DNA of 64,000 nucleotides, from contig CM034547.1 of NCBI GenBank assembly GCA_020055645.1, forward strand, positions 15,780,513 through 15,844,512, in the 5' to 3' direction. Within the stretch, counting starts at the first letter, position 1, and every line of letters starts with the position of its first letter. The translations under genes and the position numbers were made by a program. The stretch comes from Tomocerus qinae (Eukaryota; Arthropoda; Collembola; Entomobryomorpha; Tomoceridae). Of the stretch, positions 1-64,000 are shown piece after piece. A model generated the notes under the pieces. The model did no database searches. It was not told where the DNA came from and worked only from the letters and a program-made list of their open reading frames with translations.

Positions 1-856
1 TACTACATTTTTATTAATCAGTTACTCTTCATTTCTACTTAGGAAGGACTATAGGACCTTTTTAATCTCTGATTACAGGGTTATTACAAAATTCACATCG
101 TAGATTATTACTTGAATATAAATAATATTATACGAATATTGAAAAAAATATTTCTGCTAAGAGAGCCTAATTCTAATTGACAAAAATTGGCTATAATAGC
201 AGGAACCTTGATACGGAATGGCAGATAAATTGGAGCTTAGATAGAAACAACTGGCCACCATTGGGGGGTTGAGGGTTGACTATCAAAATACGTTTCAAAA
301 TTCGTGACGTAATAATTACGTCACGAGTTTGGTTTCCGAGTCAATTATTGACTCGGAAACCACTTTTCGTTTACCATAGAGATCTGCCACGGCCACCTAT
401 GGTGGCCTTGCAGAATAATTTTTTAAAACGTATACTATAACAAATTATTCTGTGGTTGAATAACTGCCGTTTTGCAGGTTGACAACTTACTAGTACTTGC
501 TGAGCGGAAACAGACTGAGAAGAACTAACTATTTCATTTTTACACAACAGTGAAGTTAAGTCAAGATTACAAGTATCTGTATTAAGTAGAAGTACATAGA
601 AATAAAGGTAATTGTAAGTCATGGAAAAAGACAAATCTATACTAGGAATAAACTATGTGCTCGTAAATGAGGGAGAAGATTGTCAACGTCATCCTCTGCG
701 TATTATTCTGGTACATTGAATTGAGTTGCACATTGTTTAATAAAATTATGTATTCGATTTGTAGTTTATTTGAACATTGGAAACAAATGCATACTTTCAA
801 ATTCCACAATATACTGTTTCAAAAGTACAAAAAGGATTTATATTTTTCATTAACAG
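1..856. other. 5' flank of the F-box gene, non-coding
   Basis: No supported coding exon was found here. The stretch contains the palindromic block at 249-411, described separately. The first exon of the F-box gene, which should supply the initiator Met and the start of the F-box, must lie here or upstream of the window. An acceptor (pyrimidine-poor, ending aacag) sits at 851-856. No sequence in 420-840 clearly encodes the expected F-box start. Confidence 0.5.
249..411. mobile_element. Palindromic MITE-like block
   Basis: Three palindromes lie close together: 303-325 (11-bp arms cgtgacgtaat, 1-nt spacer), 331-361 (15-bp arms ggtttccgagtcaat, 1-nt spacer) and 391-407 (arms ggccacc, 3-nt spacer). 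The start of the block (tggccaccatt near 250) is matched in reverse complement by aaggccaccata near 411, so the whole may be one small inverted-repeat element of about 160 bp. No target-site duplication is evident and no transposase is encoded. It could instead be a cluster of cruciform-forming sites unrelated to transposition. Confidence 0.4.
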
Positions 857-2126
857 ATCGTTGAAAACATTTTCAAATTTTTGAGGTTGGACGACCTCAA
901 AAATGCGCGTGCAGTCTGTAACCAATGGAATGACATTTCATCAACTTTTATTCAGGAGAAAGCTGTAGTCATGTTAGACACAAAAAATAAACAAGAATGC
1001 CTTCATCATTTTCGAAATGTGCAGCCTGGGCACATAATTTTCAAAAATTACCAGCTAACGAAATGGGTCATTGGTGACAATTACCCACATGTACGAGAAT
1101 TTTGGGAAAAATTCGGTGCCACCATGAACAGTGCCGAAATATGCTTAACAGTATTTCTGGGGGCTGACATTTTCAGAAATATCCTTTTCTACTGGACTCC
1201 ACAGCTTAGAAGCCTCCAAATACAAGGCTGTTGTTTCTTCGATCCCCATGATAAAGAGATGCGTAATGTTTTGGAAAAAGCTACCGAGACAAAAGTTGAT
1301 ATTCCAGTCAATAGAAATATGATCTTATTTGAGTTCTTTGGTTGGGATATTCATATTCGGCCACCGCTGACTTGGGACGAGATTTTTATCGGTTTCCCAT
1401 TATTAAAGGTGTTTATATAATTCAACATATTATTTTTTCCCTAATTTATTCTCAAATGAAATTTTTGAAAGTTTGAAATCGTCTTCCTTTTAGCAAATGA
1501 GATTGTACAACTTAACAACTACCGTAACGACAGAGGTGTTAGAAGCAATTGCCAAAAGAATTCAAAGTGTACCTGGCAGCCTAATTGTTGAAAACTTGAA
1601 TATTCATAATGGGTAATAATCTTAGTGTTTGAGAAAAATTAATTAAAGAATACAATCTTGTTATCAATATCGTGGTTTTGTCTATGGTTTCGTATTGATT
1701 TGGTATTAATTGTATTTATAATGTTATTAATTCTGACAAAGTAGTTTAAATTTTAAAAATATTGACTTTCTTCCTAGTAGACATTTATGGCCTGGCCTCC
1801 GTAAAATTGTGCTTACGTTGAAATTGTTTGCGTTTTGGTTTTAGTGATTTCGAGCTCCAATCAATTGCGACTGAATGTCTTAAATGGCTCACAAAATTGG
1901 CTAATATTACTAGTACCAAGGATGTACTCATGGACATGGAAGCTAGTGATTCCATATTTCACGACGACACGGTGGTCTACTCACGGAAATATTTATCAAC
2001 CTCAACCTGTATGGGGAGTTACAACCTATGCCTGAAAAGATTGCAAACACATACTGGTCCTTTCGCAGTGCAAATGAAGATATCCCATTAAAAAACGTCT
2101 TAACTAAACTAGGTAACCATTTTTAA
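857..2126 (+). CDS. F-box protein (LRR-like C-terminal part), 5'-incomplete and frameshifted near the 3' end
   Basis: Exons read: 857-1408, 1494-1612 and 1845 onward, all with GT-AG borders and compatible phases. The first visible exon opens with the body of an F-box (IVENIFKFLRLDDL, then ARAVCNQWNDIS), the motif that binds Skp1 in SCF ubiquitin ligases. The remainder, with hydrophobic segments such as PQLRSLQIQGC, resembles the divergent LRR-like substrate arm of arthropod F-box families. The exon carrying the Met and the F-box start is not recognised. In the last exon the frame giving DFELQSIATECLKWL runs to a stop at 2089-2091, but a more protein-like sequence (INLNLYGELQPMPEKIANTY, and on to a stop at 2124-2126) lies in another frame. 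The switch would fall around 1965-1995. This suggests a single-base indel: a decaying copy, an allele or an assembly error. The substrate is unknown. Confidence 0.6.
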
Positions 2127-5100
2127 GGCCCAGTGACAGACATGATCATTTTGGTGTGGGTAAGTATGTCAAATAAAGTATGATATAATTTATCTGTATG
2201 CAACACTATCTAGCGAGATCAGTGAAAATGTATGTACCAGTGTTAACAAAAATAAATTACCCTAGTTTAACGAGGTTAACCTAAATAGACTCAAACTCAT
2301 GGTAGCTTGAATTCAATACCTATATGCAGATAGTATTCAGTACCTCTTCTTTCTCGGAAAGGCTCTTTAATCAAAAAGCCTAAAATGTCAGTGACATTTA
2401 GAATAAATTCGTTTTCGTAACACACGATGACTATTGGAGCTGGCAAGTTAGGTAGAAAACTGAAAGAAATGAATACTTGATGCCCTTGTTATGTATCTTC
2501 AACCTTAAATTCATAGAAACACGCTACTTGAATAGAAAATGTAGTATTACTGGAGTAAAACTACCATAGAATACACATACACGTACGACTTTAGCTCACT
2601 ACTTCTTTCATCTCATTTCCTTTCATAGCCACATCCTATCTATCTGTAGTAAAATAAATACTGGGCTTTCTGCAAATACATTTGTGTAAATGAACTTCTG
2701 TTTATACAATCATTACACAGCAGAGAGAGCAGGTGCAAACCCTTGAAGCTTTATTCCTTCCTACAAGTATGTATGATGTCATTTAACAAGAAAAGCAGAC
2801 ATCTTGCATCTACAGACTTAACCAGTCGTTTTTAAATACAAAATCTATGATGAGTCTATGAAAGCTGCGTATCTATGATTAATTTTGCTTACATACTTAT
2901 CCTTAGTGTACTTATCAGCGTTAGAATTAACTAGTACTATACAAGCAGCATCAGAATTTTCTCTACTTTCCCTTCATCATTTTAAATTAATAGCTTCCAT
3001 AAATGATTTACACATCCATTTGAGCAGTGCAGTTTTGTCCGAATAACAAGGACTATAATAATACTACTGACTAATACTATCTACTATCAATCTATAGTTT
3101 CAGTGCCATCCCTTCAGTAATTAATAATAAATGATATCTCTTTTCTTTATCCAATTTTAATTTAGATCAACTCTTCAAGTAACGTGCAAAGACTATGATG
3201 CAATGTAATTCGTTCTATCGAAAGAGCCTATAATATTTACTCCGATACGACATTTTGTAGCTCTAGCTATGAATAAAATCCATTATAAAACTAACATACA
3301 GGTTACGCGTAGATCTCATTCCAATTTCTTCTTGAAATACCAGTTGAGATTTTCTATCTGCTAGTACTATTTCACTAGCATTAAAAAGTTAGATACACAT
3401 GACTCATATAATAGATTGTATAGCATTTATAACATGTATTGCCATGATCTAATATACATAAGCAGATATTTAATTTAAGCAGATAAGATGACAGATACAG
3501 ATTGCGTCAGCCAAGCAGCGTTTTGCAAACTAGTAGTTAGGAACACAAGCAGATTTACGAGTTATAAAAAAGAAAATGGCTTACCTTGGTTTTTCATCTT
3601 GACTTAGTGGAGGTCATGTCACAAGACTCAAAGTAATATTCACGATCGCAGTCTTTGATGACTAGTTGAGGTAAGTATATTAAGTGCTACCAATTATGTT
3701 TTTGTAATTCCAGTTATATTCTTTGTGGGGTTTGGTTATTTTATACTTACTATTTACGTACCGGATCAAGTTAATGGAATGTCACTCGAAATTCATCGTG
3801 ATCGATTAGTCACAAGGTGCCTCCTTTTAATTGATGTTACTATTGAACTTAATGACTGCTTTTTACGTTACAGATACGCTTTACATCTTATTATGTCATA
3901 GTTAATGTACATATTCATGCATTTTCAATGTATTCCGTATGTGTATTGCCCCATTACTTACACTAACCATAAATGGCTTACTATATAAAATACAATGAGA
4001 TAGGCCTTTGCCAATGGATACAATAAACACACAGTGGGTTTAGTTTCTTAGAGGGAGGGGGTAATTCGGTATTTGGCTGAAAATGCAATGAATCTCTGAG
4101 CTGTCGATTGCAAACAAAGGCAATAATGCTATATATACCTTGACGGTAAGAAATAGAGAATCCAATTTTAGTACATCAGAGTGCAAAGACGATTTAAATT
4201 GCTTTTCAAAAATGGCTTCCCAGAAACATCTGAATTTGAATGGCTTTATTTTTATAGTAGGATGTCAATAATACGAGGAACAATGTAACATTCACTCACA
4301 GCTCTACTATACTTATTTCCTTGTCTTACGTTCTATTGGAATTGTTTAGACTTTAGACAACTATTTACATTTATGTTTATAATTTACTATTTATGTGTGG
4401 AAACATGTAATTAGTACTTAATATATATTACAAGTATTATACACTATGGTATATTTAACACGACAAGATTTGCATTCATAAGCATGAACCCTTAAAAGTT
4501 AATCCGAGTATCACACAATTTTTCAATGGTTGTACTTAAAGACAAGTTATTATTTAGTCTGGTTTCGTTGGAGAAGATTTGATTTCTTACAAATCTCACG
4601 GCTTATCTCAGGGTTTATTTAACTTGGTTACGGATCAAGTCTTTCTTGACATAACTTATAGGAATCCTTTTCTTGTGTGTCTTGTCGATTTATTATATAA
4701 ATCTCACAGCTACAGGTTTCCTTTCTACAATTTTTTGCAATGAGCACATTCCCGGTACTCAGTTCTGGTATTACACTTTTTTAAGCTTTTCATAAAAGAT
4801 GAACTAAAGCATATGGGTTACAAATGTTCACACTGTATGCTTTTTACTACAATCTTAAAAAACTGCAGCTATTCACTTTCACTGCATCTATTTCTAATTG
4901 GAAAATGAAAAAAGAAAACAGCCGGTTTTCCCTGCAACAGTTATCTTATAAGTCGGCATAAGAAAATGAAGGAGTTTTCTTTGTTTACTCACACCGACAC
5001 AAAGAAACCGTGATAAACTTTTTGAGTGTCTAAAAGATGCGAGTAGAAAGCCTTTGTTAATAAATTTTCATTTCCGTCGTCGCTTTTCAACTGATTAGTA

Positions 5101-8100
5101 AAGAAAACGGAGTATAATCGTCTAAGAAGAGAGAGTGAGTAAGTAAGGATAAGGAGTGCAAATAAAGTTGCACTGGTACTTTACCACCGAACCGAAAACC
5201 GAAGTATGCACAACTCACTTCATCTGTAGCTGACTATGACAACGTTCAGTTCAAAGATCCAGGCAGACTCTGCCATCGGATTCACTCGGACCATTTCGGT
5301 TTCCTCTTGCTCTCAGCTTGACGTCGATAATGATTCGATTCGACAAGTTTACTACACCTCAATTCAATTCTATGCTTTCCGCAAGCTATAAACTAAACCC
5401 AGCTCGATTTACTTATACGAACTACTTAACTATACTTCTGAAATTCCTTAAAGACACGAATGTAGACCAACTATAAAATGAATGATCCGTCTTTCTCCAC
5501 ATGCAAGGAAGGATACTATTTCTGCCAAGACAGAGATAAGTAACTACATTATCGGTTTATATCTACCTTTAATAATATGAAGTGAATTTAGTGGTTTCTG
5601 TGAAAGTACTTATCTTTCCAAACACCAATAAGAAAGGAGAGAATCTAATACATTTGTTATTATTGTCAAATCTTTTCTAACCTCTCTATTTACACTGTCT
5701 AAACTATTGTTATGAAAACTGAGCTTTATACTGATTTTCTAGAAGAGTTTTGCACAAGAGACCTCTATCTAAACACCCACCGCATCTGGACTATTAATCT
5801 TTAATTTTAGTTGACTCGAATCATTTATTTGGATTCAGACAAGGAAATTAAATCCTCTTGCGTCTGTCAATGACAAGATTAGAACAGAATTATTGTGCAA
5901 CAAACTTCAGAACTACATACGTGACACTGACACAACTTGACTTGCACTACTGCTTGTGACACTGTTCTACATATCAGCCACAGAAGAGCTACCAGTCGTA
6001 TCCACGTCTATTCACATAATATGTATTTTACTATGCAAAATGGCACAGGTCACACCTGCTGTGCCTATGAAAGACATAAAGGAAGTGATGCAGAAATATT
6101 CTGTACTTAAAATATAGTCGTTTCTATTTTTATATCCTAACCCGCAGGTTTACATTGCGCTTTGTGCAGTTTCAATCCAAAATCTTTTTCTTTCTAGGAC
6201 TATTTTCTTGCAAGATTATCGTCTACTACCAATTTTCAATTTTCTCTCGAATTTACTAATACTACTAAACTAGATTCTTGGATATTCTGAATAAATTATA
6301 TTATATAAGGATCAAACGCAGAAATTTCTGTAACATACCGGAAATAATAAAATAATGAAATTAACTTTGTACAGTAGTGGGCGTTAGTATATCGAAAATA
6401 CAAGTTGGGAAAGACAATACAATTATAGTACTGTATGTAAATGTTATCGCAAAACGTTGTCCATTATAAAACCTTTATCATGAACTCTGGCTACAAAATA
6501 TAGATCATAGTGTAATATAATACGCTCAAATTGACAAGTCCCCTAACATTAAAAGGTAGAACATTCATTGATGGTTGGAAAGCGGAGTTCTTTGATAAAA
6601 CAAAATGCAATTCTGCTTACTTACAACAGAACCTTTGATTTTGAAGCATGTCGTTTTGTTGATGATTGTCCTTTTAAAGTAGCGATCTCGTAACACAATT
6701 GAATGAGTCTGAAACATTATCCCTTGCCTATTTACCTACGATGTGTAGCGATACAAAGCTCAAATAGTTCATCGTCACTCTAGCAGAAATGAATTATTTG
6801 TCACCCGCAATCGCTAATGACTCGACAAAGGAGCCTTGGATGTTTTGCTTTAGAAAGCCTTTGAATTTTGATGCTAGAACAAATACAAAGGCATGACATT
6901 TAATTAGAAAGTTGAGCTGTCAATGGTACAGCTTTGATGCATTGAAAAAGCTAATTACTGACAATAACTTCTACCTACTCCATATTGCAACGCTACCTTA
7001 TTTAGTACAATAATAGTACATAGATCTACAGTTGTAGTTCCATTCGTCATACCTAATTGTTTTCATTTAATTTCTGTGCGCGTGTAGAGCATACAAAGTA
7101 TAAATGGAGTGTAAATCTAATATGTAAACTTACTACAATAAGGAATACCTGAGAATGCCATGCATGCTGATGGAATAGACTGTAATATACCTATCACGCG
7201 GCTGAGGTATATTATACAAAGGTAATAATGCTAATAAATAAAGCATTATTTACCTTAGTATGTCATCTCTAAATGCATTGTGCATCTACTTGCCTAATTG
7301 TCGTCAATAAAAGATAGTGTTTAATATCCGCATGTCTAAAGCGTCCATGCTTTTATGTGATGTCCTCGAAGAATCTAGACAAACTGCAAAAAGTGATAAT
7401 AAAATAAAAATGTATGTGCAGGGCATGTGTAGGTACCTAAAAGGCAGAATGCTATCGTCATCTGCTTAGGTAGTGTTCGCACACTCTGCAAAAAAGTGTA
7501 AACACGATAATATTTTGATTCTGTATACCTGCAACTATCATTTGGTGACGAGAGACGACAACAGTGCACATTTTTTCTTCCGTCCCATTCAGCCTTCAAT
7601 TTACCACGCACTCAATCAAGCTGACAAAAAGTCAAGTCTCTAGAGTCGTTGAGTCTGCTGCCAACAACAGCCACACAGTAGAAGAAATAAAAATAAAATA
7701 CAGCCCATCGAAACATCTTATGAGCAATAAATGCAATAAAAGCAAGCATTATACAAGCACATTATTATCACCTTGCACAGTTTGAAATAAATTGTGTCCA
7801 TTATAGTGACCATACACTTTATTTGCATGCCTATAATAACCTCAACCGCAATTTGAAGAAGTAGAACCAGCCTGAGTGGAGACAGATAGACAAGTAGTAG
7901 AGTCATATAGAACGTAAAGCATCATTATCATTTATACGACAATAAAGAGATAAGTAGATAGATATGTAGACTAAATACGAACAAGATACTTATGTACTAA
8001 ATGTTAATGAGAGGGTCGTTTAATCCATTGACAATGTGTTGACTTCACTCTAAATTGCTTCGTTTATTGTCATAAAACAAGTACAACATCAATTCAGTCA

Positions 8101-10328
8101 ATTCATTAACATATTGTTAAATGTAATAGTAGAACAACTAATGTCAATAGAGAATTGCATTCTTATACGGATTTGCACATCTGTCTCTGTCGGCGTTGCA
8201 ACTTTCAAGGTATCCCTAACATCTTTTCATTCATTTAAAAGCTGAGCACCTAACTAATGTCATAGTTATGCTAATTTACTTAGAACTTGAGAACTGACTT
8301 TGTATATCACGAGTGGACATAGATAAGTACATACCTGCCAGTCACAAAAAAAAGCTTATACGTAGTTAGTATCTAGTTTTTATACCCTTTTGCCTTGATA
8401 TCTCATCATTACAATAAACCATCACGTAGGTCCACTTAAATCCTTATTTTAAATCAGTATAACATTGTGTTCTCACGTATGCTTTATCCTACCTAGCACA
8501 ATGTAAAACTTGTGAAGATCATGCATCTCAACGACAGCTTTGCGAAGGACAGAATAAGTTACCATTGTCGATTTACCAAGTTAAATGTAAATCCACTAAA
8601 TTACATATTCCAAATTCGAATGAAATAATTAGGCCTATTTGTATAATTTTAACTAGACAGTTGTCTAGATATAGGCAGTCCAAATCTAAAGTTAAATCAA
8701 AATCCAAAGAATAAATTACATTTTGGTTACTTTGTTGCAGCTAGTTTCGTTTGTATAGATCTAGGAAATATTCATGGTAAAATGAATGATGAAACTACAA
8801 AAGTAGCATAAAATTTGAAAATTGCACACACGCATAGAGATTCGCTAATTCTATTATTGGACAGGATTATATCATTCAGAGAAAATAGAAATCGGTCGAA
8901 TGGAAATAAATAACTGAATAAATTCAGTTTGAGTAGAGAATTCTTGAACCGAGTCCAATCGGTTCATCTATTCTTTGGTTTTCTTTCTTGGTATCTGCGC
9001 AGCACGATAGCGAATTAGAATGTATTCAATGGATCTCGAAGAAGCAATCATAGAACGTCATATATAAATTGCAGACCTTAATTTATGGGACAGGTTATCT
9101 TGCTAGTCTGAATCTAATCGTAAGTGTAACCACGGCTAGTGCTAGGATACTTCTCTGATTCTTTGAGATACTGTACAAAGTATTTCTATGACAGGATCTG
9201 ATGTACAGAACGATAGAAGCTTCCGTCATCTCGCAACTCAAGATCAGTTTCATTCAATTCCTTTCATCATCTCCTATCAACAGTTCGGCTCAACAAAACT
9301 ATTTATGATGTTAATATAGGTCTATATTCTCTATTGCATTTCGTTTGGCATACTATTGTGACCATAGGAGATTTGGAATTTATTGTAGTCATCCACAAGT
9401 ACATAAGTCCCTTCTCTCATCCCATTTTTATATTCCGTGATATAAATGCAATATCCAACAGACTACTGCATTCGTTTGGATTTTCTTTCCTTCCCCCGAT
9501 GCACGTACTATATCTCAACTGACAAGAATCGGGAAACTTATAGCGCCAATGCGTGTAAACAGAATGCTACAGTTACACTTCTAATGCATGTGGACGAGAG
9601 CTGGCAAATATCTGCACAAGAAAAGAAGTCAATTCGATCTTATTTATCTGTGCAGTGAAAACGGATGGAAGTGAAGGCGAATTTGTGAGAATACGGGATG
9701 CACGATTGGGTAGTGGCATACACAGAATCGAGATTCAATCGGAAACAGACGAATGCTAAATTGAGTTTCCTTTTCCTTCCTTTCTTCCATTCCTGTTTGA
9801 CGTAGCCACATTCAAGAGCCACCAGAATTATCTTGCACGTCCTTTGATACATAATGTCCTCTAATATGTCATCTTATGTATGTTTTATGATATGCTAAAC
9901 CTGTACTATATCTCCTTTCATTTCAAACATTTTCAACTACCAATGAACTCCATAATTTATTGCTATACCCAGAAAATGAATTACTTGCCCATAGAAAATG
10001 TTAAACAAACATGGACAGTAATAATAGATAGAAGCGATTGAACAAAAGTATTTGAATGGAGATGGAATAGAGAATGGAAATTAATTTTGTACTTTATATT
10101 CATTTTTTCCAATATAAATGCTGCTTATTATCTACAATGTAACTTATACGAAAATTAAAACATATTCCAGTTAGGTTAGACGACGACATTGACATCAAAA
10201 GATCAATTTTTACAAAATTCCAATTCACCAAAAATTACATGAAAAGAATATGAAAGAATAAAGAATATATGAATAGTCGGCTGACTATCTCACTCATCTA
10301 CAATCATTATTTTTTTCATAACTTACAT

Positions 10329-10385
10329 GTGAAGGGCAGGATTCGAACCTAATTTATTCAGCCCCAAATAGCCCAGTTATTTAAT
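10329..10385 (-). other. tRNA-like relic (B-box match)
   Basis: On the minus strand, 10339-10349 reads ggttcgaatcc, an exact match to the Pol III B-box/T-loop consensus. About 15-25 nt upstream is a loose A-box-like string (tgggctatttgg, 10364-10375). The space between is too short for an anticodon arm, and the T-stem pairs poorly (ttagg against cctgc). This is therefore not a functional tRNA; a tRNA pseudogene or a tRNA-derived SINE fragment is the best guess. Confidence 0.25.
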
Positions 10386-13300
10386 GATTGTTATAAATAA
10401 AATAGCAAAGAAAGTCTTACACCATCTAGATAAGGTCAAACTTGTGGTCAATAGTAAATTAATCAAGCTTTTCTACTTCAACATATTCAACCTTCAAGAT
10501 AGAATGTACAAGAAACCTATCACAATAATAGAATCAGTTTTATACACTTTTGAATGTCAAGGTGAGAGCAATTTGATTCAATAGTTTATGATACCCTATA
10601 TTAGCCATGCCGAGACATTTTCTGTTGTAGCTCATCATAATCTACATATTAAATATCTTAAAAATGTGCCTGGCCGATCAATACGGCCAAACGTTAATAA
10701 TTTTAAAGACACAATCTATTGTCTCTTAATTGGACTTCAGTCATAAGATGTTGATTAGTACATAGTGGTAAATAAAAGCAGCTCCCCATACACATGCACT
10801 TAACTGAGAAGTGGTTGTAGGTTTTGGTGAAAGAACGCCAACAACACCTATTTTCAAAAGTGAAAGCTGCTTGCTGCTTTCTCCGAGCGGAAGACGATAC
10901 TTTTGTTTTAGTTTGGCAATGTCACATTATATGGCGGTAGCGTGTTCGGTTGGAAATCTAGCTCAAACTTCGTAGGAAGTAGGAGTAGCTCATGTAATCT
11001 TATTTTCAGCTCTCTCTCTGCATCTCAGGTCAACCAGCACAAATATTTATGCATTATAGTACATGCTTTGAATTTGAAGGAAAACTCCTGGGTTCTGCAG
11101 CATAACAAAATGCCGTCAAGCCGTCATGTGCGTAATCAAAAGTTTTTAAATCTATATAAACTCACAACAATTTATATAATTGTATTTACTGTATATACTA
11201 TATATGACTCAAAGTCGTCAACAGACGTAGGAAGAAAACTCCACCAACTACAATTAGGCACAATCAGCACAGCAGATGATCCTTCAGACTGGGAAAGTAA
11301 ATTTTAACGAGTTCATTATCCAGTATAAGTTATACAAGCACTCATCTTCTTCTACTACTTCAAATGCGTAATTACATACTATTAAATTCACTCATTGTTA
11401 CATCCTGATAGTATATCATATCTATATAATTCATATACATTTGAAGGTACGTTATAAAACTTATGTCGTAGTTCCTATAACGTAATGGCTAAAAAAATCC
11501 AAAAACTTCTCTTATATAATCCTATCAAGAAAATACTAAACTTAAGTAGCACAAGATACCAATTTGCAGTTGACGTCTCTATTTTTTTCAGCAGTTGTAC
11601 CTGACAGCAAACAATCTGACCACTTTTGTATAATAATATTATCCATAGCCCATAGATAAAATAATACCACCGTAATCACTTCAATGCTAATGAAGTAAAG
11701 TCTATTTCCAGGTAGTTACAAGCAATGAATCATAAATACATGTTCTTCTAGCAAAGTGAATTTTGGTTTCGAGATCTAAGCTGATTTTAATCATGATTTA
11801 TTTTACAATTGGCAATACCGCATAGTTTTTGATTCTGCGATAGTGGTATTATTAGCTAGGATGGGTGAAGTCGAAGAACATCATACAAAGAACGACCCTG
11901 TACTTTTTAGTCTAGCCACAGTCTGAATAACGAGAACTTCTTGAATGCTATGATATGCAAGTACTATCGCTATCTTTTCACTCACACTACACTTAAGTTG
12001 ACTTATTGCCTACATTTCTGTCAAATACAGATAGTTTGTGGTCTATTATGCAGCAAAGAAAAGTTTTCTGCTTTGGATTCTTTTATTTCTCTGGAAAAAT
12101 TGGCAAGCATGTGAAAAAGTTTTTTCATCTTCAATGTGCAAAACCCAAAGTGTCTCTCTCCAACATTGAACATCTCAATTAAATATCTCAATGTCGTTAG
12201 TAAACTCTTCCGCAATGTAATACCGCATAATAAAAATTTCAATCCAGAATTCTATTAAAAAGTAAGCTATACTTGAACACAGAAAAACTTATAACGATTT
12301 CATCACTTTCGATATGGGGATAGGTAAAGTCAAAATAATTTTAGTTTAACTATACAGTCTTGTTATGAGGTTGCAGTAAAAAATTAAAGCTTTCTCTTTA
12401 TCATTACTGTACCCGAGTTGGTAGAGTTTATGCGTAATATGCGTATGTAACTTAATCTAGATTGTATGTTTTAATGAATACCATAAATATAAAAGTGACA
12501 AAAAGTTTGGAATCTGTGCTAACATTACATTACAACAATAGTAATCATACGCATGTGTCTATTAAAATGGTAATGGTAAAGATGAATATTATTAAGCTAC
12601 TGTCTTTTAGAAAAGGTGGATAGTACTAGTCTTCGAAAATGTCCAAGCGTATGAACTTTGTTAAAAGATTAAGTGAAAGTAATTAAGTTATATGAGTTAA
12701 GTCAGCAAAAGTAGGTAATATAGTGAACCGTCTGAATTGCCTTACTTCGAGTTGAAGGTATCTATTAAACTGAATTATAGCTGAAGAGAAATTGGAAGAC
12801 TGAAAATCATTAAATCACATTTAAAGAGTCACAGGCTTCTCGGAAAGGTGGATTGTAAATGACGACGGTGGCGTTTAGGGTGGTTGAGAGAAGGAAAAGG
12901 ATCTAACCATCTAACCCCAATGAGTGCCATTGAAGTTTGTGGGAAGTTTTATGGTTGTGAGTTGGGATTTTAAGTAGGTGAATATGGCGGTGGGTGATTC
13001 CATGTAAGGAGACAAGACGGTAGACAAAGACAATAAAAAGTTCAGAGTCCTTAGCCTACCTTGAAAGTTGAGCTCATAGAGTAATCCAACTAACATGAAT
13101 AACGTAAAAGATTATTGGCATTTCCTATATGCACTCTGTCTGCTAATGACTGTACTACTCTACTCGACTGGCGAATCTAGATTTGCTATGCATGTCCTTC
13201 GTGTGTGCCTAACTCGAATTGAGGTTTTCCCTGTAAATAATTAGAGTTAAGAATCGTCAAATAACATGATGTAGAAAAGAAGTTGGAGGAAAGCGAAGTA

Positions 13301-16300
13301 ACGTGTGTAGGCAATTTATTGGTTCTGTCATAATTTGGAAATGTCAGCTATATATCCTCCTATAAGGTAGAAATGGTGTATAGCTGGAGTAGAGGACATA
13401 TCACCGTATACTAAGAAAAGAAAGTTGTAAGTAGGAATAATACAATTAGAAACAACGGACTATCTTGGTAAGAATATGGGTTTCCAATTCAAGTTAAATA
13501 ACGCAAACGTAACGTAACCTTTCCCCAGAGCCTACAGACGTTAACTGAAATGAAAGAATAAAAATTCAATAAGAACGACTTTCTCTGGCTGACTATTGGA
13601 AGTAGTAAGTAGGAATGGGTGAGACAGCAAGACAGAGCACTCCCTCCCGATATGGAAATGAATGCAATGCATGGTTTTTTGGTAAGTATAAGTAATGCAT
13701 GGAATTGTCAAGATTAATGGTTCTTTGTGACTTTCTAGTACACACTGCTATAACCAGTCCATGTAAGTATTATGTAGTCAGTACTACTGATCCTTTTACG
13801 GAATGCTTCATTCAGCCAATGCGACTGGGGGAAAGAAACATCTTGACAACTCGGTATGTTCTAATGTATTTAGGTAGCAAATCAAACAGACTTGTACCTC
13901 CAATGCAACTGTGACTCCTATATACATACATCGTTCAAGAAACCTTTATCGACTCTGTTAAATTGAATCATGGGAAAGGAAGAAAAGGGAACACAGGAAG
14001 TCTAAAATAAGATGGCAAGACGAAAGAGGAAGAGCAGATCATAAGCTAAGCTGACTCCAGTACCGGAGAAATAAGAGAGAAGACGTTGAACGAACAAGAC
14101 GATATCAAATTGACATAGGAAAAAGGCAGCCCGCTTGTATGCTTTAATTTATCACGAAGCTTAGACGTTCCTAGTAGTTGTAGCTACTGTAGCTAGGTAT
14201 CTGTATTGTATTACTCTGTGTCACTGTGCAAATACAAGAGTCTTTCCTCTGGAGCGGAAGGAGGACTAACGATAAGCTCGCACGGCCTGCGCTAAGACAT
14301 TTCTCTATTAAACTCCTGCATCATACGACTCCGAAGGAATCTACTTACATCCACGAGAAATCATTTCTCACACAAAATTCCCATTCTTCCTTGATGAAAG
14401 GGAACAAAAGCATCTGAGCATATATAACTTGTTCGTTAACGACAATAAAAATACAAGAGTATAGTACTCTATTTAATGGCGAATATACATTTATATGATA
14501 AGTATTGTCTCTATCTGTAAGTACTGGGATTACAGATGGTAGTCACCTCATAATCATCAAATAGACAGAATTACAATACAAAACCAGCATGTGGAAGCAT
14601 TTCATTTAATTGAAAGCCATATATTGCCAATCGCTTTCTTATCTTGTAAATGAGAAAGCGCAAGTGCCTGATTCTAAGGATTCGATCTCAATTACCAGAC
14701 TAAATAGGAAGCCAAAGTTATGAGAACCCAAAATCATTCCCTGAACTGAAATGAATCCCAATAACAAATCCACTTTTACACTCGACTTGTTACTTTGAAT
14801 CACCCCACTCTAACTACAAATAAGCCATCCTAGATAAGCATACACCTTGACAAAAACCGATTTAGGTAAATAAACCCTTTAGGTTTTAACTAGTTCGACT
14901 ACCAGGCAAATCTCCCAGGCTCCAAGTTACTAGAGACAGGTTCTACCTAAGGCAGGATGCAAAACTCAATAAAGAGTAGCAAGACGACGAAATGAGAGAG
15001 AACGGATATTGGATTTCCCGAGTACAAAGCCTGAGCGTGAGAAACATTTCTGGCGATGAGTGTCTATTATCATAGTCACAAATGACTGCTGGGATGGCAT
15101 ACGTTCTTTACAATGACAAATCATACTAGGGAATTCCAACTCTAATAAGGAAACAATAAATTGCAAATTCTATCAAAATGCATGTACATAGGCAATAAGT
15201 AAATATATGAGACAGATAAATAAATCTACCGATCTAATAATATAGTAATTTTCTCTGAAAGATATTGTATACCTAGTTGCTCTCCTTTTCGACCTTTCCA
15301 ACGGAAATGTCAGGTACAATTAATGAAATTTTAGAAGAACCACCCTTGCAAAGCTAATTTTAATTAGAAAGATTTTATTTGCAAAAGAAATCTTCATTTC
15401 CACTTCGAAGCTCGCAACAACCTACTACATTTATCATTATCAGAATAATAAAGCATTAGAGTGTACTCGGATTATCTATATTATTACGTAGCTAATGCTG
15501 TAGTTCATTAATATATGCGCATCATTACTTAACAATAAATTGCATCCCAGAGTAGACTACCAAATGGGAAAAGATGTGCTTTTCAAGCCAATAAGTTCAA
15601 GTATGTTTGAAATCTCAACTGATTTTCAAGTTTGTAAATCAGCATTGATAAAAGGATTAGAAACATACTTCGGTTAACTACGTAGACAAAGTTATTCACA
15701 GCAATTTATAGAAAAGTAGGGATTTAGTAGCCCACCCAACACACACTCATGGAGGAGAAAGGCAATCAGCGGAATGAAAAGGAAACCCAATTCCTTTTCA
15801 ACTGCAGATATAACTAAGCTATATAGGAGAGGAATTGTAAGGCAATCGTGCTATTCAATTGAGCATTGAAGATTGGAGTGTAATTCAGACTTTTGAGAAA
15901 ATAAAACGATGGGAGTATTAGGACTGTGAGCTCATTCTGTTCTTGTCAGTACATAAAAGCAAAATAAACGACATGTCACGTCATGCCGTTTATGCCACCG
16001 TATAGCAGAGTAAAGCTGTGCCTTATCCACTTACACGTTTAAAGCCCTGACGACACGGACTAGACTGATGAATCTTTATCGGATCAGTCTAAATAAATAG
16101 AAGTTATATGTAACAGTAGGGCAGAGCGAGATCCGTCTAGGCCACCGTCGATCCAATACTTATCTTTTATGACTTTTGTAGAAGAAAAGCGCTATTGTGT
16201 TATTATTGAATTGGAAGCTAAACCGGCAGTAAAGCAAGCTCACGTCTTTGCTTTTTGCCAACGATGTGGCTGGCTGGCACCAGATTCCCCAACTCCAACC

Positions 16301-18708
16301 GCAGCAAAATTCCAGCACACGCGAATCCAAGAGCTATTTTTCATTTGACAGACAAGGCACCACCGAGATGATTTGCCAGGAATGCGTCTTAGAAACTAAA
16401 GAGCTTGCGTTTCATCTTGCTGTTTACGATAAGACAAGGAATGAAGAAATGCTTACTTATTGTCAACAGTTTTATGTCTCTCAAATTGCATTTCTAACAC
16501 AGTCGCACGTACAAAGTTGCAGACGGAGCAAACTGTCGACGTTTTCGGATGAGAGAGCAAGACAAATACGTAAAATTCAAACGGAATGAAATTAGCAAGA
16601 CTCCAATTACATACAGCCAGTCATTAATTGCAATGGTAGCAGAGATTCATGCTGTTACATTTTACGTCTTCCTCAATGGCTCAATTCATCCATCCGAGGT
16701 TGGCCACATATTGCACTCAACGAGTCACCACCATAGTTGAAATTGTTGAAAACCTTGCTAGGCATTTATGTAATGTCTCTATTCTTAAGACACATGCGCC
16801 TACTTTTATATCTCTTTACATAAACAAGATTCTTCCTAGATATTACGTAACCTATTTTGAAAATGAAGTTTTCTCAAGTAAACTTTAAATATTCTTAAGG
16901 TTCCCCTCTCTGCTATGGTTGATCCACATATGAACCAAGGCGTAGTATTTGATTTGCATGTGTGATACTTATTTTGTCTTTTTGTCAAGTACCAATATTG
17001 AAAATGGCTTTATTTAATAAACTAAGTCGTTTTCCGTGGAACTTCAGTCCACATCTGCTGCATGAGTCTTCTCTATTACATTACGTTTAAGTCTTCTTGG
17101 TTGGAGAGGAAAGCGGAAAGCGTTGGTTGAGAAGTAATCTAAGCAATTTATTACTTAAATGGAACATCATTGTATTAATTCTATAATATCCTAGCCTCGC
17201 CAAAAACTTTTCCCTACGCGAAGAGGTAGCCTTAGAGTAGACGGTTGTCGGCATTTGCTAAGAGTAGTGGCTACATAAACAAGATAGGGAACACTGTGCA
17301 GTAACGCAACGTTGATTCGATTCAATTTAATCTGAGACTAACTCTGGCATTATAATTTAATCTTCTTTTCAACTTGAAATTCTCAAGCTCCAACGAACCA
17401 GACCAAATACAAACCGTAATAGTGAGTTAAGTTGCAACTTTACAACTACCAACTATTAAGAAACTGTTTATTTATGACTGTACGAAATTGCACAATATAT
17501 TCCACGATTCATTAAGTTCCTCCCTACACAGTCGGAGGTACATTCAGCAATTAAACAGACTATATGCTTTTCACCAGTTAAACTTCTCTAGCAAAGTCAC
17601 TAGATTACTTGTCGTATCACATAAATTACATTATTAAAATTATACAGTGTAAATAAACAAAGATTACAATTAACTAATAGATATAAATAATGCTACTTTC
17701 CTTACGACAATTAGCAAATAGTAATTAGTAATTCCACTATTAACTTACTAAAAAGTAAGATTTATGAAGTAACATTTACTACGACTTACGTTTTCTATAA
17801 AATATAATGTTAGCAGCCTACGGATTGTAATTATTTTGATACTCGTGATTCTGCCTCATTTACCGGAGTCCGATAAATATCGTTCACAAAGACTTACTAC
17901 TGCTAACGCCTGTTGTAAGGAAATTAGAGAAGATTGCTCCTAATTGTTAAATTAATTACATTAATGGTGGTGTTGCTACAACCAAGCGTTGTCGACTTGT
18001 CTCGACTAGGATCTGCTTGCTGTATAGGTACATAAACAAAACTCCTATGAAAACATTCCAAGTTCAGTCTTATTCTGTAGAAACTTGTAGGAAGCAACTC
18101 TCGATATTTACGAAATAAGTTAACACTAAGCTCAGTGATGTACGTTGAGTCGTTGAATGAAACAAGGTGAAGTAAATCTGCATCTAAACTCGTTTCGTCC
18201 TTTGCCACTCATTAAGACTGTCTTATATTATACTTGTACTAATGTTGTCTTCGCTTTAATCTGTTTGAATCCATTAAATATTAGATAACAAACTTTCAAG
18301 GACTACATTGACAAAATTCTATAATTAACACTTGCTTAATGCTCTCTAAATTACGGTAATTACGACAGGAAGGAGTGTTAAGAAATATATGCTAATGTTC
18401 CAGCTTAGCATAAACAACTGTTATTAATTTATATCTGTCACTCCACCCTGTGGATTATAGACTTAATAACTTGCAATTTTACAATCACTGATTTAGTTAA
18501 TTTATACGTGCGAAGTAATCTCATACTCATTTTGTAGCAAAACATCAGTCTTTGCAGTTGAACTTTTTATGATTAAAATACAGATAGCGTATTAATAGAA
18601 TATATTTACGAATAGAAAAATATTGAAACTTATAGGAACTTAACCTATTTGAATTTTTTATAAATGTCAGAACGTTATATTGCAAGATGGATCAGGAATA
18701 ATTTTGTA

Positions 18709-18884
18709 CTGGGTGATTTTAGGTGACAAAATATATTTTCATTGCATCTAGAACATGAAAAGTTCACCTCCAGCCTCCAGTTCCACAAAAGCAAAGTGAA
18801 AGTTTCATGTAGGCTTTAAAGGTGAAAAGATAAATTTGATACACAAGGTGAAAGTTGTATAAAACATTTTTTTAAATCGCCCTG
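18709..18884. mobile_element. Short MITE with imperfect TIRs and TA flanks (Tc1/mariner-like)
   Basis: The left end reads ctgggtgatttta and the right end, reverse-complemented, cagggcgatttaaa: imperfect terminal inverted repeats of about 14 bp. Both ends are flanked by TA (18707-18708 and 18885-18886), the target duplication typical of the Tc1/mariner superfamily. The 176-bp body has no coding capacity and contains several ggtga strings. The antisense open frame crossing it (18805-19185) is a by-product, not a gene. With such short ends a chance match cannot be excluded. Confidence 0.4.
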
Positions 18885-21800
18885 TATAGATAGATATTGA
18901 TTGATGTGTTACTTTGGAAAGTACTTCTATAAATGGCAGATGTAGCAGAAGTTTGAAAAAGTTATTTTGGCACCCTTTTACATTCACATCGGTGGTTTGT
19001 ATCACTGACGTGGTTAAGTGGATGGGGAACATAAATATACTTAACTCAAAAGACAGGAACAAAATTTCCACAAAGTATTGCATGAAAGTAATACAGTGTA
19101 CACAGAGATACTTATTCGAAATGGAATCAAAATGAAATTGGGTAGAAATGTATAGGGACAAATTCAGACGCCTGAAGCTTGTCATTGTAAATTAGTCAAC
19201 TATTCACTACCCAATAACCGTACAATTTTGTTACACAGAAGGTGACAATGAGATAACGTTATCAAGGGACGGAATAAATAAGTGGATAAAAAACATCTCC
19301 TTGTGACGCTTCAGCTGTCGCCGCTTTCACCAACGGAGAAAGTTTGTCGTGTGATAACCGCGTAACATTGTCCGTAATTGCACTTTCACACAAAGGTACA
19401 CCACTTTATACAACTATAGCCACCTTTAAGTACTTTGAACATTCGAAAGTTTTCTGATATTAAATTCAAACGTTCATTTTCATGTAAAACTTATGCTAGA
19501 TTAATTTATAAACAAAAGTTACTAGTTGGCATCAGTGGTATATAGAACACCATTTCGTTTGAAAGAAATGACGTCAGACGTCGAATTTATGACAAGTTAT
19601 ACTAATTAACACTAGAATTTCACTTTGTACTTACATAATATTTGCACATCATATGAGCTAAGTGCTAACAGAGTAGGCAAATATGACTAGTATAGTAAAT
19701 AACATACCTAATAGAGTACACTATTAACTCCAATATTTACTGCTCTGTGGTATTAATAATAGGTTCTTTGAATTTCAATTAAACTAAAGGCATCATCGAA
19801 AATACCAAGAACGACTACACATAAAGTGTAATCACATTTGCCAACAAAATTAATATAAAGGAAGAAGTTGGAAATAGGAAATGTTTAATTACTATTTCGT
19901 ATAAACCAATTAGTAGTCTTCAGTAAAGCTTTAAGTTGAGTCAGAATTGTAGGGCCATGAACGTTTTCTGAACAGCATCTGAGAATCTTGTAAATTGAGT
20001 ATGTTATTAGATATGTATTATTTATTACTTAGAAGTTAGAACAGGTGCTCTAACACCCATACACAAGTACACGTCAATTTGGAGTACATAATTACATACT
20101 AGAGTAGTAAAAGTATAACTGTGAACATGAGGCAATAATTATACAGCGATAATGTGATACCATAGTATAATAGGTTGTCGTTTATACCGACAAAGAATGT
20201 TCTTTGGTTTTGTATAACCCTTAATCATTGGTGGAAATAGTATAGTATACAGTATGTCTTGTCCTTTAGCTAAGAACAGCTAGGGACACGTTTTGGAGTT
20301 TCACAGAAAATTATAGATAATTACAGGTGTGTGCTTACCTTACGTGTTAGAGATGTGTAGTGACAAAGTTAGCTATAGTAACTTGAAGTAAATACACATT
20401 ATGCACGATAACGTAAAGGGTATTTACTTATCTGTCTGACTAGACAATAATGTGTTGGGCAATAATTATTTATGTGAAGAGTCATAGATTAGTTTTATGA
20501 GTGTAGTAAGTATAGCATGAAGGAGGGTCGTATATATTATATACCGTTTCGAAAAGGAATGTAAACAATAACAATGAACTGGCTGGAAGTCATTGACTTG
20601 TCAAGACTTGTTGGAATGGAGAAGAAAATCATCTCTTACCTTAAACTTGTATGACAGTTGGTCTGGAGCCGGAGTCGGAATTGGGAGTAGTAGTAGGTAT
20701 GTTATGAATTAATAGTAAGTCGGAGAACACGAGCTGTTTTTTTTGTTTGTGCGATAACACTTGGTTTGCAACATCACTGTGCAGAGTAATGATGAATGTT
20801 AAATTAGGTGTTTATCAGAATGGAGTAGAAAACCATGTATTTAGTTTGTTTACACGTTAAGCGTACAGGTGTTAGTGTATACCTTTACACGTTTGTTTTT
20901 GTTCAGATAGAGTTTTGCAGAGAAAAAACGGTGTAGGTACGCAGGAGTATTTTATTACATGTTGCGAGCACACGAGCTTTGCAATAAATAAATATGCTGC
21001 TGTTGCTGCCTCACTTCACCAATCGGTTCTGGAAAGATACTTATAAGATGTTAGATGAGATAGATGCGGTTGGCGAGATGAAAGAGTAGGCTCAAGGTGC
21101 TGCGCTAGCTGTCTAAACGAACACTAGACTAGACTCCATGTAAAAACAGCACAAGTAAGTGTAGTCCATTAACATCAACAGTTCGATTTCGCGAGAAATA
21201 TTGCACAGATCTCTATTTCATATAGACACTACGTACAGATAGTGCACAAGCAGGTATGTTTTTGTAGTTGTCGAGCATTGATAAAGAGAACTCTCTAAGA
21301 TTCACTTATCTCCCTCACTGTTCAGCATTCAGCACCAAGAACGAATAAAGTACGTCTCTCAGAGGTAGTTATATGCTATACAACTCGCTTTATGCAACCG
21401 AAAACACTGGACCGAATAGCAAATCTAAGACCAGACAGTTTATCTTATCCCAGAGTCGTAGACGAAGATAAACGGAGTATATAGGACTGAAGATTCCGAT
21501 AGTCTGTCAACTTCTATCGACTATTCTCCGAATGCCGACGGTTAAGCTCACTGTCAACCTAGGCGAGTGTTTTTGTTTACTGTCACAAAACGACTCAAAA
21601 CACAATGCTCCTTCCAAGCACCTCCTAATCTTGTTGATTCCACTCAGTGGAATACCAATTTGCAATCTTCACTCTTCACACCACAAACGACGCTCCTACA
21701 CTGAAAATAAAATCAAACTCTATATTATTCTATCCACCATACTCGCATCTTCATGAAATCTTTCAGCTTCCCATTTTTTGCTATACATTTCTTTCTATTT

Positions 21801-24425
21801 ATTTTCAAAAATGATACCATTCTACTTACAATTACATAGTACGGATATATTATTACCTAAGGAAATGAGAACTTTAGAATTTGCTTCATTAGTATCAATT
21901 ATCCAACAAAAGTAAAAGGAGAGAAAACACTTTCTCTACGTCCCTTCCAAATGCCTTAAACATGTACAATGCATATAATATTATAGAGCGTGTATATAAA
22001 CTACTAGCTTCGAAAAAGATAGAACAGCAAGACAAATTAATGTTTACATAACTTTCACGTTCCAAGCTATTCACGAAGAATTAAAACGTGTTACGGTCTA
22101 TTGATAACTACCTAGTAATTAGTGTCATTCTACATCGGCTCGTTTAACATGACATGCCCGCTGCCTTACAATGGTTAACCTGAACCATTTCAACTTACTA
22201 AACCTTGACATTTATTCTATTTACTTTTGTAATTATTAGTTGTCTGTCTACACAGCTTTTTATAACGTGCAATTTTAAGTATCACCACCCAATCACTCCA
22301 TTAGGATAAAACTACCAGTAATTGCAATACAGGTAATAATTTTACAGATTACATAAATACACCTTTGAACTATAAAAGAGTTTTCCAATCTAACGCTTTG
22401 TATAATTGAATCTTTTATTGCCTGCCTACATCACCTATACCTACAATCATACTGCCGTGCTGCAACCGCAACACGTACCTACTTGCGGATTTAACTAAAT
22501 ATATTTAAGATACCTATTAGTTTAAAGGACAATGAACACTTTGGGTATCACCTTTTTCACTGTGTGTCATAATAAATAATTTTCTCCAGTAGTCAAAGTA
22601 GTCTTAAAGGTTTCTGAAAGATTTTCTGCAGTTCATGTGCTTTGTAGTGAACTTAAATTGAATTATGTTTATGAATTTCACCACGTAAATGTGTACTTGT
22701 ATTTCTGTGTAGGATTGCAGTAGCACATGAAGATTTACGTTGCAAGAATCACAAGTCAGCTGGCCCAGCTGACAAATTCGGAAAATCCTGTGGTATTGCT
22801 AGCAATGTTTTGAAGCGAAAACTCTTATTAGTTTTAAGTGTTTGTACGTTGAATTGAGCGTTTTAATTTAACGTTTTAATATTATGATTAGTGTTTCAAT
22901 TTCTGTCAGCTACTCGTCATCTTCTGTTTTCACCGGCACCGGTAAATCAAATAGTCTTAAGATAAAGTGTCATGTATATTTTCAGAAATAACGATTTTCA
23001 CATGGATTCACTTCTACCATTATTGACCTTGAAATTCAAAATACATTGTATTATTTTAGAGATTCTTAAAAACCCTACATCAAACATCAGCCGGACACTT
23101 TAGAATTGCTTTCAGGAGAATGTGGTTGTAACTCATCTTAATTAGGGTCTCTAATTTAAATAGGATCATTTGGTAAATAAGTAATTACTACCGTTCACTA
23201 ACCGGTATTTTGTTTTTAATAGGACTACTCAAAATCTACGAATTCAGAACCCTTGGGTGTAAAAGTGTTTTAGGACAAAAAGATGATTTTCCCTTTCATT
23301 GAGTTCACTTCTTACTCATTTTGTTACCTGGCAGTGATAGCCCTTAAGGGAAGGTAAGGTTGAGTATAAGGAAATGGTACTTCTAATAGTGTATATAATT
23401 TTGACAGGAGGTTGTGATTGGAGGTGGGTTTGGCTGACGTAGTGTTGGGTTACTCATACGAGCTAATTTAATTCAAGTACTTGATTATTTATGAGTAATC
23501 ATATTTAATGCTCTAGTACTAGTACTTATCAGCACAATACTTTAAATGCATACCAAGTGTACACATGCACATAGATCCTGTTTCAAGCTTCACACTTTTT
23601 GTATCAAGTTTTCCGTGTGTACTTTAGAGTGTAAAATAGTGCCTTGTAACAATGACTTTGAATTTTCCAATTTCTACGTAGAATTGTACATAGGTTTTTG
23701 CAAATTGAATAAAATGTCATTCACTTGTGTCTGTTTATGTATGAATTTGAATAAGTGTATTTATATGCAGCGAGTGTACACTGAGAAAAACTTGGAGTTG
23801 ATATTATAATGTGTTTTTCTTTCTTGATAACTGTGAACTGAAGGGAAAAAATGAGAAATCTATGAAAAAAGTTTTCCGTTTGCGCTGCTAACTATTCTTG
23901 TCACGATATTTTTATGTCTGATCTCTGATATCGGAACGATTTGCAGTTAGAGTAGCGATTGTGTCACTTGACTGAACTGTTGAGTGTGGTTGTGGTATAT
24001 TGGAACGAAAAAGTGATATAGATTAGGCTGGACATTGGAGGAGCCGAAAGCACGTAAATGTATGTAGTAAGGTATTGGTCTGTTTGATTCCGGAAGGACT
24101 GTGTAAATAAAGATATACGTGAAGAAGAATCAAAAAGTTTACTTTACACTTTTGTGTTTGTAAGGTGCAATTCGCAAATTAGTGCGATTTACAGTTCGCA
24201 ATAGTCGACTGGCACACGTAAAGGCAGAGTATAGTCCAAGTCCTGTGAGTGCTGAGTGAGTAGCGCCATATAGTTCTCTTCCGTAAGGACGTCCGTGCTT
24301 TCTATCCTTATAATAACCCAAGGCACAACGTTTCTTAGGACCAAAAATAAAAGCTGGCGGAGAGCGCACCCGCATATCCCAAATCTAAAGCTAAAGATAC
24401 AAATAATCCGATTCGGATGTCGGGG

Positions 24426-24445
24426 AGTAGTAGTAGTAGTAGTAG
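24426..24445. repeat. (AGT)n microsatellite
   Basis: Nearly seven uninterrupted AGT/TAG units. It produces artificial Val or Thr runs in overlapping open frames, which are not genes. Confidence 0.85.
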
Positions 24446-27400
24446 ACATCGTTTTTTTCCGTGCACACCACTCTTTCTTTGGCTCCTTGGTACGACTTAG
24501 CACTCATGTTCATGTTTAGCACAGCTCCTGTCTATATCTGTATTTGATACGTATATTAGACAGCATTCGTTGTGGTAGTTATCAGAATTCACTAGCACAC
24601 TACATACATACGTATGTTCATAAAACTTTTCTTATTATTATTACCAATATAATAGTTTTCTCTACCCTATGCCATTATAGATAGAGAAATTGAAGACTTG
24701 AGGCATACCACGATTACATAACGTTGTATAACATGCAAAGCTTAATGAAAATTTAATATCATAGGAAATACAAGAAGTCGTCCTGCAACGACTTATCGTC
24801 TGATCGTCTCAGCAAAAAATCATTTGCGCTTAATGGCTATCGGCTACAGATCCGTAGGTAGACCTAAAGAAAGTAGTTCTACTTGGCTCATCCCTTCCTT
24901 CCCTTCTAAGTTTTACTAATGTGAATCTACTCCTGTAACTTTATACATACACACATAATATTCCGACTCAAGTTAATGTGTCATAACCCAAATTCATCAA
25001 CTATTATTGTATTACTCTGTAATCTACAACGGAAAGGCGTAACGTGGCGGAGTAGTAAAATCATTCTGTCTCAACCCAGCCAAGACACAAATATGCCGTG
25101 CCGATGATATGCAGACCATTGATTGCACTCGTTTTAATAGAAATAGATATGATACTTTCTTGGCAATAGATTCTACATCTTTGTGGCTGAAATAAGTACT
25201 CAGCTATAGTAAATTGCTTTATTGTGGTATGTACACCAGGAATGTACATACAGTATATAGCTACATACCATATACAGGCATATTACATACAGATGGCTAG
25301 GATGCATGCAAAATATTTATTATCTACAGTCAAAGTCAAAAGCACAATAAATCGTAGAAAGTAATGGGGAATTGCAAAATGACCTAATAAATACTCTACT
25401 CATTCACTGTGATCTGCACGTAGACCTGCGTGTCTCTTTTAATTTTGTCAGTTTTCCATCCTACTGTCCTTACTGCCAATAGTAAAACCTGGCATTTTCT
25501 AGTGTCATTTTAGATGTACAAGGACCTTATCATATTCCTTTGTGTCCTTTTACGTTATTCACTCATATTATAATCAAAATTTACTGCTGCAGTATCAAGT
25601 TAGTTTACCCTATTTTTTCTAGCCTTCCTACGTGATTACAAACTAGAAATCCAAGCCAAAGTGGTACTTGATCCACATCAAACTCACAATAACTTACAAT
25701 CCCTGTCCACTGCAATGCACAATTGGCAAGCAGAAAAATACACTATTTTAGGTAAATCTAATTATACAGAATACTTAAATTTAATAACATCGTAAAAGCC
25801 ATTTTACAGCTCTCTCCATTATCTGGGAATGCTTTCCATGCTGCTTTTAACAGTTCCCAGTTTTTACAACTCAATTACTCCACAATGATCATAATATATT
25901 CAAACGAATCGTCAGGAAACATTTTGCACTACATTAAAGTGAAGAAGTATACCAAACAATACACCTAATTAAATCACAGAAGGGTATACGATTTCTAAAG
26001 CGCTTGTTTTTCTTTTGTATTTTTATTAATATTGTGTTTACAATGTCGGGAAAACAACAATATTTATGGCAAACGAATAGCTATTATATAAGTACATCAA
26101 CCCATGTGTCTGTAAAATAAGTTCCAAATCAAAGAGGTATATTATTGAGGTTTTACCGTTACTTGTATATAGGGTACCGAGTAAGGGAAAGGAGGGCACT
26201 AGTAGAATTACTGACTACCGATGCATTTACAAAAGTTAAAGAAATATTTACTGCATATTTATCAGTAGATTGTGATCAACTTTGATTTGTAATAAAGAAA
26301 TTCTGCTTGTGATGAGCAGTATGCATTATAGCATAAATTTGTAGCCTTGGTGTAGTTATAATACTACTAAATGTAAATACATGGTAAGCTATCCGGCAAA
26401 GTAAATACGTATAACTTTAATGAAGCTCAGTCATGAAGTCTACGGGTTCTAATGCGAGCATTTAGAGTTTTGCAGCGTTTGGTTTGCATGGTCTGCCGTT
26501 ATTGCAATAAAAACATTTGTGATAGAGAATTTCTGCATTGCAGTGCACTTTGAGAGTCAAATGCAGCAGAGATCAAAGAAACTACGTAGAAAGGAGTGAG
26601 GTAGGAGAAAATGAATGTAAACTACTTAAGTATAATACCGTAAAAATCCAAAAGCAATGACGACAGACAAATTCCAAGGGAAATTGTTTTTCTCTGTGCT
26701 GCAAAAACTGAACTGACACTTTGTCCTAAAATGCTGCTAGTGTGACTTTTTTACAATTCAGTTAATGAGTTCCGCTGGTCTATAAATAAATCAGAGGGCG
26801 AGGGCTCAGTCACTCAGTCTCATATGGATTCCTTGATTTTATTATGTATCTAGATTTCCCATTCATCCTCTGCTCTGCTCAGCTAGCTCTCATTGTCAGT
26901 TTTCTGTTGTAGATTTGTATCATGTAAATATGTGCTGGGTACTGAGCACTGAAATGGAGTCTGTTGTACTTCTAATTTGCACACACAATACATTCTATTG
27001 TGCAGTGCAGATATACGTATCTTTGTTGTACTTGTTCTCGAGCGGCTAGATCCATCGATAAAACAATAGGAGACAGCTGTAACTCAAGATTTCCCTATAA
27101 CTCAACGAACAAGAGCTTTACATGAAGGTCTGGCTTTCCTACTTGTATAGGTGGTTCCAATAATAAAACAGCCTAACTAAAAAATTGGACAGTAAATGCT
27201 TTGTTTGTTTCTCCCCAGAAGAATTTCCCTATTACTAGCACATCCAATCGAAGAAAATTGCCATTTTTAGTTTTTTACTGAGCTGTGAGCCCGCATATCT
27301 TCTTTAGAATGCCATTTACTGGTGATGAAAAAGAAATCAGCAAAACTTTCCAGGAATGTGCAAGTGCTGCTCAACTACTTTACAACGAAATGAATCGTCT

Positions 27401-30400
27401 ATTTATGTCTTGCGGAATTCTCCATGTTTACAAACAGCAACAGAGACATATTACTTACATGCCTTATATGTAAAATAGAAGCATCCAGAATAGGAACATG
27501 TACAAATGTTGTATCGCAAATTTTCAACTATTCAAACTGAAGTAACTTGTTACTCCTTGAACTCGAGTACAATCTCTAGTTATTAGCCAATGGTCCTGAG
27601 GTCTGAGTAACAATGAGCATAGCTACAATATCATCCTAATTGTCATGTCGAAGGTCAATACAATATTGATTAATAATATTTGCTACAGCCCTAGCCAATG
27701 CGTTTGCCATTCCGACCATGTACTACAATAGAAAATCGGGTCAGAACTTTTGTCAATTTTGAACGAAGTACCGAAAATGATTCTAATGTATTTTGATAGT
27801 CAATTGGGTTTTCCAAAAGTCAGGAACACGGACCTTAATATAATAACCTTAGTGAATTACAGATGATTTTTTTGGAATTGTTTTTGCTCCTGTGATGGGT
27901 GGCCTGCTGAAATTCTTTGGAGTGCTAGGTTTCCCTTTAGCTAGGCTCACTAGTAATATACATATTTGTATTATAAGTACTAACTCTGATATCTCTTCCT
28001 ATAAAACCCCAACTTACAATTGAATAATTGTGTGACGAAGATAATGAATTTATGTATCTGATGAACTTCGTGTCAGAACACAACGCAGTCGCTGTAGTAG
28101 TTTAACATGTTTCAACATTTCTCAAGCACAAGTTATTTGGCGAATTTTTATCTGTTATGAAATTCCTGTATGGATGGACTATATGTGAAAATTCCTGTGC
28201 GAGTGCGCAGTCGCTGGACGTTTACCCAATTTTACATATTTAAAGCACATCACTTAATTTTGGTTGCAGCTTGTAATAAATAAGTTACGTGGTTATTGCA
28301 TGTTTCGAGATGGTTTTAATGCATATGTGCGTAGTGTAGACCTGAAGGAAAGATTTCTAATGACTTGACTTTGTATATAGTTATGTATTTATGTATGATA
28401 CATTTCACAAAGCAAATATTTAAAATTATTCAGTTGACAAGCGCTGGTTCCGTAATAAGGATGTTGTTATCAAGACTTGGTATGTACCTTTTTGTCGTGT
28501 CGTGGGTTGCGAAGTATTGTTTTCTCCATTTTCATATAACTATTACTACAATATCTTCCAGGTTTTACCTTTGCCCTACGGATGGAATCTAATAGCAAGT
28601 ATTGCTCAACAACATTGTGTACATAAGGTGCTTCAATTTGAAGTTATGTACGCAGTGAAAGCTCTATAATAGTAATTGTGAACAAGGTGGAAATGGATCA
28701 ACAAAGTAAACGTAACGAAGCATGATGTTAGCTTCAAAGGACAGAGTCGGAAAAGAGCAGAATCTTTTCAGATGTTAGCTTTAAGCTTTATGCGTAAAGG
28801 GACTGATGCTTTATACCGGTAAAACACCTTTTCATCTCAAAAGGATCATGTAAGAAAGCTTGTGTTGAGCAAAATGGAATTTATTTCCCTGTTCGAATGC
28901 TGACCTTTCTCGGATTGGAAAATGATGCGAAAATATCACTGAAATTGCCCTCAGTCAATAGTCAGTAAAATACAAAGTAAGAGTTTTTCTGTCGTTAACT
29001 AATCTCCTATTCTCTTATACAAGGTTGTACTGAAAATACTTCCCTATTTGCTATATAGTTCCTAAATCAGTAAACTATATGGCTTAAAATGCCACGTTCA
29101 GTCCCAAAACACTGGCTACATTTAAGTACGACATAGAGATACAAGTACGGAGTATGTTTAATTCAATGATACCACCAAAGCCGGGGGCCACGGTGCAAAA
29201 CCCTTGAATTTTGAACATGGCCATAATGTAAATAAGTTGGGACTTGAGAGTCGGAGAGAACCGTCGATATCTCTTCCTGTTTCCTGAGCTTATCTGGTAT
29301 CTAGTGACTTAGGGTGGTACTTACCAAGTTTGATATCCCAATCCACTTCATAATGCATGCATGAATTACTTTTCACAAAGAACTATTCTAGTAGAAATAA
29401 TTTTGTTTTGCGAATATTTAGCTGTTTGTTATGACTGCATTAAGAGACTTTTCCTGTTCTTTGTGCTTGGAGTTTTTAGTCTGGGTCTCCAGTGCTTATG
29501 ATAAGTTGAAGCAAGCCGTGAACTAGTTAGTGGAGGAAAGCACAAAGGGAAAGCAATGTCTACTCGACTGTGAATCAATATTTAGTCGTATGTTCTTTTA
29601 CCTGTGTTCCTTTCATCGTTCTGCATTTATTTATTACTCTATAGGCAGTTCTCCAACCTGCGTAGTAGAGAAGGGCATTAGGTCGGTCCTTTGCAGTCCG
29701 GTTTTAAGTTACATTTCTCAACTCATTCACTACTACAGAATTGTCTACTGTGCAATCTAAAAGGAAATTAATATGTCCACGAAGGAATTTTCTCGTTTAA
29801 AGTCTCTACAATTACTCTTAAGGTATTCTGGCTGACAAACATTCTGAATTCTCATGTGGGTTAAGAGTCGTTTTTAAAAAGAATGATCCAATTTCACTTA
29901 TGCAGCCTATTGCTACAACTTGCATTGTATATCATGTCGGTCATTGTATTGTTTTGTGTCTCTACACTATAGGCTCTAGTACTCCATGTTTAATATGGTT
30001 TTATGTTTTTAATAAACTAACATTGTGCAAGCGACTAAAATGCTATAAATATGAAATGTTACAGCTTGAAAGAACGAGGACCGAGGAGTAATAAGACCAA
30101 CTTCTAGCACACATAATATCATAATATTATGAAGAGTCGCTTTCAGCACGTCGCAGTTGAACATGTTTGCAACTTGTAGTGTGAAATGCATTTATATGCT
30201 CGCCTTTATTTGCAGAGAGAGTGGAAGAAGTACCTAAGCTCTGTCTATCTGCCCTGGACCTGAACTGCCAGCTGGCGAAATCGTAAACTGAGAACAAAAT
30301 GCTCAAGTGAAAGCTGAAAGAAATAGCTGGAAGAAAGAAAGGTACCTTAAATCAGAATTTATCTCGTAGCAGACAAGGCGAACAGAATAAAGCGCAGACA

Positions 30401-30872
30401 AGGCAAGACTTCAAGCTGCATTCTTCTCACACACTCCCCTCTCCATAACATTATTTGTTTTTATCGGGGATTTAAGCAGCAGAGCAGCGGGGAAAAGAGC
30501 GGAAGAACAAAGATGTTGACTTGAGTGGAATCAACTGAGAGAATCCAATGAGATGATAAATTCTCCTAGTTAAAAATAAAACCTCCTCTACATAACAACT
30601 ACCCAGTTACATAATAATTAAGTTCTTTTAAGAGGATTACTATACTTAACTCCTAAACATGCACATAATATGTTACAAGCAACTCTAATACGATCAATAA
30701 ATGTATTAACTACAACCATATACCAGAATGTCTTCAAACAGACTTGTAAAACAGCCCTTCCTCCAACCGTCACTTAAAAATTCAGAAAATAATTAATTTT
30801 TGCAATGCAATAATGCTTTGCTCACCTTTGGCTTCTTTCAATGCACTCTTCCAAACGACTCTACGCTTCGAC

Positions 30873-30905
30873 GAAAACCTTCTGCATTATGTCACACTTA
30901 GTTAA
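30873..30905 (+). repeat. Direct repeat, copy 1 (33 bp)
   Basis: Matches 31583-31615 at 32 of 33 positions; the only difference is T versus C at base 18. The copies are 710 bp apart (start to start) and the sequence between them is unrelated non-coding DNA. Confidence 0.8.
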
Positions 30906-31582
30906 ATCATGGGTTAAATAAGATGTGTAATGGACATTGATGTTTTCTCATGTTTATTTTAATACATTTAGTGACAGTTAATAAAATGTTTTTGGTTTTG
31001 CCATAATGAGTTACAACATGGACTTGGTTAACAATAAAAATCAAAGTGATGTAGATGTTGCATTGTAAATCTTGAAATTGATGTTAAAAGGTCATTACAA
31101 GTAATAAATAGATACAAGATACAATAGCATGCTTGATAATTTTATAAGTATTAGTATTACATCCCCAGAGAGCAAATGAAAACTGTTGTTGGATAATATC
31201 TGTTTATTATTACGATATACGCCTATTGTATTGGAATAACAGCGAACGGGAAACTCTTTTATAAGTTTAACGGATGCAAATAGGAGTATATCTGCGCTGA
31301 TATGTCTACGTCAACACTATTCAATATTGCTGATAAGTAGTACATAAGGACGAACGAAAACAATTACTTTAGTGTAAATTAAATTGCAGTCTGTAATAAG
31401 TAGGTGTGGAGAGGGGAAGTGGTTGTCCAGATAAATGTTACGATAAGAGAGAACACACCTACGCTATCTTCAATTAAACGATTAATTTCGTACATAGGTA
31501 AGTCTTATCTATCACCGTACTAGACACTATACAGATATTTTCAGTACAATCAAGAACTACTATATCAATATAAATGCCTACT

Positions 31583-31615
31583 GAAAACCTTCTGCATTAC
31601 GTCACACTTAGTTAA
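31583..31615 (+). repeat. Direct repeat, copy 2 (33 bp)
   Basis: Second copy of the repeat at 30873-30905, same orientation. Too long for a usual target-site duplication; probably fragments of one dispersed repeat family. Confidence 0.8.
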
Positions 31616-33733
31616 GTATAATACAGATGCTTATATCTACATAATGACATTATAGTTTAATTAGCTATTTACAAACTTTGCAAGATAAAAGCTTGAATAT
31701 AGTTCCTATGCTAAACAATATTCAAATGATCTAAAGCTTACTCTATGAAAGCATAATAATATTTCTTATCCTATTAATAGTATAGTAGATCTTTTTTGAT
31801 AATTATTTACATCTCACGGTTGAAGGTAAAGGCCTGATACAGTGAAACGTTTGAGAACTTGACATTAAATCTTACGCACAGGTCACAATTGAATGTGAGA
31901 CTAATGCAGGTCAAGAGATGATTACTCAGCTCACAATCAGATTAACTGCAACCGCCATTCCTCTTTATTACCGAGGACTAAATAAAGATCACTAATGGTA
32001 AATGTTTAGGTACAATATTTATAGCGCGCTGTACAGTACATACACATTATGCACAATGCACAAGTTAACATTACACTTATAGAGTATTTACATTATTCTT
32101 AATTAATGCTAATGCTAATTTTCATTCACTGCGGACATTCGTTCACTATACAATGAAACTACTTGACTTTCATTCCTTTCATACAGAAAAATCGTAGGTT
32201 ATGGTAAAATATTGATTAAAATTCGTAAGTTATACTAATTAAAATTCGGATTTTATCATTATGTAATTAAAAAAGGATATGCATACATCATAGTAGAGTA
32301 AGCTAAATAAAACAATGGACAGGATTGGTAACTAATTTAAATTATAGGTTTCACAGAAACTAATAAGTATTAATTAATGCATCTGCGAGTAGATCAATTA
32401 AGTCTCTCTGCTCCTGCTGTGATGTAGAGTGTTACAAATACGTTTTATGTTTTTGCTACAAAACCTTGCATTTGGCATTAGAGCTAAGAACACCTTGAAA
32501 TCCAGACTATATAAATATTCACAACATTAGAGTACCCTTACAAGGTATGCAGAATATACTATTATTACAGTGCTTTGTTATTACGGTTATTAGTGTTGAC
32601 AATTTTACAAGGAGAGTGTAGGTGTAATGCTAGAGGATGAAAACTTTAATTAAGCGAGGCAATAAATCCAAATAACTTGTCACAGTAAGTATCATGTTGG
32701 CCATTGTATTTTGTATTACATTGGAATGTTGTCAGAATGAGAATTTTGTTTTAGTTATGTGATGTATTTATAATTTACAATAGTAAGCATCTCATGAGGA
32801 TTGTATGTACAGTACCTATAATAGTACTTGTACAGTATATGAAACACATTCTCAAACCTACTTTCTATAGATCTGATACTCTAGCTACGTTATTAGTATA
32901 AACTTTTACGCCAGTAAGAGTAATTAAATACTGTACAGTTTTCGAATAGGACAATTTTAAGTAGATGGACTATATATTATAGTATTTATCGTGTTTCCTT
33001 TTTTAAAGAAAATACTTTTGCTTTTCATAGTATATCGTCATATCTTCAATAGCAATGCATAGTACAGTGGCTGAAATAAGGTTCCTGTACCAATTACGTA
33101 TTACTTGAAGTTTACATCTCATGCATTTGAGTTGCATGTGCATTAAAGTGCATTGTAGTTGTTAAGTAAATACAATCGTGGCAAACTAGTGTCCTTCATT
33201 TCTTACTAAATTGATAGGACCTCATTCAATACGGACTAAGTCTTATGTCATCTTTCCACAAACATTGCATTGACAAATGTCATTTTAAGACATTTTTAAG
33301 GAAGTAATACACGAACGAGGCAAAGTAATTATTTACTGTATTACAATTACTGCAATGCAGTGAGTAATAAGCAAGGCAAGAATAGCAAAGGCTAATTATA
33401 AGCTTGTTTACAAGTAAACTAAGCTATCACAAGGATTTACTTTACATATCGTTTGTGATGACATGCTGTTTCTGAAAGATGATAACGGGGTAAAATAAAT
33501 GCAGTTTTCATTGCACATCAGCAATCATATAGCAAGTGCAATCGAATTGAAGATCTTGGATTTTTTAAAATACACGAGTTATGTTCGAGTGCCAAATAAT
33601 CTGTGTAATTACGATGTATAGATGAATTACATTTGTATTGAAGAAAAGGTAGTGGCAGTGAAAAGAATAATTGAAGAGATTGGAGATTGCAGAATGTAGG
33701 AGTTACATCAACTTGACTAGAATAATTCTTCAA

Positions 33734-36700
33734 TCAGTCCCTTTCAAGTTCGAATTGTTCCAACATCTCTGAAAGTTTCCTTGCTAGGGCTTCCGAAGAT
33801 GCACAAATAACTCTCCGACTCATCAAGTCAAGAGGTCCACCTTTAAAAGATGTTTGTATTAGACAGTTCCAAGGTTATTGGGATTGAAAATAACATTTGT
33901 TTATTGTAAATATTGATTACTTTGCTCCCATTCGAACACAAATAGCAAATTAAAATCCTCACATATGCTGAGACTTAAAAACACACTCCACGTCGAAACA
34001 AAAGCAATGTGACAAAAATATCGAAATTTTTAGTATTTTTTTACAATTTACCTAAAAGCAAATTATATCTCAAAAGAGGCTTCTACAGGTGAGAATTTCG
34101 ACACGTAAACTAGGAATATTTATATTTTCTTGTACAAATAAGTATGCATACATTGTAACCTATATTCCTTGGTTCAACTGTAATCACTCAACATGTTTTA
34201 GTCTCGATATTATCCATCACCGAATTTAAGGCGATATTAAATGTTAATATTTAGGGTAACAAAAATACATTACTGTACAGTTAAGCATTAAAATCCATTA
34301 TTTGTGTTTGTGACTCGTTATCGACAAAATTTAATAGTACTGGAAATGGAAAGTGAGCAAGGCAATTTAAACAGTGATAATTTTTAGTGACGGTTAAGAT
34401 AAGTAATGCATTTTACCAGCGGTGTCCATAACACATCCGCCAGCTTCACGAACAAGCAAATCGCCAGCAGCCATGTCCTTTGAATAATCATCATAAGAAT
34501 ATTTAATGATATTCTCATCAACACAAGAGACACAACTCTACTTATACATTTTTGTGCCATTTTTTTACCCATGCATGAAGTCCGAATTCAAAATATGCAT
34601 CAACTCCACCCGAAGCAACAGAGGCCATATTCATTACAGCAGCACCTAGGGCTCTTAGACTGACAAAAATTAAATTTTAAAATAGCTCACTATTCAGATA
34701 CCAATCACATATTAAGACTACTGATGGCCATGGTGAAGCTTTAATTGCTGAAAAAACTCATTTCCATTTCCACATGACAATTTGTTGCAATGACATATTT
34801 ACAGGACATTTCGAAACAGGGGAAAAGGTAAATAGACAAACAAATGCAACTGAAATGGAAAAAAACTCCCAGATCTCCTTCCACATGAAAAGGATTTAGA
34901 AACATTTATTGCATGGTACTTATTAAAAGAAAACCCAACCACCACATGCACTTACTCTCCGACCAAATGGGAAAAAGTTATAAAAAATATTGAGAATTGA
35001 GAACCTCCATAATCTAGAAGACAACCACCAGCCTCTTCTACTATTAATTGACCAGCTGCAATATCCTTTTAAAGTACAGAAAAAATAGTTAGATAATAAG
35101 GAAGAAGAAAACCAAATTATACATTCACGTATAAACATTTCAGTTCCATTGAGTATTATTGTGCACTCATGCTTAAGAAATTACCCAACAATGAAGACCA
35201 AGATGACAAAATGCGTCGGCTGCGCCAGCTGCTACCATGCAAATAGCACAGGCAGCAGTACCGTAAACCCGGACACTGGAGGACCGAAATATTAACACGG
35301 GTTACAATAGTTTGCCAAAAATTATTGCTTAATATGTCATTCATAGACGAGTCTTCAAATTGAGATTGGAAAATCGTTTTTTCAGCGCATTTTGTTTTAC
35401 TTTTACCATCATTTTGATTTTATATTGAAATACATACCCATGACAGGCTCCTATCAACTTCGTAAAATTTTTGATAACAACAGCTACTTTTTCCGGATCT
35501 TGACTGGTACCCGCTTCTGTGCAAATCAGTGCCTTTGACAAATCTATAGTAAATATATCGATTCCATTAATTTATAAACATGCATAGGAACATATTTTTG
35601 TATGTGCATTAATATTTATTTCTGCCCTATACATAACAAATTCTTCTTTTATACTTACCATCCTGACCAGAAACGGATATCGGCTTGCCATTAAGAAAAG
35701 CTCCTTGACCAGCACGGGCAGTGAAAAGCTGTTCCAAAATTGGGTTGTAAATGATGCCAATAACAGCTTTCTTGTCTATCAATAGACCTATTGAAATTGC
35801 TATTAGTGGAAGCCCGTGAACGAAATTCATGGTCCCATCAACTGGATCGATTATCCATGTCGGTGCATCAGTGAGTTCGCATTTTACACCACTTGCCGTT
35901 GTTTCTTCGCCAATGAATCTACGTAAAAAAAAATAATATAGAATGCACATTTGTCAAAGAAATTGCAGAATTTGTCATTGCAAAATCTTTCGACTTAAGA
36001 AAACTACCCCAAACATTAACCAACACTATAGTATATTTATTCAACTATAGTAGCTATAGTTGGTATAAAAAATAGGCTTAATGTTCTAGGAACCGATTTA
36101 TATCATTCTTACACTGCATTACTATAGTTGTAGCGAATCTGAACACCTTTATTTTGATTTGTTAAATTCATGAGCTTAATTTTCATCTCATCATTGGTAC
36201 GATGCCCAAGAATTTGTTCTTCACTGCATTGATACATTACATTTATTACATTGCAAACCATACACAAACAGCCAATTTTCATGTCCAGAAACAGTTGAGT
36301 CAATACAGAGACAGCAATTAAGTCTCAGACTGAAAAACATTAACAACAATAACATGCCCCTACACTACACAGAATACCGATGATGTCACTGCCTTTGCTT
36401 TAACCGCATGTTGGCAAAGCTAATTTAGCAATAGGTACTGATAATTTGCAAGGGACAGACAGACAGGAAGATATAATGCATAGGAGTTTGCATATAGGTC
36501 GTGTAGTAGATCTGTAAATTAGATACCATCTGTATATTTGATATATACGTTGAGTTTTAAACGTTAGTTTTATTTCATCTGTTTTTAATCTTTGTAAAGA
36601 ATACAATTTATCGCTCCATTACTGACAGCCGACAATACACAAGAATGAATTCATGGGAAAGTAAAAAGCTTGAAAAATATTTCTACAATGAAATAAATAC

Positions 36701-37964
36701 ATGAGATTAGAGTATCGTATTTTGTAGCAATATTTTTCTACATGCAAAGCGCAAACTGTCTTGTATAGAATGATATCTAAATCGAAATGGTTTTACGATA
36801 GTTTCAATTTTACAATGGCAATTGTAAAATTCCATTCCATACTCATAAACCAAATAAAAAATGTCGACATCACGTTTTACTATGGTGTGCATTACTATTC
36901 ATTTAAGTTGTTTTCAATGAATTGGCACAATCTACTCATTTAGGCATAAAACATACACATTAATTTGACTTTCATATGTAATGCGATGTTATCGATATAC
37001 ACAAGCATATAATATCTGGAACTGAGCTGTTTATAAGTCCAATGCTAAATAAATGCTTATCTATGCATAATATGTTTGTTTACGCACATATAGGACTTTG
37101 TGAAGTACTTTCTGTGACAGTTAATACACATCACACATGTTCACATGTCATGTACATGCTAGAATGTTATTAGTAAATCTACACATAGGGGCTACTTGAG
37201 ATGCACTATTAAAAACAATCTTACCGATAAGCTGCAGTAAACAACTAAGCTAATGGCCAAAAGGAATTTTCCAATAAACTTTCCAGTGTTCGAAACCTGT
37301 TATTGCGTAAAGATAATTGAGTTATTTACTTGTGATCTGGAAAAGCCTCATGAAGTCCTCCGATAAGAAGTTTCTCAACTTCTTGATCCGTCTCCGTCAC
37401 TAGATCAATGTCACAGGATTTGGTCTGAATATTTTTCTTCTTGGAGATGGCCTCTCGTATTATCTATGAAATATTTGCAACAATGCACAGTTAAGTACGT
37501 ACCTGGTTTGAATGAATATGCCACGAAGAAATTGAAGTAGATATTGTAGCATCCGGTTGTGTTTTTGTGCATTGTACAAAAATGTCCATAATATATGATA
37601 TTACCTGCTGCATAGTGCATAGGCAGCTTGGTCAGGGCCAGTCTACGTTCTATGCAGCAGTTCACAAGAAAATACAGACATAGAAACTAAAGTGCACGCA
37701 CACAGTTCCCACTGCGGTACATGGCACACAACGTGATACACATTTGGCTTCATTTTTAATTTGTACATAATTTTTACACACCTATATATCAATACATACG
37801 TATACTTACAGTGTATGAATGTAAGTAATAGAGATAAATATAATAAATATGATAGTGTAAATTGTATTGCATATTATAAGATGCTTTTAGTTAGGACTGA
37901 CCTTGCCAGAGTCTTGAGTGAGGCGTAGGCAGACTTCATAATATTTGTCCAAGTCATGTTCCAT
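33734..37964 (-). CDS. IMPA1: Inositol monophosphatase, with a duplicated two-exon cassette
   Basis: Hydrolyses inositol monophosphates to myo-inositol in the cytosol (Mg2+-dependent, lithium-sensitive family), feeding phosphoinositide resynthesis. Exons in transcript order: A 37902-37964, B 37330-37463, C 35659-35918, D 35438-35543, then cassette 1 (35185-35275 + 35005-35065) or cassette 2 (34569-34659 + 34417-34477), then the last exon 33734-33840. Either choice gives 822 nt, 273 aa, close to the usual ~277. Visible metal and catalytic residues: Glu70 in GEE, Asp90 and Asp93 in DPVDGT, and Asp219 in W-D-x-A-A-G. The last exon encodes [14 protein letters not shown] and the C-terminal helix. 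The start ([12 protein letters not shown]) is the first Met in phase with exon B. The gene is divergent from the SKIV2L gene about 3 kb away. Family and splicing are clear; the choice of IMPA1 rather than IMPA2 as orthologue is a guess. Confidence 0.92.
34417..34659 (-). other. Phosphatase alternative cassette 2 (exons E2 34569-34659 and F2 34417-34477)
   Basis: E2 (91 nt) encodes [16 protein letters not shown] through [12 protein letters not shown]2 (61 nt) encodes [14 protein letters not shown] through CVMDTAG. The F2 donor GTAAAA joins the last exon at 33840 in phase, giving [13 protein letters not shown]. The Glu213-equivalent is retained, but the Thr of the GTA motif is Ala. If F2 were not spliced, a TAA would follow at 34394-34396. 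Confidence 0.85.
34906..34911 (-). promoter_or_regulatory. Possible intronic polyadenylation signal after cassette 1
   Basis: AATAAA on the minus strand, about 41 nt past the TAA reached when exon F1 is read through. It could end a short phosphatase isoform lacking the LMSRR tail. In A+T-rich DNA an AATAAA by chance is common, so support is modest. Confidence 0.3.
35005..35275 (-). other. Phosphatase alternative cassette 1 (exons E1 35185-35275 and F1 35005-35065)
   Basis: E1 (91 nt, enters in phase 2, ends phase 0) encodes [12 protein letters not shown] through [12 protein letters not shown]1 (61 nt, ends phase 1) encodes [14 protein letters not shown] through CLLDYGG. Lengths and phases equal those of cassette 2, so D-E1-F1-last exon is in frame and reads [13 protein letters not shown]. 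The residue equivalent to human IMPA1 Glu213 is His212 here, while the Gly-Thr-Ala phosphate/inositol contact is kept. The F1 donor is weak beyond GT (gttctc). Read through, F1 ends at a TAA (34952-34954) followed by AATAAA (34906-34911), so a truncated isoform is a second possibility. Confidence 0.8.
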
Positions 37965-40900
37965 AATTGTGGTGGAATTACAATGGTGCAGGTGAAGGCT
38001 GTATTGATTCTAATCGATTAACAAATAAATAATTTTATGTTAATGTGATATAATGTTTCTAGGATTTAAAATTCGAATGGATAGGTATCACTAAAATAGC
38101 TAATGATGTCCGCAGCTGTTATGAAATAGTCATTAAAGAAGTAGACAGACAGAACTCCTATGTAAATGCTCTTCTGAGTGTGTGGTGTGATTGTGTGCTC
38201 CACTCACTTTAGACTCCATGAAACATACTACTACAGATTAGTCAGTGGTGGCTGCAGGCTATGTGCTCACCACTCAAGGTGAAATCAATTAATTAGCTCC
38301 GTTGTTCGTGTGTTTTAAATTTTAACACATGCTTATGTATACAAATTTATTTAATATGCAGACGGCTACACCAAAGTACACATGTATATAATAATACCAG
38401 GTAATGTGCCTACAGATTTAATCACCTATTTGTCTGTCTGAAAAATCTCAGACTGTATGGCTGGTTTAAATCAATGTAAGAAGTGAGTTAATGAAAAAAG
38501 TAATACTGTACCTATCGTCATCAGAGCAGCTTCACCTGTAAAAGCGAACGAAAGTAATTTCACTAAAATAATTTCGAAATACAGATGAGGAAGGAGTATC
38601 CAGATTTCGCGTGCAGTCGTGGCAGTTGGAAGTACAAAATAAAGTCCAAAGTCATGAAAATGTTCTACTAGGAGCAGAACCAGAAATAAGGTCGCGGATA
38701 TATTACTACAGACTGAGACATAAGGAGAGCACACTCGTATATAGAACACACAGGCAAATGGGAAACTGCAAGTTGTAGAATCGCTCCTACATGTTTAGGC
38801 GGAATGTTTTCAACACGATGATAGCAGACGGTATGATAGTAGGATAGCAAATATAGGATAGATGTATGCCATGGTATTGCAATATTACTAAGCTGGAACG
38901 AAAAGTAGGACACTCGTGCTTCTTGTTGGCAAATCTAGGTCACTGCGATTTCATGGCCATGCGTAGGACGGATAGGATACCCGAATGAATTCGAATTCGA
39001 TTCACAATTCTCATACATTTCCCTACACTACTTTATGCTATAGTGCTAATTAAGTAATGTGCATTCTATATTAATGCAATCTTTTATATTCTCTATTCTC
39101 CACTTCATGCATTATGAAACCATACCACATGTATTTTTTTATACTTAAGACATTCTTAAATATAAAAATACTAATAACTTTCTAAACCAGAGACACCGCT
39201 GATCAGATTGAGTTGATTTTATGAAGCGAAATACTTTTTTCAATATCGCAACATCGTATCTCTGTAATGGGAGTTTAGAGATGTTAAGCAAATAAGTATA
39301 CTTAGCATTAATATGTCTTCGTTTGCGCTAAGCGAGAAATAAGTGCTTATAAAGATGAAGCTACGGTGAATTATTACAATAGAAGAAAAGAACTTCAAAT
39401 TTTCACCACCATATTACTACATAGATTCAGGCTTAAGGTGTAGTGAAAGAAACTGCAACCTAAGTTGTCCACGATATTATTGACTGTTGCTTAGAAAGCG
39501 TTATATAGTAAGATAAAGAATACAATGCGGATTGGGAGGTCAAGAAATGTCAAAGCTGTCAGTGAAGACTGTATCTTGATAGGTAATTATTAATTATACT
39601 GATTCATCCTGGTTCATTACCCAAGGTGCTATGCGTTTTTCACATATTTCTGAACAAATATAGTAATAACATTCTGGCTCTATCGCATCGGAGTACCATA
39701 CATTTAAGGGAATTATTTTTGCATCTGTACACACAATACACAAATTACACCGTACGTGTACACCATCATAAAAATATACCCTTTATTTTAAGGAGACTTT
39801 AAGACTGACATACTTTTTTATTTCTGCCTTCGGTTCTACCTTTGTTCACGTAGACAGCAACTTACACAAGGCTCACAACTGCTTATCGTCACAGTCCACA
39901 AAGTCACATAATTTGGGGACATACACAATAGTAACACAATACAAACACAGCTCATCCATCATGTCACATAAATCACAACCACAACTCACAAAGCAAGTCA
40001 AAACTCAATTCATGTGACATATAAAATCCAATTTACATAAAAAGTAAAGTAAGACTATAAACGGAGGGCCACCACCTTTGCTCACAAAATAGTCGCGCAA
40101 AATTTGAGTTTAAAATAAAATCACATCTGTAGAGGCTAGAGGTTCTGCTTTATCTATTGTTGTGCAAAGTTGCATTGCAATTGCAGTTACCTTACCTGTG
40201 CCGGTCTTGAAGGTAAGGAATTTAGTATTTTTTGCAGAAAATTTGGAAATAGTGAAATAATCACCTTTAATAATATTATCTATTACCCTATAATTGTTTT
40301 TGAAAATTTATTTTTACAAACCTAGGATGAAGTAATAGCTTTCCAGCGTGGAAGAAAGTTTCTCTTGGAATTTTGGACTGACAACTTATGACTTACTGTT
40401 TCATATTGAAAATTAACATTAAATCTTAAATTACAACGAGGCACTGCGAAAAGCAGTGCAGGAAACGGTATGTCCTTTAAGTTATATGAATATGTTAAGG
40501 ACTTTTATTAGTATTGTATGTATAAATAACGTAACGTGGTACAATTTTATTTGTAAAATTAAGTCATAAGTAAAATGTTATGCTATATTTTGTGTACAAA
40601 TATTAGCTATATCAAATATTTTAATAGTTCAAAGTTCAAATACCAATTGAGAATGAGAACCCTACTCTTCTGCTGGCTGCTTTTCATGTAATGTGACTTT
40701 AAAAACTTTGATTTGACACCGACATCAATAAACGTTTTTGAAGTTCGAATGAGTATAAATATTTTAACTACCTTCAACCTTGTCCAAGTTCTGCCCACCA
40801 AAAATACCTAACCGCTAAAAGGTCTATAATCAGTAACCAATGAGCTTTTCAAAATAGCTTTGGAGTTTAAAGAAGTACTAGTCGTTTGAAAGCGTTTAGA

Positions 40901-41003
40901 CACTAAACGATTAGAGTTTATATATTAAGTTTATATGGTTTATTCGAAAGATGCATATATTAAGTTTAAATATTTACATTAAATAATACTGTTTCCCATT
41001 TAG
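37965..41003. other. Divergent intergenic region between phosphatase and helicase genes
   Basis: About 3 kb between two genes transcribed away from each other. It must contain both promoters and the helicase 5' untranslated exon, because an acceptor (tttcccatttag) sits at 40992-41003 just before the helicase start. No TATA box could be assigned. Open frames at 38471-38913 and 40607-40801 have no recognisable content. Confidence 0.5.
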
Positions 41004-41016
41004 TATCAGCCTAAAA

Positions 41017-44000
41017 ATGACGTCTGATAAATCTGGAGTACATGCCAACACTGGCAGCACGAGTGATCAAAATCTTCAAATTGGTCTTCCACCTGTTGTC
41101 CCTAAGATAGTAGACATTTTGCAAGAATATACAACGAAACCAGAACGACTTCCAATCCATCAACTCCAAATCAACCTAAGGCCTCTACCCTGTCCAAGAG
41201 ATGTATCCACACTTTTTCAATTTCATTCGACTCAACTGCCTATGGTGCAAGGGGTAAGTAAATTAGCGGATTAATTAGATCAATAATAAAAAGATAAATA
41301 CCTTTTGGTGTGTATAAAAAAGGAAATAAATACCCACAATATTGATATCTAATGATTACCATTTTATTCCCTAAATAGGTGAGACGGGACCCAAAAACAG
41401 GAAAATTGTTGGATTACGAAGAAGTCGAAGTTTCTTGCTTAGGGGAAACTGCAAAAAATTCTCTATCTCTTACAAGACAACCAGGCCTTCGCAATGAATC
41501 TTTGAAAGGAAGTTCGGCCAATTACCCATTTTGGCCAGGCGGCTTTGATGAAGAAAAAGAAATACAGTCCCTTGCTTCCAAAGTCCGTAATTATGGATTA
41601 GATACCGATGAAAATGAACTATTTCGCCAGTTGTTTGAAAAAGGCATGTCTAGTTACGAGTTTTACCAATTTTGATAAATTCTGTAAATGTCATTTTTTA
41701 CACCAACTATTATTTTGAATCAGATTTATGCTGGATTCCACCTGGGTTTGAGACAGGCATGGAGATTACCACGCAGTCCCCCGAATCGACAAAATCTACT
41801 ATAAACTTGGTAAATTGTTCTTATAATTTTCGATGATATTCATTTGACCTCTTAAGTTTTTTTGTAAATCTTATTATATTTATGCATATTTATCCATAAT
41901 GTCCAATTTGTCTCTTTCTTAAGGATGTGGAACAAACATACGACTTTTGGCAAGGGCAAAGTAAAGTTGATTTAGACATGCAGTATGAACCTGCGATGAG
42001 CAAACTGGCTAAAAAGGAAAGCAGTGCCAGACGAATTCTAAACGAATTGCCTGATGATAAGTTTCTTTTGAAGAATGAGGTATCAATATCAAATGATTTA
42101 AAATAAGATAATGATTAAGGATAAAAGTGAAAATTATGTACAGTTTTAACAATTGTTCAGGAACCCAAACCAATACCTGTTCTAAAAATTAGCAAGTCGT
42201 TAATGCAACACATTCCGATGTCCTTGCAATGGGCAGAGCAGATTGATGTAACAAAACCGATGGTTGACTTTGAGGAGAAAGTACCGGACATGGCATTTAA
42301 GTACCCATTCGAGTTGGACACTTTTCAGAAACAGGTGACTCCGTTTATACATTGTATATCGTAATCAAATTTTAACTTTAGTTTAATTTAAGGCCATCGC
42401 CCGTTTGGAGGAACATGAAAATGTATTCGTTGCAGCCCATACTTCAGCTGGAAAAACTGTGGTTGCTGAATATGCCATTGCCCTATCCGTTCGTCACATG
42501 ACTAGGTTTGATTTGATTTATGCTTCCTTGGGATTCCAAAGTTGAAAATTATGTTTAAAAGTTTTATTTCCAATCAAGGACCGTATACACATCTCCAATA
42601 AAAGCTCTATCAAATCAGAAGTTTCGTGATTTCAAAGGCAGTTTTGAAAGTGTCGGCCTTGTCACTGGAGATGTTCAAATCAACCCAACTGCCTCTTGCC
42701 TTATAATGACTACTGAAATATTACGCTCAATGCTGTACAATGGATCCGATGTAATTCGGGATTTGGAGTGGGTTGTGTTTGATGAAATACATTATCTTAA
42801 CAATGAAGAGGTATTGAAAGAATAAGCTTATTTATTACACTAATAATATTGTAACGAAATGGATATCTATAATATTACATCTGTCATCTATCTTTAATGA
42901 ATTAACTGACATGCCATTGTTACATTAAAGTATTAATTGATCTCTTGATTTAGAGGGGCCATGTCTGGGAAGAAGTACTTATTATGCTGCCTCAGCATGT
43001 GAGTATTATCATGCTTAGCGCTACTGTTCCTAATGCTCTACAGTTTGCTAACTGGGTTGGAGAAATAAAAAAGAAAAAAATTTACGTTATCAGTACTCCG
43101 AAACGGCCAGTTCCTCTAGAACATTTTCTCTACACAGGATCAGGTGGAAAATCAAGAGATGAATGCTTTTTAATTCTCAACTACGAAGGGAACTTTTTGA
43201 AAGAAGGGTAAATGATAAATTGTTTTGTGTATTTGTCTTTAAATGCTAAATATGCTGTTTTTACTAAAAAATATTTTAAATATTGTAGTCACTCACAGGC
43301 CAAGGAGGCTAAACTCGCTCGAATGTCCAACCATCAAAAAAGCTTTGGCGCAAAACAAGGAAGATCTGCAGGTTTTAATGAAGCATCCGAAAAAACTACT
43401 TACGTTGGTCTCGTCAATTACTTAAAAGAGACTGTAAATGCAATTCTTTAAAATATTAAAACTTTGAAACCTAATTTATATAATATATGTTTAAATCATT
43501 AATGTTGGTATGGTTTTGAATGCATAGGACAAACTACCTGTCGTTATATTTACCTTTTCTCGGAACAGATGTGATATGTATGCTAGAATCATGTGCTGTG
43601 TGGATTTGACTACCGGAGCCCAACGAGCTGAAATAAATGGCTTCTTTCTCAATAGTATTTCTAAGCTGAAAGGATCAGACAGAGAACTTCCACAGGTTTC
43701 CAGCATTGAAATTAACAACTGTAAAATGTAACAATTTTCCAGTTTTGTTTGTTCATTGAGTGATATTTGGAATCGTTTTATCTTAGGTAAAAATTGTACA
43801 CGAAATGCTACAATGTGGGATCGGTGTTCATCACAGTGGAATATTACCAATATTGAAGGAAGTTGTCGAGATGTTATTTCAAAGGGGATTAGTCAAGGTG
43901 CCAATAGATTATCCAATTCAAACTAAATTTTTTGAAGAAATGGAAATGGGTTTATAATAAATTGTTATCTGATAGCTTTTATTTGCGACTGAAACTTTTG

Positions 44001-46422
44001 CAATGGGAGTTAACATGCCGGCTCGTACTGTTGTATTTGACTCATGCAGAAAGCATGATGGAGTCGGATTTCGGAATTTACTTCCTGCTGAGTACATTCA
44101 AATGGCGGGACGAGCTGGACGACGTGGTCTAGACACTACGGGAACTGTTATAATTTTATGCAAACAACATGTGCCTGATTCATTGGAACTAAACCATATG
44201 ATGCTCGGAAAAGCAGCCAAGTTGGAGTCACAGTTTAGATTGACCTACAGCATGATATTGAATTTGTTGAGAGTAGAAAGCTTATCCGTGGAAGATGTCA
44301 TGAAAAGAAGTTTTCTTGAAGCTGGGGCCAGAACTCTAAAAATTGAAGATATTCGAGACAAGAAGCAAAAAGTTGAGGAACAGCTCTTTTTAATAGGCGG
44401 ACAAAAGTTGGATGAAAATTTAGTCAACTTTTATCAACATATGAAAGATTTCTTGGCATTAAAGGACAAATTGTCGGTACGTTACGTAAATCCAATAATC
44501 TAACAAAAAGTGATTTCTGAAATTAATTAACATATTTACTTATCTATTGTAAAATTGGCAGGATTTTATCTTAAATCATCCTAAACTGGTCAAAGATATG
44601 GCGGCTGGTCGCGTAATTGTGATTGAAGATCTTCCTCGTCTGACAACCAGATTTGCGATTATTTTGACTGTCCAAATCTTAAAAGAAAATACACAGTTCA
44701 AGAAGAAATATGAAGTTTTAATTTTTACTGATCCATCAGATTCTTTATCGTTGCAAGAAAAGAATTTATCAGTTTCTGATTCTCCTACTGTTAAATTAGT
44801 TACTGGTCGAGAATCTCTGGACAGAGTATTTCAACAGTTTCTGTATTATTCTCATCCAAACTTGGTGTCAGTTACTCCTACTTATAATGCATTTGGCTTT
44901 CTGCCACATGCAATCATCACAATTTCAGGGGAAAATATTGTTGAGGTTACTAAGAAAGCTATTCGTGTTGACGTTGCTGCCATTAAAAAAGATGTCAGTC
45001 AGAGAACAATAGAGCGCTTCAAGTAAATTAAATCAAATTATTATTTCAAAGTTTCGAATCTTTAAACTACCGTACTTATTGGTTTCATTTATATTACTTT
45101 TTAGAGACAATAAACCTGTTCATAATTTAATGACGACTTTGGAGGACCTAAAAGATTATCATGATGCAGAAATCATACTTTCAAATCCGTTTTATGACTT
45201 GCAATTTAAAGATTCGAATGTAATGACAGAGATGGGTAGATTTGTAGCTATGAAGGGTCAATTGAAGACAAGAAGTTTACATACAGACGAAAATTTTATT
45301 CAAGAAGTAAGATTTGAAACTTTAGTATTTACAGAATAGAATACTCTTTTATATTCAGTTAATTTGCAGAACGTAGTAAATTAATGTTGATGTCATAAAT
45401 ATTTTCTTGTTTTTATCTGTAGTTCAAAGAAGTTTTTTGTTTTATGAAATTGCAAGACGAGAAAGAGCACATGGAACATCTATTGTCTCCTAAAAGTTTG
45501 CTACTACACGAGGAATACGAATCCCGAAAGATGGTTCTTAAAAAATTGGGATACATTGATGAAGAAAATTTGGGTCTGTAGAGTAGCATTTTAAAATGTA
45601 TTTCTAACAAAAGTTGCATCAAGAAAGTTGTTAATTTTTTCCTAATATTACTGATTTTTGAATTGTAGTACAATTGAAAGGACGTGTTGCATGTGAGATG
45701 GGTAACCAAAATGAACTTATGGTCACTGAGATGGTCTTAAATAACCTTTTATCAGACTGTCCTCCCGAAGAAATTGCCGCTTTGCTTTCATGCATGGTTT
45801 TCGAAGCTAAAAATGTTGAGGAACCGCAGCTGCCTCCTGAACTACCTCTAACCAAGGTACCTCAGATTTATTTAGTGCTGGTTCAATAATAAGTAATTAT
45901 ATAATTACATACGATCCTTCAGGTTTATGATAGTTGAAGGTTTAATTGATTTTATTTTGGGTTTAAATATTTTCATTTATTTTTCAGAAAGTAGAAGAAA
46001 TTAAAGCACTAGCAAAGACTATTGGACAAGTGCAAAGGGAGTGCGGGTTGATGGAGCCCGTTGATCAGTATGTTGAGCAGTTTCGCTTTGGACTTGTTGA
46101 AGTCGTATATGAGTGGGCGAAAGGAAAAGTAAATCTGTTAATTTTTAAACGTTATCAATATAGTTGATGATAAACTGAAATTCATAGTCTCTAACCTAAG
46201 TACTTTTAAATGCTTCTTTAGCCCTTTTGCGAAATAATGCGACTTACTGAATGCCAAGAAGGATTGATTGTGCGAACAATACAGCGCCTGGATGAAATGT
46301 TACGTGATGTCAAAGATGCTGCTCGTATCATTGGGGATCCATCACTCAAAAAGAAGATGGAAGAAGCGTCACTTTGCATTAAACGAGATATTGTCTTCGC
46401 GGCAAGTCTGTATACGCAATAG
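41017..46422 (+). CDS. SKIV2L: Ski2-type DExH RNA helicase (Ski complex subunit)
   Basis: Cytoplasmic 3'-5' RNA helicase that feeds mRNA to the exosome together with Ski3 and Ski8. Coding exons: 41017-41253, 41379-41652, 41724-41809, 41924-42079, 42161-42334, 42393-42505, 42579-42810, 42954-43207, 43289-43433, 43528-43695, 43787-43897, 43976-44476, 44562-45022, 45105-45306, 45423-45573, 45669-45856, 45988-46128, 46222-46422: 3,795 nt, 1,264 aa, similar to the human protein (about 1,246). Visible motifs: the Ski2 N-terminal [11 protein letters not shown]; Walker [10 protein letters not shown] (about 323-331); DEIH (415-418); SAT (446-448); [30 protein letters not shown] (692-701); the arch/insertion region; and a C-terminus FAASLYTQ as in orthologues. 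MTR4 lacks this N-terminus, so Ski2 is preferred. The exon 2 donor (A|GTTACG at 41652) is the least certain junction. An acceptor at 41003 implies an upstream non-coding exon. Confidence 0.95.
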
Positions 46423-47157
46423 ATATTTTTCTATTAACCGCTGCTACAAAAATATGAAGACTGTAACTGTTGTTTTAAGATATATTCGTTGTTTATGGGT
46501 AATTATTATAAGAGTAAACAGGTTTCCAATGTCTTTCTGTACCTACCATTATCATGAAGGTGTACAGAACTCTAGACTTTGATGATTGCATGCATTATTG
46601 CAAAGGTTAAATCTAAATTATGTATCTCTATTTTAAAGTAAAGTACTGTTTTAGTGTAGAAGTACAGAAAGTTACAGAATGAAAAAATATCTAACAAGTC
46701 AAACTATTGGAAGTCACCAAGCACATTATATTATTATTTACTCTATTTGTGATTGTCACTATATAAGTTTCGATGCTTGGAGGTCAACAATCATGTTCCT
46801 TCTCAGCAAATAGTGGATAAAACTGGCGCTGGGTTGCGATGAATGACACAAAGAATGTTATTTGATTTTTCTTCATTTTTTATTTCATCTCTGGCCTTGA
46901 TTATGGTTACTTACCACTTATGTAGATAAGAGAAGCAACCATCTGTAAAACTTAAATGAATTGACAGTTCACTGAAATGTGTCAATATTATTAATATAGA
47001 GATAATAACAAACTGTATGTTCACGTCCATTTGTGTATAAATTAACTTGTAACTTTTAGAGTATGTTAAATATACGAATTATCATGGCACGTAAAGCAAA
47101 CATTTGATATTATTTACTGACTTCGGTCAGCGAAATACGATATAACATGTCAATAAA
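46423..47157 (+). other. Probable 3' untranslated region of the helicase gene
   Basis: No gene is seen between the helicase stop and the first good AATAAA at 47152-47157. An earlier, non-canonical polyadenylation site is possible, so the UTR length is uncertain. Confidence 0.35.
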
Positions 47158-48908
47158 GGTATCAAGTGTTGTGTGTTGTTACTTATAATTGTGTTATAGC
47201 TCTAAAACAGGATATAATGAAAGTAATATTGTTCGTCACGTCATTGTACAAAAGTAAGTGCAAGGTTGTATAAGTGCTCTTGTTATTATTAAAGGTGAAC
47301 GTTATTGTCGTCTTTGCATTTATAGTAATATTAATATTGATAAAATTGTTACAACCTATATTGTAATTATGATATTGTATAAGAACCAACGGTAATTTTT
47401 TGCTAACAGAATAATTCTTTGCTGAATTTTTCTATTGCTGTAAGTGTTATGCAAATAATTATAATGTGTGATAATGTTTGGTAGGTAAAGGTAAAAGTAC
47501 TTAAAAAGTGTTAAAAGTGTATTTTAAAAGCTGAAAATGTTTTGATACAAATACTAGTCCTTAATAAAGTACACTTACCTTCAGTACACTACCGCATTAT
47601 TACTTAATTAACATACAGCATGTATTATGTTGGCGTAAAATTGAACAATTTGGTTTGAGTACTCACCACTTTGTTGCAATTTTGTGCTAACTAAAGTAAA
47701 TACTTTGAGTCTTATAGAGGAGCATGAGTTTAGGTAATGTACACATTACTTTACAAGAATATAAGTGCATTAAATGTAAATTATTATTAATTATATATGT
47801 AATGGCTATTCATCTTTCGGCTTTGCATCAGAATTCAATCCAATTGAGCTGACTAACGGATGGGTTTTTGTATATAACTTAGAATGTGTAGTACAAATGT
47901 GCTCGCTTTTGCAAGCTATTTAGCGTAGTATCTTGCATACAGAACAGCAGAAACAATCCTTTGTGTGTTTGGTCATAAAATTGTTTTATTTTCGGTAAGG
48001 TTTATTAGCATTTCAAAGCTATAAAGTTTGTCCTCGGAGTGGTATTTGATGTGTCGAATATTTATTACGTGTTTACATTATTATGTATGGATATACACAG
48101 GGTATCAAATAACTTATATCCTCTCTCTCCAAATTGCTTCACGTCGATATCGGAAGTCCCAATTGATACACTAAAGCCTTAGGATTTGGTAATAAGCGGT
48201 TTGTTTTTAATACGTTCGATTTCTATATGTAATGTCAAGATATTTTGCCCTTTAATTGCTAAAGGAAATTCTTTTTGGAGATGACATTTTCTCGATAATC
48301 AGGCAAAGTTTCTGGTGAAAAAGTTCATGCAGTTATTTTGTTTTAAATAGCAAAATGGTCATTTCTTTAGAGACTTCTTTTGCTGCTTTTTAAAATATGA
48401 AATATCCTGTACGTTCGCTAATAGAATTCATCTTTTTTGTCACATATAAAGTTGCAAAGGGTGATTAGAAGTACGATGTACAAGCTGTAATTAGCCAGTC
48501 ATATCACGAACACGATTTTCTAACATCACATAAATAAACTCATATGAATAACTGACATCTTGACTATATTTACTCCCTAAGTAAACTGAAGCTACGCTTA
48601 AAATGAAGACAATAGATAAGAAATAATTGTGACGACATAAAAAGTCTTGTCACATGAGACAAGAATTATTAACATCAAGGACGTTACACCTTTCGTTGCA
48701 TAATCATTATCTTCAGTTGTATTATTTAGCTTAGAACGAACGCATTCTCAGATTGAGATTCGCATTTCTGTGATTTTCTCCCAAGATAGATTTATGTTCA
48801 GAATTACGATTGTTTGAAGACTGATGGGATGTGGTAACGAATACTAATGCCAATCTCTATATTATAATCGTAGACTTGATGCAATTACCTACCTATATAT
48901 CTATATGT

Positions 48909-49077
48909 ATCTATGTATGTATGTCTGGTAGGGCGATCGTAAAAGCAAAATGCATACTACATAGAAATGAACTACACTCTGGGTTAGTATTAGCATATTT
49001 TGAAATTCGACCAAAATGTTGACACGTAAATCTGTCGAAATTCAATAGCAGCTCTGGTGGCCTAGTTCTAATATACA
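48909..49077 (+). repeat. Diverged direct repeat, unit 1
   Basis: Runs from a tatgtatgtctggtagg string to ggcctagttctaatata. It aligns along its length with 49117-49288, sharing the opening string, a central ttttgaaat block, an aaattcaata block and the closing ggcctagt block. Confidence 0.6.
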
Positions 49078-49116
49078 TAACCACATTCTTCTTAGATAAA
49101 GCAATAAAACCAACAT

Positions 49117-49288
49117 CTATCTATGTATGTCTGGTAGGAAAAGCCTAAATGCGCAAGGGCGGGGCAAATTACTTAAAATAATCATCTACACTCTTCTGTG
49201 ATCAGAATGTTTTGAAATGAAACCAAACATTAACGCACAAATCTTTTAAATTCAATAGGAGTACTAAGGGCCTAGTATTATCTATATA
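49117..49288 (+). repeat. Diverged direct repeat, unit 2
   Basis: Second, strongly diverged unit of the repeat at 48909-49077, in the same orientation and only about 40 bp away. This looks like an old tandem duplication or two members of one short dispersed family. The ggcctagt near the 3' end resembles a Pol III A-box, but no B-box was seen. Confidence 0.55.
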
Positions 49289-49968
49289 GGTGAGCTGTCC
49301 TTTTTAATCCAATACAGTGGCTCACATATTACCACAAAGTCCTTGAACATTAGAAATAAGGATGGTATATAATTGTTGAAATTCTGAAAGTATTTTACAT
49401 GATCATTTGATTTAGGATTGTCTTATTTTTCAAGCATGTTCCTAATATACGCATAATCCGGACAGAAAATTTTTATCATAATTTACATACCTAAACTAAT
49501 CATGGTATATGTCACAATCTAATCAAGATTTCCTGTATTCTATTCTTATTACTTCGTAATCATAGTACATCTGAGTAATTTTGTATCAGAGGTATCAAAG
49601 AAGCATAAACTGCTTCTTGGGTGTTACGTTGATAGATAAATTGTCTTCTCCCGAGAAAGAAGGGCCTTTGGGTTGCTATGATCGTGCCAAAAAATTTATT
49701 AACTGATATAAAGGAGTGTTCATAAATAATTGCTACAATAATCTGTGACTACCGCTTGAATAACTAGTGTTTGGTACCGTTTAAAACTTCAAAATGAATC
49801 TACAGCTTTCTTTTCGTATATGAACTTAACAACGAAATTATTAATACATATAAAACATTTAGAAAACAGTACAACAATGTCTGATTGATCATTATCAATA
49901 GTTACAAATCGGTGGCAGGTTAAGTTAGAAAGGCCGTTACGGAGGTAGGACGAAATTGATCAGGGCAT

Positions 49969-50026
49969 GAAAAACCCATGGGTTTTTCCTTTTGGTGAGG
50001 TAAAACCCAAAAACCCGGGTTTTTGG
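49969..50026. repeat. Two perfect 20-bp palindromes inside the foldback element
   Basis: 49969-49988 (arms gaaaaaccca) and 50007-50026 (arms ccaaaaaccc) are perfect palindromes with no spacer, 18 bp apart, near the left end of the foldback stem. They have no clear counterpart at the mirrored position on the right. Confidence 0.8.
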
Positions 50027-50089
50027 ATTGGGTTGTTTTTGGCCTTGACACCAGCATATTGGCTTGTGGAACGATTTCTTGGAATTTTC

Positions 50090-51025
50090 TTCTTGGAAAG
50101 CCAGGAAGATTTCAAGGTACATCATTCGAAATTAATTTTTCGAAATTTTATTCATATCGTCTAAAAATTATCATTTCGACTTTTTCTATGCACACTGGTC
50201 TGAAAATTAAATTGGCGAAGTTTTGTGCACATTGTGAGTTGAAAACTAAAATTTCGAAGTTTTATGCATACTGGGTTCCAAAAATTTAAATTTCGAATGT
50301 TAGTGCATATTGCGGTATAAATATTAAAATTTTTTGCTTGCTAAGTTCCAAAAATTAAAATTTCGACTTTCGTTGAGCACACTGGTCTGTTAATTAAAAT
50401 TTCGAATTTGGTGCATATTGTGGCCCAAAATTTAAATTTTTGAAGTTTAACAAAATGATTGAATGTTTCCTTGACTGCTCCCCAAGGGTAAGGTGACGAC
50501 GTGCTCCAGAAAACTGCTTTCCGCCAACCAATATTTTTATTCGGGAAAATGGTTGGGTGTCACAATATACACAAAACTTCGAAATTTAAATTTTCAGACC
50601 TGTATGCGCAGTCTTTTATATTTAATTTTCAGAGCAATGTTCGCGAAGAAAGTCAAAATTTTAATTTTCAGAGCAATGTTCGCGAAGAATGTCGAAATTT
50701 TAATTTTCAGGCCAGTGTGCATAGAGAAAGTCGAAATTTTAATTTTTAGACGATATGCATAAAACTTCGAAATTTACCGAATGATGTAACTTGAAAACTT
50801 TCTGGCTTTCCACGATTTCTTGGAAGTCGGGCCACAAACCAATATGCTGGTGTCAAGGCTAGTGTAATCGTAGTCGAAATTTTAATTTTCAGGCCAGTGT
50901 GAACAGTAAAAGGCGAAATTGTAATTTCTAGACCATTATGTGCGCAAAACGTCGAAATTTTAATTTTTGGACCCCTCTTCCTAAATATTTGAAAATTTTA
51001 ATTTCAGACCACTATGCGAAATTAC
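50090..51025. repeat. Degenerate minisatellite of about 40-bp units in opposite orientations
   Basis: Units share a core aaaattaaaatttcgaa next to a gcacactggtc-like string. To the left of about 50440 they read in one direction; from about 50580 rightward they read as the reverse complement (aaattttaattttcag then gccagtgtg). The unique centre lies at about 50450-50580. Tandem units in opposite arms would let a transcript fold into long, imperfect double-stranded RNA. Confidence 0.65.
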
Positions 51026-51409
51026 GTAACGCCTAACTGTGCATTTCGACCGTCATCTTTTTAGTGGGGGAGGGGTGGTTTTTTAGGTGGCCTGCCGTCG
51101 ATATGTAAGGCGCTCCCAAGTTTCTTTCGCTTTTCCTTCGAGCATTTTTATTTAGATCTAAATGCTGTCTAATTCTACCTATTTTTAGCTTTAAAACCTG
51201 GTAACTTGAAACTTTTAAATCCGTCTGAACCATATAACTAAAGTTGAAAATAGGTAATACAAAAATTAACCGAAATCTGTAATAACATTGTGAGCTTGCA
51301 GTTACAAATATTTCGTCTGCGTAATTTTTGTAAACACCCATGACCTTTCATATTTGGTTGTCACGGGCATCAAAATCCAAGGGCCCTTCTTTCTCGGGAG
51401 AAGACAATT

Positions 51410-52336
51410 GTGTCGTCATTATCAGTTGATTTTCACTACTAAAAATTGTTTCCAATCAGACATGACGTCATTTTGACGCCACCAAGCATGATTATGATGG
51501 GAATAGGATGAGTCTAAAGTGGCCTATAATGGCGAACACATTGTTTTATAGTGCATCAAAGCTAGTAGAAGTAAAATAGGTTTGGAATTCCTGGTAGTCT
51601 TTTTATGCTGTTTAGCTGTTGTGACGTCACACGGTGACAATTTTCCTATGCTTTTAAAGCGGGAAAATTTCTTGCAAAAAATGGAAATAAATGTTTGGAA
51701 GAATTTTTCCGCCCCATGGAAATAAGTAGGAAAATTGTCGTCGTGTGACGTCCTAACATCTAAGTACACAACCACAGTGCCTGGGAATGCCTCAGGTTGG
51801 AGTAAAAAATCATATAAAATCATAAAAACTTTGATAATCATAACATCAGCTATGGTAGAGTCAAGTAGATTGTGTATGTAGATATTGTGTAGTAAATGAC
51901 AAGTAATTAAGAAATAACTAGCAATAATATGCAATTTACAGTGTTACATCACAATTCGGCAACATAGTAGGCAGTAGGTATATAGTCGAACAAATTACAA
52001 TACACCTAATAGTATGCCCTCACTCACTTCATTATTATACTTAAGCATCAAACAGATTGGCCAATTACTACTATAGTTTACATTACATTAGAGTTGAACA
52101 GTGCGAGTTGGATGCGTGCATGTTTGTGCTTACGATTAGATATTGACACTCTTGCAATGTGCCTTGTGAAGTAAATCTCTTTATCCATGAGATTCAGATA
52201 AAGCGTTGCATGTCAAATTACGCCTACTCGTAATACTATTTTACACACTGTTCTGTTGGTGAAGTATAGTAATAACTTGGTGTTTGTGCGAGTGAGATAT
52301 TCTTCAAATTGACGCGTAAATACTTGAGACCAAGAA
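51410..52336. other. Upstream region of the C45 hydrolase gene
   Basis: Contains the hairpin element at 51617-51758 and a CRE-like tgacgtca site near 51463. No TATA box could be assigned to the downstream gene. The minus-strand open frame 51524-51934 crosses the hairpin and looks spurious. Confidence 0.45.
51617..51758. mobile_element. Small hairpin MITE with CRE-like ends
   Basis: The left end 51617-51633 and right end 51742-51758 are inverted repeats matching at 15 of 17 bases and containing gacgtcacacg. Similarity continues inward (gacaattttccta on both sides, then gggaaaattt against its counterpart), so the 142-bp element folds into one long hairpin. No target-site duplication is obvious. 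It lies about 210 bp from the end of the foldback element. Confidence 0.6.
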
Positions 52337-54597
52337 ATGGCAAATAATATTAAAAAACTGGAAATACTAAATTCGTCAGAAGACATCCCTATTATTCATG
52401 TCCGAGGAACCTATTTCAGTGTGGGCTATAGAATTGTGAGTCGATTTATTTTATTCTCAAATATTCTCAATTTCTCATTACTAGTTAAATAACCAATATT
52501 ATATTTACCTATACCAACACCATTAGACCACAATGTTATTCATTTTGTTCGTGCTGAGGCTGAGACACGTGTAGGTAAATGCTATAATTTAGATATGGAC
52601 TTAATAATGCTTGATGCACAACTTACCATATAATGTGTTTATTCATGTGAAGAGTTATAGGTATTTGTAGAGTCGAGTTCTAAATTAGTTTCTTAAAGTA
52701 AAGAAATAAAATATTAAACGAACCACTTGAAAATGATTGCCCTAATGAAATTAAACATTTGTCAAATACAAATGTAGCTACTTGAATTTTGAATTATTTG
52801 AGTAGTGCAATGGCCTTTTAGCTTCTACTATAATGTGTACCATGCTTTTAAGTTGATTGATGTATGAAAGAGTATATAGAAGAAAGTTCAAGCTAAGTTT
52901 GTATCAGTATGCAAGTTCATTTTCTTTTCTTTAGGGGAGAACATTCAAGTCAATGATAAGAGAAATGCTTGAGACATGGGCCTACTTCAATGATGCACTT
53001 CTGCCCAAATACCAGGAGCCCAAAGGGCAAGAAATATATACCAACTCTTTGAACCTATGTAATAAGAAGTTTCCTCATTATGTAGAAGAAATTAGGGGAA
53101 TGGCTGAAGGATCCGATATTGATTTTTACAAAGTAAACTTCATCTCCTTACTCTAATAATCGTTTGCGATATACAAAGTGATGCAATTGTAGTATCATTA
53201 TAATAGTCACTATATTACTCTATATTTTATAATACTAATTTGGTTTAATTTATTTTTTAAATTCAATTTTGTTAACTGTAGCTGTTTCTGTTGAACATTG
53301 ATTCCATGATCACTAGTGAGGATGGTGTCGTCGATGATTGTAATGAAGTGTTTTGCGACAGACATGAACACACACTCGGAACTGGGTGTACATCTATTAT
53401 CTGCAACAAAGATGAGGTCTTACCATCCTGCAACTGTGGGATAAATTATACATACATTAATTAACATTATAAGGTTTTGGTACTATCGTGTACCTTGATC
53501 ATTACCATATTAAATAGCCTTTATGATTATATTTATGGAAAATACATACAAATAGCTTAATGTTAATTTGTAGATTGTAATAGGACACACTGAAGATGCA
53601 GCATTGGAAATCGGTGACAATATTTATCTAATATGCGCTGAAATATTAAATGAGAAAGGAGAAACTTTGGAAAAATTTACGTCTCTAGCATACGCTGGGC
53701 ATTTACCGGGCTATACTATGGGCTATAATCATTGCGGCAAAGTTTATACTGTAAACACTTTATTTCCAATTGTGAAAACAACAGGCACACGTACGTACTA
53801 TTTATTTATTACTACCTGAACAATGATTGATAGTTCAAGAACATTTAACAAGGCTGACAATTATGAACAATAGCCAGGGCTTTCATTGCAAGAGCCTTGC
53901 TCAGCTCGTCTAGCTTGAAACAAACCATCACTATTCTGGAAGATGAAGGCACAGGGATCGCTGATGGATTTAGCGTCAATTTGGGTTTTAAACACAAGAA
54001 GTACCCGGGTTACTATCAGTTCTTTAATATTGAAATCTGTCCACCCGTAGAAAATAGTGACAAATCAAAAATTAGCATAGTCGAAGTCAAGCGTGGAGAT
54101 TCACACGTTCATTGTAACAAGTAATTATATCTCATCATGAACGATACTTTGCAGAGTTATTATATGAACCTTGAAAATGAACGAAGACTAAATCAATTTC
54201 AAACATTTATTCTTTGCTAGATATTTGAGAATAAAGGCTGTCGAGCCTCACTTTCCCCTCTCATGCAGTACTTGTCGTCATGATACAATTAACAACAACT
54301 ATCAAAAGATTAATGGAATCGAAGATGTCAAAAGCGCCCTGAGTGACCAACATAATGGAGAATTTCCGATTTTCATGAGCAAAAAAGACAGTAAATTCTT
54401 TTTCAAAACAGTGGCTGTTGGTAAGATCCATTGAAAATGTCTCCCCTATTTAAATAATCTGATGATTTATTATTTTTATGATAAGAAGTCTCCTTTGCCC
54501 AATAGGAATCTTCGACTTGAAGAATAATGTATATAATGTCTACATAAATCCTCCGTCAATATCGTCTCCTGTAGCTGTCATTAAAATGGACTTATGA
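52337..54597 (+). CDS. C45-family N-terminal-nucleophile hydrolase (tan / acyltransferase-like)
   Basis: Exons: 52337-52435, 52935-53132, 53282-53416, 53574-53794, 53878-54120, 54221-54420, 54506-54597; 1,188 nt, 395 aa, all phases consistent. The family includes Drosophila tan (N-beta-alanyl-dopamine hydrolase, about 387 aa) and fungal isopenicillin-N acyltransferase; its members self-cleave before a Cys that becomes the nucleophile. Here the GTGCTSII motif places that Cys at residue 135. Other family-like segments: HVRGTYFSVGYRIGRTF at the N-terminus, GMAEGSDIDFYK before the nucleophile, AYAGHLPGYTMGYN, and YYQFFNIEICPP. There is no signal peptide, so it is probably cytosolic or peroxisomal. 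The start codon is followed by a short hydrophilic lead. AATAAA follows 18 nt after the stop. The true substrate (beta-alanyl amine, acyl amide or other) cannot be read from the sequence. Confidence 0.88.
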
Positions 54598-54615
54598 AGA
54601 AAAAAATAACTATTT

Positions 54616-54621
54616 AATAAA
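54616..54621 (+). promoter_or_regulatory. Polyadenylation signal of the C45 hydrolase gene
   Basis: AATAAA beginning 19 nt after the stop codon. The position suggests a very short 3' untranslated region. Confidence 0.6.
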
Positions 54622-56003
54622 CAAATCCAATGTATTTTTAACTTCCTTGTATGTATTTGTTATACATATTATTGACCTTTTATGAAATCAAAGAGTTCTT
54701 ACAGTTCTTATCATACATATAAATAACGCATCTATTTCTATACATAAGAACAATAAAACATTATTGTAGCGAATATCAGAGCAAATTTTTTACCGTGTGC
54801 TTCCGTTTACGTGTATTAAATATGAAATTACAATATTAAAGCATTTTCTATATACTAGTTGTTGCACTTACCTCTGCAGGTATGTATTAATACTAGTATG
54901 AACTATTTTTATAAGGTCGAATTCAGGATCTCCTCTATATTTGTTGTGTTCGAGGTCTGAAACATTACAGTAATTCCAATATAATGCAATTGCTCAAGGG
55001 TACCAAATGAATATAGAAAATGATTTTCAGAAATAAACGGTAATTCTGAGTGCCGGAATTACGACTCACATTCATAAATGGTTCACAATTTATTTTGATG
55101 TGTATGAGAGTTTTATTTATACAGCAAAGGTACTATTCAACTATTTACTATACAAATAGCAGACAATTTAAAGGAAGCATTTGGCACGATTGTCTCTAAT
55201 GTCAACTTTTCCATTGAATTATATATCTACAAATATTATGCATTGTTTTCTGTTTTCATGTATACTGCAAATGTGCAGCACAACCACAAGCTAAACTAGC
55301 TGACAAAGTGTTTTATACATTGCATGTTCTATCTTCTATCTATGGCAAGGTAGACTTAAATTGATAGTGCTTATTGTTGTTGGAAAAAACGCTTTAAAAT
55401 GAAGCGACACTTTATGTTCAATGTTACCTATTGAAAAGAGACAATGCAGGTAGACAAAGAGTATAATGTGCTGAAAAAATGTTTGTGATTGTGGGAAATT
55501 CACCTGGTTTTTAAAGGAGAACTAGACAGGTTATTTATGGGTCCTACCTGTTGCTTGGCCCATAAGTCAAACTAGCGAAAGTTGTTTTACAAATTGATTG
55601 GAATATCCAAGCATAAGATACATATATCACATCATCAACAATGAGGCTGTTAATTTATGTGGACAATGAATGAAATTATTAATTATTTACTATTCCACAA
55701 ATGCTACCTTAGAACTTACGAATGTCAGTGATGCAGACAAACACGTTTTCCTGAATGCCTACTCGCTTGCTTTGCTGAGTAGCACACTAACACAAAACAC
55801 AGCCATTAGGTACACAGATTTTCATATGTATTTAACTGTTTACCATCTCTGCAACATCACAGATCTAATATTTGCTTAAGAGATTTACTGTGTTTGTAAG
55901 CGTCAATTTCGCAGACAGGAATGATTAATTTTGTGATGCTATACATTTAGCTGCTGTAACTAAATATTAGTTGTTTTTCGTTTGTTACGTATTAATTTAT
56001 TCA
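54622..56003. other. Intergenic spacer
   Basis: No gene, RNA gene or repeat could be supported between the C45 hydrolase and the first cysteine-rich gene. The open frame at 55670-55879 has no recognisable features. Confidence 0.5.
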
Positions 56004-56076
56004 TATAAAAGCAAAGTATAAACAGAAAAGTGGAATACTCCTCTTCCAGGCGAGCCTCGAGCTATTCCAAGTAAGT
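56004..56076 (+). promoter_or_regulatory. TATA box, 5' non-coding exon and strong donor of the first cysteine-rich gene
   Basis: TATAAAAG at 56004-56011 is followed about 30 nt on by a plausible start region. An exact GTAAGT donor lies at 56071-56076. The matching acceptor (ttctctacag, 56621-56630) opens the exon containing the start codon, giving a 560-nt intron in the 5' untranslated region. Confidence 0.45.
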
Positions 56077-56691
56077 AGCTTGATTTTTCAAATTAAATTA
56101 AAGTTGTAAAGTAGTAGACTCTTGTAGAGACTTGTTTCTAGTGGGCTTTAACTACCTATTAGAGACGGACCTCCACACAGCACAATAGAATCTTTTTATT
56201 TCAATGACAACGACAACCTTCCCCTTCAACATTCTCAAGAAGTAATTATTACCCAATAGCTGCATTACCTCATCACATCCGTTGTACAAAGGACACCAGT
56301 ATAGAAAGTAATCTTGGCAGATAATTTACTCTTGGCTATATTATAGACACAGTCGTCGGATGTACCTTTAGACCCAAATCCATTATATTAAGTGCAGGTG
56401 TTTTGTATTCTAAGTGAAACGGATCTAGCTACTAGCTAACTAAATAGGTACTTACTATCTCTTCCAAAGCTCGTTTGTTTGTTGTGATAGCTTATCATTT
56501 CATTCAAATCAAACTATTAGCCTGCACGACACAGATTAATATAAGCTCCACTACTTCTGGAAATTCAAATAGATTTCCTTTATAGCAATATTGTCTTAAT
56601 TTAAAATTCAGTTTTATCGTTTCTCTACAGTTCTCTTCTCAAGGTCCACAGTCTTTGTTCACCTCCAACCTACAATAACCACAACTAGAAC

Positions 56692-57681
56692 ATGGCGTCT
56701 TCTATTTCGTTAGCAATTTTGGTCTTCCTTTTTGCAAACTGTATATTAGCTCTTCCTTCAAAAGACGGAGCAAAATTACCCGGTGAAAATTTGAAACTCA
56801 CTTTTACAAGCTCTGGTAAAATCATACACACTTTCTAATTTCCTGATATTTTTTAAAGTAATATTCAACTCAACGAATTTTTATTTTTATGAATAGATGA
56901 CATTCCTGCTGGGTTTTCTCCTGACTCTCCAAATGCTGATGAGATGCAACGTGAAGAGAGACGTATTGAGTACCCCGCATGTCAAGACGGAAGTGGAGGC
57001 CTTTGTGTAGGACTTGGAAAGTGTCCTTCAGGTCATAAAATTTCTTCCACCAATCCACAGGCATGTAAAGCAAGCCAAGAATGCTGTTCCACGGGTGAGT
57101 ATCGATAAGCCATAAGTATTTTTCGGCAGGTCAAAAATGCCACAGAAAGTGACATTCTCAGTAATAATCAAAACATTTGCTTTCCTTGAATATCTCACCA
57201 AGAGAAATATAATTTTATTATGCGTCTGTGCCATGCGCTACTAAATGAATCAACCCTAGAGTAAGAGTATGTGCTCATTCTTACACCTTTACACTTAAAT
57301 AGATTGCCATTTTTCAACGTTTACTTTTTGAAAACTATAAATAAATGTAAAATTAGTATATTACTAATGAGTAGGTAAACGAAACATCATCAATCGTTTA
57401 TTAGTGTTACCCTCAGAATTCATAGGTCTTTGACACTCAAAGGCCACACTATTACCGGTTTTGGTTCTCCAAAAATAATTTTGAATGTCTTCTAACGATA
57501 GAGGCGGTTTTACTTAGTGTTAATTTTCTGTTTTCTATCTTAAGTACCTGATGATGAGAAATCCTGCCAAGGTAGAGGTGGACAGTGTACTGCTCAAAAA
57601 AATTGTGGAAAAGCTCCAACCATTAAAGAAGCAACAGACTGTAATCGACGAAACGGTGAAGTATGCTGCATCTTTTTGTAA
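56692..57681 (+). CDS. Secreted two-domain cysteine-rich protein, carboxypeptidase-inhibitor-like (copy 1)
   Basis: Exons 56692-56815, 56897-57094, 57545-57681; 152 aa. Residues 1 to about 20 form a signal peptide (hydrophobic LAILVFLFANCILA). After a linker come two six-cysteine modules. Module 1 (70-105) has spacing C-x7-C-x5-C-x13-C-x5-CC; module 2 (115-149) has C-x6-C-x5-C-x11-C-x7-CC. Each module has its own exon bordered by phase-1 introns. Spacing, the GG before the second Cys and the short hydrophobic tail after the final CC (IFL) resemble tick carboxypeptidase inhibitor, whose C-terminal residues enter the protease active site. I infer a secreted metallocarboxypeptidase inhibitor. 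Clip-like or defensin-like antimicrobial proteins are alternatives. AATAAA lies at 57806-57811. Confidence 0.8.
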
Positions 57682-58669
57682 TAAGAAATTACGCAAAATA
57701 GTACGGTTGCAATAATACGAAGATACGAGTCCAGGTATAATGTATGGGGAATAATGAAGTTTTTATGAAAATTACCAAAGTGCGAAGATCTTTTCTGTGG
57801 TGGTAAATAAATTACTGTTATGATATATTCCTTTATGAAAGCAATGTTCCATTTTTACAACTTCAACCATAATTTATTTGATCTTTGTGATAGTCTGAGC
57901 TGATTATCTTTTCTGTATACTCTAGTAGAGCTATTTACATAGAGATAAGCTAAACCTTTAGATTCTTTGGTACAATCGGTGCTGTTCCAAACTTCCAAAG
58001 TCTTTGTATAATATACAGAATGGATTATAAATATACTAATTGCTAATAAAAATCAAAGTAGATATTATTCAATACTACCAAACATTTTAATATTACTTTC
58101 TCGCACACTCTATACTATAATGGCCAGAATAGTCTTGTTTAAAATTTCTCCAATATATATAAAGTATGAATGCATATTATTCAACGACGCCTGCGACCAC
58201 TTTAAACCATTTTTCATAACACTAGTTAGCTTAATTGCATAATAAGTAATTAGTGAATAAAATTGATATGATTGAATTACATGGACGATGCAATGCAAGT
58301 GTGTGTAAATGTGTATAATATATATGCAATTGTACATGAAAATATCACTGCAACCAAGTGCAGTTATTCAAAACTACAATAATGTCGAGCTGTGAAATAA
58401 ATATATACCCTTGTTAGTTATTTAGGAACTATACAGAGGGGATATTTTATATAGTATCTAATGATTCTCAATAATAAGTTAGAATTTTAGTATTGGCTGA
58501 CATTGTTAATTTATATAGATTTATATCATGATGGGCAAAGGAATTAATTACTATGATGCAATAATAAATGTATTACAACAGACTGCGTAAATGGTAAAAA
58601 TATTCATCTTTGCACCTGCTACATTTCACTATGACATAAGGAACAGACGTCATCTCAGATTGCAGTAGC
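57682..58669. other. 3' UTR of copy 1 and spacer between the tandem cysteine-rich genes
   Basis: The polyadenylation signal for copy 1 is at 57806-57811. The rest is A+T-rich spacer without a recognisable gene. Confidence 0.5.
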
Positions 58670-58676
58670 TATAAAT
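58670..58676 (+). promoter_or_regulatory. Candidate TATA box of the second cysteine-rich gene
   Basis: TATAAAT, 117 nt before the chosen start codon. It would put transcription initiation near 58700. Supported by position only. Confidence 0.3.
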
Positions 58677-58792
58677 TGTCTACGACAAATTCTATTAGTA
58701 ATTCTATTTGAAGTGCATATCCGCATTTACGAGCTGGAGTGATTTCAAGAGTGATACAATATAGTGAACCCAATTTTGGAGAATTACTAAGC

Positions 58793-59479
58793 ATGGCCCC
58801 TAAAACTTTTAATCCCAATCCGTTTTCGAAAACCATTTGGATTATAGCTTCCTCTTTAGTATTCACTAATTATGCCTATTCTTACCCCACAAATTCTACG
58901 ATTGAAAATATCAAGCCTTCTGCTGGAAATCTGAAATTTACTTTTGCTACAGGTGCAGTGCCTTTATATTACGATCAATTCATCCTAATTATGGTAGATA
59001 ACTTCCAATCTCTGTATTATATAGTTACATAATTGTTATAGGAGAAGTTCCTGAAGGTTTTCAAGAACTAGAGGTCCGAAATAATCCTACAGAACCAAGT
59101 AAGAATAATAGCTCAGAAAAAAGTTACAATTTATGTCAAAATGGCAGTGGAGGACTTTGCGTGCCAAAAGGAGACTGTCCAACCAACCTTAAACCTCATG
59201 ACTCCAACGTAACTGTGGTCAAAAACGAAATTTGCCCTGCCGATTACGAATGCTGTTACGGATGTAATTTTAAATAATGAATAATTTCATAATTACATTA
59301 ACCTAGGTGTTTGTCAAATGAATGTTTTCAATTTTTAAGATCCTGAATACGAAAGATCATGCAGACTCCGTGGCGGAGGATGCGTTCTGATATCTGAATG
59401 TGGAAATGCACCAAAATTTCGGGATGATGCTGAATGTGACTCACGAAAAGACGAAATTTGTTGCATTTTAACTATCTAA
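58793..59479 (+). CDS. Secreted two-domain cysteine-rich protein, carboxypeptidase-inhibitor-like (copy 2)
   Basis: Exons 58793-58952, 59042-59263, 59340-59479; 173 aa. It is a paralogue of the gene 1.1 kb upstream, with the same three-exon structure, the same phase-1 junctions and the shared GNLKFTF / GENLKLTF and NGSGGLCV / DGSGGLCV segments. The start at 58793 is preferred to an in-frame ATG at 58739 because it puts the hydrophobic signal segment (IWIIASSLVFT) near the N-terminus. Module 1 (85-125): C-x7-C-x5-C-x18-C-x5-CC. Module 2 (135-169): C-x6-C-x5-C-x11-C-x7-CC. The protein ends four residues after the last CC (ILTI). Module 2 spacing is identical in both copies while module 1 has expanded by five residues, so the C-terminal module appears more constrained. 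Confidence 0.8.
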
Positions 59480-62400
59480 TCAAACTTGACACTGCTGTAA
59501 CTGTTGTTCGAGTAAGCATCAAGATAGTCAACATTATAAATGTTTTATATAAATGTTTTATTTATTGTTCTATAACATTTTTTCAGCAAAATGCATATTT
59601 GCAATTTCGATTTTTAGAGCTTAATGGCTATTTGCGTACTTAACTTGTGTAACAATGTTCATTTGCTCCAAAAATATTGATTCACATTTCAAAACAAATT
59701 ACTAGTATGTTTTTTGGGGTATCTGGCAGATAGATGTGGTATTATGCATAATGCTATAGACCAAATTAAACAAGACCGTTAACTTTTTTATCCATCGTAA
59801 ATAAAATCTCTACTAGTTTTGTAACTATCAGATTAACCGTAGAACAACAATTTGGTGAAATTGATATACGTTGGAGTTGGCATCAGCGAATTTTTAAATC
59901 TTGTGTTCATTAGAATACAATAATACAACTTTCCTTAGAGGTATTCTACATATTCCTGCAGTTTTATAATATGAGCCCATAAGGTGTTCCAACTTCCAAG
60001 AAGGTGAGCTCGGACCAGAAAGTACTGATAATATTCATATAGTGAAAAGAGATTAATATTACACATCTAATTTTTAGTTGTGCATGATCAGAAGAGAAAC
60101 AGACCTAGGGCATTTTAAATGCAAATGAAACAATTGGCTAACATAAATTGCTTTATCCTTAGTAAAATTCTCAGACTGTGAATTTGAACTCACGACCAGA
60201 AAATAAGGAAAGTCCTGCGTTGTAAAAAGAGACTGAGGGAAGCTTTGTTTGATATGTAGCTGTTGGCATTTCGCATGGCACTATCGGCATCATTTGAACA
60301 AATAAAAAATGAATGCAAATGAAATGATATTCAAGCCAGGAGCTATAAATGGGGATTAGTCTCACAGCCTGTGAACTTGTGTACTAAGGATAAGCAAAAG
60401 ACCTTTTTATTAATATTGTGAACTGAGGAGAAGATAAAAGTCAACTGGCTGGACAGGAGGTATCCTTCTCAACCACAACAACTAGGAGGCCTACAAGCCA
60501 CGTTGCTCTGAACCAAATCGAACGAAAAAAAATCAGCAAGTCACCTTTTTACGAATAAGAAGAAAACCAAATCATAATTTGAGCGAGTCTAACAAACCAA
60601 AGATGGACTGAGTTTACCTACGGCCTACCTATCAGTGCTCGCACAAATTGTAGTTACATATTACAAACATGGTACATTCATTACACACATCGAACATACT
60701 GCCTACTTACTTTATTACACCTAAGGGCAGTTTGAGGGTCAAGTGTGACCTAACCGGTCTAAGAATCCCGCGGCCTTTCTTTAACTCCTTTTCCTTTTGC
60801 CTTCGTTCTTTTGCATGTTGTTTCTTTCAGTTGGAACTTCAAAGTCATGTCCATCGTCATTTTTATGTGTTCATTCCAAATCTCTTTTTTTGCTATTAGA
60901 TTATTAGTAACTTAATCCCATTGTTAATAATGTGCAACAATGACTTCTTGCTGATATGCAAACGTTTCTCTCCTATCATTACTAAATACTCGAGAGATAC
61001 ATTGATACAAGACAAAGCAGACAATAATCGTCTTATCCTTGTCCCATATCTTATCTTCTTATTGTCCTGACCTTAAGGTACAACCGAATAAATTATAAAA
61101 AAACATCTCTGACCGAAAGACCATCTGTCCCAATTTCCTCTAATTTCGGGCCACTCACTCCTTACTCCTCGGTTCTCTTCATGCACTAAGCATTCCAAAT
61201 TCTTAAGCATTTAAAGAAACTTGAATGAATTTCCGGTGATGAACAAGGGAGATGATATGAAGCAGACGGCATAAATTAGATACACTTGCTTCTTATGTAC
61301 CGGACTTGGAAATCCCCTTAGGGAACTGAATAATTTGACATGCATGTTTCCCTTTTTAGAAGATCGCAGTTTGTGGCCTATAGAAAAATTCGAAACCATC
61401 AATCGCATAATTTGGAGAGATATTAGATACCATGTAGCTCCCAGACAGAATAAAATGCAGACAGCCAGCAAGAATACTACAAATCCTCTTCAGTTAAAAT
61501 TTTAACAAGCTCTTAAGTTCACCTGATGCCTCCTTTGATAACTTCTCGACAACGTTCTCATTTTCTTGCGCAATTGACAGAACTGACAAAAGCAGTTTAC
61601 CTATAGCGTGATCGCATGCTGCGTGTAAATATACATGCTAATCTGTGTAACTGCGCGATGATTTTCATCTCAATACTTACCTTCTAATAATATTGTAATT
61701 TTTATCTACTGCCGACTGATGTTTTCTAGTGTTGTGATATTCTATTGTAGTGCCTACTCGTAGTAAAAAACAATTAATATTTCAACTGTAGTATATAAAC
61801 ATGTTAATTTTTTAGTCTGGATCTTGCCCAACTTTGTATTTATGTGTAAACACTACGTATAAAATGCTGCGTGCCTAATGTCATGTGAAATCAATTTACA
61901 AGGTAGCTGAGTGCAAACATTGGTTAGTAACTATTCTAATGGAATAAGATATCTCATCCCAGATTAGTATTTACTGATGGCAGAGTCTGAAGACCTGTAT
62001 TTTCGCAACGTTCTAGAAGCTACAATGTTTATCAGTTCAGTCAAATATGGATTTTACCTTGCATGGAGTGATAAATATCGACAAATTGTCTCGTTCACGC
62101 CAATTGAATGACATTTGGCCCAGACTGTCATACCTGCTGTGAGAAAAACGAAATCCTGGCAGCATTTTAACATTTTTTAAAGCTATGCCACGTAATATGG
62201 ATTTGGTAATGTTGTAATGTGATATTCTGATGAAATGTAGTACATGATGTATGTATCTACAACTAAATATGACCATAATGAAAAGTTTTCGTCAAATAAT
62301 AAGACTCGGTAATGGTAATGTGATACTATTTGTTCTGACTTATTAGCATTTTTTAAGCCGCCCTGGTAAGTTTTTCGACCTGTTTAACATCTGTATTTCC

Positions 62401-64000
62401 CCTAATGGCGGAATTTTAGGGTTTTGCTTGGTCGAGTTTCTAAGGAGGGCTAAGCTATCTAAAGTAGGTTTACATTAGAGATAACTAGCTGTGTACACAG
62501 AAAAATATGATGCTGTAGTTTAATAACTACCTATTCTATGTAATTTTGGAAGTGTTCATCATATTCATCTAGTAGGTAGTAGTCGTGGTATGAAATGTAT
62601 TAGTGCGGGTTGTATTTCAGTCTATTACAGTAATAATGAGCTGAACAAATGTACATGAAATATGTACAAGTGATTCTATGAGTGAATAATGTAATGTAAT
62701 GGTTAATGGCAGTCGAAGGAGCCAAGGCAAGTAGAGAACAGTTGAAAAAATATCGTCAGTCCAAAGTGGTTTGGTTTTCTTGAGGGAAGTTTCTGTAGGT
62801 AATTTAGTGCCGGAGGTGCCAATGTATTTATGATGAGGAATGCATTACATTATGCATGCAAATGAAATCCACTCGTTTTGTTTCGTTTCGTAGCCGGTGG
62901 CCCAGGGGCCTGGTGACTAGCACTGCCTCGGGAAAACTTAACGACCAAAACGATCCAAATCCAAAGAAGTCGAAGCGAAGTCAAGTCAACTTGTCTGAAG
63001 GCAAGTCCAGTTTGCCAGAGCGTCTTGTACATGTCCAATATACAACTAAACAATACCATGAATCAAGTCAAAATGCTATATACAGCTATAATATGCGAAC
63101 GAAGCTAACAATAAGACAAGTCAGCACAAAAATGCTCATAACAAATCCAAAACAAGGCAAGAATGGAAGTGAATGGGAGATGCATAATGAAATGAAACAA
63201 TCCAACAACAGTTTCCTTCCCTAAAGGGTCTTAATTCCATTTTATATCTACTTCTCTCCCATTTACCTCTCAGCCAAATATTATTAGTCCTATCATATCG
63301 TTAGTTATGTTACGCTCGATCCTCCGTGCTTTTCATACACCAAAAACACTCTTCATAACTCACGCTAATATGGATACCTGCGAGATACATAGTCAACTGC
63401 ATACTTAAATAGACATCTGCACGTATTTTTTGCATAACATGTGTGCAACTTAATAGGAATAGTCAAACTCAAACCATACTCACAATTGGCTACAGGTAAT
63501 ATGACGTTCTAACTGTTTCAATACACATAAAAATAAAGCAACACTGCCACAAGTGACCAATGAATAAATTCTGGTACCTATAAATACACATCTGACTACA
63601 TCATACTACATAATGCCCATTGTCTATTCCCACTTACCTGAATCATGTACTTCCAAACCCATAATATATATTTCACTACCTATGGGAAGACCTCCAAGGC
63701 ATATTATGTACACTTGCCACATAAAACTCAGATACCAAATGTGATATTGTATTTTTATACTTTCAAGAAATAATGATCATGATCACATGAGAATCTTATT
63801 AGCAAACTAGGAGCCACCCATACAAGGAAGCCTACCCTACAGAAACAAACATTTTCCATCTATCGTCTTGGGTTATTGCTTTGAACAAATCATAAATACA
63901 AATTAAGCAAAAATCATTTTATTCCATTAAGTTTTATTTCTCTTTGCTCCATTTTACGACGTTATTAATTAGTAGGTATCAAACATTGACAGTTTGTACA
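59480..64000. other. 3' flank, no supported gene
   Basis: An AATAAA at 59800-59805 may end the second cysteine-rich transcript. The rest shows no recognisable exon or RNA gene. The open frame at 62856-63224 (122 codons, basic and polar) lacks family features and splice partners. A string near 62342 (ttttttaagccgccctgg) resembles the end of the MITE at 18709-18884, but no second end was found. Confidence 0.45.

Follow-up and report, generated by a model that had tools for sequence, protein, structure and literature searches.

A tandemly doubled two-exon active-site cassette in an inositol monophosphatase gene of Tomocerus qinae

Structure of the gene and its doubled cassette

The window analyzed here, a 64,000-nucleotide stretch of Tomocerus qinae DNA, is part of a 71.8-Mb contig. 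The genome totals 334 Mb, and its five large contigs measure 140.5, 71.8, 51.6, 33.8, and 24.3 Mb. The minus strand of the window carries an IMPA-type gene, termed IMPA-A, with the exon order A-B-C-D-E-F-last and a product of 273 amino acids. Enzymes of the IMPA family dephosphorylate inositol monophosphate and are inhibited by lithium. The gene belongs to this family by full-length similarity and by the metal motifs EE, DPxDG, and WD, which are found in both predicted spliced models. The features of the gene are listed in Table 1.

Table 1. Features of the IMPA-A gene, in positions of the window.
Feature	Position	Strand	Length (nt)	Description	Basis
Exon A (putative)	37902..37964	-	63	21 residues	Motif search; reading frame continuous with exon B
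Exon B	37330..37463	-	134		tblastn and splice borders
Exon C	35659..35918	-	260	DPVDGT metal site	tblastn; Pfam PF00459 match
Exon D	35438..35543	-	106	3' end CAT GG	tblastn
Exon E1	35185..35275	-	91	Human residues 190-219, His at 213	Splice borders, alignment
Exon F1	35005..35065	-	61	WD-IAAG site, weak donor GAG/GTTCTC	Splice borders, alignment
F1 extension (putative; F1L, total 110 nt)	34956..35004	-	49	Extends to GTAAGT at 34955	Prediction
In-frame TAA on F1 read-through	34952..34954	-		Followed by AATAAA at 34910-34905	
Exon E2	34569..34659	-	91	Glu at 213	Splice borders, alignment
Exon F2	34417..34477	-	61		Splice borders, alignment
Last coding exon	33734..33840	-		Ends in LERD, TGA at 33736-33734	tblastn, frame

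The E+F exon pair is present twice. The coordinates, the lengths of 91 and 61 nucleotides, the AG/GT borders, and the phases (2 to 0 for E and 0 to 1 for F, identical in both pairs) are all exact, in agreement with the sequence-only reading that first pointed out the arrangement. It is a duplication of a two-exon active-site block. Each copy, or cassette, corresponds to residues 190 to 240 of human IMPA1. A tblastn search of the whole window with cassette queries returned just the two pairs, the common last exon, and matches at E values of at least 2.7.

As the same reading had proposed, either E1+F1 or E2+F2 joins exon D and the last exon, whose 5' end is GT GGA CCT. The predicted product is in both cases an in-frame, full-length protein of 273 amino acids. 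Both cassettes may be spliced to the last exon. An E1-F2-last hybrid is likewise in frame and 273 amino acids long.

Both products were compared by phmmer with eight distinct IMPA1/IMPA2 PDB sequences, and all E values were 5.4e-84 or better. The best value against the solved IMPA1/2 sequences is 3.7e-89 for the E1F1 product and 1.2e-86 for the E2F2 product. The alignment with IMPA1 begins at residue 11 or 12 and continues to the C-terminal end, with no gaps in the cassette in the five printed alignments for each product. The gene is like IMPA1/IMPA2 (PF00459) in its nearly full-length match, its metal-site motifs, Asp220, and the W-D and EAGG motifs. It is unlike them in that the cassette region occurs twice and that E1 has His at the position of Glu213.

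A second IMPA-type gene, IMPA-B, was identified on the minus strand elsewhere in the genome (L009, 4940-3425; C2, about 59.98 Mb). It shares 103 of 182 residues (57%) with IMPA-A over exons A-D and has the same D/E junction phase, judged by eye. In contrast to IMPA-A, its E and F are fused into one exon that lacks the intron between W and D, and one copy was seen.

The whole-genome protein search gave six matches, composed of four pieces of IMPA-A, IMPA-B, and one match at E 0.31. This search missed E2, so a diverged copy elsewhere could escape it too. A Pfam search of the genome gave 10 matches, in IMPA-A, IMPA-B, and other places. Two of these other places (L003 and L011) have no match to the IMPA-A gene, and five (L005-L007, L010, and L012) have weak matches (E of at least 0.029) to the A-C part and none to the cassettes. 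No retrocopies revealing splice junctions were seen in the Pfam search or in the protein search that missed E2. A haplotig or assembly duplicate as the source of the second cassette was ruled out, as the cassettes are 49% identical and the whole-genome protein search, which missed E2, gave no near-identical copy.

Three other features lie on the plus strand of the window. A SKI2 helicase gene adjoins at 41379-44500 (Ski2_N at 4.4e-20, Helicase_C, and a PDB match at 4.1e-53). A weak MGAT4_cons match is present at 45013-45336 (0.0069, 15.8 bits, far below the cut-off of 51.5). An ORF at 854-1417 has an F-box match, to PF00646 with 22.2 bits (cut-off 20.5) and PF12937 with 24.2 bits (cut-off 24.3). 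Rfam gave nothing at the gathering threshold within the window.

Conservation of the cassettes and residue 213

The cassettes share 25 of 51 residues (49%). E1F1 is 53% identical to human IMPA1, 59% to bovine IMPA1, and 49% to IMPA-B, and the corresponding values for E2F2 are 51%, 47%, and 53%. Between the cassettes, dN (NG86) is 0.46 and dS is saturated and not estimable. The differences at the first, second, and third codon positions number 18, 15, and 34 of 50. In a neutral simulation with one substitution per site (2000 runs, indels ignored), the 50 codons stayed open in 5-6% of runs, and residue identity was about 16%, compared with the 49% between the cassettes.

The bacterial reference began with the 80 top-ranking of at least 586 relatives, and 68 of these 80 rows were usable. 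Against the profile of these 68 bacterial IMPase rows, E1F1 scores 62.8 bits, E2F2 70.6, IMPA-B 78.3, and human IMPA1 59.1. Shuffled controls (one shuffle for each of the four sequences) reach at most 1.4 bits, so chance is no serious explanation for the cassettes. Eleven positions are identical in at least 65 of the 68 rows drawn from those best 80 (R191, G194, A204, G206, W219, D220, A223, G224, E230, G232, and G233), and all are kept in both cassettes. Taken together, the saturated synonymous sites, the kept, nearly invariant residues, and the IMPase-like scores indicate that selection has long retained both cassettes, which have been under purifying selection.

A tree of 24 rows and 51 columns, which took in 20 of the 68 bacterial rows by random choice, places both cassettes in one animal group with support of 97/95. 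A bacterial origin of one cassette was ruled out on this basis. E1F1 pairs with human IMPA1 at 93/85, below the starred level, and the tree does not place the duplication relative to animal splits.

The conservation extends to F1, which has 13 of 21 residues in common with F2 and 11 of 21 with human IMPA1. This bears on a reading in which the E exons alone alternate, E1 or E2 being joined to F2 and F1 being skipped. The in-frame E1-F2-last product would allow such splicing, but the conservation of F1 is unexplained by its skipping, and the reading is highly improbable.

The substrate contacts of the enzyme have been given as D93, G94, T95, A196, E213, and D220 (PMC12324327, a preprint). Three of the six (A196, E213, and D220) fall inside the cassette. 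Asp220 is also a ligand of Mg-II (PMC4954947). At position 213, E2 has Glu as in IMPA1, and E1 has His. How much E213 matters for selectivity is judged in a mixed way, in that one occupancy analysis dropped it and another favored it (PMC12324327). Position 213 is Glu in 56 and His in six of the 68 bacterial rows, which come from the top 80 among at least 586 relatives, so His is uncommon here yet found in intact relatives. The six His-213 relatives (L059, L063, L071, L087, L101, and L103) all have WDYAAG and come from Chitinimonas, Neisseriaceae, Andreprevotia, Laribacter, and, twice, Iodobacter.

The F1 donor and the possible joins

The sequence-only reading had also held that the two cassettes exclude each other by reading frame. 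At the borders in Table 1, the F1-E2 junction does read GGA GTC TAA, an immediate stop. The wider claim stands where the GAG/GTTCTC donor is assumed. It fails where GTAAGT at 34955 is the donor, which leaves 340 amino acids open, and it fails for the E1-F2 join, which is in frame. As the frame argument depends on a weak F1 donor, mutual exclusivity is not established.

The donors were scored with a model trained on 12 junctions of IMPA-A and IMPA-B. The F1 donor scores -3.4 bits and ranks 154th of the 274 GTs in the gene. The other seven donors of the gene, which were included in the training, are all in the top 12. Leave-one-out scores of the 12 training donors range from 1.8 to 9.8 bits. The F1 donor departs from the 12 other junctions at +3 (T in place of A/C) and at +4 (C in place of A/T). 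Its U1 pairing energy is -4.2, a value equaled in strength by 16% of 276 GTs. The E1, E2, and F2 donors are good, and the acceptors were judged by eye.

A donor this far below the leave-one-out range might be recently dead, in which case E1-F1 would be a fading former cassette and E2-F2 alone would be spliced. The open frames and the nearly invariant residues retained in E1 and F1 argue against such decay, as does the U1 energy, by which three of the 12 other donors are weaker than that of F1. This reading is considered very unlikely. The weak donor is also compatible with regulated use of F1.

The GTAAGT at 34955 is located 49 nucleotides past the F1 end and ranks 9th of the 274 GTs. Its U1 energy of -7.2 is equaled or exceeded by 2.9% of the 276 GTs. 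With this donor, F1 would become F1L (110 nucleotides), E1+F1L would total 201 nucleotides, and E1-F1L-E2-F2 would form one open frame with a predicted 340 amino acids. If F1 truly ends at 34956, inclusion of the E1+F1L block would give a 340-residue protein with the half-domain twice, and its skipping would give the 273-residue enzyme. Both the rank of the donor and the stop-free join to E2 speak for this. Among 5000 shuffles of the F1-E2 intron, an in-frame strong donor appeared in 1.06%, and a strong donor in any phase in 21%. The GTAAGT was spotted post hoc, however, and it is one of five GTs in the top 12 of the model that have no donor role in the gene model. The 17 extra residues would come from T-rich, intron-like sequence. 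Moreover, if both halves were always part of one protein, only one of them could probably complete the fold, but the nearly invariant residues are retained in both halves, which favors alternation of the cassettes over their joint inclusion. Joint inclusion is rated as quite unlikely.

Read-through of F1 stays open for 50 nucleotides and then meets the TAA at 34954. An AATAAA begins 44 nucleotides past the first base of this stop, at 34910. These signals, with the weak F1 donor, would suit an alternative 3' end, in which E1-F1 is polyadenylated after the AATAAA and encodes a protein that is shorter and has another C-terminal sequence, and E2-F2-last encodes the normal enzyme. An AATAAA within 100 nucleotides of the first stop occurs in 6.3% of 5000 shuffles. 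Past the TGA of the last exon, AATAAA first occurs after 1.77 kb, ATTAAA after 1.09 kb, and AATACA after 97 nucleotides. There is a precedent in that homologous 3'-terminal clusters mimic exclusive exons; the 94 predicted exclusive exons of the Drosophila X comprise 65 internal, 21 promoter, and eight poly(A)-end exons (PMC3228551). Set against this, AATAAA is frequent here, at 1.6 per kb per strand. The short product would also lack the first ten residues listed for the last exon and all beyond, which are common to both 273-residue models and to IMPA1 in the printed alignments. An alternative 3' end is unlikely.

The introns were also examined for competing RNA pairing of the docking and selector kind, and nothing convincing was found among 10 intron pairs, each compared with 40 shuffles. 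The D-E1 and E1-F1 introns (35276-35437 and 35066-35184) contain a complementary stretch that beats all 40 shuffles and lies near the E1 acceptor. Pairing between the E1-F1 and F1-E2 introns is above 37 of 40 shuffles. Both values are uncorrected for the ten pairs tested. The F1-E2 intron, at 345 nucleotides, is too long to enforce exclusion alone.

Possible alternation of the cassettes and known exon groups

The explanation preferred here, tentatively and at a little short of an even chance, is that the cassettes alternate, each supplying the C-terminal half of the enzyme by itself in some of the mRNAs, and that both have been retained for this reason. The donor evidence precludes a firm claim. 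The alternative 3' end, joint inclusion, a relic E1-F1, and alternation of the E exons alone jointly account for about half of the probability, and all of these odds are a matter of judgment.

A two-exon block encoding part of the substrate pocket and the Asp220 metal ligand was duplicated in tandem long ago. Under alternation, exon D would join E1 or E2. E1 would be followed by F1 (or F2) and E2 by F2, and the F exon would then join the common last exon. If F1 were spliced to E2 from the homologous donor, the transcript would meet the immediate stop and be discarded. The result would be two enzymes with a common metal site and a pocket that differs, with His in E1 and Glu in E2 at position 213. 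Cassette use may depend on tissue or stage, and the products may differ in substrates or lithium response. The fuller proposal, that the block swap yields two phosphatases with the same metal center and different pockets, so that splicing would switch substrate or lithium response, is rather doubtful.

The exons of the two cassettes are homologous, lie next to each other, match in length and phase, and are flanked by further exons. They resemble mutually exclusive exons in these respects, by the criteria of PMC3228551. They differ in that the unit is an exon pair, one donor is very weak, and exclusivity is a prediction. On the Drosophila X, just 90 of the 16180 exons classed as non-exclusive match a neighbor in length, frame, and homology (PMC3228551). 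That so few do so would, by analogy, support alternation. Existing annotation listed just 26 of the 65 internal predicted exons as exclusive (PMC3228551), which counts against it. The absence of Glu213 from E1 also counts against it, given that 56 of the 68 bacterial rows, taken from the top 80 among at least 586 relatives, have Glu there.

Exon groups that alternate as a block are a known kind. They occur in l(1)G0193, CG1637, and CG42249 of Drosophila and in human CUX1, which has two mutually exclusive exon sets (PMC3228551, PMC5740500). None of the four encodes an inositol monophosphatase. The three Drosophila genes, in which two to four exons form an exclusive group, were set aside by the authors as probably trans-spliced (PMC3228551). 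In human, exons not divisible by three are found in 377 (60%) of clusters, and the word inositol is absent from the main text of the same paper (PMC5740500). Literature searches, mostly of open-access papers and including parts of PMC9741552 and PMC9013439, gave no earlier description for inositol monophosphatase among the matches listed, in line with the novelty first suggested. As far as these searches show, the enzyme is new to this kind.

If both cassettes are used, an active-site part of a lithium target enzyme would be under splicing control, and the gene would represent a natural, long-running domain-swap experiment on enzyme specificity. The locus also illustrates that equal lengths and phases are insufficient proof of exclusive use, and that every donor needs checking.

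Two further observations concern the genome at large. At both ends of each of the five large contigs (ten stretches of 10 kb, L033-L042), no doubled TTAGGG was found, and doubled TTAGG occurs at most one to two times per strand. A long mitochondrial insertion is located on C1 at about 36.67 Mb (L051 6638-10000 and L052 1-3749). It contains ND2, COX1, ATP6, COX3, and, on the other strand, pieces of ND5, and is open under table 5 (the invertebrate code); its genes besides COX1 were named by eye. The ORF adjoining the insertion resembles a copia-type gag, with a CCHC motif recognized by eye.
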